Made by a program: the position numbers and the translations under genes. A stretch of 64,000 nt of DNA, taken from contig CALSNM010000003.1 of the NCBI GenBank assembly GCA_943787725.1, positions 62,001 to 126,000 of the forward strand, in the 5' to 3' direction. Below, in pieces: positions 1 through 64,000 of the stretch. Source of the DNA: an uncultured Flavobacteriales bacterium. GTDB lineage: Bacteria > Bacteroidota > Bacteroidia > Flavobacteriales_D > Parvicellaceae. The notes below the pieces were generated by a model. The model did no database searches, was not told the DNA's origin, and worked only from the letters and a program-made list of their open reading frames with translations. Each line of letters opens with the position of its first letter. The stretch's first letter is position 1.

Positions 1-2262
1 ATCGCCAGTGCAAAAGTAATTGTTGTCTGACGTTATTCCATCCGCCATTATAGCAGCGGATAAAACATCTACGTTACCGAAACACAATTTGTTTGTCCGC
101 ATGTACCTACTGCTCTAACATAGTAGGTTGTTGTAACTGTTGGCATTACATCTAGGTCGTCTCCAACTCCAACAGGAACTGCACCGCATGCTCCAGTATA
201 CCATACCCAAGTGTATCCAGGGTCTAAAACTGGTCCCGTAACAGAAAGTTCGGTAGTGTCTCCGGGGCAGATATTATTTACTGATAGAGAAGCGGATGTT
301 GGGTCCGCTGCTCCAACACCAACCGTTATGGTTTGAGAAAGACAAATAGTGTTTCCGCAAACTCCCTCAGCTCTTGCAAAATAAGTTGTTGTTACTCCAG
401 GCGTTACTCCAATTGTATTTCCACTTCCTATGTAACTGCCTCCACAAGAACCTTGGTACCATTCCCAATTCGCTGCTGTACCAAGAGAACCTCCATCAAT
501 TGTTAAAACGGCAGATTGTCCCAGGCAAATGTTGGCTGATGATGGCGTGATGGATAAAGGATCTGTTGAAAATTGATCAACAGTTATGGTTACATTTAAG
601 CAAGTTGAGGTGTCACATTCTCCTTCAGAACGCACATAATAGGTTGTAGTAATAGTTGGCGAAACGTTAATTGTTGATCCGGTATTAATCGGAAGTCCCG
701 ATCCACAGCCTCCTTCATACCATTGCCAAGCTACACCGGTGCCTAAAGGACCGCCCTGTACAGTTAGGTCTGTGTTGCCTCCACTACAAAATAGTGAGGA
801 GGTAGCACTAACACTGGTAGGGTTTGCAGATAATTCGTTGACAATAATCGCAACCGAAACTGCATTTGTAGTGTCACATCCCTCAGCTCTTACATAATAT
901 GTTGTGTTCACCAAGGGAGAAACACTATTATAAGTTGGACTAGCGTTAGTATAAATTGAAGTAGGCATGCCAATTGATGGGTCTGTATCATACCAGGCCC
1001 ATACAGCACCAGATCCAAGAGTTCCCCCATTAACAGTTAAATCAACAGGTGTCCCAATACATGTTGCAATCGAAGTGGAAGTTACATTAGTAGGATCAAC
1101 ACTTGGTGTATTGACTGTAACCAACAATGATGCAACAGCTGTGTTTCCACATGATCCTTCTGCTCTTACATAGAATGTTGTTGTCGAATTAATAGCATAA
1201 CCAGAAAGCGGAGAGTTGGTGCCGATTGAAACTCCAGTGCTATTAGGATCACCATCATACCATTCCCATGCATCGCCAGCTGCTAATGAGCCACCAACAG
1301 CATTTAAATCTATTAATCCGGCACCACATAAAACAGTTCCTGTGGAATTAATGGAGCTAGGCGCAGTTGAAGTGGGCGTTACTGTAATGGTTAGTGAGTT
1401 TGAAATTACATCACTACAATTAATAGATTTTACTATTCTTCGATAACATGTGGTTTGCGTAATTCCAATAGGTGCGTCAAAGGTTGCACTGGTTGCACTG
1501 CCAATATCTGTCCAAGTTCCACTGCATCCAACATCTTCTTGCCATTGGTAAGTGAAGTGAGCTGGAAAATTTGCAGGTTCACCATCATCACACTTGTAAA
1601 TGCCAGAGGGTCTCCATTTGCGCAAACTACTTGATCTCCTGAAATTGAACCGGGATCAATCCCTCCACTTGGCTCCCAATAAACGGAAATACGTGCCTTA
1701 TAATTAGCTGGCGATCCATTAACATTGTCTCCAGAAATATCCAATTCATATTGATTCCAAGCACAAGGAGCATCATTTATAAAATTATATTTCCAGTATT
1801 TCCAGAGCTGCCGTTTCCTCCACCCGCAGGAGCATGTCCATCATCACTGTTTAAGAAAGCCGCAAGTAGTATATGTACACAGGCGTCATTGTCGCAGCCC
1901 AATTATGCACTCTCCATCCTCTCCTCCCAGCATTCCATTGCTGTTGCAAAAAGAGTTGCGCGAGAGTTTAGCACTTGGGGCCACTGAAATGGAACTGTGA
2001 ATACCTCCACCTGGATCCCCCGACCACCAAGTGCCTGTGGGAATAGTGGTTGCATTGCGACAGCCGGTTGCGTTAGGTGCCACCACCGCCATTGTCGGCA
2101 AGCTCAACTTTCCAAGTTGGATCTTCACTTCCGCTATCCACCTCCATCATTAGCATCTGCAGCAGAATATAGTTCATCGATTCGAACTTGATAATCAATT
2201 TGAGCGGTACTAAAAAGAGAAATAAAAATTAAAAACGGGAATAATAAAAATACTTTTTTCAT
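1..2262 (-). pseudogene. Secreted Ig-like repeat surface protein, frameshifted and partial
   Basis: Read leftward, the gene starts at 2262 with a signal peptide (MKKVFLLFPFLIF..., ending in STAQ) and runs off the window start. From about 1450 to 72 it carries at least five tandem modules of about 80 residues, each with a W-x-W-Y core and a TTTYYVRAEG-type strand ending in a cysteine. This resembles the Ig-like CHU_C-associated domain found in large T9SS-exported adhesins. The N-terminal part includes the segment CAWNQYELDISGDNVNGSPA (about 1770-1710). The frame breaks near 2145, 2090, 1795 and 1590, and again at 70, beyond which the alternative frame reads on cleanly (NVDVLSAAIMADGITSDN) to base 1. 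Family and surface location are inferred from the repeats. The sorting domain would lie outside the window. Several breaks within 2 kb suggest poor sequence near a contig end. Confidence 0.7.
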
Positions 2263-2343
2263 AGAGAATATCTTTCTTAATTATGCTGTATAACCTAAAA
2301 CAGAGGTTAAAGGTTTCATTTAACGGTTTATAATATTATCGCG

Positions 2344-2385
2344 AGGGGTTTGAAATTAACGGCGGATGATATAAACCCCTTTTTG
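2344..2385 (+). terminator. Hairpin followed by T-run
   Basis: AGGGGTTT (2344-2351) pairs with AAACCCCT (2373-2380) across a 21-base loop and is followed by a short T-run on the plus strand. It has the shape of an intrinsic terminator, but no plus-strand gene lies upstream, and on the minus strand it would sit in the leader of the surface-protein gene. Its role is uncertain. Confidence 0.35.
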
Positions 2386-2540
2386 TAAAGTGAAAATTTT
2401 CGTCTTTGTTAGCCAGTTATTAGGGCTTCTGGAAGTACCTCAATGCTCAATTAAATCACGAAGAATAATCTAAAGCATTAATTTTTGAAGCCAATGAGAA
2501 GGGTACTTAAAAACAAATTTGAGATGAAAATTTTGGAGCA

Positions 2541-2573
2541 AAAAAAAAATGGAAGCAACCTTCCATTTTTTTT
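2541..2573 (-). terminator. Intrinsic terminator after the 69-residue gene
   Basis: ATGGAAG (2549-2555) and CTTCCAT (2560-2566) form a stem with a 4-base loop, flanked by an A-run on the left and a T-run on the right. The element can therefore work in both directions. It lies about 30 bases past the stop of the minus-strand gene at 2602-2811 and most simply terminates that gene. Confidence 0.7.
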
Positions 2574-2601
2574 CAAATATATTAATTATAAGATTAACGA
2601 C

Positions 2602-2811
2602 TTATTTCTTTTTGTTTACCCATTTTCCATTTTTAGATTCACCTAAAATAATAATGCGCTTTGTTTTTTCGTATTCTTTTACCGCAGCCATCATCTCTTC
2701 GTATGTATCCCTACGAATTTTGATTCCTGAATTAGCTCCTTTGTTGGCAATGTCAACGTAGAAACCATCTTTTAGTTTCTTTGGCGCTGTTGATGGTCTT
2801 CCTTTTCCCAT
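2602..2811 (-). CDS. Small basic protein of unknown function
   Basis: A 69-residue, lysine-rich, apparently soluble protein with no signal peptide or membrane segment. It starts MGKGRPSTAPKKLKDGFYVD and ends KNGKWVNKKK. The centre (IKIRRDTYEEMMAAVKEYEK) looks like a beta strand followed by an amphipathic helix. It is followed by a strong terminator and preceded by about 120 non-coding bases, so it is probably a single-gene transcript. Its compositional bias and clean frame between regulatory sequences support a real gene. I do not recognise a family. The fold and basic charge would suit nucleic-acid or ribosome binding, but that is speculation. Confidence 0.65.
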   Translation of the reverse strand: MGKGRPSTAPKKLKDGFYVDIANKGANSGIKIRRDTYEEMMAAVKEYEKTKRIIILGESKNGKWVNKKK

Positions 2812-2928
2812 GAGTGTATCTAGTGCAATAAATGCTGTTAATAATAAACCAAACCTACTAAAAAATAGTATGCATTTGACAAAATAGCCTGAATTAAAGT
2901 ATTTAACGCCAATTCAAGTTTAATATAG

Positions 2929-5130
2929 TTATTGAGGATTCATGATAGTTCGTTTCATTCTCCAGTCTTTCGCTTCAGCAACATTGTACAATGCCTGAAT
3001 CAATCGATTGTCAATTTTACTCCTCAAATCTTCTGTTACAATTCCTTTATTTATGCTAATATCTTCGGACTTTACTGCTACAGTTCTACTTTCTACTAAT
3101 GTTAGATAAACGCCATTTTCTCCAACTATTACATCCGATAACTCACCTTGATTCAGCGCAAAAACTTCTCCAATAACTCCTGGGTTATTGCCAGGAATAG
3201 CTGGGAAAGCATTCATAGATAGTGTCAATTCTGCTTGTGCTGGAGCTCCACCTATTTTAGTAGCGGCATCTTCTAGAGAGACTGATCCAGCAAGTTGATT
3301 AGAAATATATTCAGCTTTTTTCTCTTTAAGAACCTCTGGCTCCATCATCGATTTAACAGATTCAAATTCAGGGTCTCCTTCATGTATAGCTTCAGTCAAA
3401 TAAGCTACCACATATTTTGTGTTACCTTCAATTAATTCAGCTTCCATTGTAGCACCAATTTCACTGTTGAATGCCCACTTTAAAATAGACATTGAATTAG
3501 GAAGGCTGCCCATTTGAGGATAGTCAATTCTTACGTTTTTAGCTTCCATTGATACTAGTCCCATTTCTTCTATTGCGGCTTCATATCCATTTTCTTTAAT
3601 GCCATAGTACAAAGGAGATCCTATCGCATCATAAATTGAATCACTTGTAGCTTTACTAGCTGTTACTTTGGTATCGCAAATAGCAATTAATTGAAACTCT
3701 CGGATCTCTCTCCCTAGTAATTGAAGGATATGTAGTCCGTTTTTGGTTTCAACGATTTCGAAAGATCCAATTGGTTTTTCAAAACAAAAAGATTCAAATT
3801 TTGTGTTGGAATGTATTTTTCCAATTGGAAACCAATCATGTCTTGCGTTATTATATTTAGAAACAACATCATCAGAATAGATACTTGCTAATTCTGAAAA
3901 TTTGCTGGTGTCTTGTTTAATTATTCTAAATAAACTATCCAGCGTCTTTCTCTTTTTTAATTTCACGTCATTTTCCATGCCGTTTGTTGAAAAGAAAATG
4001 TTTCTTGCAGTTGCTTCTTCTCTTGTTCCCGTTTCTCTAATTTTAACCATCATTACTTCTTGCCCGTCCGTAAAAGGGCCAATTACATTCCCTTGAGCTG
4101 CAGCACGGATTTGGTTGTCTATTTCAATTGGGAAGTCTCCTCCTTCGTAAGGCTCGTTCGGTAAAATTTGCGATATGTTAGAGGTTCCGTTGTTGTAGGA
4201 ATAAGAATTATTTGTAACAAACATTGAATCATTTTGAGAAGCTTTAAAGCTCCCTTGGTCTTTGCTTAGTTTTTTGATCGCTGAATTGATATCTCTATCA
4301 GAAGGTAATACGTCAAATGTTACATAGCTAAAGGACCTCATTTCAACTTCTTGTTTCCATTTTTTCTCAAATCTGTGTTCGTTGTAATATGCTATTAAAT
4401 CTTCTTCTGTTATGTTAATAACAGAATCGGGAACACTTGCAAACCCTTTATATAAATAGCTTACTGACGCAGTAGTTCCTGTTTCAGCGTACTGTCTATT
4501 TGCATCTTCAGTTGTTCCTGTAAAACCATACTTAACCATTCCTAGGTATTTTTCACGAATTCTTTCTTTCGTCAGTTGGTCTTCTAAGCTTTTTAATTGT
4601 TGTTTGTTCTCAAGGTTACTGCCGTTAATAAGAAGATTTAATCTTTTAATCAAAGAATCACGAACAAATACTTTATTTTCTTCCTGTCCGGTTTCAGGGT
4701 TCATTGTTCCATAAGAAAATTGACTTTGAAGAAAAGTAGCTGGTTTCATTCCGTACAATAAGCTTTTATTTAGCTCTCCCGGAGAAACTGCGATTCCCAA
4801 TTTTTCTAATTCAGCCCCATACAAAGTGTCTAGAATCATTTGACTCCAGACTTGGTTTTTTATTTGCTCAGATTCTTGCTCTGTCAAAATAGGGTCTTGT
4901 CCATATTGTTGTTTTTGTCCTCTGTAATTGTAAGAGGCAACTTCAACTCTGTTGTCGTATTTCCAGTCACTATCCATTATTTGCTCACCAAATATCTCGC
5001 CTATAGGTTGTTCTCCTCTTGATCCACCCCCAAAAAGAGTTTGTGGGTCAACAACAAATAGCACCATTGCTAGTCCGATAAATACGATTAGTATTTTTTG
5101 ATTTGATCTAATTTTTCCAATTAACGCCAT
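2929..5130 (-). CDS. PpiD/SurA-like periplasmic peptidyl-prolyl isomerase
   Basis: A 733-residue membrane-anchored foldase. Residues about 10-32 (KILIVFIGLAMVLFVV) are a single N-terminal membrane anchor. The next ~250 residues are a helical SurA-N-like chaperone region containing the typical segments 'IKNQVWSQMILDTLYGAELEK' in shortened form and many charged helices. A parvulin-type PPIase domain follows at roughly 370-475 (ARNIFF..., F..LA..YSDD, and the G.HILQL strand). The remaining C-terminal region has helical and beta segments as in Bacteroidota PpiD homologues. The length is usual for the family and the frame is intact. The expected role is folding of outer-membrane and secreted proteins at the periplasmic face of the inner membrane. 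In related genomes such a gene often follows a CNNM-type gene; here the CNNM gene is about 50 kb away. It is monocistronic and divergent from hemJ. Confidence 0.85.
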   Translation of the reverse strand: MALIGKIRSNQKILIVFIGLAMVLFVVDPQTLFGGGSRGEQPIGEIFGEQIMDSDWKYDNRVEVASYNYRGQKQQYGQDPILTEQESEQIKNQVWSQMILDTLYGAELEKLGIAVSPGELNKSLLYGMKPATFLQSQFSYGTMNPETGQEENKVFVRDSLIKRLNLLINGSNLENKQQLKSLEDQLTKERIREKYLGMVKYGFTGTTEDANRQYAETGTTASVSYLYKGFASVPDSVINITEEDLIAYYNEHRFEKKWKQEVEMRSFSYVTFDVLPSDRDINSAIKKLSKDQGSFKASQNDSMFVTNNSYSYNNGTSNISQILPNEPYEGGDFPIEIDNQIRAAAQGNVIGPFTDGQEVMMVKIRETGTREEATARNIFFSTNGMENDVKLKKRKTLDSLFRIIKQDTSKFSELASIYSDDVVSKYNNARHDWFPIGKIHSNTKFESFCFEKPIGSFEIVETKNGLHILQLLGREIREFQLIAICDTKVTASKATSDSIYDAIGSPLYYGIKENGYEAAIEEMGLVSMEAKNVRIDYPQMGSLPNSMSILKWAFNSEIGATMEAELIEGNTKYVVAYLTEAIHEGDPEFESVKSMMEPEVLKEKKAEYISNQLAGSVSLEDAATKIGGAPAQAELTLSMNAFPAIPGNNPGVIGEVFALNQGELSDVIVGENGVYLTLVESRTVAVKSEDISINKGIVTEDLRSKIDNRLIQALYNVAEAKDWRMKRTIMNPQ

Positions 5131-5295
5131 TTCTTTAAAAATTTAAGTGCGCGAATATACAATTAGTAGTTGACATATGAAAATAACATGATTAGTAATG
5201 TCAATATGCCTGCTGCATATAGCTTGCAGATCTTTTTTGCATAAAATGATGCATTGGCGAAAGTTAATTGGAATGCGAGTGTTACATTTGTCATT

Positions 5296-5835
5296 ATGAA
5301 TGATAGTTATAATATCATAAAATCTTTGCATATTATTTTTATGGTAAGTTGGTTTGCCGGATTATTTTACATAGTTCGGCTATTTATTTATCATGTTGAG
5401 GCTAAAGGAAAACAAAGTGATGAAAAGCGAATCTTACAACGTCAGTATAAAATAATGCAAAGACGACTTTGGTATATTATTACTTGGCCTGCTATGATTC
5501 TTACTGTTTTTTTTGGTGTTTGGATGTTGATATTGAAGCCAGAGTTATTAGATTTTGGTTATATGCAGGTGAAGCTTGTCTTTGCTGGATTGTTATTAAT
5601 TTATCATTTTATTTGTGATAAAGTGTTTTCTAATTTACAATTAGGTAAAGGAAATTATACTTCCAATAAGTTGCGAATTTGGAACGAAGTAGCAACCTTG
5701 TTTTTGGTGGCTATTGTTTTTATTATTGAGCTAAAAGATAGCCTCAATTGGGTTTACGGAGTTGTTGGGTTTTTTGGTGTTGCAATTCTCTTAATGTTGG
5801 GAATAAAAACGTACAAAAAGTATCGGTCAAAATAA
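5296..5835 (+). CDS. hemJ: HemJ-type protoporphyrinogen IX oxidase
   Basis: A membrane protein of about 180 residues in the UPF0093/HemJ family, which oxidises protoporphyrinogen IX to protoporphyrin IX in haem synthesis. Four or five hydrophobic helices are visible. Conserved elements are the N-terminal HIIFMVSWFAGLFY with its histidine (residue 12 from the chosen start), the basic loop QRQYKIMQRRLW, the lysine in MQVKLVF, and the LIYHFICDK segment. I chose the ATG at 5296 because homologues begin a few residues before the first helix; the upstream in-frame start at 5254 would add 14 residues without family character. It is divergent from the PpiD-like gene and upstream of purH. Confidence 0.88.
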   Translation: MNDSYNIIKSLHIIFMVSWFAGLFYIVRLFIYHVEAKGKQSDEKRILQRQYKIMQRRLWYIITWPAMILTVFFGVWMLILKPELLDFGYMQVKLVFAGLLLIYHFICDKVFSNLQLGKGNYTSNKLRIWNEVATLFLVAIVFIIELKDSLNWVYGVVGFFGVAILLMLGIKTYKKYRSK

Positions 5836-5973
5836 AAGAAATCCTCCTTATTGCTGCGGTGTTTTAAACATTCGTTTTTAGTTATGAACAAAGGGCTTTT
5901 ATGCTCTTGAATTTCGGTAGATTCTTAGTAAAATTGCATCCATTAAATAATTAGTTCAAAATAGCTATTTACC

Positions 5974-7505
5974 ATGGGTGCAGAGAAGAAAATAAAAAGT
6001 GCATTAATCTCCGTTTTTGACAAGTCAAACTTGGAGCCAATTATTAATAAATTAGACGCTTTGAACATTACGATGTATTCAACAGGTGGCACGCAAAGCT
6101 TTATTGAGGGGTTAGGGATTACTGTCATACCGGTTGAGAGCTTGACGAGTTATCCATCGATTTTAGGAGGAAGAGTAAAAACGCTTCACCCAAAAGTTTT
6201 CGGGGGAATATTAAGCAGGAGAGAATTAGATAGTGATGTTGCTCAATTAGAAGAATACGACATTCCTGAAATAGACTTAGTGATAGTTGATTTATACCCT
6301 TTTGAAGATACTGTTGCATCAGGTGCAGACCATTCTGATATAATTGAGAAAATAGATATAGGCGGTATTTCTCTTATTCGTGCAGCTGCGAAAAATTATA
6401 AAGATGTTGTTATTGTTCCTTCAAAAGAGCAATATTTACCATTACTTAAACTATTTTGAATAAAAAGGAAGGTGTAACGAGCGTAAATGATAGGAAAGGT
6501 TTCGCAAAAGATGCTTTTAATGTTTCTTCACATTACGATACGCATATATTTAACTATTTCCGAGGAGAAGATGATTCGTGTATTGAAGCAAAGTATCAAG
6601 GATTCATCAGTCTTAAGATATGGTGAAAACCCACATCAAAAAGGAATTTTTTATGGAAATCTGGATGAATTGTTTACTAAGCTTCATGGAAAGGAGCTTT
6701 CATATAATAATTTGTTAGATGTTGACGCTGCTGTTCAATTAATGAATGATTTCCAGGACGAAGATCCAACGTTTGCTATTTTAAAACACAACAATGCTTG
6801 TGGCTTAGCAACTAGAGAACTCATTGGTTGAAGCTTATAAAGATGCCTTGGCAGGTGATCCTGTTTCTTCTTTTGGAGGAATATTAATTGCCAATAGAGA
6901 TATGGATGTTGCACAGCGAATGAGGTGAATCAACTGTTTTGTGAAGTAGTTATTGCGCCTTCATATTCGGATGAGCTTTAGATGTTTTGAAGCAGAAAAA
7001 GAATCGTATTATATTGATTCAAAAACAATTGAATTTGCCTACATCGCAGTTGCGAACATTGTTAAACGGAGTTTTATATCAAGAAAAGGATTTGATTACA
7101 GACAAGAAAGAAAACTTTGAATCAAGAACAAAAACGGATCCAACGGCGCAGGAGCTATTGGACCTAGAGTTTGCTAATAAATTGGTAAAACACACAAAAT
7201 CGAATACAATTGTGTTGGCTAAAAACGGTCAATTACTAGCAAGTGGTACAGGACAAACATCGCGCGTTGATGCTTTGCGTCAAGCAATTCATAAGGCAGA
7301 GTCATTCAACTTTGATTTGAACGGAGCTGTTATGGCATCGGATGCATTTTTTCCTTTTCCGGATTGTGTAGAGATTGCTGGAAACGCTGGTATAACATCT
7401 GTAGTTCAGCCAGGAGGGTCTATTAAAGATGAATTGTCAATAAACTACTGCAACAATAATAAAATTTCTATGGTGTTTACCGGAAATAGACATTTTAAGC
7501 ACTAA
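5974..7505 (+). pseudogene. purH: Bifunctional AICAR transformylase/IMP cyclohydrolase, frameshifted
   Basis: PurH catalyses the last two steps of IMP synthesis. The N-terminal cyclohydrolase part (from 5974, ALISVFDKSNLEPII..., LGGRVKTLHPKVFGGIL) and the transformylase part (RYGENPHQKGIFYG, ILKHNNACGLA, SDAFFPFPDCVE, the C-terminal RHFKH) are all recognisable in order. Together they span the ~510 residues expected. The frame breaks near 6457, 6565, 6822, 6918 and 6980, and every intervening piece gives good PurH sequence in another frame, for example FCEVVIAPSYSDE at about 6940-6975. Loss of purH would give purine auxotrophy, and the pattern is single-base gain or loss without decay of the coding content, so sequence error is more likely than a true pseudogene. 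Confidence 0.9.
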
Positions 7506-7592
7506 TAATAGATTGCAGTTAGCGATTAAATAAGTATATTAACACCTTCAAATAAAAGGTTGTTTGTTTATACTAAAAAATAAAAAAGAAGA

Positions 7593-8615
7593 ATGGGGTT
7601 ATTTAGTGTTTTCACGCAGGAAGTTGCAATTGATTTAGGAACGGCCAATACACTGATTATTCATAATGATAAGGTTATTGTAGACGAGCCTTCTATTGTT
7701 GCAATGGATAGAACAACAAGTAAGATTATTGCAATCGGAAGAAAGGCTCAGTTAATGCATGGAAAGGTGCATGATAATATTAAAACAATAAGGCCTCTTA
7801 AAGATGGAGTGATTGCAGATTTTCAAGCGGCAGAGCACATGATTAGAGGGATGATAAAAATGATAAAAACCGGAAGGTTTTTTCAACCTTCTTTGCGAAT
7901 GGTAATCTGTATACCTTCAGGCATTACTGAGGTAGAAAAAAGAGCTGTAATTGATTCTGCAGAGCATGCAGGCGGCAAAGAGGTTTACTTAATTCACGAA
8001 CCAATGGCTGCAGCCATTGGAATAGGGGTCGATGTGGAAGAACCTATGGGTAACATGGTTATTGACATAGGAGGTGGTACTTCTGAAATTGCAGTAATTG
8101 CTTTAGGAGGGATTGTTTGTGACAAATCTATTCGTGTTGCTGGAGATGATTTTACTTCAGATATTGAAGAATACATGAGAAGGCAGCACAATATATTAAT
8201 TGGAGAGAGAACTGCAGAGCAAATCAAAATTGAAGTCGGTTCTGCAATTCCTGATTTAGATACCCCGCCAGATGACTACGCGGTTAGAGGGCGAGATTTG
8301 ATGACTGGGATACCGAAAGAAATTTATGTTTCCTACCAAGAAATTTCTCACGCATTAGATAAGTCAATTACCAAAATTGAAGATGCTATTTTAAGCGCCC
8401 TTGAAATGACACCTCCTGAATTATCCGCTGATATATACAAAACAGGTATTTATTTAGCCGGAGGTGGTTCAATGTTAAGAGGGCTGGATAAACGTATTTC
8501 TCTAAAAACAAAGCTCCCTGTTCATATTGCTGAAGATCCGCTAAGAGCTGTTGCTCGTGGAACAGGGATTGCTTTGAAAAACTTGGACAAATTTCAATTC
8601 TTAATCAAAGCTTAA
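7593..8615 (+). CDS. mreB: Rod shape-determining protein MreB
   Basis: A 340-residue actin-like cytoskeletal protein that organises the elongasome under the inner membrane. Visible actin-fold motifs are the phosphate-1 loop VAIDLGTANTLI near the N-terminus, the phosphate-2 segment VIDIGGGTSEIAV near residue 155, and the adenosine motif IYLAGGGSMLRGLD near residue 288. The length is normal for the family and the frame is intact. It is the first gene of the mreB-mreC-mreD-mrdA-rodA operon; the next gene starts 24 bases after its stop. The N-terminal MGLFSVFTQE probably forms the membrane-binding hydrophobic tip. Confidence 0.97.
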   Translation: MGLFSVFTQEVAIDLGTANTLIIHNDKVIVDEPSIVAMDRTTSKIIAIGRKAQLMHGKVHDNIKTIRPLKDGVIADFQAAEHMIRGMIKMIKTGRFFQPSLRMVICIPSGITEVEKRAVIDSAEHAGGKEVYLIHEPMAAAIGIGVDVEEPMGNMVIDIGGGTSEIAVIALGGIVCDKSIRVAGDDFTSDIEEYMRRQHNILIGERTAEQIKIEVGSAIPDLDTPPDDYAVRGRDLMTGIPKEIYVSYQEISHALDKSITKIEDAILSALEMTPPELSADIYKTGIYLAGGGSMLRGLDKRISLKTKLPVHIAEDPLRAVARGTGIALKNLDKFQFLIKA

Positions 8616-8639
8616 GCAATAATATAATCGTTATAGAGA

Positions 8640-9470
8640 ATGAATAACTTATTGAAGTTTATACAGAAATATAGTTCATTCTTTCTTTTTCTTGCATTTC
8701 AACTTATTTGTTTTGTCTTTTTGTTTTCAAGTGTAAACTCATACCACCATGTTTCATTTGCCAATTCATCGAATATTATTACCGGAGGAATTTATGAAGC
8801 AAGTTCAAATGTGTCAGGATATTTTCATTTGTCTTCCGAAGTAGAACAACTTCGGATTCAAAATGCTAATTTGAAGAAAAAGCTAGCCAGGAAAAAGACT
8901 TTTACAGAAGATGAGTATACTTCCCCACGAGATACACATTATTTGCAACAGTTTGATTTTTTACACGCGAAAGTAATAAGCAGTTTTAAAAACGGAAGAA
9001 AAAATAATGTTACGATAAACAAGGGAATGAATGACCAAGTTGAACCTGAGATGGGCGTTATTGGAACAAAAGGTATTATAGGCATTACAACAAGTAGTTC
9101 GGAACATTATACCTATGTAAAACCAATTATACATGAAGATTTTGTTTTGGAAGTAATCCATGAAAAATCAAAAAGTTTTGGATTTGTAAAGTGGACACAA
9201 TCAGATGATTGGAGAACAGCTACGGTAGTTGATATACCTAACTATGCGGAAGTGAATCTCGGGGACGAAATTATAACCCGTGGTTCCAATGGACTGTTTC
9301 CTATGGGTGAAATGGTTGGGTACGTTTTGTCTGTGGAAGACATTCCAGGGGATGTATATTTAAAAGTTAGAATAAATTTAGCTGAAGATTTTTCCAGCGT
9401 TTACAATGTTTTAGTAGTTAACAATATATTGAAAAAGGAATTCGAAGGTTTAAAAAGTAAACAAAATTAA
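8640..9470 (+). CDS. mreC: Rod shape-determining protein MreC
   Basis: A 276-residue bitopic protein linking cytoplasmic MreB to the periplasmic wall-synthesis enzymes. A transmembrane helix lies near residues 12-32 (SSFFLFLAFQLICFVFLF). It is followed by a short coiled coil (EVEQLRIQNANLKKKLARKK) and the beta-rich MreC core with segments VTINKGMNDQVEPEMGVIG and LGDEIITRGSNGLFPMGEMV. Gene order after mreB and a one-base gap to mreD support the call. MreC is expected to contact PBP2, encoded two genes downstream. Confidence 0.94.
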   Translation: MNNLLKFIQKYSSFFLFLAFQLICFVFLFSSVNSYHHVSFANSSNIITGGIYEASSNVSGYFHLSSEVEQLRIQNANLKKKLARKKTFTEDEYTSPRDTHYLQQFDFLHAKVISSFKNGRKNNVTINKGMNDQVEPEMGVIGTKGIIGITTSSSEHYTYVKPIIHEDFVLEVIHEKSKSFGFVKWTQSDDWRTATVVDIPNYAEVNLGDEIITRGSNGLFPMGEMVGYVLSVEDIPGDVYLKVRINLAEDFSSVYNVLVVNNILKKEFEGLKSKQN

Positions 9471-9471
9471 T

Positions 9472-9987
9472 ATGAATCCGATTGTTAAATATTTGTTGCA
9501 GATTATTGTGCTTATTCTGCTTCAAGTTTTGGTTGTAGACCAAATTAGCTTGGGGTATGCAAGTCAATTTATTATACCATCGGTTTATTTTCTTTTTGTT
9601 CTAATGTTGCCGCTTACTATTTCAAATGGGGTATTAATGTTGCTGGCATTCCTTATAGGAATGATGGTTGATGTATTTAAAAGCACTCCTGGTTTGAATG
9701 CTTCGGCCATGGTGATGTTGGGTTATTTTCGTCCTTATTTATTGAAGTTGATTGAACCTCGTGAAGGTTTTGATGTTTTAAAGACTCCTTCTATCTATTC
9801 TATGAGAAAGAGTATTTACTTAGGTTATGTAAGTCTTGCATCCATGGTATTTCATCTGTGGTATTTTACCTTGGAAGTTATGCGGTTTTCTGATTTTCAC
9901 TTGATATTACTAAAGACGCTTTGTTCTAGTATTATTTCTGTTTTACTGATCATTTTAGCACAGTATTTAACTGTAAAAAGAAAGTAA
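9472..9987 (+). CDS. mreD: Rod shape-determining protein MreD
   Basis: A 171-residue, very hydrophobic inner-membrane protein with about five predicted helices, the usual size for MreD. The segment LIGMMVDVFKSTPGLNASAM matches the conserved region of the family, where an acidic residue sits inside a helix after a glycine-rich turn. It lies one base after mreC and one base before the TTG start of mrdA, so translation is probably coupled. Sequence conservation is low in this family; the assignment rests on topology, that one motif and gene order. Confidence 0.9.
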   Translation: MNPIVKYLLQIIVLILLQVLVVDQISLGYASQFIIPSVYFLFVLMLPLTISNGVLMLLAFLIGMMVDVFKSTPGLNASAMVMLGYFRPYLLKLIEPREGFDVLKTPSIYSMRKSIYLGYVSLASMVFHLWYFTLEVMRFSDFHLILLKTLCSSIISVLLIILAQYLTVKRK

Positions 9988-9988
9988 C

Positions 9989-11851
9989 TTGGATGCTTTT
10001 CAACATAGAAGATGGATAATTATTTTAACCATGCTTATCGTAACACTTGTCTTTGGTGTAAGGCTTTTGTACATTCAGGTTTTAAATAATGACTGGAAAA
10101 ATAGAGCTGAGCAAATTACCCATCACAAAGTAACAATTCATCCTGCTAGAGGTTTACTTTATGATAGAAACGGTGAGCTTTTAGTTGCTGTTAATCAAGT
10201 GTATGATATTCTGGTTACCCCCAAAGACGTAAAAGATATTGATACGGCCCAGCTTTGTTCATTATTTGGAATTTCTAAAACAGAGTTTTTACAAAAAATA
10301 GAATATGCAAGTACAGGGTATAATGTGAGTTATAAGGCTTCTACTTTTATTGAATCCATGTCAAAAGAGGAGTACAGTAGGGTGGTTCCATATTTGAATA
10401 GTTTTAATGGCTTCGATTCAAAGAGAAGAACAAATCGTGGATATCCTAGTGGGATTGCGGCCCATGTCTTGGGCTATGTTCGAAAAATAAGTGCGGAACA
10501 GTATAGTAAAGATCAAAAAGTAGGAGAGAAATATTATAATCAAAATGATTATGTTGGAATCACGGGGCTTGAAAAAGTATACGAAAAGGAACTTAGAGGA
10601 GAACGTGGTAGTGCATTTTTCTTACGAGATTATGCAGGAAATGACAAGACCAATTTGGAAGAGAATTATGCAATATCAGGCCAGAACCTTTATACTTCTA
10701 TCGATATAAACCTCCAAGCTTACGGAGAACGGTTAATGAAAAATAAACTGGGAAGTATTGTTGCAATAGAGCCATCTACAGGTGAGATATTAAGTTTAAT
10801 TTCGGCACCTTCTTTTGATCCAAATAAACTTTCAGGAAGAGAGTTTAGTGAGAATTATAAAGAACTTTTAAATAATGACACTTTAAAACCAATAATAAAC
10901 AGGCCCATTTACAATGCTAATTATCGCCCCGGATCTATATTTAAGCTGGTTCAAGCTTTAATAGCAATGCAGGAAGGTGTCATAATGCAAAGTACCGGAT
11001 TTGCCTGTAATAAATCCTTAATAAATTGCCATAATCATGAACACCCACTAAATGTTCAAATTGCTATTAAACACTCATGTAATCCCTATTTTTATCAAGT
11101 TTATAAGCGCTTAATTCAGAGGGGTGAACAAAGTAGTATATTTAAAGATAGTCGTTTGGGAATTGAAAAATGGAATGCAGCTGTGAAGAGCTTTGGTCTA
11201 GGAGTAAAATTAAATACGGATATACCAGGGGTTAAGGCAGGAAGAATACCAGATGCAAATTATTATGATAATGAGTTCCCTTCTAAGTCTAATCCATATG
11301 GAAAGTATAGGTGGGCCTTTAGTACAATTTATTCAAATAGTATCGGAGAAGGTGAGATTGGAGTTTCTCCTCTGCAAATGGCAAACTTGGCTGCTATAAT
11401 TGCTAATAGAGGATATTATTATACACCTCACCTGGTAAAAAAAATAGGTAAAGATGGTAGTAAAAGACCAGAATATTTGAAAAAAAACTATACTATGGCA
11501 GCTGCTAAATATTTCGGGCCGGTCATAAATGCAATGGAAATGGTTGTGGAAAATGGTACGGCTAGAAACGCTCAAGTTGATAGTATTATTGTGTGCGGTA
11601 AAACGGGAACTGTTCAAAATGAAACATTTAATGACCATTCAGTATTTATTGCTTTTGCTCCCAAGGAAAACCCTCAAATTGCAATTGCTGTATATGTTGA
11701 ATATGGAACTTGGGGTGGGATATGGGCCGCAAAAATAGCAAGCCTTATGATTGAGAAGTATTTGGCAAAAGAACTTTCGGAGAACGGCAAAAACAAGGAA
11801 AAACAAGTTTTAGATGCTATCATATTAGATAAACATTCGGATTTTAAATAG
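9989..11851 (+). CDS. mrdA: Penicillin-binding protein 2 (elongation transpeptidase)
   Basis: A 620-residue class B penicillin-binding protein that cross-links lateral-wall peptidoglycan. It has a short cytoplasmic tail, one membrane helix (residues ~8-27), a dimerisation/pedestal domain beginning with HPARGLLYDRNGELL, and a C-terminal transpeptidase domain. The active-site motifs are visible: SxxK in RPGSIFKLVQA, SxN in KHSCNPYF, and KTG in VCGKTGTVQN. The start is TTG at 9989, immediately after the mreD stop; the nearby ATG at 9993 is in another frame. Its stop overlaps the GTG start of rodA by one base. PBP2 and RodA work as a transpeptidase-glycosyltransferase pair. Confidence 0.96.
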   Translation: MDAFQHRRWIIILTMLIVTLVFGVRLLYIQVLNNDWKNRAEQITHHKVTIHPARGLLYDRNGELLVAVNQVYDILVTPKDVKDIDTAQLCSLFGISKTEFLQKIEYASTGYNVSYKASTFIESMSKEEYSRVVPYLNSFNGFDSKRRTNRGYPSGIAAHVLGYVRKISAEQYSKDQKVGEKYYNQNDYVGITGLEKVYEKELRGERGSAFFLRDYAGNDKTNLEENYAISGQNLYTSIDINLQAYGERLMKNKLGSIVAIEPSTGEILSLISAPSFDPNKLSGREFSENYKELLNNDTLKPIINRPIYNANYRPGSIFKLVQALIAMQEGVIMQSTGFACNKSLINCHNHEHPLNVQIAIKHSCNPYFYQVYKRLIQRGEQSSIFKDSRLGIEKWNAAVKSFGLGVKLNTDIPGVKAGRIPDANYYDNEFPSKSNPYGKYRWAFSTIYSNSIGEGEIGVSPLQMANLAAIIANRGYYYTPHLVKKIGKDGSKRPEYLKKNYTMAAAKYFGPVINAMEMVVENGTARNAQVDSIIVCGKTGTVQNETFNDHSVFIAFAPKENPQIAIAVYVEYGTWGGIWAAKIASLMIEKYLAKELSENGKNKEKQVLDAIILDKHSDFK

Positions 11852-13182
11852 TGGAAAATAGAACAAAAAATATTATAGGTAAAGTTGACGTTCCGCTATT
11901 AGTCTTGTTTTTAGCGCTGGTTATTGCCGGATTACTGACCGTATATTCTGCGTCTTACAGTGAAGAGTCTCCACAGATTTATTCATTGGATAAAGCTTAC
12001 GGCAAGCAATTGGTATGGATAATAATTTCTTTACTAATTGGAGTTTTGATTCTCACATTAGAAGGTAGCTTTATTAGGAATTCGGCCTACATAGTATACG
12101 GAGTCGTAACGATAATGCTTTTGATAGTTCTGTTTATGCCGGCTATTAAAGGAGCTCATTCATGGTTTAAAATAGGGGGATTTACCATTCAACCATCAGA
12201 ATTTGCAAAATTTGCTACCTCATTAGCTATTGCACATTTTCTAAGCACTACTGGTGTTAAAATACAAGAAACTAAAACCAAATTGATTGTCTTTTTTCTG
12301 ATTGCTGTCCCTGGATTTTTCATATTGCAGCAGCCAGATCCAGGAACCTTACTCGTATTTTTCTCTTTTATTTTTGTTATGTATAGGGAGGGGCTATCAG
12401 GCAATATTCTGCTCGGTATGTTTTTTGCTCTTATTATCGGAGTAATGGCAATTTTTTTTAAAGCTTCTGAAGCTAATGTAAATATTTTTAGTTGGGTGTT
12501 TGAGGCAAATTATCTTTATTTATTTGTAATAGTATTGGCTTCAGTTCTCATTCATTTTGGAATTACCTACTTAGTCATGCCTCGATACCGAGGAAAGAAA
12601 TACATTACAAACATCATAGGCGCATCTATGGCATTGCTGCTAGTATTCTCTTGTAATTATGCTTATGACAATGTGTTTAAGGATCGCCATAGGGATCGTT
12701 TTGAAGTCATGTTTGGCTTGAAGTTAGATAGAAAAGGTGTTGGATATAATAGTTATCAGGCACTTTCGGCAATTGGTTCTGGGGGATCGGCTGGAAAAGG
12801 TTATTTTAAGGGAACCTTAAGCAATGATAAATACAAGCATGTCCCTGAGCAGAGCACTGATTTTATATTTTGCTCCTGGGCAGAGGAGTGGGGGTTTTTA
12901 GGAAGTTTTTTATTGATAATATTATACACAGCTTTCCTGATTCGGATAATAATGGTTGCCGAAAGGCAAAAAAGTAAATTTACCAGAATATTTGGCTATT
13001 GTGCTGCCAGTATATTGTTTTTCCATTACATGATAAACATTGCTATGGTAATTGGTTTGGCTCCTGTAATTGGAATCCCTTTGCCATTCTTTAGTAAAGG
13101 GGGGTCAGCAATACTTGGGTTTTCAATAATGATTTTCATCTTTTTAAGGATGGATTCGGAAAGAAAAGATGTTTTGCGATAG
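11851..13182 (+). CDS. rodA: RodA, SEDS-family peptidoglycan glycosyltransferase
   Basis: A 443-residue polytopic protein that polymerises lipid II for wall elongation with PBP2. About ten hydrophobic helices are seen. SEDS motifs include FKIGGFTIQPSEFAK, LQQPDPGTLLVF, the loop DFIFCSWAEEWGFLGSFL, and PLPFFSKGGSAILGF near the C-terminus. The start is GTG and overlaps the mrdA stop by one base. The protein is longer than many RodA proteins because of an extended region between about residues 190 and 310, which is commonly seen in Bacteroidota. It ends the rod operon and faces the guanylyltransferase gene with 5 bases between the stops. Confidence 0.95.
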   Translation: MENRTKNIIGKVDVPLLVLFLALVIAGLLTVYSASYSEESPQIYSLDKAYGKQLVWIIISLLIGVLILTLEGSFIRNSAYIVYGVVTIMLLIVLFMPAIKGAHSWFKIGGFTIQPSEFAKFATSLAIAHFLSTTGVKIQETKTKLIVFFLIAVPGFFILQQPDPGTLLVFFSFIFVMYREGLSGNILLGMFFALIIGVMAIFFKASEANVNIFSWVFEANYLYLFVIVLASVLIHFGITYLVMPRYRGKKYITNIIGASMALLLVFSCNYAYDNVFKDRHRDRFEVMFGLKLDRKGVGYNSYQALSAIGSGGSAGKGYFKGTLSNDKYKHVPEQSTDFIFCSWAEEWGFLGSFLLIILYTAFLIRIIMVAERQKSKFTRIFGYCAASILFFHYMINIAMVIGLAPVIGIPLPFFSKGGSAILGFSIMIFIFLRMDSERKDVLR

Positions 13183-13187
13183 TAGGG

Positions 13188-14273
13188 TTATGTAAAACCT
13201 TCGCCTTTTTTCACTTTTATATCTTTAACAAATTCTTTGATCTTTTGTTCATCCTTCTTTTTGCAAATTAATAAAGTATCGTTACTATCAACTATTATGT
13301 AGTCATCTAAACCTTGAATTACTGCAAGTTTGTTTTTCGGCATCATAACAATATTGTGGCTGCTATCATAAGCTAAAACATTGTCGCCGATAACCGCATT
13401 GTTTGTCTCATCTTTTTCTACATGGGTGTAGAGTGATCCCCAAGTTCCAAGATCACTCCAGCCCAGGTCAGCTAAGATAACATATACGTTTTTAGCCTTC
13501 TCCATTAAACCATGGTCAATAGATATGTTTTTACAAAGGGGATAAATTTGGTTGATAAATTTTTCTTCCTCACCGGTTCCGTATTTGTCAATACCTTGTG
13601 CAAATAATTTATTTAGATCAGGTAAGTGAGTTTCGAACGCTGCAAGAATACTCTTAACACTCCAAATAAACATACCAGAATTCCAGTAAAATTTTCCACT
13701 TTCAATAAAACGCTGCGCTAAATCTAAAATAGGTTTTTCAGTAAATGTTTGCACCTTTTTAATTGGCTCATTTGAATTATTATCATCTTCAAATTGAATA
13801 TAACCATAACCTGTATCAGGACGACTTGGCTTTATACCAATGGTCAATAAACAATTTTCGGATTCCGCTTTATTTATTGCCGTCTTTATCGTGTTTTGAA
13901 AATCAACTTCTTTAATAATTAAATGATCTGATGGAGCAACTATGATATTTGCTTCTTTGTTTTCTTCATTAATTTTGTACGCTGCATAAGCAATACAAGG
14001 AGCCGTATTTTTGCGACTGGGCTCTAATAAAATTTGCTCATCCCTCAAGTTTGGTAATTGTTCTTTTACCAAATCCTTATACCCTGAATTTGTAACAATA
14101 ATAATATTTTCTTTAGGACAAATAGGTAAATACCTTGCTACTGTTAGTTGCAGTAAAGTACTTCCAATACCCAGAATATCATGAAATTGTTTGGGCAATG
14201 AGGTTCGGCTCATTGGCCAAAATCGACTTCCAATTCCCCCTGCCATTATAACTACGTAATTATTCTTCATCAC
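13188..14273 (-). CDS. manC: Mannose-1-phosphate guanylyltransferase
   Basis: A 361-residue nucleotidyltransferase that makes GDP-mannose from mannose-1-phosphate and GTP for polysaccharide or LPS sugars. The N-terminal signature VIMAGGIGSRFWPMSR with PKQF is present, followed by the middle motifs GYGYIQFE, FTEKP and FYWNSGMFIW, then a short left-handed beta-helix-like tail (SSHNIVMMPKNKLAVIQGLD). It has the short form without a fused phosphomannose isomerase domain, as is usual in this phylum. It is monocistronic, convergent with rodA. An upstream minus-strand TACTTTCG is a weak -7 candidate. Confidence 0.93.
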   Translation of the reverse strand: MMKNNYVVIMAGGIGSRFWPMSRTSLPKQFHDILGIGSTLLQLTVARYLPICPKENIIIVTNSGYKDLVKEQLPNLRDEQILLEPSRKNTAPCIAYAAYKINEENKEANIIVAPSDHLIIKEVDFQNTIKTAINKAESENCLLTIGIKPSRPDTGYGYIQFEDDNNSNEPIKKVQTFTEKPILDLAQRFIESGKFYWNSGMFIWSVKSILAAFETHLPDLNKLFAQGIDKYGTGEEEKFINQIYPLCKNISIDHGLMEKAKNVYVILADLGWSDLGTWGSLYTHVEKDETNNAVIGDNVLAYDSSHNIVMMPKNKLAVIQGLDDYIIVDSNDTLLICKKKDEQKIKEFVKDIKVKKGEGFT

Positions 14274-14335
14274 TTTTCTTAGGTCAGTTAATTTAGCGAA
14301 AGTACGGATAAACTTTAAAAACGAATCAATAAAGA

Positions 14336-14940
14336 TTAGAGTAGTTCAGTATGACCATGAATCAAGTATTTTTTATTGTTCCCCAAATCGGTGCATAAAA
14401 AACGTGTTCTTAATTTTTTCTCCTTTACAAAAGTTCTTTTTCCAAGAATAAAAGGTTTGTCCATTGGAGCGTCTATAACGCGCGTTATAGATTTGTTAAA
14501 AGTAGAGTTTAAAAATTCGTTTAGATGAATGTCACTATAGCTGCTAGCTTTTGGGTTCTTTAAATGTCTTGCTAACACCCTTTTCAGCCGCTCGTCAATA
14601 TGCTCATTTGTCAATACAGGCATAAAAATTCTTTGATATTCTTGCTTCCATTCCTTTCCGTGTGGTTTTACATTGCGTTTATATTTTGCCCAGGTAACAT
14701 GATGTGCAAGTTCATGTAAAACGGTTATCAAAAATTGAACGGGGTTTAGATTGTTATTTACAGTAACAATAAAAAGGTTTTCATTTGGAATCGCACGATA
14801 GTCTCCTAATTTAGTTTTTCGTGGTCTGGAAAGAATAAATTGAACTTTGTGCAGGATAATAAGTTTTGTCAACGTAAGCTATTACAGTGTCATGGAAAAA
14901 AGGAGAAAGTATGTGTTTGAAGTTTTTCTTTGTCAGACAT
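14336..14940 (-). pseudogene. SprT-like zinc metallopeptidase-family protein, frameshifted N-terminus
   Basis: The C-terminal ~170 residues are clearly SprT-like: KTKLGDYRAI, then the zinc-binding HELAHHVTW helix, KPHGKEWKQEYQ, and LAKR-like basic helices with later cysteines absent or sparse. The likely start is the ATG at 14940 (MSDKEKLQTH...). From there the frame must shift near 14915 and again near 14878 to read HILSPFFHDTVIAYVDKLIILHKVQF before the intact part. The lipoprotein stop is four bases upstream, so the two genes form a pair. Bacterial SprT-like proteins are poorly characterised; a role in proteolysis or DNA-protein crosslink repair is family-level inference. The frame breaks are probably sequence errors. 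Confidence 0.8.
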
Positions 14941-14943
14941 TTA

Positions 14944-15095
14944 CTACTTTTTGATTGTCTGCCGGAAGTCTCCTTTTGCCCCCATGTAGGGCAGTCTCCA
15001 CATTTGTTTTTACTTTTAAACAAACCACAAGAACTAGCTCCCATAATTAAGAAAACTAACAGAACTGCAACTGAATATTTCTTTATTTGTAGCAT
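14944..15095 (-). CDS. Small cysteine-rich lipoprotein
   Basis: The ORF starts MLQIKKYSVAVLLVFLIMGA and has a lipobox ending SSC, followed by GLFKSKNKCGDCPTWG. The shape is that of a ~45-residue lipoprotein with a CxxC after the anchor. As written, the frame runs on through the neighbouring SprT-like gene. A single-base shift in the G-run near 14982 would instead end it as AKGDFRQTIKK at the TAG 14944-14946, four bases before the SprT-like start. I consider that the correct end. CGDCP-type mini lipoproteins are common in Flavobacteriales; no function is known to me. Confidence 0.55.
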
Positions 15096-15203
15096 GTCAT
15101 GAATAATTGAATGTTTAAAAGTACAAATTCTTATACATTTGTACCAAATAATATTTAAGTATTATTGCATTACTAGAAACGTTTCTTTTTTAACAAAGTT
15201 ACA

Positions 15204-15951
15204 TTGGGCATTTTTTATCACATAGGACGATATACAATGATGTTGCTGTCAATGTTTACCAAGACCCGAAAAACTTTCGGTGTATTGGACTCGCCTAATG
15301 GAGGAAATGGTGCAGCTTGGAATCAAGTCTTTGGGTATTGTAATCTTGATGTCTGCTTTTATGGGAGCTGTTATTGTAATTCAATCAGCTACGGCTATTG
15401 ATGCTGCTTGGATTCCGGATTATACAGTAGGATTCACAGCTAAACAATCCATTATTCTAGAGTTTTCACCTACCATAATGAGCTTAATCTTAGCCGGAAA
15501 AGTAGGTTCAAATATTGCTTCTGAATTAGGTTCAATGCGTGTAACTGAGCAAATTGATGCTTTAGAAATTATGGGCATTAATACAAAAGCTTATTTAATT
15601 CGTCCAAAAATTATAGCTGCGGTATTAATTTTCCCGGTAGTAATAATCTTTAGTATGGCTTTTGGATTTGGTGGAGGCTGGATGGCGTCTTTTGGAACAG
15701 GCTTAATTCCGGAAGAGCAGTATTTAGTTGGTATTCAGTCTTTTTATGACGATAATTTATGGATGATTACTTATGCTTTAATAAAGACTACGGTATTTGC
15801 TTTCATTATAACCTCTGTTTCCAGTTACCATGGCTACTATACGAGTGGAGGAGCATTAGAAGTCGGTAAGTCTAGCACCAATGCTGTTGTTTATAGTAGT
15901 GTTTTAATTCTTTTAGCAAACCTTTTACTAACGCAATTACTGTTGATTTGA
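15204..15951 (+). CDS. mlaE: MlaE-family ABC transporter permease (one frameshift)
   Basis: Integral-membrane subunit of a Mla-type phospholipid transporter between inner and outer membranes. From the TTG at 15204 the protein begins GIFYHIGRYTMMLLSMF. The frame then breaks once near 15285 and continues as MEEMVQLGIKSLGIVILMSA, five hydrophobic segments, and the family signature LAGKVGSNIASELGSMRVTE with QIDALEIMG. The C-terminus ends LLLTQLLLI. Total length of about 248 residues is normal. It overlaps mlaF by four bases, so the two subunits are translationally coupled. The break is most easily explained by a single-base sequence error. Confidence 0.88.
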
Positions 15952-16730
15952 TAGAAGTTAAAAACATAGATATGTCATTTGGTGATACGCAAGTATTGCA
16001 TGATGTTTCCTTTAAATTCGAACGAGGTAAAACGAATTTAGTTATAGGGCAAAGTGGTTCTGGAAAGTCGGTATTAACGAAATGTATTATTGGTTTGCAT
16101 CACTCCGAAAAAGGTCAAATACTTTATGATGGCTGTGGATTTTTCAGCCATGAAGAAAAAGGAAAAAAAGAAAATTAGAACTCAAGATCGGAATGCTTTT
16201 TCAAGGGGGAGCGTTGTTCGATTCCCTCAGTGTTATCGAAAATGTGATGTTTCCTCTAAAGATGTTTACCAAAATGAGCAGAAAAGAAATGCTGGATAGA
16301 GCAAATTTCTGCTTAGAAAGAGTTGATATCATTAATAAAAACAATCTTTTCCCATCTGAGATTAGTGGAGGGATGCAAAAAAGGGTTGCAATAGCAAGGG
16401 CTATTGTTATGAAGCCAAAGTATTTGTTTTGTGATGAACCGAATTCGGGCTTAGATCCTTTAACTGCCATTTTGATTGATAATTTAATTAAGGAATTGAC
16501 CGAAGAATACAATATGACTACCGTAGTAATTACACATGATATGAACTCTGTCCTAGAAATAGGAGACAATATTATGTTTATTTACAAAGGAAAGAACCAT
16601 TGGGTAGGAGATAAAGATTCAATAATTACCACACCTAATCCAAGAAGTAAACGATTTTGTTTATTCTTCCAAGTTTTTGAAACTCTTTCAAAGAGAAGAT
16701 GAACTAGAGATATTACTTCCTCTTTTTTGA
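15948..16730 (+). pseudogene. mlaF: MlaF-family ABC transporter ATP-binding protein, frameshifted
   Basis: ATPase partner of MlaE. The Walker A motif GQSGSGKS lies at residues 34-41 from the TTG start at 15948. The Q-loop region (IGMLFQGGALFDSLSV), the ABC signature ISGGMQKRVAIARAI, Walker B YLFCDEPNSGLDP and the switch histidine VVITHDM follow in order. The frame breaks near 16126, 16187 and 16640. The correct tail reads NPEVNDFVYSSKFLKLF and ends LEILLPLF at the TGA 16728-16730. The start codon overlaps the mlaE stop. All catalytic motifs are intact, so the breaks look like sequencing errors. Its 3' end overlaps the convergent tadA. Confidence 0.87.
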
Positions 16731-17156
16731 AAAAATGATTTCATTAATTCACTTGCTTCTTCTTCAAGTATTCCCCCATAACTTCAGTAGAAGGATGTAA
16801 AACGTTTTCTGTAATTCTTTTATAGCCTCTTCTTTCATCAGAGGCACCATAAACAACTTTACCTATTCGTGTCCAAAACGAAGCGCCTGCGCACATGGCA
16901 CAAGGCTCAAGTGTTACATATAATGTGCATTTGTCAAGGTATTTGTTGCCTAAGTATTCACTTGCGGAAGTAAAGCCTGCATTTCTGCATGAGCAGTAAA
17001 ATCAGTTAATCTTTCCGTAAGATTATGTGTTCTGGCTATAATTTTATTGTTACAAACGATAACCGCACCAACAGGAACTTCATCAGCTTCAAAGGCTTTT
17101 TGTGCTTCGAAAGCGCTTGTTTCATAAAGTATTCGTGTGATGGTGGCTTGTATCAT
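16688..17156 (-). pseudogene. tadA: tRNA-specific adenosine deaminase TadA, frameshifted
   Basis: A cytidine-deaminase-fold enzyme that converts A34 of tRNA-Arg(ACG) to inosine. Starting at 17156 it reads AFEADEVPVGAVIV, the zinc motif HAEMQA (continuing as FTSASEYLGNKYLDK after a break near 16977), then TLEPCAMCAGA and KVVYGASDERRGYKR. A second break near 16770, within a G5 run, is needed for the usual ending GGILEEEASELMKSFFQKR; the stop is then at about 16688. Without that shift the protein ends at about 16746 (KKKQVN). The HAE and PCxxC motifs separate it from the dCMP deaminase at 34.2 kb, which has HAEANAILK and PCKEC. It is convergent with mlaF. Confidence 0.85.
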
Positions 17157-17273
17157 GTCTTAAAATCTGTTTATGCAAAGATTCATTTATTTCAAGAGCT
17201 TCGACTACATTTTTTTTATATTTGTTAGAATATTTTAAATAAGCAAAATTTAACTAAACTAAAACATACAAAT

Positions 17274-17884
17274 ATGGCATTTGAATTACCAGCGTTACCA
17301 TACGCATACGACGCATTAGAACCGCATATTGATGCAAGAACAATGGAAATCCACCACAGTAAACACCATAATGGTATACAAACTAATTTAAACAATGCAA
17401 TAGCAGGAACTGAATTAGAGGGTCAGCCAATTTTAAATTTATTAGTCTGATATGGATATGAATAATGGAGCTTTACGAAATAATGGTGGAGGATATTTTA
17501 ACCACAGTTTATTCTGGGAAGTTATGTCCCCAAATGGTGGTGGAGAACCAACAGGTGAATTAGCAGAGGCAATTAACGCAGCTTACGGTTCTTTTGAAGC
17601 GTTTAAAGATGCTTTTTCTAAAGCTGCTGCAACTCGTTTTGGTTCTGGTTGGGCTTGGCTTTGTGTACATCGAAGGAGGTAAAGTAGAAGTTTGTTCTTC
17701 TGCAAATCAAGATAATCCATTAATGCCAGGAATTGGTTGTGGAGGTGCCCCAATTTTAGGATTGGATGTTTGGGAGCATGCTTACTATTTAAACTACCAA
17801 AACAGACGCCCAGATTACATTAATGCATTTTTTAGTGTAATTAATTGGGAGAAAGTTTCTGAAAACTTTGCTGCGGTAAAATAG
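17274..17884 (+). pseudogene. sod: Fe/Mn superoxide dismutase, frameshifted
   Basis: A ~200-residue superoxide dismutase of the iron/manganese family. It starts [20 protein letters not shown] at 17274 and contains the metal-ligand motifs [16 protein letters not shown], and [18 protein letters not shown]. Breaks occur near 17390, 17445 and 17670, after which the sequence continues [19 protein letters not shown]. The C-terminus [14 protein letters not shown] is complete. I cannot decide iron or manganese from the residues seen. A TATATTTG box at 17217-17224 could be its -7 element and a terminator follows at 17910. The breaks spare all ligand motifs and are probably sequence errors. Confidence 0.9.
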
Positions 17885-17909
17885 TATTAAGAAATACTTT
17901 GTAAATTTA

Positions 17910-17936
17910 AGCCATCCGTTTAGGGTGGCTTTTTTT
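17910..17936 (+). terminator. Intrinsic terminator after sod
   Basis: AGCCATCC (17910-17917) pairs with GGGTGGCT (17923-17930), with one G-T wobble and a 5-base loop, followed by seven T residues. It lies 26 bases after the sod stop and just before the TM2-domain gene start. Confidence 0.8.
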
Positions 17937-17937
17937 A

Positions 17938-18301
17938 TGAGAACAAAACTTATCATATTATTATTATTAGGACTTTTTACATTTCCTAATACTACACAGT
18001 GCCAATAACGATATCTCCAAAATAAAATACATAGACAAATAAAACTTCCATTTTTTAAAAAAAGAAGGTTGCACAATGACACAATAAATGGCTTGCTGCT
18101 GGCTTAGATTTCTCGTTAGGATTTTTGGAGTGCACCGATTGTATTTAGGAACAGAGGCTCATGTTCCGGTTATGTACACACTTACACTTAGGTGGTGGAG
18201 GAATCTGCTAATTTAGCTGATTTGGGATTAATATTATTTTCAAAGATATTGAAACCTACTCAAATAGTCCACATATTTTTATGTGGAGAAAAGAAGATTA
18301 A
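17938..18301 (+). pseudogene. TM2-domain membrane protein, heavily frameshifted
   Basis: No single frame is open here, but pieces in different frames assemble into a known Bacteroidota architecture. A signal peptide starts at 17938 (MRTKLIILLLLGLFTFPNTT). A basic stretch follows, then a hydrophobic segment with GVHRLYLGTEAHVPVMYTLT and a glycine-rich GGGG turn, the core of the TM2 domain. The second helix is ADLGLILFS and the tail KDIETYSNSPHIFMWRKED ends at the TAA 18299-18301. About 110 residues in total would be normal for such proteins, whose function is unknown. At least four breaks are needed, near 18006, 18095, 18125 and 18205. The tail overlaps the convergent EamA gene. Confidence 0.65.
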
Positions 18302-19183
18302 GGTTTTTCTTCTTTTAAATAGCGCATTAACGAAAATGGTGCCTAAAATTATGGTTGCACCTAAATAAAAACCTGGCGGCATAACTTCTGTTTTGGGGTA
18401 AAATAGTAAGCCTAATATAACGGCGTAAATTGGCTCCAGATTTATGGTAATATTCATTGTGAATATGGGTAAGATGTTTTGACAATTCAACACCGACTAA
18501 AAAAGCAAAAGCTGTACAAATTGAACCCAAAATAAATAGATAGCCAAATTGTTCCAAGTCAATGGCAAGGGTTTCGGTATTCAATTCTCCTGTTAAGGAG
18601 AAAAAGATAGCTACCCCAATAAAGCCCCCAAGCATTTCAAATATAGTGATTGATTTTGGGTCATGTTCTTGTACTAAGCTTTCCGTTAATAACAGAAAAA
18701 AAAGCCGCACCTAATGCGGATATTAAGGCTAAAATCATTGCTAAATAATAATCTGATGAGGTATTTGCTATTATAGCTATTCCTACAATAATTGTTATCC
18801 CCATTAATGATTCTCTTAAAGTCATATTTACGTTTAAGTATTATAGGTTCAATAAAAGAAGTGAATAATGCTGTGGTAGATAAAAAGACTAAAGCCAGTG
18901 AAATGTTGGATAGCTGAATAGATTTGAAAAAAGTGATCCAATGTGCGGCAATAATAAGCCCGGTTCCAAGTGTCGCAAATAGCCCTTTTTTTGTGATTCT
19001 GTATTTTATGTTTGAGTAAACGAAGAACTATAAATAAACTAATAAACCAATTAGCATTCGGTAAAAAACTATTGTAACCGCTGTTGTTTCTAGCAATCCA
19101 AGTTCTTTTCCAATCACACCCGTGAAGCCCCAAATTAATATTATAAGGTGCAGCCATAGATGATATTTGTATTTGCTTAACAC
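18260..19183 (-). pseudogene. EamA-family (DMT) transporter, heavily frameshifted
   Basis: A ten-helix drug/metabolite transporter in pieces. A GTG at 19183 opens LSKYKYHLWLHLIILIWGFT, followed in shifting frames by ETTAVTIVFYRMLIGLL, LIIAAHWITFFKSIQLSNIS and the second repeat (SITIFEMLGGFIGVAIFF, LILGSICTAFAFLVGVEL-like, FTMNITINLEPIYAVILGLL). The C-terminal basic tail NALFKRRK ends by 18260-18300. The typical EamA pattern NLEPIYA..L and the two five-helix repeats support the family. Substrate cannot be told. At least five breaks are needed (among others near 19075, 18960, 18840, 18710 and 18485). As in its neighbours, error rather than decay is suspected. Confidence 0.75.
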
Positions 19184-19331
19184 AGTTTAATGGGCTAAAA
19201 TTTGATAATGTTTGAGGTTTATGTCCGTCGATTTTAACAAAAAGAAAGTTTGCAATAAAACTTTAGCGCTGTTAAATACTATGATTTTTCCTTAGCTTAA
19301 TAGGGATACCCCTTATCACAGTCTAATCAGA

Positions 19332-21180
19332 TTACTCTACCGTAACAGACTTAGCTAAATTTCTAGGCTGATCCACATTGCATCCTCTCACTACCGCAAT
19401 ATGATAACTTAACAATTGCATGGGAATTGTAGCAATTAACGGCACCAGTACATCATCGGTTTCCGGGATTTCAATAACGTGGTCCGCTATTGCCTTTACC
19501 TCCGTATCTCCTTTAGTAACAACTGCAATCACTTTCCCTTTTCTGGCTTTAACTTCTTGAATATTACTGACAACTTTTTCGTAACTCGCATCTTTCGTGG
19601 CAATTACAAAAATCGGCATCTCTTCATCAATCAAAGCGATAGGCCCATGCTTCATTTCTGCAGCTGGATAGCCCTCCGCGTGGATATAAGAGATTTCTTT
19701 TAGTTTAAGGGCTCCTTCCAGGGCCACGGGGAAGTTTATTCCTCTACCCAGATACAATGCGTTTGAAGCATCTTTGTACATCTCAGCGAAATAAATTTGA
19801 TTTGCTCATCTGACTTTAAAGCGTCCTCTACTTTTTCCGGAATCGAGTTCAATTCAAACAATATTCTGTTAAACCGATTAGAAGGAATTGTTCCTTTTTT
19901 CTTCCCTATCATTAGCGCTAATAAGGTAAGTACGGTTACTTGAGCTGTAAACGCTTTGGTTGACGCCACTCTCCGATTTCTGGTCCCGCATGGGTGTAAG
20001 AACCACAGTCTGTTAATCGAGAGATTGAACTTCCAACAACATTGCAAATACCTAGTATTGTGGCTCCTCTTTCTTTGGCCAGGCTTATTGCGGCCAAAGT
20101 ATCTGCTGTTTCTCCCGATTGTGATATGCATATTACTACATCACCCTCGTTGATTATTGGGTTTCTGTATCTAAATTCAGATGCATACTCTACTTCTACA
20201 GGTATTCGCGCTAACTCTTCTATTAAGTATTCCCCTACAATCCCTGCGTGCCAGGATGTTCCACAAGCTACGATGATTAGGCGCTTGGCGTTAACGATTT
20301 TATTCTTCGTAGTCTTTTATTCCGCCAAGTGCAACAGTGCACTATTTTTGAGGTTGAGTCGTCCTCGCATACAATCCATGATTGAACGGGGTTGTTCAAA
20401 TATTTCTTTCAGCATGAAATGTTCATATCCGCCTTTTTCCAGAGCCTCTAATTGTAGCTCTAGTTCCTGTATGTAAGGGGTTTTTTCAACGTTACCTATT
20501 GTTTTGATTTTAAGCCCTGAATCCAGACTTAAACGGGCAATTTCACCATCTTCTAAGTATACTACATTTTTCGTATACTCCACAATTGGTGTAGCGTCAG
20601 AAGCAACAAAAAATTCGTCTTTTCCAATACCAACAACCAATGGACTACTTTTTCTAGCCGCGATTAGCTCTTGGTTGTTTTCTTTTGAGATAATAACAAT
20701 TGCATATGCTCCATGAACTTCGTGCAGCGCCTGGCGAACTCCTTCAAATAAACTAACATCCTGTTTTTCGATAATGTCCTCAATTAAGTGCATAAGCACT
20801 TCTGTGTCTGTCTCGCTCTTAAATACGTGACCTCTAGAAATTAATTCTTTTTTAAGAATAGCGTAGTTTTCAATAATTCCATTGTGAACCAAAGCAAATT
20901 TTCCATTACCAGATAGGTGTGGGTGTGCGTTTATATCATTTGGTTCTCCGTGGGTTGCCCATCTGGTGTGCCCAATTCCAACATTTCCACCAGTGTCTCT
21001 CCCTTCTGCGTTCTTTTCTAATTCGGCAACCTTTCCTTGTTTTTTTAAAAGGCTTAAACGCAGATTGTTATTGATTGCGATACCTGAACTATCATATCCT
21101 CGATATTCGAGCCTTTTGAGTCCTTTTAAAACTATTGGGAAAGCTTCTTTTTCACCAATATATGCAACTATTCCACACAT
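19332..21180 (-). pseudogene. glmS: Glutamine-fructose-6-phosphate aminotransferase GlmS, frameshifted
   Basis: GlmS makes glucosamine-6-phosphate, the first step to UDP-GlcNAc for peptidoglycan and LPS. From 21180 the class II glutaminase domain starts with the nucleophile cysteine (MCGIVAYIG), with GIGHTRWATHGEPN and HNGIIENY. Two SIS domains follow ([38 protein letters not shown] with [18 protein letters not shown]), ending [15 protein letters not shown]. The full ~615 residues are present, but the frame breaks near 20320, 20300, 19975 and 19795. It starts two bases below the DUF4270 stop, so glgA, DUF4270 and glmS look like one transcript. Because GlmS is essential in most bacteria without amino sugars, sequence error is likely. 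Confidence 0.92.
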
Positions 21181-21182
21181 CT

Positions 21183-22577
21183 TTAATATTTTGTATATGT
21201 TAAAACTAACTTTGGTTTGTTTTTATTAAGAGAATTTGCTCCGTTTAAAATAACTCTATTTGCGGTTATTCCAGAACCACCAATAACTAGGGTTAGACCT
21301 TCATTTGGAATCTCTCCAGCAAAAATGTTATTTATGTATCGGGTAATATTAAATGTATAATTATTTGTAGTAAGATCTAGCTGGCCGCCGTGACCAGATT
21401 CATTAGCATCAGGTAAAAAAGAGATGTTTCCATTTTCATCAACTCGGGTTAAGAACAAATATTCCGATGGGGTGAAATTGTCTAATGAATTGTATTGTAT
21501 CGGAAGTATTAGTTCAGCTTTATTTACCACAACTTTCCCACTGTCAATAAAGTTTGTAAGGTTAGGAAAATGAATTTTTGCTTTTGTACCACCTAACGCT
21601 TGCAAGTAAAATACATCCATTCCAAAGGTTGAATCATTAATTTGTGCACCAACAAACGTATTAGAATAATCGATATCCACCGCATTATAATGAGCGCAAT
21701 TAGCATTGAAATTAAAATCAAAACTTAAAGTATCATGGTCCGAGGTTGTTCCAGATGTATCCCTATAAAATATGGTCACTTTTGAAAAATCATTTACCAT
21801 ATCAGCATAAAATATTCCACCATGGTTAACTCCTTGCGCAGGATTATTTGCTTTAATTACTAAGCCCTTATACCAATCTAAAAACTCTCCAGTTCCATCA
21901 TTTCCAGAAAGAGCAGTATTACCTGATTCATTAAACATCTTCCATCCAAACTCATTAATATTTAATGGAATATTTAGTATGGCGTATTCAGTTAATAATC
22001 CTTCTACATAACCAACAGAAACAGGGTCAGGAGTGATAGGTCCACTAACTGCTAAATTTGGTCCCGTTGTTGCCATTAATTTATTGGTATAGTAGGTAGA
22101 ATCAATGTCAATGTCTTCATCCATCTGATACACTTCAAAAGTTTGTGGGTCCAGGTTGCCAAATGACCCCTGTAAAGCCAGGTACATAATAACTGAATCA
22201 ATAATTAAGCTATCTAATGACCCACTTGACAAAGTAAAATCGACGGATGCTTCCAGTCTAATTTGAGATACAATAGATGCGTCCATCTTTCCAAAATATG
22301 GATCAATATAGGTTCCTAACATACTAGGGCCGTCTAATTCATCTGACTTTAAAGAGTCTTCTTTGATAGAATAGGTAATGATAGATGCGGTGTCAATCAA
22401 TTCTACATTCAATTGATCGCCTTGCGGTTGGACATTTAATCCAATTCCGTCTTCTTTCTTTCTGCACCCATTTAAAACGATTAGTCCTAAAAAAAAGATA
22501 GCGGAAAGTTGAATTACTTTCCGCTTACTTATCAAGCTAATTATTTTACTGAAATTTTTAACCTGCCAACACTCCAT
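21183..22577 (-). CDS. DUF4270-family lipoprotein
   Basis: A ~464-residue secreted lipoprotein. A hydrophobic N-terminal segment ends in a lipobox (FLGLIVLNGC) followed by RKKEDGIGLNVQPQGDQLN, the characteristic start of DUF4270. The body is beta-rich (LGTYIDPYFGKMDASIVSQ; TLVIGGSGITANRVILN) and ends KPKLVLTYTKY. I chose the ATG at 22577, which overlaps the glgA stop by 20 bases; a TTG at 22535 would give a more compact signal peptide and is also plausible. The longer in-frame start at 22619 lies well inside glgA. DUF4270 proteins are Bacteroidota-specific and regularly sit between glycogen synthase and glmS, as here. Function unknown. Confidence 0.88.
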   Translation of the reverse strand: MECWQVKNFSKIISLISKRKVIQLSAIFFLGLIVLNGCRKKEDGIGLNVQPQGDQLNVELIDTASIITYSIKEDSLKSDELDGPSMLGTYIDPYFGKMDASIVSQIRLEASVDFTLSSGSLDSLIIDSVIMYLALQGSFGNLDPQTFEVYQMDEDIDIDSTYYTNKLMATTGPNLAVSGPITPDPVSVGYVEGLLTEYAILNIPLNINEFGWKMFNESGNTALSGNDGTGEFLDWYKGLVIKANNPAQGVNHGGIFYADMVNDFSKVTIFYRDTSGTTSDHDTLSFDFNFNANCAHYNAVDIDYSNTFVGAQINDSTFGMDVFYLQALGGTKAKIHFPNLTNFIDSGKVVVNKAELILPIQYNSLDNFTPSEYLFLTRVDENGNISFLPDANESGHGGQLDLTTNNYTFNITRYINNIFAGEIPNEGLTLVIGGSGITANRVILNGANSLNKNKPKLVLTYTKY

Positions 22578-23385
22578 TCTCACTAAGTACTTTTCCATAA
22601 AATTCTTGATGCGTATCAACCAAAGTTTCTTCGGTTTGGTAATCTAAAACAGGCTTACCTGAATCCTTAATATAACTGATTAGTTCAGAATTTATTGTTT
22701 CACTTCCAATACTAATTGCATCCGCCCATTGCGCTCCGGTTTTATTTAGGTTTAATGCATTTGGAGTCTTCAAAAAATCTACATCCTCGTTTGTGATATT
22801 ATCAAAATTTAGTTTGTCCATTAATTTTGTATCTAAATTACCACTAAACTCGTCTGCATATGGCGTGTAAATAATTTTTGCACTTGAAAAATGCGGGTCA
22901 TCTGCATACATTTTCTTGAGGTATAACGGCAAAAATCCGGTCATCCATCCGTGGCAATGAACAATGTCAGGGGTCCATCCTAATTTCTTTACTGTTTCAA
23001 CAACGCCTCTGCAGAAGAAGATTGCTCTCTCATCGTTGTCTTTAAAGAATTTTTCATCTTCATCCGTGTAAGTCCTTTTTCGTTTAAAGAACTCCTCATT
23101 GTCTATAAAATAGACTTGCATTCTTGCTTGTGGAACAGAGGCTACTTTTATAATGAGAGGGTGGTCTACATCATTAACGATAAGGTTCATTCCTGATAAT
23201 CTAATAACCTCATGAAGTTGATGCCTTCTTTCATTAATCACACCAAAACGAGGCATGAATATTCTGATTTCTTTGTCTCGTTCGTGGACACCTTGTGCTA
23301 AAGTTCTTACTGTTGAAGAAATTTCGCTTTCAGGAAGAAAGGGAACGATTTCTTGCGTTATATAAAGTACTCTGGTCTTTTGCAT
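22558..23385 (-). CDS. glgA: Glycogen/starch synthase, GT5 N-terminal domain form
   Basis: A 275-residue protein with only the GT5 catalytic N-terminal domain. It reads RVLYITQEIVPFLPESEISS, RIFMPRFGVINERRHQLHEV, PDIVHCHGWMTGFLPLYL and WADAISIGSETIN. Full-length glycogen synthases are about 480 residues, with a second Rossmann domain. The short form is usual in Flavobacteriales and is not a local truncation: the stop is followed directly by DUF4270 in the conserved arrangement. Whether the one-domain form makes glucan is unclear. It is divergent from panC, with about 95 bases between the starts. Confidence 0.85.
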   Translation of the reverse strand: MQKTRVLYITQEIVPFLPESEISSTVRTLAQGVHERDKEIRIFMPRFGVINERRHQLHEVIRLSGMNLIVNDVDHPLIIKVASVPQARMQVYFIDNEEFFKRKRTYTDEDEKFFKDNDERAIFFCRGVVETVKKLGWTPDIVHCHGWMTGFLPLYLKKMYADDPHFSSAKIIYTPYADEFSGNLDTKLMDKLNFDNITNEDVDFLKTPNALNLNKTGAQWADAISIGSETINSELISYIKDSGKPVLDYQTEETLVDTHQEFYGKVLSENGVLAG

Positions 23386-23414
23386 AAATTTTGGTCTAAA
23401 TTTTCTAGCGGATA

Positions 23415-23463
23415 CAAAAATATATAAAAAAATCCATTATTTCCAACATTTACACTAGTTTTG
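23415..23463. promoter_or_regulatory. Probable divergent promoters for glgA and panC
   Basis: On the plus strand TAGTTTTG (23456-23463) fits the Bacteroidota -7 consensus TAnnTTTG and lies 17 bases before panC. On the minus strand TATTTTTG (23422-23415) fits the same consensus for glgA, with a TTG at 23446-23444, 21 bases upstream. The plus-strand box lacks a clear -33 TTG at the right distance. Confidence 0.45.
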
Positions 23464-23480
23464 TTTACCATTTTGGTCCG

Positions 23481-24321
23481 ATGATGAAGATATTTAAGAC
23501 GCAAAGATCATTAAAAGAACACCTTGGTTCAATTGAGAGGAAATTTGAAGTTGGTTTTGCCCCAACAATGGGCTCATTGCATGAAGGACACTTATCCTTA
23601 ATTCGGGAGTCAAAAAAACGTTGTGATATTGTTGTGTGCAGTATTTTTGTTAATCCTACGCAATTTAATACTGTTTCAGATTTTAAAAATTACCCTAAAA
23701 ATTCTACAGAAGATATCGAATTATTAAAATCGGCTGGTTGTGATATTTTATTTCTGCCAAACGATGTGAATGAGGTTTATCAAAATGAAAAAAAAGTTTC
23801 CTTAGAACTGGGGTCGTATTGTCAATGTTTTAGAGGGAGAACATCGGCCGGGTCATTTTGATGGGGTGACGCGTGTGGTAAAGCTTTTGTTTGATATTGT
23901 TGAGCCAGATAAAGCTTTTTTTGGGTTAAAGGATTTTCAGCAATTTTTGATTATCCAGAAAATGGCGAACCTGTTGAATATGAAAATTGAAGTTCTTGGA
24001 TGCGATATTGTCAGAGAAGAGAATGGATTGGCCATGAGTTCAAGGAATAAGAGACTTTCCAATATTGAATTAAAAAACGCTTTGGTTTTGCAAAAAGCTT
24101 TGAATCATTGCAAGAATAATTTTAGAAAAATGGATTTGCAAGCTTTACAAGCTGAATGTTTGGGGATTTTGCAAAAGGAAAGTAACCCCGAATATTTTGA
24201 AATTTGTGATGCGGAATCATTGTCTCCAATTACAGAAATATCTGAAACAAAAAACATAAGAGCTTTTACTGCCGCTTCTATTGGGGAAATTCGTTTAATT
24301 GACAATATGGAAATATTGTAA
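23481..24321 (+). CDS. panC: Pantothenate synthetase PanC (one frameshift)
   Basis: PanC joins pantoate and beta-alanine using ATP in pantothenate/CoA synthesis. The nucleotidyltransferase HIGH-like motif is in FAPTMGSLHEGHLSLI, followed by VCSIFVNPTQFN. Near 23820 one base must be gained or lost to join the first part to NVLEGEHRPGHFDGVTRVV. The second part contains FFGLKDFQQFLIIQKM, the KMSKS-like GLAMSSRNKRLS, and the C-terminal AASIGEIRLIDNMEIL. Total length of ~280 residues is normal. panD follows after 58 bases and supplies the beta-alanine, so the pair forms one pathway operon. Confidence 0.92.
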
Positions 24322-24379
24322 TAAATGGAGTGGAAGGTTTAATGGGTTATTGAAATAAATAACTAATTTCGCACTCGAA

Positions 24380-24763
24380 ATGAAAATAGAAATATTCAAA
24401 TCTAAAATTCACCGGGTAAAGGTAACAGAAGCAGACCTCAATTATATTGGTAGTATTACAATTGACGAGGATTTGCTGGACGCTGCTAATATGATTGAGG
24501 GAGAGAAAGTGCAGATTGTTAATATTAATAATGGAGAGCGACTTGAAACATACATAATTAAAGGGCTTCGTGGTTCAGGAAATGTTTGTTTAAATGGCCC
24601 AGCTGCCCGAAGAGTAGCAGTGGGAGATATCGTTATCGTTATCTCTTATGCAACAATGGAATTTGAAGAAGCTAAATCTTTTAAACCTACCATTATTTTT
24701 CCAAATCCTGAAAACAATAAGATTGAGGGTAGGAGTTTAATATCGTTATACCTACTCTATTGA
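24380..24763 (+). CDS. panD: Aspartate 1-decarboxylase PanD
   Basis: A 127-residue pyruvoyl enzyme that makes beta-alanine from aspartate. The self-cleavage pair is Gly24-Ser25 in [30 protein letters not shown] and [20 protein letters not shown] are the conserved central and C-terminal strands. The protein is about ten residues longer than most homologues because of the tail [12 protein letters not shown]; a frameshift after FPNPENNKI is possible but is not required. Its stop overlaps the TTG start of the flippase-like gene by three bases, suggesting a panC-panD-flippase operon. Confidence 0.94.
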
Positions 24764-25797
24764 AAAAGAAAATTTTTAATAGTCTCAAGATTTTATTGCC
24801 TATATTAGTTGGGTTTTATATCTGCTGGTACTTTTGGACAAGTTTCGATGACAAAGCAAAAGTTGCTTTTATTGATGTTTTTAAGGAAGCTAATTATTTC
24901 ATTCTTTCTATTTCTTTATTAATTGGATTAATTAGTCATTTAAGTAGAGCATACCGTTGGAAGTATATGCTAAGGCCTTTGGGCTTTGAACCTTCCCTCA
25001 AAAATTCTTACAATGCCATTATGATAGGCTATATTGCTAATATGGTTGTTCCCAGAATGGGCGAAGCTTCGAGAGCAGCAGTTTTAAAAGGTACGGATGG
25101 TGTCCCATTTGATAAAGGGTTTGGAACGATAGTAGCGGAAAGAGTTATTGATGTCTTATGTTTGGCGATTGTTGCGGGTCTTGCCGTATTAATCAATTTC
25201 GACAACATGGATGATTTATTGAAGTTGGCAGAAGGAATTGATTCTACATCAGAAACTGGAACACCATCAACTCCATGGATTAAGTACACAATATTTGGCT
25301 TGTTTGGATTGGGTTTACTAGGGTTTATGTTTTTGTATTTTAAGAGGCCTAATTTTAAAGATAAGTTTTGGGGGTTTGTCAGCGGATTTGTTGATGGGAT
25401 AAAAACCATATTTACCATGAAAGATAGATGGGGTTATTTATTTCATACCTTAATAATCTGGACATGTTATGTGTTAATGTTTTGGATTACATTTTATGCT
25501 TGGGACGAAACTAGTCTTATGAGAGCGGATGGTATATTGTCTGCTTTTATAGCAGGAACGATTGGTTTTATTATTGTCCAAGGCGGAATAGGGACTTATC
25601 CGATAATGGTTGGAGCAGTACTGACATTCTTTTTAGCTCAACAAGGACTCGAGGCAACGCCGGAAAGAGTGTCTAGTCATATTGGTTTTGGAGCCTTGGT
25701 ATGGGCTACGCAAACACTGTTAATAGTATTCTTGGGTTTGCTTTCATTAGGGATGGTTCAGGTAAGTAAGAAGAAAAAAGCGAACATAGCTAGCTAA
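24760..25797 (+). CDS. UPF0104/AglD-like lysylphosphatidylglycerol synthase TM-family protein
   Basis: A 345-residue integral membrane protein of the 'lysylphosphatidylglycerol synthase TM region / UPF0104' family, probably a lipid flippase-like protein without an aminoacyl-transferase domain. About eight helices are seen. The conserved N-terminal region includes [18 protein letters not shown] and [18 protein letters not shown]. The central region has [19 protein letters not shown] and the C-terminal half has [19 protein letters not shown]. The TTG start at 24760 overlaps the panD stop. The last codons encode [12 protein letters not shown]; a near copy of this 3' end recurs at 28177-28214, beyond the VWA gene (see the repeat entries). 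Confidence 0.87.
25757..25791 (+). repeat. 35-bp direct repeat, copy 1 (flippase 3' end)
   Basis: These 35 bases encode the last residues of the flippase-like protein and match 28177-28211 at 34 of 35 positions (C at 25785 versus G at 28205). The copies are 2,420 bp apart in the same orientation and bracket the VWA gene. Similarity continues beyond the repeat at lower identity: CTCAAAA at 25854 and TTAAGA at 25869 recur with nearly the same spacing after copy 2. Confidence 0.9.
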
Positions 25798-25833
25798 TTC
25801 CTTATTAATTTCTAGATTGCTTTAGTGTTTTGG

Positions 25834-25852
25834 CGCTTATTTTGAATAAGCG
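25834..25852 (+). terminator. Hairpin downstream of the flippase-like gene
   Basis: CGCTTATT (25834-25841) pairs perfectly with AATAAGCG (25845-25852) across a TTG loop, about 37 bases after the flippase stop. It lacks a strong T-run, so termination is only possible. A counterpart hairpin (CACTT/AAGTG, 28255-28273) occurs at the equivalent place after repeat copy 2. Confidence 0.4.
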
Positions 25853-25920
25853 GCTCAAAATGGTCCTATTAAGAAGCTATTTTTCTTTATTTTTATTGTT
25901 CTCCATAAATAAACGCTCCT

Positions 25921-28189
25921 ATGAAATCTATTTTCTTCGCTTTTTTCCTACTTGCAAGTATGTTAACCCTTGCTCAAGGAAATATTATCTATCACCTACA
26001 AGTACAAGGGCCAAATGGTGATGGGTTGTCAAATATTCAAGTGATTGCAACTGAATCAAAAACATTAGCAGAAGTTAAAGGAAAAACCGATGTAAGCGGT
26101 AAGCTTAAATTGAATATGGATAATGGGAAAGAGTGGCTTCTTTCTGTTGGAGAATTGAAAAACACTATCCAAGTCAAAGCAGTAGACTATAGTATAGCGG
26201 AAATCGGAAAAACGTATATTTATGATGTGGCGGCCTTTCTTAGAAAGAAGACTCAAATACTGGATCGCTCGCAAATTTCTTTTCTAGAGAAAAAACAACT
26301 GGTTTCAGCAAAGGATGTTCTTTTGGAATCGGAGTGTATGGTTATAGTAAAAGTGGCTACTCCCCAAGGAAAAGCACTAAATAATATTTCGGTAAGTGTT
26401 ATTAATTTAGAAGATAAAATAAAATATACAGCTAAATCAGATATTAATGGAAAAGCTGTTTTCAAAGTCCCTAACCAAAGTAAATATGATATAGATATAG
26501 AGTCATTTTTAAATTATACCTACTGTGATTTTGGTAAAGGATCAATTAGAAGAACTATTGACGCAGAATTTGTTCCTATGACAACAAAGGAGAAAGTAGT
26601 TAATGATACAGTTTACCATAAGGTAAACCAATATGCCAAGCCAACATCTTCAAGAGCCTTGATTAAACTTACCATAACAGGGGGAAAAAGTAAAGGGATA
26701 AACGAGCCTGTTTTTTTACGCCAATTGAATAGCTCTAAAGTGTATGCAGTGACGACGAACTCCCTGGGAGTAGCATATGTTTTACTTCCAATAAAGGAAG
26801 TTTTTATGGTTGATTTTAATTATCAAAAAAGTGTAGATGTGATTAGTCTAACTCACAAAACAGGACTAGTTACAGGAGATTATTCGATTTATTATAATCC
26901 AGACCCAAGGTTAGAATATCCAGAAAAGTTTATTCCTACTTCAGACAGATTGTTTATAGAAGATTTCAATTCCTTTTTAAAGGAACAGTTTGTTAAGCCT
27001 ACCGATAGACCATTCAATATAAAAGTAAAGAGTATGTTAAAGATTAACAAAAATTCAAAAGAAGCACTTTTTGAAATGACGTTGGCAACGTCTAGTAATT
27101 ATGGAAAAGGTAACCGGATGCCGCTACACCCTTGTGTTGGTTTTAGATAAGAGTGGGTCAATGTATGACAATAATCGAGGAGAGTCATTAAAACTAGCAT
27201 TATGGGAAATTGGAAGTAGTTTAGAGGAAGGGGATGTAGTCTCTATTGTGTTTTTTGATATGGGTATTTCTGCTTATTATACAATTAATAAGGACTATTT
27301 GTCAGTCTTTGAAAAAATTATTGAGATGTACATGCCAGGCGGAGGAACAAATATTTTTGGCGGTCTGAAAAAAGGGGTGGAATTAATTAAAAATAATATA
27401 GATGATTCTCGAGCAAATAAAATTATTCTATTAACAGATGGTTATGGGACGTCTGAAACAAAAAACATTACTGATTTTATCGAATTAGAGAGTAAGGAAG
27501 GAATAGATTTTTCCTCAGTAGGTGTTGGAGAGGGGTTTAATGAGTCTCTTTTGCGACTTATCGCTCAAAAAGGCAATGGGTCTTATTATAGGGCTAGAGA
27601 GGTAGAAGAAATTTCTAATGTATTTGCTGATGCAGTTAATAGCTCATTTAGCTACGTAGCAAAAGACTTAAAAATCGAAATCTTTTATCATAAGAAAATG
27701 ATATACTCTAAATTATACGGTTATCCTTTGGAAGAAGTAAAAAATAATCAACTTTCAATAAACATAAATAAATTGCCATGTAATATAAATGAAATTTCAT
27801 TTATAAAGTTTCTACTGGATAAGGCCGATAAAACAATCGAAGATGCGCCTTTGAGAATAAAGGTTAGCTATTTTGATCCTACTAAACTTGAGCAAATAGA
27901 ATATGAAGAAGAAATACCTCTAATGTGGTCTGATGAATCTGAATTGGAATGGAACGTAGGAAATGAAGAAAAAAGATTGTATGCAATTGCAATATTAAAT
28001 CAATCTTTAAAAGTAATGGCGGAAGCGCATGGGAACAATAATACTAAAGATGCGATAAAAGCCTTAAAAAGCGGGATCCAACAACTTAAAGAGATTTTTC
28101 CTGACGCAAAACCTAAAAAGGTGAAAGCTTTATTTGAAGAAGTAAATAAATATTTACTCTTGTTTCAAAAAATAGATTCAGGTAAGTAA
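25921..28189 (+). CDS. Secreted VWA-domain protein with beta-sandwich modules (one frameshift)
   Basis: A ~755-residue exported protein. It has a signal peptide (MKSIFFAFFLLASMLTLAQG) and then three related beta-sandwich modules of the carboxypeptidase-regulatory/Ig-like type at roughly 20-85, 135-200 and 240-310 (for example VIATESKTLAEVKGKTDVSG; SVINLEDKIKYTAKSDINGK; VFLRQLNSSKVYAVTTNSLG). A von Willebrand A domain follows, with the MIDAS motif LDKSGSM, then GGGTNIFGGLKKGVE and IILLTDGYG. The C-terminal ~190 residues are beta-rich then helical. The frame breaks once between about 27100 and 27150, just before the MIDAS. The stop codon lies inside repeat copy 2, so the last residues (SGK) come from repeat DNA. 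Function is unknown; metal-dependent adhesion or complex assembly at the cell surface is typical of the domain. Confidence 0.82.
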
Positions 28190-28214
28190 GAAGAAAAAAG
28201 CGAAGATAGCTTAA
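28177..28214 (+). repeat. 35-bp direct repeat, copy 2 (remnant flippase 3' end)
   Basis: The first 35 bases match 25757-25791 with one difference. Read in the flippase frame the copy encodes [11 protein letters not shown] and then a TAA at 28212-28214, so it still looks like the end of a flippase gene although no flippase precedes it. The VWA stop (TAA 28187-28189) lies within it. A hairpin (CACTT 28255-28259 with AAGTG 28269-28273), CTCAAAA (28275) and TTAAGA (28290) follow as after copy 1. Confidence 0.9.
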
Positions 28215-28434
28215 GCTACTTTTTTTCCAACTTTTGTTTGCTTCGAAAACTTGTCACTTGTTTTTATTAAGTGCCTCAAAACCTTTCTTTTAAGATATAG
28301 TTTCTTCATTTCAATTTTTTTTTCGGGGCGCGAAATTGTAACTTTATTTTCGACTACCAAAGAAAAACGAAATAAATTTTTGTTAAGAGTATGTTAAATG
28401 AGCGTAAACCTTTATGAACATTGACTTATAGAGG

Positions 28435-30195
28435 TTAAACTTTTTCTTCAATTTTTAAGCCTAAACTTAATTCTTTTAATTGACTTGCATCAACTCTAGA
28501 AGGAGCATCAATCATCATATCTCTACCACTATTATTTTTAGGGAAAGCTATAAAATCACGGATACTTTCTTGTCCGCCAAATAATGAGCATAATCTATCG
28601 AAACCAAATGCTAAACCACCATGGGGTGGAGCTCCGTATTCGAAAGCGTTCATTAAAAAGCCGAATTGAGCTTCTGCTTCTTCTTTTGTAAACCCTAGAA
28701 GGTCAAACATTCTTGATTGAATGTCTTTGTCATGGATACGAATAGATCCTCCACCTACTTCAACACCATTGATGGCTAAATCGTAGGCATTTGCTCTAAC
28801 TTCTCCCGGGGCAGAATCTAATTTATCAAAATCTTCTTTCTTTGGTGATGTAAAAGGGTGGTGCATTGCATGGAACCTTTCAGAATCTTCATCCCATTCT
28901 AATAATGGGAAATCCATTACCCATAAAGGTTTAAATACATTGGGATCCCTTAATTCAAGTTGATCGCCCATGTGCAAGCGCAAATCATTCATTTGCCCTT
29001 GAACTTTATTTGTTTCACCGCTTAATACAAGCAGTAAGTCACCAGCTTTAGCACCACATTTATCAGCCCAATCTTTTAAATCCTCTTGCGCGTAAAACTT
29101 GTCTACTGATGATTTGAAAGAGCCATCTTCGTTGCACTTTACATATACTAATCCCTTCGCTCCAATTTGCGGACGACGAACCCAGTCGGTTAACTTATCC
29201 ATTTGTTTTCTAGAATATGAAGCACATCCTTCTGCACAAATTCCAACAACTAATTCTGCGGAATCGAATATTGCAAATCCTTTGTTCTGCGTTAAAGCGT
29301 TTAAGTTATTTAACTCCATTCCAAAGCGAATATCCGGCTTGTCAGATCCATATCGTTCCATGGCATCAGCATATGTCATTCTTGGGAAATCATCAGAAAA
29401 AGAGACGCCTTTCAATTCTTGAAATAGCTTTTTGATTAACCCTTCGAAAGTATTCAGAATATCCTCTTGGTCAACAAAAGCCATTTCACAATCTATTTGC
29501 GTAAACTCAGGTTGCCTATCTGCTCTTAAATCTTCGTCTCTAAAACATTTCACAATCTGATAATACCGATCATATCCGCTAACCATTAAAAGTTGCTTAA
29601 AGGTTTGTGGAGATTGTGGTAAAGCATAAAATTCACCTGGATTCATTCTACTCGGAACAACAAAATCTCTTGCTCCTTCTGGTGTAGATTTAATCAAGTA
29701 TGGGGTTTCAACTTCAATAAAATCCAATGAGTCTAAATAAGTTCTGGCAGCTAACCCCATTTTATGACGCAAAATCATATTATTTTTCAATGGGTTTCTT
29801 CTTAAATCTAAAAAACGATATTGCATTCTCAATTCTTCTCCTCCGTCGGTTTCATCCTCAATAGTAAAAGGAGGAAGTTTAGCTTCCTTTAAAACAGTTA
29901 ATTCAGTAACATTAATTTCGATTTCCCCAGTTGGTATGTTTTTATTCTTGCTACTTCTTTCAGTAACTATTCCTTTTGCTTGAATCACAAACTCACGCCC
30001 AAGCTTTTTTGCTTGTTCGCAAAGCTCAGTGCTAACATCGTTGTTGAATGCTAATTGCGTTATTCCATATCGATCTCTCAAATCGACAAACGCCATTCCT
30101 CCTAAATCTTTTGATCGTTGCACCCAACCGCAAAGTGTAACTTCTTGGTTTGCATTTTCAATTCTCAATTCTCCGTTCGTATGTGTTCTGTACAT
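28435..30195 (-). CDS. aspS: Aspartyl-tRNA synthetase
   Basis: A 586-residue class IIb aminoacyl-tRNA synthetase of the bacterial type. The N-terminal OB-fold anticodon-binding domain ([20 protein letters not shown]) is followed by class II motif 2 ([18 protein letters not shown]). The GAD insertion domain comes next (residues ~280-420), and motif 3 is near the C-terminus ([15 protein letters not shown]). [20 protein letters not shown] is the conserved substrate loop. The length is normal and the frame intact. It is monocistronic; a TACATTTG box on the minus strand (30222-30215) lies 20 bases upstream of the start and may be the -7 element. Confidence 0.97.
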
Positions 30196-30320
30196 TCTGT
30201 TTTTTTAAGGATAGCAAATGTACAAATTTCAATGTATTAAGTGTCTTCTATTTATTCCAGAAATTGAACCGTGTACAATAAATTGCTTATTATTGTAGTA
30301 ATCCTTAAAAAAAGAAAAAG

Positions 30321-30563
30321 ATGAAAAAGAAGTTAATAGGTGTTTTGGTATTTCTTATTGCCATGTTTGGGGTTATGTATTTTATGGGAGTTTTTGAAGC
30401 AGGAGAAGCAACTGAGGAGGATAATCAAGTAGGAGATGAAATTGGTGAGGATCCAGAAACTGATAAAAAACTAGAAGAAGCAACCGAATATGATGTATGG
30501 AGTGAAGATTCGACTGAGTTAGGAGTAGGAGAAGAAGATTTTGATCCAGAATCATTGCTTTAA
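30321..30563 (+). CDS. Small membrane protein with acidic tail (1)
   Basis: An 80-residue protein with a basic start (MKKKL), one membrane helix (residues ~5-25, GVLVFLIAMFGVMYFMGVF) and a strongly acidic, low-complexity tail rich in E and D to the C-terminus (DFDPESLL). The topology suggests an N-terminal anchor with the tail in the periplasm. The start at 30321 follows an A/G-rich leader. The next gene begins nine bases later and has the same architecture, so the two may be an old duplication or functional partners. I do not recognise a family. Confidence 0.7.
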   Translation: MKKKLIGVLVFLIAMFGVMYFMGVFEAGEATEEDNQVGDEIGEDPETDKKLEEATEYDVWSEDSTELGVGEEDFDPESLL

Positions 30564-30572
30564 ATTTTAATT

Positions 30573-30806
30573 ATGACAAAGAAAAAGAAATGGATTAATG
30601 CCCTTATTTTTATTGGAGGACTGATTGTGTTTTTGTTTTATTATTTCGAAGACAAGGCTGATATCGACAAGGTTGAGAAAGAACAAGATAAAAGTGCGTT
30701 AGATTCTGCAGAGGTAAAGCTGCCCGATTTGTCAGAGGATTTGGCGGAATTTGAAGAAAACAATTCAAATGTGGAAGAAGACTCTATCGCAGGGGATAGC
30801 CTATAA
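30573..30806 (+). CDS. Small membrane protein with acidic tail (2)
   Basis: A 77-residue protein with the same layout as its upstream neighbour: basic start MTKKKKW, one membrane helix (residues ~8-26, NALIFIGGLIVFLFYYF), and an acidic tail containing LPDLSEDLAEFEENN and ending AGDSL. Little sequence identity with the first protein is visible outside this pattern. It is convergent with the dioxygenase gene, 48 bases from its stop. Function unknown. Confidence 0.68.
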   Translation: MTKKKKWINALIFIGGLIVFLFYYFEDKADIDKVEKEQDKSALDSAEVKLPDLSEDLAEFEENNSNVEEDSIAGDSL

Positions 30807-30854
30807 CAATTACTTACAATACAAAAAACTGATTGCCTCAATTTATTCCCCCGA

Positions 30855-31799
30855 CTAATATTCTTTTATAACTTTCAGGTAATGAACTTGGACATCATTT
30901 ATTTTTAGGGCTATAAAATAATGGCCAGGAAGAATATTGGAATCAGGTTTCCATTCGGCTGTGTATTTTTCCGGTTTAAGCATTATTTCTTGCAAATTCG
31001 CAACTAATCTCCCTTGAATGTCAAATACTTGGAGGCTTACTTTTGCGTCCTGAAAAACACCATAATTTATTTGAATAAAATCTGAAAATGGGTTTGGATA
31101 TATTTTGTAAATCATGCCCATAGATGCACGCATTTCTTCAATTCCAATAGGATCACCTAATCCATCTATAACAATATCCCAAGTTGCTTCTTTTTGTCCT
31201 AAACTGTTGGTTGTAACCGGCACAATTCGGTGGGTTGCATCATATGTGCCACTTGAAATAGAGGCTGCGGCGTCAGCTGGTATGTCTGAGTCACCTTGGA
31301 AATAAAGTTGTGTAGTTAAAATAGGGAAACCAGGAGGAGTAATTTTAAGATGGATATGGGACGGACGATAAGCACTTCCGTTTAAATATTTTCCAGGGTA
31401 TATTGTCTCAAAAAGATAAAAACCTTGACTATTACTGGTTACGATCCCTCTAAGATTGAATCCTGTGTTATCGTATGCGCCTGCATCGTTTGCATGCCAA
31501 ATATCAATAATAGCTCCAGCGATATATTTTGTGCAATCCAGGTTATGTACTCTACCACTTATTATAAACCGAGTTCCCGGCTCACTTGCTGCAGCAAGTT
31601 GATTATTTAAAATTGAGGGTGCATTAGCCGAATAAAAAGGACCTTGACCATAATAATCTTGTGTCGTCGGATTGCAATTTGCTACAGGTTGACTGGAGCT
31701 TTCGTCATTTAACGCAGCTTTCACTGCACTCGGCAAAGTTACTGCAGCAATTGCTGCTAATGAAGTGTTTTTTAAAAATTGGCGTCTATCATTTTTCAT
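30855..31799 (-). CDS. Secreted intradiol ring-cleavage dioxygenase-like protein with T9SS sorting domain
   Basis: A 314-residue protein related to the beta subunit of protocatechuate 3,4-dioxygenase. The N-terminus (MKNDRRQFLKNTSLAAIAAV) has an RR-QFLK-like Tat motif and an AxA-type cleavage region. The non-haem iron ligands of the family can be placed: Tyr109 in DIWHANDAGAYD, a second Tyr at 134 or 138 in IYPGKY, and His148/His150 in YRPSHIHLK. From about residue 228 a second domain begins (IYKIYPNPFSDFIQIN) that matches type A T9SS C-terminal sorting domains and ends VHYLKVIKEY. The enzyme is therefore expected outside the cell or on its surface. Substrate unknown; such secreted homologues need not act on protocatechuate. 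The start overlaps the stop of the upstream lipoprotein gene (ATGA), so they are coupled. Confidence 0.88.
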   Translation of the reverse strand: MKNDRRQFLKNTSLAAIAAVTLPSAVKAALNDESSSQPVANCNPTTQDYYGQGPFYSANAPSILNNQLAAASEPGTRFIISGRVHNLDCTKYIAGAIIDIWHANDAGAYDNTGFNLRGIVTSNSQGFYLFETIYPGKYLNGSAYRPSHIHLKITPPGFPILTTQLYFQGDSDIPADAAASISSGTYDATHRIVPVTTNSLGQKEATWDIVIDGLGDPIGIEEMRASMGMIYKIYPNPFSDFIQINYGVFQDAKVSLQVFDIQGRLVANLQEIMLKPEKYTAEWKPDSNILPGHYFIALKINDVQVHYLKVIKEY

Positions 31800-32458
31800 T
31801 TAGTTGCTTCTCCCTCACCAATTTCATCTCCTATTCCATTCATCATCATTTCTCCCATTAGTCCTTGCATTTCTTTCATTGCTGGACAGTCTTCCAATTC
31901 TTTTTCCATTTCTTTTCCTTTAGCTTCTCTTTCTTCGTCGCTAAGTCCTTCCATTTCTTTTTCCATATTTTCTCCCATTTTCTCACAAGCTTCAATCTCA
32001 GATTTATACTTTTCTTCAATTTCTTTGATTTTAGCTTCATCTTGACCAGCTTCACTAGCTTCTTTCATCATTTCAACTGTTGTTGTAATACAATCACAAG
32101 GGGAGAGTTCATCTCCTATTCCATTCATCATCATTTCTCCCATTAGTCCTTGCATTTCTTTCATTGCTGGACAGTCTTCCAATTCTTTTTCCATTTCTTT
32201 TCCTTTAGCTTCTCTTTCTTCGTCGCTAAGTCCTTCCATTTCTTTTTCCATATTTTCTCCCATTTTCTCACAAGCTTCAATCTCAGATTTATACTTTTCT
32301 TCAATTTCTTTGATTTTAGCTTCATCTTGACCAGCTTCACTAGCTTCTTTCATCATTTCAACTGTTGTTGTAATACAATCACAAGGGGAGAGGGCACCGC
32401 CACAAGATGAAAGGAACATTGCAGAAACTACTCCTGCAGAAACAAATAAATTTTTCAT
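31796..32458 (-). CDS. Lipoprotein with perfect internal tandem duplication
   Basis: A 220-residue lipoprotein. The signal peptide ends in a lipobox (AMFLSSCGG). The mature part is two identical 95-residue units, each starting LSPCDCITTTVEMMKEASEA, with a long acidic/lysine helix and a conserved DCPAMKEMQGLMGEMMMN ending. Each unit has three cysteines (CDC plus a CEKMGE cysteine, and a DCP cysteine). The helices are probably coiled coils. It ends IGEGEATK and its stop overlaps the start of the dioxygenase gene. I do not recognise a family. Identity at DNA level means either a very recent duplication or an assembly artefact; a single-unit protein of ~125 residues would be a normal small lipoprotein. 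Confidence 0.8.
   Translation of the reverse strand: MKNLFVSAGVVSAMFLSSCGGALSPCDCITTTVEMMKEASEAGQDEAKIKEIEEKYKSEIEACEKMGENMEKEMEGLSDEEREAKGKEMEKELEDCPAMKEMQGLMGEMMMNGIGDELSPCDCITTTVEMMKEASEAGQDEAKIKEIEEKYKSEIEACEKMGENMEKEMEGLSDEEREAKGKEMEKELEDCPAMKEMQGLMGEMMMNGIGDEIGEGEATK
31823..32392. repeat. 285-bp perfect tandem direct repeat
   Basis: Bases 31823-32107 and 32108-32392 appear identical throughout. The period is 285 bp (95 codons), so the lipoprotein frame is kept. The copies abut with no spacer. Confidence 0.95.
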
Positions 32459-32535
32459 ATTTTTTTAAATTAAATTAGTTAACTGTGGCTAATATATAGT
32501 TGTTCGGAGAAAAATAAAATAAATGGAGGGTTATT

Positions 32536-34194
32536 TTACAACTCTTTAATAGCCATTTGTATATCATTATCGAATGGAATCGAAATAAAAAAACGAGCTT
32601 CCTCATCCCATAAGTAGGTTGCTAACTCTGATTTTAGCTGGTTTTTAATTCGGTTTTTGGATGCATTTATTCCGAATAAATCCTTTGGGACCCCGTGGTT
32701 TTTCGATGCATTCTCAACAAAATCATTAAACATTTGTTCAGTAACAGAATACTGCGTGTTAAATGCCTTAACATCTTGGTATTGCAATTTTTCTCTGTTT
32801 TTATCAACATAGTCAAAACAAAAATCTCTATAAGCTGCGGTATAAGCAAGTGAAGATAAATATAAGGAGGAGCCTGAGGTGTCTATAGGAATGAAAATGT
32901 CAGGCATAATTCCTCCTCCGCCATATACGGTTCTGCCTTCTGGAGTTGTATATTTTTCTGCATTTTTAAATATTATACTATCCAATTCTTGCAGTTCGCC
33001 GTTTTCATAGCGATTCATAATATCATTGTAATAGTCTATCCCGCTGCCATAAGGTTTTTGAATACACCTTCCCGTCGGAGTATAATAACGAGAAACAGTA
33101 AGTCTCATTTCCGATCCATCTTCTAAATTTATTGGTTGTTGCACCAATCCTTTTCCGAAAGTCCTACGCCCCATTATCAAACCCCTATCATTGTCTTGAA
33201 CAGCACCACTGACAATTTCACTTGCAGAAGCTGTACCGCTATTCACAAGGATAACCAGTTCATTGCTTTCAAAGTTTCCGTATCCAGAAGAAAAATATTC
33301 TTTCTTCTGCTGATGCGCTCCCTCAGTATAAACGATGGATTTTCCTGCAGCTAAAAATTCATCAGCAACACTTGTTGCTCCATGCAAATAACCTCCTCCG
33401 TTGTTTCTTAAGTCAAAAACCAGTTTAGTCATGCCTTCTGCTTTTAAATCAGCTACAGCATAAGCAAACTCTCTGTCAGTATTGTTGGAAAAGTTTTTAA
33501 GCCTAATATATCCTATGGTGCTATTTATCATAAAGGAAGCGTCTATTGAGGGTAAAGGTATTGAGCCTCTCGTGACTTCTATATCCTTTGGGTTTGAGTT
33601 GGATTTATTTAATATTTTTAACCCAACTTTTGTTCCAAATCCCCCTTTCAAAAGCCCATGAACATCTTCAATTTTCAATCCAGTTCCTGCTATTTTATCT
33701 CCATCAACTTCAAGTATTCTATCACCTGCTTTTAGACCCGCTATCTCCGAAGGTCCATTGGGAATAATATTGGTTATCATCAAGGTGTCACGAAGAATAA
33801 TAAACCGAATTCCTACACCTCCAAAATGACCTTGTAATTCTTCATTTTGCCTTTCTACGTCTTTAGCTGATATATAAGCGGAATGCGGGTCTAGTTTTCC
33901 GAGCATACCGGAAATAGATGTTTCAATTAATTCTTTTCTGTCTACGGAGTCTACATAACGAGACTCAATTACATCTAACACATGATTCAATTTAACAACC
34001 TGTTCTTCTTGCGTTATTTTTTCTTGAGAACGAAATTGACCCGCGCCAATGAAATATGTGAATGCAGAGCAAATTCCGATTAATAATGGAGTTAATATAA
34101 GTAGCCAATTGTTTGAATTATCCTTCTTGTTAAGTGTGTCTTTTGAGGACGAGATATAACTACTAACTTTTATTTCTTTGTATTCTTCTTCCAT
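32536..34194 (-). CDS. S41-family C-terminal processing protease
   Basis: A 552-residue periplasmic tail-specific protease. There is one N-terminal membrane helix (residues ~30-50, LLILTPLLIGICSAFTYFIG). A PDZ domain lies at about 95-185 (GGVGIRFIILRDTLMITNII, GLKAGDRILEVDG). The S41 peptidase core has the serine in VNSGTASASEIVSGA (about residue 320) and the lysine in RRTFGKGLVQ (about 345), the expected Ser-Lys dyad spacing. GYIRLKNFS and [12 protein letters not shown] are the conserved oxyanion-hole strands. Its ATG overlaps the stop of the dCMP deaminase gene by one base, so they are co-transcribed. Confidence 0.93.
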   Translation of the reverse strand: MEEEYKEIKVSSYISSSKDTLNKKDNSNNWLLILTPLLIGICSAFTYFIGAGQFRSQEKITQEEQVVKLNHVLDVIESRYVDSVDRKELIETSISGMLGKLDPHSAYISAKDVERQNEELQGHFGGVGIRFIILRDTLMITNIIPNGPSEIAGLKAGDRILEVDGDKIAGTGLKIEDVHGLLKGGFGTKVGLKILNKSNSNPKDIEVTRGSIPLPSIDASFMINSTIGYIRLKNFSNNTDREFAYAVADLKAEGMTKLVFDLRNNGGGYLHGATSVADEFLAAGKSIVYTEGAHQQKKEYFSSGYGNFESNELVILVNSGTASASEIVSGAVQDNDRGLIMGRRTFGKGLVQQPINLEDGSEMRLTVSRYYTPTGRCIQKPYGSGIDYYNDIMNRYENGELQELDSIIFKNAEKYTTPEGRTVYGGGGIMPDIFIPIDTSGSSLYLSSLAYTAAYRDFCFDYVDKNREKLQYQDVKAFNTQYSVTEQMFNDFVENASKNHGVPKDLFGINASKNRIKNQLKSELATYLWDEEARFFISIPFDNDIQMAIKEL

Positions 34195-34643
34195 TAAAGA
34201 TTTTCAATTTGAACAACATCTACACCAGCTTTTTCTAAAAATTGTAGGCCTGAGTTGTCTTTATAGCCTTGCTTGTATACTAGCCTTTTAATCCCTGCCT
34301 GATGAACTAGTTTTGAACATTCTTTGCAAGGAGATAAGGTTAAATATAATGTTGCTCCTTCACAGCTATTTGTGCTATTGGCAACCTTTAAAATGGCATT
34401 AGCTTCTGCATGAAGAACGTACCATTGTGTTTCTCCTGCTTCGTCTTCACAGCAATTTTCAAAACCGGTAGGTGTTCCATTAAAGCCATCCGAAATAATC
34501 ATTCGATCTTTAACGATTATGGCTCCTACCTGCTTGCGCTCACAATGCGATAATTTTGCCCACTCTGATGCCATTCGCAAATAAGCTTTGTCAAAGCGTT
34601 CCTGCTTTTTTTTGTTGTCTGATATTTTTTCTTGTAGCTTCAC
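34194..34643 (-). CDS. dCMP deaminase-family protein
   Basis: A 149-residue zinc-dependent deaminase. The zinc motifs are HAEANAILK and the PCKEC pair in LSPCKECSKLVHQAG; GAIIVKDRMIISDGFNGTP and RKQVGA are the conserved deoxycytidylate deaminase segments. The enzyme should convert dCMP to dUMP for dTTP synthesis. ComEB and related proteins in Gram-positive bacteria share the fold, but the size and motifs fit the house-keeping enzyme. It lies between the glycosyltransferase (18 bases upstream) and the S41 protease (1-base overlap), a pairing seen elsewhere in this phylum. Confidence 0.92.
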   Translation of the reverse strand: MKLQEKISDNKKKQERFDKAYLRMASEWAKLSHCERKQVGAIIVKDRMIISDGFNGTPTGFENCCEDEAGETQWYVLHAEANAILKVANSTNSCEGATLYLTLSPCKECSKLVHQAGIKRLVYKQGYKDNSGLQFLEKAGVDVVQIENL

Positions 34644-34661
34644 TGATGCGAAAATAGATAA

Positions 34662-35814
34662 TTACTCAAATATGAGCTTATTTTTAGTTGTGATTTCTTC
34701 ACTACATACATTTTTATTGTAAAAACGGACACAGCTATTTGACCAATTATTGTAAGTCTCTTGATTTAAATGAACCGCCTGATTGATGGAGTTTTTAAGT
34801 GATGCAGAATCTAGTAAGTTAAAATTCCACCCAAGACTTTTATGTTCTAAATCTAACCAGGGAGTTTGATCGCTTATTAAAACGGGGCAACCACTGTTCC
34901 AAGAATCAACTATTGAATGCGAAAAGCTTTCTCCTTTTGTTGGAAACAGCATAAAATGGTATTCAGCTTGCAATTTTATTTTTAGTTCTTCATTTGGGAT
35001 AGGGCCCTTATAATTCACCTGAATATTGCTTGGCAATTGCTTAATTTGTGTTTCAATTTTTTGTAGGTAATCCTGTTCTTCAGCAGCTCCAAAGATATCA
35101 AACAGAATTTCTCCTTTCGGCTTAAGTTGTATGAAGCAATCCAAGGCAAAAGAAATGTTTTTGTGCTCAGACACTCTTCCAATAAAGAAGAATCTCGCTG
35201 CTCCAGGATATTTATTTATTTTATTTTTTGAGTCGAATTTTGCAGGCATTGAAATAGGTTCGGCAACAATTATTTTGGCATTAGAGCCAAATATTTTCGA
35301 AATAGTATTTTTTTTCATCTTCACTAGTTGCGTGCCATGTAATATTTTTGAAAAATTGAAAAAGTTGAGTTGTTTTAAGAAAAATAGATTTTTTTAATGA
35401 CTTGGTTTTCAAGGCTCCTGGACCAAGCATTCCTCTCGGCGCAAGAACTGTTTTTAAATCAGGAAAGTGCTTGTTTCGGATGCGTAGAGGTGTAATTGTA
35501 TATTGAGACGAGTACAAACTGTTGAGATACATCGCATCATAATTTCGTTCTCCAATTAATGTTTTGATTTTATCTTTCGAATAATTATCAGCACTCAAAT
35601 AATATACATGAGCACTGTATTTTGCAAGCCACTTGTTAGGTTCAATATTCTTATATGGCTCGTCATCTGATAAATCCGTATTCCTTGTAACAATATAAAA
35701 GTCAACATCCTCCGAAAGCACGCGAACCATGTTTGATACGGAACGAATTGGACCTCCAGCTTTGTAGCCAGGCAGAAACCAATCCATAAAAATGAGTATT
35801 TTTCTCTTTTTCAT
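34662..35814 (-). CDS. GT4-like glycosyltransferase (one frameshift in an A8 tract)
   Basis: A ~380-residue glycosyltransferase in two frames. The first part starts MKKRKILIFMDWFLPGYKAG and PIRSVSNMVRVL and runs through LAPRGMLGPGALKTKSLKK. The plus-strand T8 tract at 35308-35315 (A8 in the coding strand) is one base too long or short; removing one base joins SEDEK to NTISKIFGSNAKIIVAEP. The second part has RFFFIGRVSEHKNISFALD and LLFPTKGESFSHSIVDSW with PVLIS, the donor-binding region of the GT4 family. It probably acts in surface polysaccharide synthesis. It starts 3 bases after the amidohydrolase stop. Confidence 0.83.
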
Positions 35815-35817
35815 GTA

Positions 35818-38800
35818 TTAAGGGGCGATACTGCAACCACAATTACTCTTCATAAAGCTATTGGATTTTTGGTGCCAATCAAAAGCGGCATTGTATTTAG
35901 AATTTTCCCAATAAAACTTTTTTCTAGTTTTTGGCTCGTTTCCGACTTCATTCATTGTTTCTGTGTCGTAAAGCCTACCATTAATCATGGTGTAAATTAT
36001 GGTGTTGGAATTCTGAATGTTATCCAATGGGTTTTTATCCATGATAATTAAATCTGCCAATTTACCTTCTTTTAGGGATCCAATATCTTTGGACATTCCT
36101 ATATAATCAGCACCGTTTATTGTTGCGCAGCGAAGTGCCTCCATATTTGTCATGCCGCCTTGCTGCAAGCTCCATAGTTCCCAATGCGCTCCAAGCCCTT
36201 GAAGTTGACCGTGGGCACCGAGGTTTACTTTTACTCCGGCGTCGCTTAATTTTTTACATGTTTGAGAAACCAAAATATGTCCATTGTCATATTCCTCTTG
36301 TGGAATCATCATTCTATGACGCGCTCTTGAAGCAATAATTTGACGCGGATAGAATTGTAATAACTTTTTATTTTCATAAACATTGGTGTTTTGATACCAA
36401 TAGAACTCCGCATTTAAACCACCGTAATTTACAATTAGAGTAGGAGTGTAGCCTGTTTTACTTTGGCTCCATAATTTCACAATGTCCTTGTAAACTGGAG
36501 CAACTGGGATGTTATGCTCTACACCGGTATGACCATCTAATATCATTGTCATGTTGTGATAAAAAGTTGATCCTCCCTCAGGAACTACGAATATGTTTTG
36601 TTCTCTTGCTGCTTGAATAACTTGTTGTCTTTGATCTCTTCGTGGTTGGTTATAGCTTTTAACCGATAATGCTCCAAATGCTTTGGTTCTTCTAATTGAG
36701 GAACGTGCATCATCAAGATTATTGATGACAGCTTTAAAATCTCCATCTCCTCCATATAAAATAAAGCCGGTTGAATATAGTCGTGGTCCAACGAGTTCAC
36801 CGCTTTTGACTAATTCAGAGAGTGCAAATACGGTTTCTGTATTTGCAGATGGATCATGAGCTGTTGTAACTCCGAAAGCTAAATTGGCGTAAAATTGCCA
36901 ATGTTTTTGCGTTGTTAGGCCATATCGAAATGCACCAATGTGCGCATGAACATCTACAATTCCTGGCATGATGGTTTTCCCTCCCATTTCATATACTTTA
37001 GCACCTTTGGGAATGTTAACTTCCTCAGCTAATCCTATCTTTTCAATACGATTTTCGTTAATTACAATGGTTCCATTTTTAATTACTTTGTCACCTTCCA
37101 TTGTAATAATTGTTGCGCCTTTAAAAACAATTTTACCAGTGGGCTTATCTGTGTCTTGCACCAACTTAACACGAATTCCAGTTGTATCAATAGGAGCTAT
37201 TGAATCTGGAGAATTCGGTAGGTAGGTAAATCGCTGATCAATATCGTTTTCAAAGTATTCTTCTCCCAATGTCCACCTGATTTTTTTTGAATCAGCTGAC
37301 CAATGTAAATTGATTCCAGCGTCCCTTGCTATTTGCGAAACAGGTATAGAATTCGTTTTATTATCAAGGTTTAATGGTTTCCCTGTATGTGGAATAGGAG
37401 CAATGTATACCTTATGCAAATGAGAAAAAGCGATCCATTTATTGTCAGGACTAGGCACTAATCTGTTTGCATATTTTGAAGTTATATGCGTTTTTTCATC
37501 AACCCCATTAAGGTCAACACTATGTAGCTCCTTGGTTAGTTGACCAAAGTAGGTTCCTCCAGTTTGAAAAAACACACGTTTTTGATCTTTAGTAAAAGTC
37601 GGATATTGTCCTTGCTCTGCTATCAAGTAAGGGTTTGTTCCGTTAGCATCCATAATGTATATGCCAGCATTTTTTGCAAATGAATGCCCTTGCTCATTGT
37701 TTCCAGATTCCTTTAAATAAACAATTTTTGATCCATCTGTACAATAAGAAGGAGTCCTAAAGATTCCTTTTTCTGAGCTTAACTTAACAGGAATACCTCC
37801 CTTATAAGGAATTGAATAAATTGCTCCTAACTCTTTGTCGTTCCATGTAACATAAACGATTGTTTTGCCATCGGGAGAAAAACTGGGTTCAAACTCAAAG
37901 TCTGTGCTTTCAGTTATTCGTTTTGGTTTGCCATTCGGTAATTGTTTTTTCCATAAATATCCGAGAGCATTAAAAACTAAAGTTCTTCCATCTGGCGAAG
38001 TCACGGCATGTCTTATCACTTTTGCGGTAAATTTGTCTGGAGATACTGGGTTTTCAAACTCCAATGCTTCGGCTATTTTTAAATGTACATCTACTGAGAA
38101 CGGAATTTCTGTAATGGTGAGAGATTCTATATTGATACTGTTGATCTTTCCGCCAGACCAAATCACAATGCTTTCATTGTCAGGCATCCAGTTAAACCCG
38201 GTGTAAACCCCAAAGATAGCCCAAGCTTCTTGTTGGTCTTTATTTAATTTGTCGTAAACAGGCCATTCTTCACCAGTGGCCAAGTCATGGATGTAGAGTA
38301 CAGATTTAGCATCTATTCTTTTAATAAAAGCAAGTAGTTTTCCATCTCTAGAAAGTTGTGGTCGAGCAGCTCCGCCTGGACCTCCTGTAATGGTTTTAAT
38401 TTCTCCATCCTCAAACGCATATCTTTTGATTACATAAATCTGTTTATTTGGATCTTTGTTATATTGAAAAAATCCGCCCGGATACATATCCTCGCTATAA
38501 TACAGATATTTTCCATCCGGGGAAATACAGGGTTCATTCACATCTTGTTGCTCATTTTTCTTTTTGGTCAACTGCAATCCACTTCCTCCAGTAATATGAT
38601 ACATCCACATTTCACCAGCACCAGCTGACCGCTGAGATGTAAAGTGTTTGCGCGCAATTAATGAATTGCCGTCACTTGTCCAAACAGCATTATTTACTAA
38701 TCTAAAATCTTCTTTTGTAATTTGTTTGGCTTCAGAACCATCAGCGTTCATTACCCAAATATTATCTCCTCCTCCAGCATCACTGGTAAAAGAAATCTTC

Positions 38801-39099
38801 TTCCCGTCAGGGCTAAACCTTGGTTGGATTTCGAACGGAATACCTTCCCGTAACACTTTTGCTTTTCCTCCTGTTATCGGCATGATGTAGATGTCACCAA
38901 CCATATCAAAAACAATATAGTTGCCATCTGGACTTACGTCTAAATTCATCCAGGTCCCTTCATCTGTGGTAAATTTCAAGTCCTTATAATTCCATTCTCC
39001 TTTTGGATTAGAAACATCCCATTTCTCTTTGTCTTTTTTATTTTGGGCTGTTCCCACAAAGGTTAAACCTATAAATAATGAGAATAATACATTTTTCAT
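35818..39099 (-). CDS. Secreted beta-propeller/amidohydrolase fusion protein
   Basis: A ~1,093-residue exported protein. I start it at the ATG at 39099 because MKNVLFSLFIGLTFVGTAQ is a normal signal peptide; the longer in-frame ATG at 39150 precedes it by 17 residues. The first ~600 residues contain TolB/WD40-like PD40 repeats (FSPDGKKISFTSDAGGGDNI, ISPDGKYLYYSED, FSPDGKTIVYVTW, SPDNKWIAFSH). From about 670 an amidohydrolase domain follows, with PGIVDVHAHIGAFRYGL near residue 715, GVTTAHDPSA, a central HNIPVAP region and GSLKEGKLADLIIMDKNPLD. Such fusions are known as Tol-Pal-like amidohydrolases. The C-terminus ends NCGCSIAP. The substrate is unknown; dipeptides or cyclic amides are possible. 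Confidence 0.87.
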   Translation of the reverse strand: MKNVLFSLFIGLTFVGTAQNKKDKEKWDVSNPKGEWNYKDLKFTTDEGTWMNLDVSPDGNYIVFDMVGDIYIMPITGGKAKVLREGIPFEIQPRFSPDGKKISFTSDAGGGDNIWVMNADGSEAKQITKEDFRLVNNAVWTSDGNSLIARKHFTSQRSAGAGEMWMYHITGGSGLQLTKKKNEQQDVNEPCISPDGKYLYYSEDMYPGGFFQYNKDPNKQIYVIKRYAFEDGEIKTITGGPGGAARPQLSRDGKLLAFIKRIDAKSVLYIHDLATGEEWPVYDKLNKDQQEAWAIFGVYTGFNWMPDNESIVIWSGGKINSINIESLTITEIPFSVDVHLKIAEALEFENPVSPDKFTAKVIRHAVTSPDGRTLVFNALGYLWKKQLPNGKPKRITESTDFEFEPSFSPDGKTIVYVTWNDKELGAIYSIPYKGGIPVKLSSEKGIFRTPSYCTDGSKIVYLKESGNNEQGHSFAKNAGIYIMDANGTNPYLIAEQGQYPTFTKDQKRVFFQTGGTYFGQLTKELHSVDLNGVDEKTHITSKYANRLVPSPDNKWIAFSHLHKVYIAPIPHTGKPLNLDNKTNSIPVSQIARDAGINLHWSADSKKIRWTLGEEYFENDIDQRFTYLPNSPDSIAPIDTTGIRVKLVQDTDKPTGKIVFKGATIITMEGDKVIKNGTIVINENRIEKIGLAEEVNIPKGAKVYEMGGKTIMPGIVDVHAHIGAFRYGLTTQKHWQFYANLAFGVTTAHDPSANTETVFALSELVKSGELVGPRLYSTGFILYGGDGDFKAVINNLDDARSSIRRTKAFGALSVKSYNQPRRDQRQQVIQAAREQNIFVVPEGGSTFYHNMTMILDGHTGVEHNIPVAPVYKDIVKLWSQSKTGYTPTLIVNYGGLNAEFYWYQNTNVYENKKLLQFYPRQIIASRARHRMMIPQEEYDNGHILVSQTCKKLSDAGVKVNLGAHGQLQGLGAHWELWSLQQGGMTNMEALRCATINGADYIGMSKDIGSLKEGKLADLIIMDKNPLDNIQNSNTIIYTMINGRLYDTETMNEVGNEPKTRKKFYWENSKYNAAFDWHQKSNSFMKSNCGCSIAP

Positions 39100-39168
39100 A
39101 TACTTAATTTGGATTGCTAATTTACTATTTTTTAAGAAGTGGACCACCAATAGTGCGCAAGGTCCTGT

Positions 39169-40245
39169 TTATTGTAATTCCACTTCAGCGACCCTACCAT
39201 AGCTTCCAACTGCAACTCCATTCAAATCTGAATTAATAAGTATTGCATTAAAACCAATCGAGTCTAGCAATGACCAAGATTTTCCACCATTATATGATAT
39301 GTCAGTTCCAGAGGTGCCGGTAGATATATAGGTGTCACCTTTGACATAGGTTACGGAGCTTCTAAAACCTTGAATTCCTTCTGATAGATGCCACGTTTCC
39401 CCCCCATTATTGGTATAAACTTTCGAACTATCACAATTTGGGGTTTCCCAGTTTCCACCAACTGCAACTCCATTTAATTGGTCTTTAAAAGCTATAGAAT
39501 AGATTCCTTTTGCCCCAGAGCCATGGAGCAATGGGGTTTCAACAACGCTCCAACTGTCGCCATAGTCTTTACTAATTAGCACTCTGGCTTTATCTCCTCC
39601 AAGGCCGATATAAGCTGTGCCATTTTCCTCGCAGACGATGCCTGTTCCACTTGCTGCGAAACCTGCTTCAATTTCTAAATTTTCTGGAATATTTTCTTGC
39701 GAGATACGACTCCAAGTTTCACCACCGTTTGTTGTTTTTAGAATAAAATGGTATCCACCTAATGGATCACCATAAACGAGACCAACCGAGTCGTTCCAAA
39801 AATCCATACCATCCATAAAAACCAAAGAATCCATATTGGAATAGACTTTACTCCACTCTTTTTCTCCCTTTCTAATTTTCCAGATATGCCCAGGAGAGGC
39901 TATACCCATTACTAAAATAGAACTATCACTCAAAACATGAATATCTCTAAGATCAGTGTATTTTGCCTGAAAGAGTTCGATTTGCTCCAATTGAAATGTT
40001 TTGATTAAAATCGACCCCTCGGTTCCACTGATAAAAAAAGCGTTTCCCAGTTGATTTAATCCTCTGTAGTGGGCGAGCGTATCGTTTGTGTTTAATGATT
40101 TAACGAACAATGAAAGGCTATCATGTTTTACTTCAAAATCCGATATTGGGATTTTGTGATCCTCATTGGAAATAGAACTTTCGTTTTCCGCACAAGAAAT
40201 AAACAAAACCGAAAGTAAGTAGAATAAATAGTTACTTTTTTTCAT
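39169..40245 (-). CDS. BNR/Ycf48-like beta-propeller lipoprotein
   Basis: A 358-residue lipoprotein. The ATG at 40245 gives MKKSNYLFYLLSVLFISC, a lipoprotein signal peptide; an in-frame ATG at 40260 lies inside fumC. The mature part has Asp-box repeats of the BNR/sialidase type (TTNGGETWSRIS, SKDYGDSWSVVE, TNNGGETWHLSEG, SYNGGKSWSLLD), which build a six- or seven-bladed propeller as in photosystem II stability factor Ycf48. It is expected at the periplasmic side of a membrane. The start overlaps the fumC stop region, with two bases between stop and ATG. Function unknown. Confidence 0.85.
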   Translation of the reverse strand: MKKSNYLFYLLSVLFISCAENESSISNEDHKIPISDFEVKHDSLSLFVKSLNTNDTLAHYRGLNQLGNAFFISGTEGSILIKTFQLEQIELFQAKYTDLRDIHVLSDSSILVMGIASPGHIWKIRKGEKEWSKVYSNMDSLVFMDGMDFWNDSVGLVYGDPLGGYHFILKTTNGGETWSRISQENIPENLEIEAGFAASGTGIVCEENGTAYIGLGGDKARVLISKDYGDSWSVVETPLLHGSGAKGIYSIAFKDQLNGVAVGGNWETPNCDSSKVYTNNGGETWHLSEGIQGFRSSVTYVKGDTYISTGTSGTDISYNGGKSWSLLDSIGFNAILINSDLNGVAVGSYGRVAEVELQ

Positions 40246-40246
40246 T

Positions 40247-41641
40247 TTACAACGATCCAATCATTTTCTTTGGATCAACCCAGTTGTCATATTCTTCTTC
40301 TGGCACATACCCTAAACGAATCGCTTCTTCTCTTAAGGTAGTCCCATTTGCATGAGCAGTGTTAGCAATTTCCGCAGCTTTGTAATAGCCAATTTTAGTG
40401 TTTAAAGCAGTTACCAACATTAGTGAGTTGTTCAATAATTCATCTATTCTAGTTTGGTTTGGTTCAATTCCAGTAGCACAATTAACGTCAAAAGAAATAC
40501 ATGCATCACCAATTAATTCGGCACTTTGCAATAGGTTGTATGCCATCATAGGTTTAAATACATTTAACTCATAATGCCCTTGTGTCCCACCTACTGTAAC
40601 AGCAACATCATTCCCCATTACTTGAGCACAAACCATTGTTATTGCTTCCGCTTGCGTTGGGTTTACTTTACCAGGCATAATTGAAGATCCAGGCTCGTTT
40701 GCTGGGATTGTAATTTCTCCAATTCCTGATCGAGGACCAGAAGCCATCATTCGAATATCATTGGCAATTTTATTTAACGAAACTGCTATTTGTTTCAATG
40801 CCCCATGTGTTTCCACAATTGCATCATGCGCTGCTAATGCTTCAAATTTGTTTTCTGCGGTGATAAATGGTAAGCCTGTAAATTCTGCTATTTTCTTCGC
40901 AACTAAAACATCATATCCCGCAGGAGTATTAAGTCCGGTACCAACTGCCGTGCCTCCTAGAGCTAATTCTGATAAGTGAGCTAATGTATGTTTCAAAGCT
41001 TTTAAACCATGGTTTAATTGGGATACATATCCAGAGAATTCTTGACCTAATGTTAAAGGCGTTGCATCCATTAAATGCGTTCTTCCAATTTTTACAACTT
41101 CCTTAAATGCCTCTGATTTAGCCTCTAAGGTATCCCTTAATTGTTCAATTCCTGGAATTGTTTTTTCAAAAATCATTTTATAACAAGCTATATGCATTCC
41201 TGTAGGAAATGTATCATTACTGGATTGTGATTTGTTTACATCATCATTTGGAGAAAGCGTTTTTTCACCCTCTCCAATTTTATTTCCTGCTAATTCGTGT
41301 CCCCTGTGCGCAACAACCTCATTAACATTCATATTACTTTGAGTTCCTGAACCTGTTTGCCATATTACCAGGGGAAATTGATCATTTAATTTACCCGCAA
41401 TTATTTCCTCGCAAGCCGCAGAAATTAAATCTCTTTTCTCTTCTGGTAAAACACCTAAGTCACAATTTGCATGAGCTGCTGCTTTCTTTAAATAGGCAAA
41501 TGCATGCACTATTTCAATTGGCATAGAAGCAGATGGACCTATTTTAAAGTTATTTCGAGACCTCTCGGTCTGTGCTCCCCAATATTTATCGCTTGGAACT
41601 TTTACCTCTCCAATCGTATCTTTTTCGATTCTATAATCCAT
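40247..41641 (-). CDS. fumC: Class II fumarate hydratase
   Basis: A ~464-residue fumarase of the TCA cycle that interconverts fumarate and malate. The superfamily signature [13 protein letters not shown] is present, with [14 protein letters not shown], the catalytic [18 protein letters not shown] region, and [10 protein letters not shown] chose the ATG at 41641 ([20 protein letters not shown]) because homologues begin here; the in-frame ATG at 41680 adds 13 poorly conserved residues. The frame is intact. It heads a minus-strand run of genes that continues to the dioxygenase at 30.9 kb. Confidence 0.96.
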
Positions 41642-41691
41642 ATTTGTAAAATTTATTTTAACTTCGCCTAAAGATTTCAAAATTACAAGTT

Positions 41692-41847
41692 ATGTTCATA
41701 GGTAGTGCAATATTTATCTGTTTTTTCGGTTTGGCATTTTGGCCATTACTTTTTGTAATGGGTTTTGTCGGAGTTTGGGCGCATTGGGGTGCAATGGAAA
41801 TGGCAAAAGCAAAATTTGCGAAAAGAGGATTTGACGAAGAGGTTTAA
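41692..41847 (+). CDS. 51-residue small membrane protein
   Basis: A short ORF starting at the ATG 41692. It has two closely spaced or one long hydrophobic segment (FICFFGLAFWPLLFVMGFVG) with tryptophans and a basic, then acidic tail ending KRGFDEEV. It is divergent from fumC (50 bases between starts) and is followed by a clean intrinsic terminator 26 bases after the stop, which supports it as a real transcript. Function unknown. Confidence 0.6.
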   Translation: MFIGSAIFICFFGLAFWPLLFVMGFVGVWAHWGAMEMAKAKFAKRGFDEEV

Positions 41848-41872
41848 AACATCCGCTTTAATATATTATGAG

Positions 41873-41899
41873 GGCTTACCAATTGGTAAGCCTTTTTTG
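41873..41899 (+). terminator. Intrinsic terminator after the 51-residue gene
   Basis: GGCTTACC (41873-41880) and GGTAAGCC (41885-41892) pair perfectly around an AATT loop, followed by six T residues. Confidence 0.85.
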
Positions 41900-41922
41900 T
41901 TTCAAAAAAAAGAAGTTATTCC

Positions 41923-42000
41923 ATGCCTAATAATTTAATTGGGTTAAAAAAATCGCTTGAAAAGTTAAAGAGTAGATTTTTTAAAAGTGCTAATAAATAA
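41923..42000 (+). CDS. Possible 25-residue basic peptide
   Basis: ATG at 41923 opens MPNNLIGLKKSLEKLKSRFF and ends KSANK at the TAA 41998-42000. The peptide would be an amphipathic basic helix. The stop lies directly before a perfect palindrome with A/T flanks, as expected for a short transcription unit. Coding status is uncertain because of its size and because no clear promoter is seen between the preceding terminator and the ATG. Confidence 0.3.
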   Translation: MPNNLIGLKKSLEKLKSRFFKSANK

Positions 42001-42031
42001 ACCCTCAAATAGAATTCTATTTGAGGGTTTT
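42000..42031 (+). terminator. Perfect palindromic terminator
   Basis: CCCTCAAATAGAA and TTCTATTTGAGGG (42002-42027) are exact inverted repeats with no unpaired loop beyond the central bases, flanked by A residues on the left and TTTT on the right. It can terminate from both directions. Confidence 0.8.
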
Positions 42032-42311
42032 AACTTTTGTTTGATTTGTAATACGCAGGCAATGCTCCTGTACATCCTGCAGTCAGACTCACATGCCAAA
42101 TATCACGCTTGTAATATTGTATTAACATTATAAAGACGTTTTATATTTTACCATGGTTGTTTATATTATGAAGAAACCGACCAATGGATGATTTCATTTG
42201 TTTAACGGAGATTAATTACAAAGAAAAGGTGAGGTAAGAAAAAAGCAATAAGGCACAAATAGATTTAAATTACAAGCAAAGTATTAATTTAGCCATCTAA
42301 AGTTACATTAA
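42031..42311. other. Intergenic region before terC, no gene seen
   Basis: About 280 AT-rich bases between the palindromic terminator and terC. I see no credible ORF and no clear TAnnTTTG box. An A/G-rich stretch near 42220-42250 precedes terC. With the features at 41848-42031 the whole gene-poor interval is about 460 bases. Confidence 0.6.
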
Positions 42312-43046
42312 ATGGACATATTTCTCGACCCACAAGCCTGGCTATCTATTCTGACCCTTACCTTATTAGAAATAGTATTAGGTATTGATAATATTATTTT
42401 TATTTCAATTGTAACGGATGAGTTACCCGAAAAACAACAACCCAGAGTAAGGAATATTGGGTTGTTGTTGGCCATGGGTTTTCGTGTAGGGTTATTATTA
42501 ATTATTAATGTAATACTAGGATTAACCACTACTTTATTTACCATAATGGAATTTGAAATTAGTGGTAAAGACTTAATCCTTCTGGGTGGAGGGTTGTTTT
42601 TAATGGGTAAAAGTGTTCTCGAAATTCATGAAAAAATAAGAGGACACAAAGCTTCGAAAAATAAAAAGAAAAAGGCTTCTGTTGGTTCTATTCTAGTGCA
42701 AATAATATTGCTTGATTTAATATTTTCTTTTGATTCAATATTAACTGCAGTTGGAATCGCATACAAACAAGAGGTTATCTTGATGATAATAGCGGTTGTT
42801 ATTTCCATTGTCGTAATGATGATTTTTGCAGGTGCAATTAGTCGGTTTATTCACAAATACCCTACGATGCAAGTTTTAGCTTTGGCATTTTTAATATTAA
42901 TTGGCTTCATGCTTATGCTGGAAGGTTTGGGTGAAGAAATAAATAAAGGATATATATATTTTGCCGTGTGTTTCTCATTAATGGTTGAGGTAGTCAATAT
43001 TAATATTCGAAAGAAAAGAGGAATGGAAAAAGAAATAGTAGATTAA
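42312..43046 (+). CDS. TerC-family membrane protein
   Basis: A 244-residue integral membrane protein with about seven helices. The TerC hallmark acidic residues in membrane segments are in LLEIVLGIDNIIFISI near the N-terminus and in LLDLIFSFDSILTAVGIA in the second half, with the loop KASKNKKKKASVGSILVQI between. Family members are linked to tellurite resistance or, as better supported recently, to export of metal ions such as manganese or calcium. The frame is intact and the length usual. It is monocistronic, upstream of tRNA-Arg. Confidence 0.9.
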   Translation: MDIFLDPQAWLSILTLTLLEIVLGIDNIIFISIVTDELPEKQQPRVRNIGLLLAMGFRVGLLLIINVILGLTTTLFTIMEFEISGKDLILLGGGLFLMGKSVLEIHEKIRGHKASKNKKKKASVGSILVQIILLDLIFSFDSILTAVGIAYKQEVILMIIAVVISIVVMMIFAGAISRFIHKYPTMQVLALAFLILIGFMLMLEGLGEEINKGYIYFAVCFSLMVEVVNINIRKKRGMEKEIVD

Positions 43047-43086
43047 TTTATCAGTTCTTTTATTTTATTTGGGTTCATAAGAAACT

Positions 43087-43173
43087 TAACTTTGTATTTT
43101 GCTTCCATAGTTCAACAGGATAGAATAGTCGCCTCCTAAGCAACAGATCTGGGTTCGAGTCCCGGTGGAAGTA
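43087..43173 (+). tRNA. tRNA-Arg (anticodon CCU)
   Basis: Mature tRNA about 43101-43173 (the range also covers its promoter box). The acceptor stem GCTTCCA (43101-43107) pairs with TGGAAGT (43166-43172, first pair G-T), with discriminator A at 43173. The anticodon loop is CTCCTAA, giving anticodon CCU, which reads AGG arginine codons. The T arm CTGGG-TTCGAGT-CCCGG is normal. The anticodon stem GTCGC/GCAAC contains one C-A mismatch. CCA is not encoded. A TAACTTTG box (43087-43094) sits about 7 bases before the 5' end, the right place for a -7 element. Confidence 0.88.
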
Positions 43174-43222
43174 CAAAGGTTCTTGAAAGTAGTTTTTTCA
43201 GAGGTGTTTTATTTTTTAAAGT

Positions 43223-43522
43223 CTACTCTATTACAAATTTCTTTGACGTGCCATTGAATTGAATAAAATAGGCGCCTTTCTTAAGTTTAGAGCAGTCAAT
43301 GAACTGTCCATTTCCTTTCGAAATAAATTTTCCTGTTGAATCATAAACAGAATAGTTAGTTGAAGATGGGAGTTCGAATATCTTTTTTGGAGCTTCGCCT
43401 TTTTTAGGAAGCATCTTTAATGGTGGCATAGCTTTCGGAATTTCCTGCTGAGTATGGCCCAAACATGAAAAACCTAGCAATAATAAGCAAAGCGTAAATA
43501 ATTTCATAGGGTTATTTTTCAT
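43223..43522 (-). CDS. Small secreted protein resembling a lone sorting domain
   Basis: A 99-residue protein with a signal peptide (MKLFTLCLLLLGFSCLGHTQ; ATG at 43507 or 43522), a short proline/lysine-rich linker and a C-terminal ~45 residues (YSVYDSTGKFISKGNGQF...) that read like a T9SS type A sorting domain: YDSTGKFISKG strand, then LKKGAYFIQFNG and KKFVIE. Nearly the whole mature protein is that module. It lies just downstream of the tRNA in opposite orientation. Function unknown. Confidence 0.7.
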   Translation of the reverse strand: MKNNPMKLFTLCLLLLGFSCLGHTQQEIPKAMPPLKMLPKKGEAPKKIFELPSSTNYSVYDSTGKFISKGNGQFIDCSKLKKGAYFIQFNGTSKKFVIE

Positions 43523-43737
43523 TAATACAGTAACGATAAAAGATAAAAAATATTGCTTTTACTATTAATGAAGCTAGGTTTTTTAATGGATTCATTCCAA
43601 CTACAAAAGTTCTGTTACAGAGCTTTGTAAGGGTTTTTTTATATTGGATAACAATAATTCCTTTCCTAAACCGTTGAAAAGAAAACTAAATTCAAATAGC
43701 GTATAGGAATATCTACTATTCATCAAAAACTGTAAAA

Positions 43738-44376
43738 ATGATAAAGTTATGCTCGTTTTTTGTCGCTTCTATAGTCTCAGTATATTGCTATTCACAGACA
43801 AACGATTCTAATGAAAAGGAATCATTAATCATAACGATTACACCTAATTTAGGTTTTAATATGGGAGGTGATTATTCACTCGTAAAGAATTACTCCTGTA
43901 TTGATTCCTTTACAAAATATCCAACAACGGTATATAATGCTCCTGGTTTTAGACTAGGGGTTTTTGGAGAGCTTAAAATCCAAGAAAAATTTACACTTAT
44001 TTCGAGGGCTGAACTATCAATTAACTATACAACCGCTGAGCAAAATGGAAAGACCTTAAAGCTTGATCCATTCAACCTTGATTTCATGCTTCATGCTAAA
44101 TGGAATTTCAGTAAAAGAGATTCAAAAGTAAACCCATACTTTTATTTAGGACCAGGACTAAGGGTACCTTTCAGTGGTAATTCTGAAGATAATTTTGACA
44201 CCAGACGCGCATTGTCTGGAGATATTTCATTGGGGCTAGATATAGACTTAAAGTGGTTTTACTTGTCTCCCGAGATTAGGTATAGCCATGGTTTAAAAAA
44301 TATAAAGACTGAAAATTCTTGGGAGAAACTTAGAGGTTCCTACACTGCTTTTATCCTAAATTTTACCGGAAAGTAA
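43738..44376 (+). CDS. Outer-membrane beta-barrel protein
   Basis: A 212-residue exported protein with a short signal peptide (MIKLCSFFVASIVSVYCYSQ) and alternating amphipathic strands ending in aromatic residues (LIITITPNLGFNMGGDYSL; FTLISRAELSINYTT; KVNPYFYLGPGLRVPFSG; WFYLSPEIRYSHGLKN; SYTAFILNFTGK). This is the PorT-like/OMP_b-brl type common in the phylum. A 215-base gap separates it from the small secreted protein upstream. No specific function can be given. Confidence 0.75.
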   Translation: MIKLCSFFVASIVSVYCYSQTNDSNEKESLIITITPNLGFNMGGDYSLVKNYSCIDSFTKYPTTVYNAPGFRLGVFGELKIQEKFTLISRAELSINYTTAEQNGKTLKLDPFNLDFMLHAKWNFSKRDSKVNPYFYLGPGLRVPFSGNSEDNFDTRRALSGDISLGLDIDLKWFYLSPEIRYSHGLKNIKTENSWEKLRGSYTAFILNFTGK

Positions 44377-44494
44377 ATTAATCGGGTTGGTATCGATAAA
44401 CAATCATTTCCTTTAGTCTATGTCATTGTGCGTAATTATTTTGTCTATATGCCCTGTATTGCAAAATAGAGAAGATCAGAATAAGGTTAATCGA

Positions 44495-45145
44495 CTAATT
44501 ACTTTGCTCTTTTATTTCTTTTGGACTCATATAGAAATTTTTCTTGTAGTTAATGTATTCGGTGGGAGCGATACTGTTATTATGAACATGCAAAGCAAAA
44601 TCATAACATTGCCAGAGTAAACCATGATTAATTGTTCTTAAATCTGTAGCTCTTTCAAATTTAGCCCTGAACTTTTTGTTAAAATAGGAAAGCCCAACAT
44701 ACAACATTTTCAATGATGAGATATTCTGATACTCAACTAAATGAGCTAATTCGTGACCAATAACTCCTATTTGCGCATTGAAAGAAACACTGTCTGGGGA
44801 TATTTTGGCCGAAGGAAAATCATTTATGTATATAATGTAATGTCTTTTCCCTTTACCTCTAAAAACATTCATTCCTTTTGGTCTTGCAACCATAGTGGTT
44901 TTTAGTTTTCTTCTTCTAAAACTGATTTCGGTGTCTTTTAATTCAGGATAAAAAGATAGTGCAACAAGGGTTTGGAGTTCATATTTTTCATAAAAAAACT
45001 TATTATTGTTGAATTGCAATCTCAACGTGTCAATTTGCTGAGACATAATTACATCACTGAATAGTCTTGGAGCTTGCTGTTGAGCAAAATTATTGCCTGC
45101 GAACCTTAGAAATAAGAGTAGTATGAAAGCTCTAGTCCAAATCAT
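44495..45145 (-). CDS. Exported HExxH putative zinc metallopeptidase
   Basis: A 216-residue protein with a signal peptide (MIWTRAFILLLFLRFAGNN, ending FAQ). A zinc-binding helix GVIGHELAHLVEYQN lies near residue 131, and a downstream FERATDLRTIN could supply the third ligand as in gluzincin-type peptidases. The rest is not recognisable. It overlaps the stop of arfB upstream by 14 bases, so the two may be co-transcribed. It is convergent with the beta-barrel gene. The peptidase role is an inference from the motif alone. Confidence 0.72.
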   Translation of the reverse strand: MIWTRAFILLLFLRFAGNNFAQQQAPRLFSDVIMSQQIDTLRLQFNNNKFFYEKYELQTLVALSFYPELKDTEISFRRRKLKTTMVARPKGMNVFRGKGKRHYIIYINDFPSAKISPDSVSFNAQIGVIGHELAHLVEYQNISSLKMLYVGLSYFNKKFRAKFERATDLRTINHGLLWQCYDFALHVHNNSIAPTEYINYKKNFYMSPKEIKEQSN

Positions 45146-45545
45146 TTTTTCTAATCCGCTTTCGATTCTTTTTAATGTCGGCTTTTTTTGATTTGCCTTC
45201 CAATCTTCTTTGAACCGAGCTTCTAGTGGGCCTTGTGGGCTTTCTTTTTTTTGGAATAATTAGCTCCTTTTTAATTAACGTAAGAAATCGTTGAATGGCA
45301 ATTTCTTTATTTCGTATTTGGCTTCTTGTATCCGATACTACAATTCTTAACTCTCCATTTTCTGTTAACCGGGAGCGCAATTTTTGTTGTAATACTATTT
45401 TTTGCTGCATAGAAAGAGCTGTCGAATGTCGAACATTGAAAAATAATTCAATCCTGGTTTCTGTTTTATTGACGTGTTGACCTCCTGCCCCTCCGCTACG
45501 GGAGGTTTTAAATGTCAATTCCAATTGTATTTTTTCGTCAATCAT
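45132..45545 (-). CDS. arfB: Alternative ribosome-rescue factor ArfB (YaeJ)
   Basis: A ~137-residue release-factor-like peptidyl-tRNA hydrolase that frees stalled ribosomes. The GGQ catalytic loop is in TSRSGGAGGQHVNKTETRIE. The C-terminus is a long basic, disordered tail (KKRKPTRPTRSSVQRRLEGK) that in ArfB enters the empty mRNA channel. The size excludes full release factors. I chose MIDEKIQLELTF at 45545; an in-frame ATG at 45563 adds six residues. It overlaps the metallopeptidase-like gene downstream. Confidence 0.93.
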   Translation of the reverse strand: MIDEKIQLELTFKTSRSGGAGGQHVNKTETRIELFFNVRHSTALSMQQKIVLQQKLRSRLTENGELRIVVSDTRSQIRNKEIAIQRFLTLIKKELIIPKKRKPTRPTRSSVQRRLEGKSKKADIKKNRKRIRKNDLD

Positions 45546-45727
45546 TAATCGATATTGATGCAAACGTAGTCTTTCACTGCTATAAATGTAAGTTTAATTG
45601 TTAGTATCTTCAATTCAAACTATGGTGGCTTTAACATTTATTAAGTTGAATCGTCCGAAAAAGAATTAAACGAGGTTAGTAGTTATTATATCAATAAATA
45701 ATTCAAATTTGTGATTCAATTAGCAAA

Positions 45728-46423
45728 ATGTCAAGATCTAATGCCCTAATTATAGTTTATTTTTTATTAGCAATTGCTGAAATTGTTGGAACGCATATAG
45801 ATTACCTACCATTAATATTTGCGACTAAACCGCTGTTGATGGTTACATTGTTTGTTTGGTTTTACTTGCAAACAAAGGAAAGCGCTAATAATAAGTTTAG
45901 AAAGTATTTACTATTATCCATTGTTTTTGCTTTTGGTGGAGATACATTTTTAATGTTTTTTCCCTTTAATGAAATTTTCTTTTTACTTGGATTAGGGTCA
46001 TTTTTGATAGGGCAATTGTTTTATGTTTTTGCATTTTCAAACTCTACAGCGACCCCGAAAGGATCATTTAATAAGCCAATGAGAGCGATGTTGTTAATTG
46101 TCTTTTTAAGTTATTACGCAATCTTAATGTATGCATTATTCCCCTATTTGGAAGACTTTTTAATACCTGTTTTAGTTTACGGTGTTGCCGTTTGTGCCAT
46201 GGGGGTTTCTTCTGGTTGGAGGCTAAATAAGGTTTCAATAGAATCATTTATGCTTGTTTTTATTGGAGCAATGTTGTTCGTTCTTTCTGATACTATAATT
46301 GCAGTGAATCAATTCCTATATAAAGGCAATCTATTAAATGCTCAAGTATTTATTATGATTACGTATGTGTTAGCACAGTATTTAATAGCAAAAGGAAGTG
46401 TGAAATATCTAAAAGAACTTTAA
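45728..46423 (+). CDS. YhhN/TMEM86-family lysoplasmalogenase-like protein
   Basis: A 231-residue membrane protein with about eight helices. Conserved acidic residues lie in helices as in the family: FAFGGDTFLMFFPFNEIFFL near residues 70-90 and MLFVLSDTIIAVNQFL near 180-195. KPLLMVTLFVWFYLQT is the N-terminal KPL motif region. Family members hydrolyse the vinyl-ether bond of lysoplasmalogens; whether the bacterial protein does is not shown here. Monocistronic, upstream of the pyrophosphatase. Confidence 0.85.
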   Translation: MSRSNALIIVYFLLAIAEIVGTHIDYLPLIFATKPLLMVTLFVWFYLQTKESANNKFRKYLLLSIVFAFGGDTFLMFFPFNEIFFLLGLGSFLIGQLFYVFAFSNSTATPKGSFNKPMRAMLLIVFLSYYAILMYALFPYLEDFLIPVLVYGVAVCAMGVSSGWRLNKVSIESFMLVFIGAMLFVLSDTIIAVNQFLYKGNLLNAQVFIMITYVLAQYLIAKGSVKYLKEL

Positions 46424-46469
46424 TTTGAGCGTATACAAAAGCTGTTGAAATTAAATCCACTAGCTGAAA

Positions 46470-46501
46470 TTTGCACAGTTAGTTTGAAAAAGATACATTT
46501 G
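46470..46501 (+). promoter_or_regulatory. Promoter of the membrane pyrophosphatase gene
   Basis: TTG (46471-46473, preceded by T) and TACATTTG (46494-46501) are separated by 20 bases, matching the Bacteroidota -33/-7 consensus. The ATG follows 33 bases after the -7 box. Confidence 0.7.
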
Positions 46502-46534
46502 CCGACCTAAAAATTAGAAACAAAGAAGAACACT

Positions 46535-48826
46535 ATGGAAAATTTAATATACATCTTACCAGTATTTGGTTTAATCGGCTTAGCCTACATGGGTTACCTA
46601 TATGGCTGGGTAAAGAAACAAGACGCAGGAAATGATAGAATGAAGCAATTGGCAAATTACATTAGCACAGGCGCTCTAGCCTTTTTAAAAGCTGAGTACA
46701 GAATGTTATTGTGGTTCGTTGTTATTGCTGGAGGGGCATTAGCTTATGTTTCAACTTTGGTTGAATCAACACATATTTTTATAGTAGTAGCATTTGTTAT
46801 TGGCGCAGTGTTTTCTGCAGTAGCGGGTAATATTGGAATGAGAGTAGCAACGGATGCTAACGTAAGAACTACACAAGCGGCAAGAACTAGTTTGTCTAAA
46901 GCATTACAAGTTGCTTTTAAAGGAGGTACGGTAATGGGGCTTGGTGTTGCTGGTTTAGCTGTTTTTGGATTAAGTGTGTTGTTTATAGTTTTATGCTCAA
47001 TGTTTCTTGGGAACGATGACCATACATTTCACTACAATATGACAATGGTGCTTGAAACCCTCGCAGGGTTCTCTTTAGGAGCTGAGTGTATTGCATTATT
47101 TGCTAGAGTTGGAGGAGGTATCTATACAAAAGCTGCCGATGTTGGAGCAGATTTAGTAGGTAAAGTTGAAGCAGGTATTCCAGAAGATGATCCACGTAAC
47201 CCGGCTACAATTGCTGATAATGTTGGAGATAATGTTGGAGATGTTGCAGGAATGGGAGCAGATTTATTTGGGTCTTATGTTGCGACTATGCTTGCAGCTA
47301 TGGTTTTGGGTAATTATGCTATTGGTGCAATGTCAGGTCAAGAGGCACTAGACGATCAGTTTATGGGAATGGGACCAATCTTGTTGCCTATTTTAATAGC
47401 TGGTCTAGGAGTTGTTTTTTCAATAGTTGGAACATTCTTTATTAAAATTAAAGATGACAACAGTCTAAAAGAAAAACATGTTCAACGTGCTTTTAACATT
47501 GGAAACTGGGGGTCTATTATTTTAACAGGGATAGCTTCTTTCTTTGTAATTGATTGGATGCTGCCTTCAAAAATGCGTTTTACGCAAATTGAAGAAGGTT
47601 TGGGTCACTTAACAGGTGATGATAGATATTTTACTTCTATGAATGTGTTTGTTGCCGTAATTATTGGGTTAGCTGTTGGAGGTATTATTTCATTTTTAAC
47701 AGAATACTATACAGGTACAGGGAAAAAACCAGTAAATAGCATTATTCAAAATTCATCTACGGGAGCTGCAACAAACATTATTGCAGGTTTATCATTAGGT
47801 ATGATGTCTACATTCGCTCCAATTATTTTGTTTGCAGGAGCAATTTGGGGAGCTTATGCTGCTGCTGGATTTTACGGAATAGCAATTGCCTCTTCAGCAA
47901 TGATGGCAACAACTGCTATGCAGTTAGCAATTGATGCTTTCGGACCTATCGCTGATAACGCAGGTGGTATTGCTGAAATGGCGGAATTGCCAAAAGAGGT
48001 GCGTGAGAGAACAGATATTTTAGATTCAGTAGGGAACACAACTGCTGCTGTAGGTAAAGGATTTGCAATTGCATCTGCTGCACTTACATCTCTTGCATTA
48101 TTTGCTGCCTATGTTACATTTACAGGAATTGATGGTATTAATATCTTTAAGGCACCTGTATTAGCAATGTTATTTGTTGGCGCAATGATTCCAGTTGTAT
48201 TCTCTGCAATGGCTATGAGCTCTGTTGGTAAAGCTGCAATGGCGATGGTAAAAGAAGTTCGTCGTCAGTTCAAAACTATTCCTGGAATAATGAAAGGAGA
48301 GAACGAACCAGAATACGATAAATGCGTTGAGATATCTACGAACGCAGCATTGAAAGAAATGATGTTGCCGGGAATATTAACAATCATTACACCTCTAATA
48401 GTAGTAGGTATTCCTTTGTTATTCGGATACGATAAATTGGATGCAGCGGAGATGTTGGGAGCTTATATGGCAGGTGTAACAGTTTCAGGTGTTATGTGGG
48501 CAATATTCCAGAACAACGCTGGTGGTGCTTGGGATAATGCAAAGAAATCATTTGAAGCAGGTGTTAAGATTGATGGAAAAATGACTTATAAAGGTTCTGA
48601 TGCGCATAAAGCTGCGGTAACTGGAGATACAGTTGGAGATCCATTTAAAGACACTTCAGGGCCTTCTATGAATATTTTAATTAAGCTAACGTGTTTAATA
48701 GGTTTAGTTATTGCTCCAATATTAGGAGATCACGGAGCAGCAGAGGTTGTACCAGTTGAAGAAAATACAATCGAAGTTGAGGCGAATGAAGAAGTTTCAA
48801 CGGAAAAAGCTGTAGAGGTAGAGTAA
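46535..48826 (+). CDS. hppA: K+-dependent membrane-bound pyrophosphatase
   Basis: A 763-residue ion-pumping pyrophosphatase with about 16 helices. The catalytic segment [20 protein letters not shown] and [19 protein letters not shown] lie near residues 200-235. Near residue 500 the sequence is [10 protein letters not shown]: the alanine where K+-independent enzymes have lysine predicts K+-dependence. The ion could be Na+, H+ or both; Na+ pumping is common for this subgroup but is inferred. The last ~25 residues ([20 protein letters not shown]) form an acidic tail not needed for the fold. A terminator follows directly. Confidence 0.94.
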
Positions 48827-48846
48827 CTCTTTAACAACATAAGAAT

Positions 48847-48877
48847 AAAAAATTCCGACTTGTTCGGAATTTTTTGT
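48847..48877 (+). terminator. Intrinsic terminator after hppA
   Basis: AAAATTCCGA (about 48849-48858) and TCGGAATTTT (about 48864-48873) form a stem around a short CTTGT loop, with a T-run on the 3' side, about 20 bases after the hppA stop. Confidence 0.85.
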
Positions 48878-48906
48878 TTTTAGATAAAACAAGTTAATTA
48901 ACTTTG
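48874..48906 (+). promoter_or_regulatory. Probable promoter of the yceI-coaX operon
   Basis: TAACTTTG (48899-48906) fits TAnnTTTG, and a TTG at 48874-48876 lies 22 bases upstream. The ATG begins 5 bases after the -7 box, so the transcript would start at or next to the start codon (leaderless). Confidence 0.5.
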
Positions 48907-48910
48907 TTGA

Positions 48911-49597
48911 ATGCGTAAATTATTAAAAATAGGATTGACTTTAGCCGCTATTGGTCTAATTGCGATTGGGATACTGTTCTTGATTCCATGGGGCAACGCG
49001 GAAAGTGAAGTGAAAAAATCAGAAGTTGAAGCACCCACTGAAACAGTTGAAATTGATAACGACATTGTTCTAAATGATATGTCAGAAATTACAGGCGCTT
49101 ATGTTTCTCAAGATAACTTAGATAAAATCACTTCAGAAATTATGTTCCATATAACCGGTCCTCAGGATGCAACAGGGTCTTTTAAAAGGTTTACAATTAA
49201 TTTTAATTCGCATTCGGATTATACAAAGGGCTCAATTTCGGTGGTAATTGACCCGCTTTCTGTTCACACTGCTAATAAAATGAGAGATGAGTCTATAAAA
49301 GGCGAAGGGTTTTTTGAGTCTAAAGATTTTCCTGAAATAGTTTTTAGCTCAAACCAAATTGTAATTGGAGATACATCTTATATAGCATTAGGGACATTGT
49401 CTATGTTGGGAGTTGAAAAAGAGATAGAGGTGAATTTCACATATAAAGGCAAAGGAGAAAATGAAGCAGGAAAGAATTTTATTATATTCCAAGGGGAGTT
49501 TACTTTGGACAGAACGGAGCATGGGATGAAAGAAACGTCTGGAATTGGTAATAATGTTGAGGTTTCTTTTTACACGGAGTTGGTCGAAACGAAATGA
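48911..49597 (+). CDS. YceI-family protein
   Basis: A 228-residue protein with an N-terminal membrane anchor or signal peptide (KIGLTLAAIGLIAIGILFLI), an acidic linker and a C-terminal YceI lipocalin-like domain. Typical segments are VIDPLSVHTANKMRDESIKG, FFESKDFPEIVFSS and GTLSMLGVEKEIEVNFTY. YceI proteins bind isoprenoid lipids in the periplasm; the ligand here is not known. The stop overlaps the coaX start (ATGA), so they are translationally coupled. Confidence 0.9.
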   Translation: MRKLLKIGLTLAAIGLIAIGILFLIPWGNAESEVKKSEVEAPTETVEIDNDIVLNDMSEITGAYVSQDNLDKITSEIMFHITGPQDATGSFKRFTINFNSHSDYTKGSISVVIDPLSVHTANKMRDESIKGEGFFESKDFPEIVFSSNQIVIGDTSYIALGTLSMLGVEKEIEVNFTYKGKGENEAGKNFIIFQGEFTLDRTEHGMKETSGIGNNVEVSFYTELVETK

Positions 49598-50319
49598 ATT
49601 TAGTCATTGACATAGGTAACACTTTCATTAAAGTTGGGCAATTTGAACAAGGGAATTGCAGAAATATTGAAAGGTTCAAAGATCAAAAATTGTTTTTAAA
49701 ATATGTGTCCTCATTGTCTGCTAATAATGTAATTATTAGTTCTGTAAGGGATGTTAGTTTTACAAATGAGGTAGTTAATCTTTTTTCTGATTCGCTGCTT
49801 TTAACAAAAAAAACTCAATTACCCATAACAAATTCCTATGAAACACCTGAAACGCTAGGAAATGACAGATTAGCAAACGCTGTTAGTGCGTCTGCTGTTT
49901 TTCCAAATCAAAATACTTTAACGATAGATGTTGGAACTTGTCTTAAATTCGATTTTATAACCTCCAATAACAAATATCTAGGCGGTAGTATTTCTCCTGG
50001 ATTAACAATGCGATTTAATGCTTTACATACTTTAACTGATAATTTGCCGTTGATTGATGATGTTGAAATAAATCAACTTATCGGAACAGATACAACTAGT
50101 TCAATTCAGGTTGGGGTATACCAAGGGATCATTGCAGAAATAACCAATATGATTAGTCAATATGAAAAAAAATACGACAAATTAAACATCATCTTAACAG
50201 GTGGGGATTTGCGTTGGTTCTTGAATGTTGAAATGTCACAAAAAAATAGCATATTTGCAGACGAATTTCACACATTAAAAGGGTTGAATACAATTTTAAA
50301 TTACAATGTACAGAAATAG
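49594..50319 (+). CDS. coaX: Type III pantothenate kinase
   Basis: A 241-residue acetate/sugar kinase-fold enzyme that phosphorylates pantothenate, the first step of CoA synthesis. MNLVIDIGNTFIKVGQF is the phosphate-1 motif. TLGNDRLANAVSAS and LTIDVGTCLKFDFI are the conserved central motifs, followed by GGSISPGLTMRFNAL and IILTGGDLRWFL. Together with panC and panD at 23-25 kb it accounts for part of CoA synthesis. It overlaps yceI upstream by four bases and the next gene by 14. Confidence 0.95.
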   Translation: MNLVIDIGNTFIKVGQFEQGNCRNIERFKDQKLFLKYVSSLSANNVIISSVRDVSFTNEVVNLFSDSLLLTKKTQLPITNSYETPETLGNDRLANAVSASAVFPNQNTLTIDVGTCLKFDFITSNNKYLGGSISPGLTMRFNALHTLTDNLPLIDDVEINQLIGTDTTSSIQVGVYQGIIAEITNMISQYEKKYDKLNIILTGGDLRWFLNVEMSQKNSIFADEFHTLKGLNTILNYNVQK

Positions 50320-51628
50320 ATTACTAGCATTTATACTTGCAATTGCGATTGCTCAAGCCTCTTTTGGACAAATGCTTAATAATTCTCCTTATACACGCTA
50401 TGGTTTTGGTGAAATTATGGGTACATCTACAGCTCCGTTTTCAGGTTTTAGTGGATTATCTACTCCAATTGCGAATTTCAGGTTTGTTAATGTATCTAAT
50501 CCTGCAACTTACTCATCATTGGCGCGTTATAACCCAGTTTTTGACGTGGCATTATATGGGAAATCATCAATTTTGAAAACGGAAAATGAAAGTGTGAAAA
50601 ATTCAACTTTCGTGTTGCGTAATTTTACGTTAGCTCTTCCTATTGCTAAGAAATGGGGGGCTGCTTTTGGCATAATGCCTTATTCAACAACGGGATATAA
50701 TATTACGGATTATCAAGTTTTAGATGGAGATTCAATTGCCAACAACTATATTGGAGATGGGAGTATTAATCGAGTGTTTGTTGGCGCAGGTTGTAACATG
50801 ATAAACAAGGGTGATACCTTAAAGCTCTCTGTTGGAATAAATGCATCTTATTTGTTTGGAACATTAGAAAGAGAAAGAAATGCTGTATTTTCTAACAGTA
50901 CTTTTTATAATACAAAAATCCAAGAGAAGAATGTCCTTCGAGGAGCTTCATTTGATGGCGGAATACACTTTTATCAAAAAATGTCGTCAGATTTATCATG
51001 GCAATTTGGTGCGACCTATTCATTTGGTTCAGATCTAAAAACATCTCAAGATTTTTATGCTTATACCTACAAATACCAGCTAGGAGTTGTTGAAGATGAA
51101 AAAGACACGATTGATTATTATGATGATTTAGAGGGGCTTACTGTCCTTCCATCCGGCTTTTCTGCTGGTGTTGCGGTGAATTATAAAAAATGGATGTTTG
51201 GGGGGCAATATGAATATAAAAACTGGCAGCAGTTTAAAGAAGTAGTTAATACCATTGATTTGACTGAACAGCCATTAAAACAAAGTAATAAGTTTATTTT
51301 GGGATTTGAGTATAAGCCGTCGGCCGCTTATGGAGATAAAAATAAAAGTATTTTTAAGAAATCAGTTTATAGACTGGGATTCCATTATGGTAATACGCCA
51401 ATCGAAATTGATAGTGTTCAGCTAACTAATTTCGGCATGAATCTTGGTATTTCTGTGCCGTTAATAAGTTCTCGTTCTTTATCAATGATGAATATGGGAA
51501 TTGGACTTGGAAAAATGGGAACAACGGATAATGGTCTTATTCAAGAAAACTATTTTAAAATACTCTTTGGCTTCTCAATGGGACCATCCAATTACGATAA
51601 GTGGTTTAGAAAAAGAAAATACGATTAA
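50306..51628 (+). CDS. Outer-membrane beta-barrel protein
   Basis: A 440-residue exported protein starting with a signal peptide (MYRNRLLAFILAIAIAQASF). It begins NNSPYTRYGFGEIMGTSTAP, a pattern typical of FadL-like or 'hypothetical outer membrane' barrels that follow coaX in Flavobacteriales. Many alternating strands end in aromatic residues (WQFGATYSFGSDLKTS, WMFGGQYEYKNWQQFKE, FKILFGFSMGPSNYDKWF). Overlaps coaX by 14 bases and precedes the TPR gene by 17. Function unknown; a transport or assembly role at the outer membrane is likely. Confidence 0.82.
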   Translation: MYRNRLLAFILAIAIAQASFGQMLNNSPYTRYGFGEIMGTSTAPFSGFSGLSTPIANFRFVNVSNPATYSSLARYNPVFDVALYGKSSILKTENESVKNSTFVLRNFTLALPIAKKWGAAFGIMPYSTTGYNITDYQVLDGDSIANNYIGDGSINRVFVGAGCNMINKGDTLKLSVGINASYLFGTLERERNAVFSNSTFYNTKIQEKNVLRGASFDGGIHFYQKMSSDLSWQFGATYSFGSDLKTSQDFYAYTYKYQLGVVEDEKDTIDYYDDLEGLTVLPSGFSAGVAVNYKKWMFGGQYEYKNWQQFKEVVNTIDLTEQPLKQSNKFILGFEYKPSAAYGDKNKSIFKKSVYRLGFHYGNTPIEIDSVQLTNFGMNLGISVPLISSRSLSMMNMGIGLGKMGTTDNGLIQENYFKILFGFSMGPSNYDKWFRKRKYD

Positions 51629-51645
51629 AACACAAACCTAATACA

Positions 51646-52926
51646 ATGAAAAAAATATTTACACTCATAGCCGTAATACTTGTTGGCTTAACCAATGGAC
51701 AAGAATGTGCAACACAAGCAGAAGATAATTTTGGAGCAGATGTAGAAACAAGCAGAAAATATATTTCTCTTTATTCTAGTTATTTGGGCCAAAAAAATTA
51801 TCAGGAAGCGGCAAACTTTTGGTGGCAAGCTCAATCTGCAGCTCCCAATTATAAACCCAACTTATATAGTAATGGGGTTTCTATTTACCAAAAATTAGCT
51901 GGTGCTGCAAAGAAAGCTAAAGACACAGCACAAACTATTGGCTATGCAGATACGCTTTTTAAAGTGTATGATTTATGGATAGAGACTTATGGTGATTGTT
52001 ATAAAACTCAAATGAAATATGCGAACGATCGTGTAAAATATTTTCCAAAAGACTTTGAGGTTTCTTATGCAAAGTATAAGTCCGCATTTGCATTTTACTC
52101 GTTAGATAAAGTTCGTTCTTCCTGGGTTCAAAAATATTTTACCACTGCCTATATGATGGTGCGGAATAAAAAGATTGAATGTGATGAGATTTTAGAATTA
52201 TATGATTTTTTAACAGGGATTTGCGACGAAAAATCTCTAACGGACAAAAACTTTGTTACTGCTCAAAAAACGTTGGATAAATATGTGGCTCCTTGCGCTA
52301 GCTGCGACAAATTAGAAGAATTATTTAAACCTAAATTCGAAGCGTCTCCGGATGATGTAAAATTAATGGAGAAAATTGTAGGTATGATGGGAGGACGCAA
52401 GTGTACCGACAGTGAATTTTATATTGTGGTTGTAGAAAAAATATATGGTCTTACACCAAGTTATAAATCTGCAAGAGGACTGGCGCTTTATTACTATAAT
52501 AAAAAGGAATACAATAAGGCTGCTAAATTTTTTGAAGAAGCTTTAACTCTTACTGAGGATGAAACTGAAAAGTTAAAGTTATATTCTCCTTTAGTTAATA
52601 TTTATGCAAGTACAGGGAATTGCTCAAAACGTATTCAGTATGCAGGAATGATTGGCAGTAATGAGAAAAATGCGGCAATTGCCAATTGTATTGCTGGCAA
52701 AGCACCTTCTTGTGGAAATACCAAAGTTTTGAGAAGTTTCGGTTATTGTTTAGCACTTGACTATGCGGAAAAGTCAGGAGGTAAAGTTTCTTCTGCTCAA
52801 ATTAAAGCATGGAAAAAAAGTTTGCCGACATCTCAGGAATTATTTTTTGATGGGTTTGAGGTTGGCCAAACAGTGCCTGTTCCATGCTGGAAAGGAGAGC
52901 AAACAAAAGTTCGTGTACAGAACTAG
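51646..52926 (+). CDS. Exported TPR-repeat protein
   Basis: A 426-residue protein with a signal peptide (MKKIFTLIAVILVGLTNGQ) and helical repeats, including the TPR-like GLALYYYNKKEYNKAAKFFE. Several cysteines (CDK, CASCDK, CGNTK) lie in the body, and the C-terminus ends KGEQTKVRVQN. It lies between an outer-membrane barrel and lptC in a cluster conserved in related bacteria, which suggests a periplasmic scaffold function in envelope assembly. Not further recognised. Confidence 0.8.
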   Translation: MKKIFTLIAVILVGLTNGQECATQAEDNFGADVETSRKYISLYSSYLGQKNYQEAANFWWQAQSAAPNYKPNLYSNGVSIYQKLAGAAKKAKDTAQTIGYADTLFKVYDLWIETYGDCYKTQMKYANDRVKYFPKDFEVSYAKYKSAFAFYSLDKVRSSWVQKYFTTAYMMVRNKKIECDEILELYDFLTGICDEKSLTDKNFVTAQKTLDKYVAPCASCDKLEELFKPKFEASPDDVKLMEKIVGMMGGRKCTDSEFYIVVVEKIYGLTPSYKSARGLALYYYNKKEYNKAAKFFEEALTLTEDETEKLKLYSPLVNIYASTGNCSKRIQYAGMIGSNEKNAAIANCIAGKAPSCGNTKVLRSFGYCLALDYAEKSGGKVSSAQIKAWKKSLPTSQELFFDGFEVGQTVPVPCWKGEQTKVRVQN

Positions 52927-53497
52927 AAACAGATATAAAATAGTAAGCAAAAGTATCATTCCGGCCCTCTTCGCCGGAATGCTTTTTTCATGCAGTAATA
53001 ATTTAGAAGAAATTAAAGAGGTGATATCGAAGTCTGATGGACCCGATGAAATAACGGAAGGGGTTGTCATGCTTTTTACAGATATGGGGAAATCTAAATT
53101 AAAATTGGAAAGCCCGCTTGTTTACCGTTTTTTGGATTTGGAAAAGATGAAAATCGAATGTCCAAAAGGGATGAAGGTTACCTTTTATGATACGCTAGAA
53201 AATATCGAGTCCGTTCTAACTGCTAATTATGGTTTGCTTTTGTCTGAAGAGCAATATTTGAAAGTTCAAGATAGTGTTGTTTTTCAAAACAATAAAAAAG
53301 ATCGTTTGGATACGGAATTGTTAAATATCTTTTTCGAAAAAGACAGTATTTATACGGATAAGTTTGTAAAAGTTTCGACAGAAACCGGAGTAATCTCCGG
53401 AACGGGTTTAGTTTCAAACAGTAATTTTACCAAATATGAACTGTTAAACATAAGAGACAGTCATTATAATGTAAATGAAAAAAAGGAAGATGAATAA
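52913..53497 (+). CDS. lptC: LptC-like LPS export protein
   Basis: A ~194-residue lipoprotein-like or anchored periplasmic protein. I start it at the GTG at 52913 (YRTRNRYKIVSKSIIPALFA), which gives a signal sequence ending in FSC; the longer ORF from 52757 lies inside the TPR gene. The mature part is the beta-jellyroll of LptC (YRFLDLEKMKIECPKGMKVT, FYDTLENIESVLTANYGLLL, DTELLNIFFEKDSIYTDKFV). It should carry LPS from the LptBFG complex to LptA. Overlaps the TPR gene by 14 bases. Confidence 0.82.
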   Translation: MYRTRNRYKIVSKSIIPALFAGMLFSCSNNLEEIKEVISKSDGPDEITEGVVMLFTDMGKSKLKLESPLVYRFLDLEKMKIECPKGMKVTFYDTLENIESVLTANYGLLLSEEQYLKVQDSVVFQNNKKDRLDTELLNIFFEKDSIYTDKFVKVSTETGVISGTGLVSNSNFTKYELLNIRDSHYNVNEKKEDE

Positions 53498-53705
53498 AAT
53501 GAATAATATTCTGGAAAAATTTTGGCTAGTAGTTGCTTCAATTTCAACTGTATTTACAATTGTTATTGGAATTATCGATAGTTTCAAAGGTATTACCATT
53601 TTTTTAATGGTCTGTGGTTTGGCCTGGGGTCTCTATTTTATAAGAAGAGGTTTAAGAAAGCGGTTGGAAAAAATGGATAAATCACCGTCAAAACAGAAGA
53701 AATAA
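53475..53705 (+). CDS. Small two-helix membrane protein
   Basis: A 76-residue protein with two hydrophobic segments (FWLVVASISTVFTIVIGI and ITIFLMVCGLAWGLYFI) and a basic C-terminus. The start could be 53475 (overlapping lptC by 23 bases), 53490 or 53499. It lies between lptC and the CNNM gene, as in related genomes. Function unknown. Confidence 0.7.
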   Translation: MKKRKMNKMNNILEKFWLVVASISTVFTIVIGIIDSFKGITIFLMVCGLAWGLYFIRRGLRKRLEKMDKSPSKQKK

Positions 53706-53742
53706 TTATTATTTTGGTGTTCAATATTGCAAATAACTAATC

Positions 53743-55023
53743 ATGGATGCTGTAATTATTTTAATCTCTATAATTATTACTCTTGCATTTTCTGCATTCT
53801 TTTCTGGAATGGAGATTGCATTTATTTCAGCAAATCGTTTAAAAATAGCTTTAGATAATAAGCAAGGAGGAGTTAAAGCAAAGATTTTAGCTTATTTTGC
53901 AAAAAATCCCGCTTCCTTTATCGGTACAATGCTTTTGGGTAATAATGCGGCTATTGTCGTTTATAGTATGTTTATGGCAATGGCTATAGATGACCCATTA
54001 ACAGAGTTGATTGGGATGGCTTGGCTCGTGTTGTTGATTCAAACAATAATTACAACTATCCTTGTTTTGATTTTCGCCGAATTTTTACCAAAAGCTATCT
54101 TTCGAATTAATCCGAATAGAGCTCTATCCATGCTCGCGTTTCCCTTGGTAATTATATACGGAATACTTTGGTTGCCTGCATTTTTGATTATTGGTTTGGC
54201 TGAGTTGATATTAAAAATATTTATTCGAGATAAAGGAGATAATTCACAAATAGTATTTGAAAAGGTAGATTTAGATAATTATCTTGAAGAGTATACGGCG
54301 GACACTGAAAATAGTAAGGTGTTGGATCATGAAGTCAAGATATTTCACAACGCATTAAATTTTGCAGATGTAATTGCCCGTGATTGCATGGTGCCAAGAA
54401 ATGAAATTGTTGCTTTTGAAATAGAGGAAGACTTAGTGGGTTTAAGGGAGAAATTTATTGAAACAGGTTTGTCAAAAATTTTGATTTACCGCGAAACTGT
54501 AGATAATATTATCGGGTATATTCATTCTTACGAGCTTTTTAAAAGTCCAGAAACTATTAAATCTATATTGCTTCCGGTAAGTATTATACCTGAAACAATA
54601 AATGCGAATAAAATTTTGGAAGAATTAATAAATAAGAATAGAAGCATTGCCCTCGTGGTGGATGAATATGGGGGTACAGCTGGAATGGTCACAATGGAGG
54701 ATGTGATTGAGGAAATCTTTGGAGAAATACAGGATGAACACGATTTAAGTGATGTTTCCAACAAGAAAATTAATTCAACGGAATTCGAATTAAATGGACG
54801 CGCAGAAATTGACTTTTTGAATGAGGAGTTTCGTCTAAATTTGCCCTTAAGTGAAGAATACGAAACATTGGGGGGGTTTATTATAAGTGAAATTCAAAAT
54901 ATTCCGCAACAAGGAGAAGTGATTCGAATAGGAAACTTTGTAATAACTATTAAAGAGGTGTCGAACACCAAAATCGAAATGGTTCGAGTTTTGTTAATAG
55001 AAGAGAGCATTAAATCTAGTTGA
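53743..55023 (+). CDS. CNNM/CorC-type (hemolysin family) membrane protein
   Basis: A 426-residue protein with a DUF21/CNNM membrane domain (about residues 1-190; FFSGMEIAFISANRLKIALD; FAEFLPKAIFRINPNRAL), two CBS domains (VIARDCMVPRNEIVAFEIEE; NRSIALVVDEYGGTAGMVTM) and a C-terminal CorC/HlyC domain (LNGRAEIDFLNEEF). The architecture is that of putative magnesium or other cation transporters; the gliding protein GldE is a relative, but its neighbours gldD and ssb are not seen here. Its last 8 bases overlap the convergent LolC/E-like gene. Confidence 0.9.
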   Translation: MDAVIILISIIITLAFSAFFSGMEIAFISANRLKIALDNKQGGVKAKILAYFAKNPASFIGTMLLGNNAAIVVYSMFMAMAIDDPLTELIGMAWLVLLIQTIITTILVLIFAEFLPKAIFRINPNRALSMLAFPLVIIYGILWLPAFLIIGLAELILKIFIRDKGDNSQIVFEKVDLDNYLEEYTADTENSKVLDHEVKIFHNALNFADVIARDCMVPRNEIVAFEIEEDLVGLREKFIETGLSKILIYRETVDNIIGYIHSYELFKSPETIKSILLPVSIIPETINANKILEELINKNRSIALVVDEYGGTAGMVTMEDVIEEIFGEIQDEHDLSDVSNKKINSTEFELNGRAEIDFLNEEFRLNLPLSEEYETLGGFIISEIQNIPQQGEVIRIGNFVITIKEVSNTKIEMVRVLLIEESIKSS

Positions 55024-56239
55024 ATTGTTTTTTAAAGTGTCTCTTTATCAGATATTTAACCGGAATATAAGATGACCCAATTCCAATAACAGCTACAGTT
55101 ACAAAAACCATGAAAACATCTACAAAATGTATTGAGACGGGCCAATATGTGATTACAGAGTTTTCTAAAGTAACAAAGTGAAATGTCGACTGCAACCAGG
55201 CTATTAATAGACCAACAGAGATGCCAATTATTCCTCCTAATAGGTTAATAAAAACGCCTTCTAAGAAAAACACTTTTAGAATAAATTGTCTTGTTGATCC
55301 CATACTAATTAATGTTTCAATATCTTTTTTCTTGTCTAAAATCAGCATTGTTAGAGAAGCTATAATATTAAAAGTAGAAAGCAAAAGGATGAAGCCTAGG
55401 ATTAAAAAGACCATCCATTTTTCAGTTTCATTTGTTTTAAATATAAGCTCATTTTGTTCATATCTTGTTTTTACTTGAAACCTATCTCCAACAAGCTTTT
55501 GTATTTCTTTTTTTACTTGTTTATTCGTAAATGTACTTTTCACACTAATCTCATATGCGGTAATATCATTTTCGTATTCCAATAGGTTTTTTGCAAATTG
55601 TATTGGCACTAAAAAATAGGTATTGTCAAATTCTGGGTTGATCGCAAATACACCTCCAACACTAATCATTTCGGGTTTAAAAGCCTCTGTATTGGTCTTA
55701 GAGATTTTTTCATCTCGCAGCAATCCGTATACAGTGAGGTAATCATGATAGCGGGGGTCACTAGTAACTTGCACTTTGTTTTGGAGGCCAATCCCAATTA
55801 TAGCTTTGTTAAATCCGTCATCTTGCAACTTGGCTTCCCCTTCTGTTAGGACGCTGTCTAAAAGACAGATGGACAAATAACTATCTTCGACTCCTTTCAT
55901 TGTAGCGGTTATCCATCTGTCCTCATGCATTATCATGGTGATTTCTTCAATTACCTCGGTTATAGCATTTACACCTTCCAGGTTTAAAATCTCTTCTTTT
56001 GAAATTTCATGAAAATCAAAAGTTTTTCCTTCCGTTTTAGTAATTCTAATGTCTGCATCAAATGAACTATAAAGTTTTTCAACGAGTTCCTCAATACCAT
56101 TGAACCCGCTTAAAACTATCACCATAGCACACGTACTAATGAAAATTCCAAAAACAGATATTCCAGATATTATATTGATAATGTTTTTCGATTTTTTCGA
56201 AAACAAATAACGCTTTGCTATGTAAAAAGGGACTTTCAA
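55016..56239 (-). CDS. LolC/E-like FtsX-family ABC permease
   Basis: A 407-residue inner-membrane permease of the MacB/LolE type. N-terminal helix IINIISGISVFGIFISTCAM follows MKVPFYIAKRYLFSKKSKN, then a large periplasmic domain (about 45-260) and three C-terminal helices of the FtsX domain (FLILGFILLLSTFNIIASLT; GVFINLLGGIIGISVGLLIA). The family extracts lipoproteins from the inner membrane with an ABC ATPase; no such ATPase is beside it. Convergent with the CNNM gene (8-base overlap) and divergent neighbour of dprA. Confidence 0.88.
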   Translation of the reverse strand: MKVPFYIAKRYLFSKKSKNIINIISGISVFGIFISTCAMVIVLSGFNGIEELVEKLYSSFDADIRITKTEGKTFDFHEISKEEILNLEGVNAITEVIEEITMIMHEDRWITATMKGVEDSYLSICLLDSVLTEGEAKLQDDGFNKAIIGIGLQNKVQVTSDPRYHDYLTVYGLLRDEKISKTNTEAFKPEMISVGGVFAINPEFDNTYFLVPIQFAKNLLEYENDITAYEISVKSTFTNKQVKKEIQKLVGDRFQVKTRYEQNELIFKTNETEKWMVFLILGFILLLSTFNIIASLTMLILDKKKDIETLISMGSTRQFILKVFFLEGVFINLLGGIIGISVGLLIAWLQSTFHFVTLENSVITYWPVSIHFVDVFMVFVTVAVIGIGSSYIPVKYLIKRHFKKQFN

Positions 56240-56288
56240 ATAGTAGTTGTTTTACTGAGGCAAAAATATGATATTAATCTAAGTACTT

Positions 56289-57392
56289 TTATACAACGTC
56301 ATACTTTTTGCCGGGAAGCTGTTTTACAACTCCTTTAAATTCTAAAAGAAGCAATTGGCTTGATATAATGTTCATAGGAAGATTTGCTTTGACAGCTATT
56401 TCGTCAATGCCAATATTTGTTTCATTAATAAGTGTTGCCATTATGCTTTTTTCCTGCACACTGAGGTTATTGAAAATTTGTTTTTGAACAGCTTTTGGGG
56501 TTTTAACTTTAATATCCCAACCAAGCAGATAAGTAATGTCCTTAGCAGATTGCAAGAGATGCGCTTTATTGATTTTTATTAGATGGTTACAGCCTTCTGA
56601 TTGTTTATTTCCAATCCTTCCAGGTATAGCAAAAACATCACGGTTGTAATTATTTGCAATGTTAGCAGTTATCATCGATCCGCCGCGAATTGCAGATTCT
56701 ATTACAATAGTAGCGTCACTCAATCCGGCAACAATTCTATTTCTTTTTGGGAAACTTCCCCTGTCTGGAATAGTTCCTAATCTGTTTTCTGTAAGTAGCC
56801 CCCCTTCCTCGATCATCTTATTTGCAATGGCCGCATGTTCCTTAGGGTATATTCTGTCAAGTCCATGGGCTAATACTCCGATAGTTGGAAGGCTATTGTT
56901 TATGGATGCATTGTGTGCTTGAACATCGATGCCGTATGCAAGCCCGCTTATTATTACTGCATTGTGAACAGAAAGTTCTTTTATAATGGAGCGGCAAATT
57001 TCTTTTCCGTAAGCAGTTGCTGCTCTTGTTCCAACAATTGATATTACTTTAGGGTTGTTTAATAGTTCATTCCCTTTGTAGTACATTATAATAGGTGCAT
57101 CAGAACACTGTCTTAAACGTTTAGGGTAGTTGTCATTAGAAACACTTAGAATTTGAATATTATTTCTTTCGCAAAAGGTGATTTCTTTTTCGATTTCCAC
57201 AAATAAATCTTTATTTTTTTTTGTATAAATTAGTTTTGGTCCAACTTTGTTTAAGGTATTTAGTAGATTGTTTGTTTGCATAAAGATTTCTTTTGCTGAC
57301 CCAAAATGATCTATTAACTTTCTTGCAATAGTAGCGCCGACCCCTTCTGCTTCTAGCAAGGCCATTTGATATTGTATTTCTTCGTAATCCAT
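56289..57392 (-). CDS. dprA: DNA-processing protein DprA
   Basis: A 367-residue protein that binds incoming single-stranded DNA and loads RecA during transformation. There is an N-terminal HhH/SAM-like region (GVGATIARKLIDHFGSAKEI), then the Rossmann-like DprA domain with ISIVGTRAATAYGKEICR, SGLAYGIDVQAHNAS, GSFPKRNRIVAGLSDATIVI and ESAIRGGSMITANIA. A C-terminal winged-helix domain follows (about 300-367). The frame is intact and the length normal. It is monocistronic. Confidence 0.95.
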   Translation of the reverse strand: MDYEEIQYQMALLEAEGVGATIARKLIDHFGSAKEIFMQTNNLLNTLNKVGPKLIYTKKNKDLFVEIEKEITFCERNNIQILSVSNDNYPKRLRQCSDAPIIMYYKGNELLNNPKVISIVGTRAATAYGKEICRSIIKELSVHNAVIISGLAYGIDVQAHNASINNSLPTIGVLAHGLDRIYPKEHAAIANKMIEEGGLLTENRLGTIPDRGSFPKRNRIVAGLSDATIVIESAIRGGSMITANIANNYNRDVFAIPGRIGNKQSEGCNHLIKINKAHLLQSAKDITYLLGWDIKVKTPKAVQKQIFNNLSVQEKSIMATLINETNIGIDEIAVKANLPMNIISSQLLLLEFKGVVKQLPGKKYDVV

Positions 57393-57465
57393 AAGGTTTT
57401 ACAAATGAATAGTAGCAGAACGTAATTTATTCACGTTGTAAAAAACTTAAAACAGTTAATAGGGT

Positions 57466-57495
57466 TTGGATAGTATTAAAAAATAGCTATATTTG
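57466..57495 (+). promoter_or_regulatory. Promoter of the rimP-nusA-infB operon
   Basis: TTG (57466-57468) and TATATTTG (57488-57495) are separated by 19 bases, an exact match to the Bacteroidota -33/-7 consensus. Transcription would start near 57500, before the leader hairpin. Confidence 0.8.
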
Positions 57496-57518
57496 CACCT
57501 CAATAACGCAAAAAGATT

Positions 57519-57545
57519 AAGAGGGGACGATAGTCCCCTCTTTTT
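57519..57545 (+). promoter_or_regulatory. Leader hairpin upstream of rimP
   Basis: GAGGGGAC (57521-57528) and GTCCCCTC (57533-57540) pair perfectly around GATA, with extra A-T pairs and a T5 run. The hairpin looks like an intrinsic terminator and ends 6-10 bases before the rimP ATG at 57551, inside the transcript. It could attenuate the operon or hide the ribosome binding region. Confidence 0.75.
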
Positions 57546-57550
57546 ATACC

Positions 57551-58024
57551 ATGATTGAACGAAAAAGAATAATAGAGTTAGCACAGGAACGAATAGACGA
57601 GCTGGACAAGGGTTTGTACATAGTTGATGCAAATGTTTCACCTTCAAATGCAATTAATGTAGAAATTGATTGTTTGGAAGGAGGAGTTGCAATTATTGAT
57701 TGCATTTCTATTAGTAGAAATATTGAGCATAACCAGGAAGAGGATGTGGAGTTTGAGTTGTTGGTTTCGTCGCCAGGTTTAGACAAGCCATTTAAAGTTC
57801 AACAACAATATATTAAGAATATTGGGAAGGATGTAACCGTTGTTTTTAAGGAGCATGGTTCTATAACGGGTACGCTGAAGGAGGTTGATGACAACAAAAT
57901 TTTAGTTGAAACATCTTCGAAAGAAAGATTAGAAGGAAAAAAGAAAAAGGTGTTAGTAGTTAAGCAGAACGAAATACCTTTTAGTCAAATAAAAGAAACA
58001 AGAGTAGTAATTTCATTCAAATAA
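57551..58024 (+). CDS. rimP: Ribosome maturation factor RimP
   Basis: A 157-residue assembly factor for the 30S subunit. The N-terminal domain has DIVVD-like strands in a diverged form (NVSPSNAINVEIDCLEGGVA), then VEFELLVSSPGLDKPFK, the conserved family motif, and the SH3-like C-terminal domain (VTVVFKEHGSITGTLKEVD; FSQIKETRVVISF). It is the first gene of the rimP-nusA-infB operon with seven bases to nusA. The start is set by the leader hairpin just upstream. Confidence 0.93.
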   Translation: MIERKRIIELAQERIDELDKGLYIVDANVSPSNAINVEIDCLEGGVAIIDCISISRNIEHNQEEDVEFELLVSSPGLDKPFKVQQQYIKNIGKDVTVVFKEHGSITGTLKEVDDNKILVETSSKERLEGKKKKVLVVKQNEIPFSQIKETRVVISFK

Positions 58025-58031
58025 AAACAAA

Positions 58032-59273
58032 ATGGATGCATTAAATTTAATAGAGTCTTTTTCAGAGTTTAAAGACATGAAGAATATCGATCGTGTAACA
58101 ATGATGCGTATTGTAGAAGATGTTTTTAGAGCAACGCTCAAAAAGAAATACGGAACAGATGATCATGTCGATGTTATTATAAATCCTGACAAGGGAGATT
58201 TAGAAATATGGCTAAACCGTGAAATCGTTTTAGATGGAGAGGTAGAAGATCCAAATACACAAATTTCTCATGCAAGTGCTATTAAGATTGAACCAGACTT
58301 TGAAGTTGGTGAGGAAGTGTCGGAAGAGATTAAAATGGTAGACTTTGGAAGAAGAAATATTTTAGCACTGCGTCAAAATCTTGTGGCGCGAATAATGGAA
58401 ATGGAAAAAGATAATGTTTACAAAATCTACAAAGATAGAATCGGAGACATTATTACAGGTGAGGTTTATCAAATATGGAAAAGAGAAATACTTGTATTGG
58501 ATGATGATGGCAATGAATTAATTTTACCAAAATTAGAGCAAATACCATCGGATTATTTCAAAAAAGGGGATTCAATCAGAGCGGTAGTTTCTAGAGTAGA
58601 GCTAAAGAATAATTCACCTATAATTATCTTGTCTAGAACCGACACAGCTTTCTTAGAGAGGTTATTTGAATTAGAAGTTCCTGAAGTATTTGATGGGCTG
58701 ATTACCATTAAAAGAATAGTTCGTGAACCGGGAGAAAGAGCAAAAGTAGCAGTTGAATCTTATGATGACAGAATCGATCCGGTTGGAGCCTGTGTAGGGA
58801 TGAAAGGATCTCGTATTCATGGAATTGTTCGTGAGTTGAAAAATGAAAATATTGACGTCATTAATTGGACAGAAAATATGCAGCTACTTATACAAAGAGC
58901 TTTAAGCCCAGCGAAAGTAGTGTCAATGGAACTGATTGAAGAGGATGAAAGAAAACAAGCGAACGTCTATCTAAGACCTGATCAAGTTTCATTAGCAATT
59001 GGAAAAGGCGGACATAATATTAAGTTAGCATCGAAATTAGCAGGGTATGAAATTGATGTTTACCGTGAAGGAGCAGAAGATATTGATGATGTTGATTTAG
59101 ATGAGTTTACGGATGAAATTGATGATTGGATTTTGAATGAACTGAAGAGCATAGGGTGTGATTCGGCGAAGTCTGTTCTAGATATTTCAAAAGATGACTT
59201 GGTGAAAAGAACGGATTTAGAGGAAGAAACAGTAGATGAAATCATGAAAATTCTAAGTTCAGAATTTGAATAG
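58032..59273 (+). CDS. nusA: Transcription termination/antitermination factor NusA
   Basis: A 413-residue RNA polymerase-binding factor. The N-terminal RNAP-binding domain (about 1-130) is followed by the S1 domain (GEVYQIWKREILVLDDDGNE, about 135-205), KH1 (DPVGACVGMKGSRIHGIVRE) and KH2 (RPDQVSLAIGKGGHNIKLAS). The C-terminus (DEFTDEIDDWILNELKS..., with a helix-hairpin-helix-like TDLEEETVDEIMKIL) is acidic. The usual enterobacterial AR2 repeat is absent, as is normal in the phylum. In operon with rimP and infB. Confidence 0.95.
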   Translation: MDALNLIESFSEFKDMKNIDRVTMMRIVEDVFRATLKKKYGTDDHVDVIINPDKGDLEIWLNREIVLDGEVEDPNTQISHASAIKIEPDFEVGEEVSEEIKMVDFGRRNILALRQNLVARIMEMEKDNVYKIYKDRIGDIITGEVYQIWKREILVLDDDGNELILPKLEQIPSDYFKKGDSIRAVVSRVELKNNSPIIILSRTDTAFLERLFELEVPEVFDGLITIKRIVREPGERAKVAVESYDDRIDPVGACVGMKGSRIHGIVRELKNENIDVINWTENMQLLIQRALSPAKVVSMELIEEDERKQANVYLRPDQVSLAIGKGGHNIKLASKLAGYEIDVYREGAEDIDDVDLDEFTDEIDDWILNELKSIGCDSAKSVLDISKDDLVKRTDLEEETVDEIMKILSSEFE

Positions 59274-59382
59274 AGATATGGACTTCATGAGTAATCAAAA
59301 ACGAGGTGTAAATATCTAATTGAAGGGTTTGAATACAAGTAAAATATAATGATTAAACTTGTAAAAGTAATTATTACTTAAA

Positions 59383-62019
59383 ATGGCAGGAGTAAAAAGA
59401 CTAAGTAAAGTAGCAAGAGAGCTAAATGTAGGAATTTCGACAATAGTGGAATTTCTTGCGGCGCAAGGCAATGAAATAGATGGTAGCCCAAATACAAAAA
59501 TAGACGAAGGTGTATTTGAAATATTGTTGGCGGAATTTGACAGTGCCCGATCGGAAAAGCTTAAGGTGGATAAAACCCGAAAAGTGAATGAAGAGAAAAT
59601 AGCTGCAGCTAATAGCGAAGAGGAAAGTAAAGCTTTAGATGCCTTAGGGCCCGCTAAAGAAGAAGAAAAGAAGCCTGAAGTTTTGATAAAAGCTAAGCCT
59701 GTTAAGTTAACAGGTCCTTCGGTTGTTGGAAAGGTTACTTTAGATGAGCCAAAAAAAACTACTAAAAAAGCCGAAGAAAAGCCGAATCCAAAAGAAGAGA
59801 AAGTTGAGCCTCAGGAAAAGAGTGAAAAACAGGATAAAAAACTTGTAGAGACATCCAATAAACAAGAAGCTCCCGAAGCAGAGGAGTCTAAACCAGTGGA
59901 AACAATTAAAGCAGGGGTAAAGAAACTGTCTGGCCCAGTGGTTTTGGGTAAAATTGATTTACCTGCAGAGAAAAAGAAGGCGCCTTCTGAACCTAGTCAC
60001 GATAAGCGAAAGAGAAAACGGATTAAGAAAGTTGTAAATGTTGAAAAAGCGGGTAAAAAAGCAACGCAAGAACATACTAAGTCCAGAGGGAAAACGGTTA
60101 AAAAAGCAGAGCCTTCTCCGGATGAGATTAAAAAACAAATTCAAGAGACGCTTAGTCGCTTAAGTAACAAAGGTAAAAGTAAAGGATCTAAATTCCGTAA
60201 AGAGAAAAGAGACGCCCAAAGTGCAAAGCGTGAGGAAGAAGAGTTCATCGCAGAAATGGATTCACGTGTATTGCAGCTTACAGAATTTGTAACTGTTTCT
60301 GAATTAGCTGTAATGGTTGATAAGTCTCCAACTGAAATTATCGGAACATTGATGTCAGTTGGCATTTTTGCATCAATAAATCAAAGGTTGGATGCGGAAA
60401 CTCTTACTATGGTGGCAGAAGAATATGGGTTTGAAGTAACATTTGTCAGTGCTGAGGTTTCAGAATCTATTTCAGAAGAAGAAGATTCTCCTGAATCGCT
60501 TGAGTCACGACCGCCAATTGTTACTGTCATGGGTCACGTTGATCATGGTAAAACTTCATTATTAGATTACATCAGAAACTCTGAAGTAACCGAGGGAGAG
60601 GCCGGTGGTATTACGCAGCACATTGGAGCCTATAGCGTTCGACATAATGATAAGCTTATTTCATTTTTAGATACACCAGGTCACGAGGCCTTTACCGCAA
60701 TGCGTGCTCGTGGAGCTCAAGTAACGGATGTTGCTATAATCATAATTGCCGCGGATGACGATGTAATGCCTCAGACAAAAGAGGCTATAAATCATGCTCA
60801 AGCTGCCGGAGTTCCTATGGTATTTGCTATTAATAAGGTGGACAAAGATGGTGCAAATCCGGACAGAGTAAAAGAACAGCTTTCAGCTATGAATATCCTT
60901 GTGGAAGATTGGGGAGGTAAATTCCAATGCCAAGAAATTTCTGCAAAGAAAGGAACTGGAATCGAGGAGCTATTAGAAAAAGTATTGCTAGAAGCAGAAA
61001 TGCTTGAGTTAAAAGCCAACCCAAATAAAAATGCAGTTGGTACTGTAATTGAAGCAACTTTAGATAAAGGAAGAGGATACGTAACAACTTTAATTGTTGA
61101 GTCAGGAACATTAAAAGTGGGTGATGTTATTTTGGCTGGTACCCAGTATGGAAGAATAAAGGTAATGCATGATGAACACGGTGTGGAAGTATCAGCGGCA
61201 GGGCCATCAAAACCTGTTTCTATGCTTGGAATGAATGGCGCGTCGGCGGCAGGTGATAGATTTAATGTTTTTGCTGATGAAAAAGAAGCAAAACAGATAT
61301 CTACCAAACGTCAACAATTACAGCGAGAGCAAGGATTAAGAACAACCAAGCATATTACTCTTGATGAGATAGGAAGAAGACTTGCTTTGGGAGACTTCCA
61401 GGAATTAAATATTATTGTTAAAGGTGATGTTGATGGGTCAATTGAGGCGTTATCAGATTCGTTGCAAAAACTTTCTGAGGAATCGATACAGGTAAATATT
61501 ATTCATAAAGCGGTTGGACAGATTTCTGAATCAGATGTTTTATTAGCCTCTGCTTCTGATGCGATTATTGTTGGGTTTCAAGTGAGACCTTCTATGAGTG
61601 CTCGCAAGCTTGCTGAACAAGAAGAAATTGATATTCGATTATATTCTGTAATTTACAAAGCGATTGATGAAGTTAGAGAAGCGATGGAAGGAATGCTTTC
61701 TCCTGAGTTGAAAGAAGATATTCTGGGATATGCTGAAATTAGAGAGACATTTAAAATAACTAAAGTTGGGACAATTGCAGGTTGCTTTGTAACTGAAGGA
61801 AAGATTCTCAGAAATAATAAAATTAGGGTTATAAGAGAAGGTGTTGTTATTTATTCTGGAGAATTAGGTCAGTTAAAACGATTTAAGGATGATGTAAAAG
61901 AAGTTTCTAAAGGCTACGAATGTGGATTGAACGTAGATAAGTTTAATGATATTAAAGTTGGTGATCAAATTGAGTCATACATGGAAGTTGAAGTTGCCAG
62001 ATCATTAAAAAAGAAATAG
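59383..62019 (+). CDS. infB: Translation initiation factor IF-2
   Basis: An 878-residue GTPase that brings fMet-tRNA to the 30S subunit. The N-terminal ~300 residues are a lysine/glutamate-rich, disordered region starting with an IF2-N module ([20 protein letters not shown]). The GTPase domain has G1 GHVDHGKT (residues ~384-391), G2 [11 protein letters not shown]3 [12 protein letters not shown] and G4 NKVD. Domains II-IV follow, with the tRNA-binding C-terminus ([20 protein letters not shown]). Two copies of a KL(S/T)GP-VVGK(I/V)-L motif lie in the N-terminal region near residues 105-115 and 180-195. A terminator follows 23 bases after the stop. Confidence 0.97.
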
Positions 62020-62042
62020 GACTTCTTATTCCAAACTAGAGC

Positions 62043-62072
62043 AAAAAGAACGATAGTCATCGTTCTTTTTTT
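62043..62072 (+). terminator. Intrinsic terminator after infB
   Basis: AAAAAGAACGAT (62043-62054) and ATCGTTCTTTTT (62059-62070) pair perfectly around AGTC, followed by T residues. It closes the rimP-nusA-infB operon and lies in front of the convergent SPOR gene. Confidence 0.9.
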
Positions 62073-62081
62073 GTTTTTAGA

Positions 62082-62600
62082 TTATTTGTTGTTTTCTGTT
62101 TTACCGACACGTTTTAAAGCCGGTAAACTTAACTTCTTTTTAACGACAAGCGCATCTGGAAAATTAGCTTTAATTTCATGTTTGAATTTGTAGGCACTGT
62201 TTTTATCATAAAACCTTCCTGCATACAAATATGTGTTAGGTTGGTCATACTTTTCTTCAAGCAGGATTTCCCGGTTGTTTCGAATAAACAAGGATCTTGA
62301 ATCACGGATAATAGATTTTTGTTGACTCACTTCAATTTGAACTGTGTAACCATTAATGAACGGTTTCTTCCCTATTTTAATTGTTAATGAATCAATTTTA
62401 TCATCTTGATATATGATAACGTCACCTTGTTTTCCATTATAGTTGAGTTCTTTTTTAGCCGTATCTTTTTGCTGTATTTTCAGGCTATCTGCAGTGTTTG
62501 TTGGTTTTTTATAGGTTCTCCAGTCCGTATCTTGCGCGAAGGCAACAGAAGTGCTTAAAACGGTAAGCAAATAAACTATTTTAACTTTGAAGATGTTCAT
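62082..62600 (-). CDS. SPOR-domain protein
   Basis: A ~172-residue exported protein. The ATG at 62600 gives a signal peptide (MNIFKVKIVYLLTVLSTSVA, ending FAQ); an ATG at 62618 adds six residues. The C-terminal half (GYTVQIEVSQQKSIIRDSRS, TYLYAGRFYDKNSAYKFKHE, PDALVVKKKLSL) is a SPOR peptidoglycan-binding domain. It is on the opposite strand between infB and the actA-like gene, an arrangement typical of Bacteroidota. It may locate to glycan strands stripped of peptides, as other SPOR proteins do. Confidence 0.8.
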   Translation of the reverse strand: MNIFKVKIVYLLTVLSTSVAFAQDTDWRTYKKPTNTADSLKIQQKDTAKKELNYNGKQGDVIIYQDDKIDSLTIKIGKKPFINGYTVQIEVSQQKSIIRDSRSLFIRNNREILLEEKYDQPNTYLYAGRFYDKNSAYKFKHEIKANFPDALVVKKKLSLPALKRVGKTENNK

Positions 62601-62846
62601 AATGATGAATTTGTTCATACAAAATTAAACCAATTAAGTAGACATTCATTGCACAGCGATGTAAAAATTATGCCATAGTTAACCTTTTACTCCTGTAATA
62701 ACTGCATGTTTCTAAATCAGATAGCCATTTATTGTGTCTTTACAACTTTCTTTCTACGCAATTTTCCCTTATTTAGAATCATTATAAACTACTGACGTTG
62801 CTGACACTTTCGTGACAAAACCTTAGGTGAAAAACCCTTCAAATGT

Positions 62847-62854
62847 TAGTTTTG
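62847..62854 (+). promoter_or_regulatory. Possible -7 box of the actA operon
   Basis: TAGTTTTG fits TAnnTTTG and lies 34 bases before the cytochrome start. No clear -33 TTG is at the usual distance. The rest of the 288-base interval between the SPOR gene and the cytochrome gene holds no gene that I can see. Confidence 0.45.
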
Positions 62855-62888
62855 CATGTGTTAAAAAAGCTTAAAAAAGCTAATTTAA

Positions 62889-64000
62889 ATGGAAAACAAA
62901 ATGAAATTTCATTGGACAAATAGGCTGAGGGTAGCCACTTTTATTACTGTTTTAATCTTCTTAGCTGCAATGCCAGTAAAGGCTCAAGACGGTAAGTCGT
63001 TATTTAAAGCAAACTGTGCTTCCTGTCACAAGGCATTGAAAAATTCAACTGGTCCCATGCTGCAAGGAGCTAAAGGCTAGGTGGGCCGACGCAGGTGAAG
63101 CGGATAATATTTATAAATGGGTCAAAGATCCAGTTGGCCTAGCAAACAGCGGAACTTCTCCTTATGCGGTTCAAATATCTGAATACAGTCCTACGGCCAT
63201 GACGGCTCAGGGTCATTTAACGAATGAAGAGATTGATGCAATTTTGGATTATGCTGACAATGTCAAGCCTGTGGCCAAGACAGCAGTTGCTTCCTCCGAT
63301 GTTGTCGGTGAAGACGGACAAGGAGAAGGAGGGGCTCTACTTTGGATTATACTTCTGATTGTTGTATTTAGCGTGGTGATATTTGCTGCAAGAGGAGTCA
63401 GAAAGCAATTAGCTTATGTTGTGGCGGAAAAAGAGGGTGAAGAGATTGAGCTAAACAAATCAATTAAAGAAAAGCTAGGTGAATGGATAGTTAGAAACTG
63501 GAAATTCACCACTATTGCCTTCGTTCTGCTTGCGGTTACAGGTGGTGCTGACTTAATGAAAAGAGGTTTTCAAGTAGGTGTTTATGCAGATTATAAGCCT
63601 TCGCAACCAATCAATTATTCGCACAAGCTGCATGCAGGTGAAATGGGTATTGATTGTAAATACTGTCATAACTCAGCGGAAAAATCAAAACATGCTGGAA
63701 TACCAACAGTAAATGTTTGTATGAATTGTCATGAAAATGTTGTTGAAAGCGACTACAGGTTGGGTAGTACAGAGAACATTGCTAAGATTCATGCTGCTGC
63801 CGGCTATGATTCTGAAACTAGAAAGTATACAGGAAATACCTCTCCAATCGTTTGGAATAAAGCACATAATTTACCTGATCATGTTTTCTTTAGTCACTCG
63901 CAGCACGTCAACACAAAAACAGGTAACATTGATTGTAAGCAATGTCATGGTAACGTTCCTACTTATGGATTGGGTCGTGTTTCCACTACTGAAGAGATTA
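62889..64000 (+). CDS. actA: ActA-like multihaem cytochrome c of alternative complex III, partial, one frameshift
   Basis: The 5' part of the cytochrome subunit of alternative complex III, which oxidises menaquinol and passes electrons on to terminal oxidases. A signal peptide/anchor (FITVLIFLAAMPVKAQ) is followed by a monohaem domain with CASCH at residues 43-47. The frame breaks near 63076 (one A too many) and continues KARWADAGEADNIYKWVKDP. A membrane segment follows (LLWIILLIVVFSVVIFAARG), then another (FTTIAFVLLAVTGGADLM). The C-terminal part has CKYCH, CMNCH and CKQCH, and histidines typical of tri-/pentahaem cytochromes. It runs off the window end; further haem sites and the actB gene are expected beyond. 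Confidence 0.85.

Follow-up and report, generated by a model that had tools for sequence, protein, structure and literature searches.

The window analysed here, a 64-kb stretch of one contig (G000:C3) from a 2.73-Mb genome in 29 contigs that is estimated to be 82% complete, contains a small lipoprotein gene in which one domain is encoded twice, without a single difference between the copies. Judging from a single draft assembly, the gene probably arose by a real, recent, and derived rearrangement of a one-unit precursor, and template switching in the course of DNA replication or repair is the best explanation. The locus appears to be a clear case of a known type of DNA-copying accident, not a new system. 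The features concerned are the following.

30321-30563, plus strand: gene for a small acidic protein with one N-terminal hydrophobic stretch, the likely donor (ORF list and congener matches)
30402-30413, plus strand: likely donor of tract 2, in the same small acidic protein gene (exact match)
30430-30450, plus strand: likely donor of tract 1, in the same gene, of a small acidic membrane-type protein (exact match)
30855-31799, minus strand: dioxygenase-fold protein with a Tat-type signal and a type IX secretion C-terminal domain (domain matches)
31796-31799, minus strand: ATGA, overlap of the lipoprotein stop with the dioxygenase start, which are 144 and 155 nt apart in G002 and G003 (ORF list and congener comparison)
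31796-32458, minus strand: lipoprotein gene, 220 aa (leader with putative lipobox LSSC, two identical 95-aa units, and tail IGEGEATK; ORF list)
31802-31813, minus strand: tract 2 recipient, 12 nt, equal to 30402-30413 on the plus strand, with one base common to tract 1 (exact match)
31813-31833, minus strand: tract 1 recipient, 21 nt, equal to 30430-30450 on the plus strand (exact match; best non-self match in its own genome)
31823-32107, minus strand: second (3') 285-bp unit, same as the first (Tandem Repeats Finder and sequence comparison)
32108-32392, minus strand: first (5') 285-bp unit (Tandem Repeats Finder and sequence comparison)
32402-32458, minus strand: signal peptide to the lipobox cysteine, residues 1 to 19, of which at most one or two vary among four congeners
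32536-34194, minus strand: S41 C-terminal processing peptidase, the upstream neighbour that anchors synteny with G001 to G003 (domain matches and synteny)

The two units adjoin each other (31823-32107 and 32108-32392), and a letter-by-letter comparison finds 0 differences in 285 positions, which bears out the perfect 285-bp tandem duplication claimed in an earlier, sequence-only reading of this DNA. Tandem Repeats Finder (maximum period, 500) reports three arrays in the 64-kb window, with periods of 285, 25, and 12, and the 285 array scores highest by far. Both units are held in frame by a single 220-aa ORF (31796-32458, minus strand) composed of 22 leader residues, two stretches of 95 residues, and 8 tail residues; the earlier claim that the units keep the frame and double the mature lipoprotein domain is thus also correct. 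Each unit encodes four cysteines, not three as first counted, and those of the first copy (residues 26, 28, 63, and 96) are invariant across an alignment of 11 relatives. The identity between the units extends by 0 bases on either flank, i.e., there is zero microhomology at the tandem junction. The junction (32102-32116) also forms a small inverted repeat, GGAGA-TGAAC-TCTCC, possibly by chance.

A protein search of 60 genomes, including that of the window (G000), gave a match at E <= 0.01 in 10. Three congeners belonging to other species (G001, G002, and G003) have one unit each, adjoining the same S41 peptidase gene; the dioxygenase gene lies on the other side of the lipoprotein gene in G002 and G003 and, at this locus, is absent from that place in G001. 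At E <= 0.001, a profile built from 11 relatives (A1) has matches in 13 of the 39 family genomes and 106 of the 299 order genomes, and at E <= 1e-5 in 7 of 395 genomes of the class; these sets overlap and include G000. Among the matches listed for the 39, 299, and 395 genomes, two profile matches in one frame occur in the window ORF only. With one unit in G001 to G003 and no other two-unit frame among the matches listed, sequence comparison argues that the domain doubling is derived and recent; the window's species is represented by one genome, and the ancestral one-unit state is deduced from those of other species. The very recent event suggested by the sequence-only reading is supported both by the congeners and by the lack of differences between the copies, which limits their divergence to about 1% at most (rule of three, our own arithmetic). 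A contig search returned one locus, CALSMU010000004.1, which is the G002 record; the window's own record was possibly excluded. Literature searches on template switching with tandem duplication and on intragenic lipoprotein duplication returned, among the matches listed, nothing on this locus.

The duplication is combined with local changes that the earlier reading had missed: the spacer present in G002 and G003 is gone, together with its hairpin, and a templated tail has been inserted. The distance from the lipoprotein stop to the dioxygenase ATG is 144 nt in G002 and 155 nt in G003, whereas in the window the second unit runs directly into the tail IGEGEATK and a TGA stop that overlaps the dioxygenase ATG. 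Stretches of 84 to 85 nt past the stop in G002, G003, and G001 form hairpins followed by T-rich sequence (-14.8, -15.8, and -21.3 kcal/mol, respectively), and shuffles fold equally well in 2, 1, and 0 cases of 200. Two stretches at the window junction give -8.7 and -7.8 kcal/mol and are equalled or bettered by 76 and 12 of 200 shuffles, respectively. Because a terminator consensus scan recognises the spacer hairpin of G003 and not that of G002 or G001, the label "terminator" rests on folding; the same scan reported nothing in 31796-31822, and within the gene it marked a weak site of five pairs that spans the tandem junction (32116-32102). Promoter-like patterns occur in the G002 and G003 spacers (four in each scanned region, against a shuffle mean of about two), and the dioxygenase promoter may have been lost along with the spacer.

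The new tail matches a neighbouring gene. Both tracts are inverted relative to the small acidic protein gene 1.4 kb away, in which their donor sequences (30402-30450) lie within 49 nt, as exact tracts of 21 and 12 nt. The first 8 nt of tract 1 are the lipoprotein gene's own end (GGAGAT is also found in G002), and the new part is 13 nt (31813-31825); in tract 2 the new part is 11 nt. When the neighbourhood (29801-31780 and 32461-34000) was dinucleotide-shuffled 1000 times, matches reached at most 11 nt for the 13-nt part and 10 nt for the 11-nt part, and hence 0 of 1000 attained the observed length in either case. For the whole 34-nt tail, in which 19 nt are matched, 300 shuffles gave a maximum of 12, and control stretches gave 7 to 13 in 292 of 295 cases, the remaining three lying inside the repeat itself. 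Matches to the small gene are full-length in G002 and G003 and partial in G001, and in the G002 copy GEAT and GDEI keep the order that they have in the window, as judged by eye. This conservation in congeners, with the order kept, points to the small acidic protein gene as the likely source of the tail.

In the mechanism proposed, synthesis would leave the lipoprotein gene end at GGAGAT and continue on the small gene, where GGAGATGAAATTGG is present, then move to another site within that gene and return immediately ahead of the dioxygenase start. Either in the same event or soon after, the stretch that runs from CTCTCCCC to GGAGATGAA would be copied twice. Two switches are needed because the order of the tracts is reversed in the lipoprotein tail. 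Both 285-bp units end in GAA, which are donor letters belonging to tract 1, where G002 has CAG; the doubling would therefore have come with or after the insertion. In comparison with G002, 6 bases (GGAGAT) are common at the first switch, and 1 base is common between the tracts; at the return to native sequence 2 bases (CT) are common with G003 but not G002, and at the tandem junction there are 0. Convincing microhomology is therefore limited to one of the four junctions.

Microhomology-mediated break-induced replication has been put forward as a model for such rearrangements (PMC2621351), and complex events in starving Escherichia coli are interpreted as repeated template switching (PMC3161906). 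The window resembles these cases in its combination of local duplication, deletion, and short inverted inserts from nearby and in its one 6-base junction. It differs in that the change is far smaller (hundreds of bases), the tandem junction lacks microhomology, and the event is known from sequence alone. If correctly read, the locus is an unusually legible record of bacterial gene restructuring, and perhaps of regulatory change, by template switching, in which the donor still matches its copy. Simple tandem duplication alone was rejected, as it leaves both the missing spacer and the tail unexplained. Also rejected was a misjoin at the common 21-mer, as the lipoprotein-gene sequence flanking the 21-mer differs from the donor flanks.

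A variant of template switching divides the change into two steps, in which templated replacement of the spacer would first give a one-unit gene with a new tail and ordinary tandem duplication would follow later. This order of events is a serious contender, to which we give slightly less than an even chance. The tandem junction without microhomology may be independent of the other junctions, and an insertion that preceded the duplication would give both units their donor-derived GAA ends, but two rare and recent events would be required at almost one place. Only tentatively do we propose the opposite, that one multi-switch replication event at once doubled the domain, erased the terminator, and created a translationally coupled operon, and on balance this is doubtful. 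If the one-step event were true, the window would capture the birth of a two-domain protein and a new regulatory link before the copies, or the donor and its insert, had diverged by a single base.

An artefact of assembly or consensus, in which the second copy is false and the true gene consists of one unit plus the new tail, would be in keeping with the exact identity of the units, the zero microhomology at their junction, and the draft state of the genome (82% complete, 29 contigs). Furthermore, some other arrays have broken frames (L100, L129, and L134) that may be residual sequencing errors. Nevertheless, an artefact is unlikely. Tandem Repeats Finder, applied to 864 kb (40 stretches of 20 kb plus the window, with periods of >= 20 considered), finds resolved arrays of up to 4.6 kb elsewhere in the assembly; a period-915 array has 0 mismatches in 1389 positions compared, and there is no N in the scanned parts. 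In addition, the unit keeps the frame (a 1-in-3 chance), and inverted tracts with a source 1.4 kb away form part of the change. Long resolved arrays are hardly obtainable from short reads, which suggests an assembly based on long reads that would span the 570 bp. The sequence-only reading had left a recent event, an assembly error, and homogenisation side by side; the first stands, the second is disfavoured by the resolved arrays and inverted tracts, and the third is disfavoured by the congeners and the donor ends of the units.

The product of the rearranged gene has a predicted lipoprotein signal peptide with a lipobox and lipid cysteine (MKNLFVSAGVVSAMFLSSC); LSSC is taken to be the lipobox, and Cys19 the lipid cysteine, according to the general lipobox rule. 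Among the 11 relatives, Ser18 is invariant and Cys19 nearly invariant. Pfam and NCBIfam gave nothing above the cut-off for the window lipoprotein and only weak matches below it, no Pfam family was matched at E <= 0.01 by more than 1 of the 11 relatives, and a profile search against solved structures gave no match at E <= 1. An AlphaFold2 model from a two-row alignment shows each unit as four helices (mean pLDDT, 70.6; pTM, 0.43), with 0 matches at E <= 0.001 in a Foldseek search of the PDB. The predicted product would bear a pair of Cys-rich helical domains on a single lipid anchor. The adjoining gene, previously read as a secreted dioxygenase, does encode a dioxygenase-fold protein with export signals, and it is predicted to form one operon with the lipoprotein gene, with co-transcription and translational coupling.

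Copy-number variation of the repeat, raised in the sequence-only reading as a possible means of variation, would proceed by recombination between identical units and alter an exposed protein; such a locus is compatible with an origin by template switching. Perfect 285-bp direct repeats should be unstable, and the domain is strongly diverged between allele types (pN of 0.333 for G000 versus G003 and 0.283 versus G001), with the signal peptide kept. However, one unit number is known in the species, from one genome. Surface-exposed lipoproteins of Bacteroidota typically have an acidic export signal just past the lipid cysteine, although the rule varies by genus. The residues following Cys19 are GGALSPCDC, with no acidic run, so that surface exposure is unsupported, and such a contingency locus appears quite improbable. 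Homogenisation would yield identical units too, but an old duplication held identical by gene conversion is very hard to credit, given that 0 of 3 congeners have two units and that both units end in donor sequence absent from G002.

The rearranged gene has a body unusually similar to that of G002. Synonymous differences between G000 and G002 are 0.293 for the S41 peptidase gene, 0.156 for the dioxygenase gene, and 0.420 for a gene that, from reading its sequence, we take to encode aspartyl-tRNA synthetase. The value for the lipoprotein body (32108-32458) is 0.032 (2 of 62.3 sites), and the chance of so few synonymous changes is 1.6e-7 at the S41 rate but no smaller than 0.002 at that of the dioxygenase gene. 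Over the first 282 bases of the unit, 3 differ from G002 (98.9% identity), compared with a mean identity of 91.1% over 61,026 aligned bases of the window (alignments of <200 columns left out); 1.5% of 3979 overlapping 285-base positions reach 98.9%, the repeat itself included. G001 and G003 carry another version of the lipoprotein domain. Near-identity to G002 between diverged neighbours, together with this other version, suggests that the gene body was likely exchanged between lineages.

Other differences from the congeners were seen nearby. In G002, the dioxygenase frame stays open for 20 codons and is then interrupted, within the signal sequence (L003 1207-1356, G002:C4), and the open stretches of G003 are shorter than those of the window (263 codons for the dioxygenase and 463 for the S41 peptidase). 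The region 25772-28206, including the ORF at 27101-28189, is mostly without a syntenic counterpart in G002 or G003, and a 1110-aa ORF (35818-39150) has a counterpart at this place in G002 and none in G001 or G003.

Side-by-side genes for Cys-rich lipoproteins of the same kind are found in three other genomes of the order (L095, 5025-6904, G019:C24; L096, G055:C71; and L097, G046:C168), as listed from ORFs of <260 aa that contain both a C.C motif and a cysteine near the N terminus. In G019 (L095), 5025-5816 and 5467-6257 align at 83%, and one G019 match of the family carries internal stops. These clusters share with the window the side-by-side repetition of a four-cysteine domain, but they consist of whole diverged genes with their own signal peptides, whereas the window has an identical domain within one gene. 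The locus thus points to a small Cys-rich lipoprotein family of this order, as yet without a name, that grows by tandem duplication between and within genes.

Intragenic tandem repeats of exported proteins, of which several occur in large proteins of this genome, are likewise of a period divisible by three, but the window has two units only, in a small lipoprotein. The large exported-looking proteins with long tandem arrays are on G000:C1 and C7 (L100, L110, L113, L117, and L134). The periods of seven translated arrays are all divisible by three, and one array consists of two and a half identical 915-bp units.
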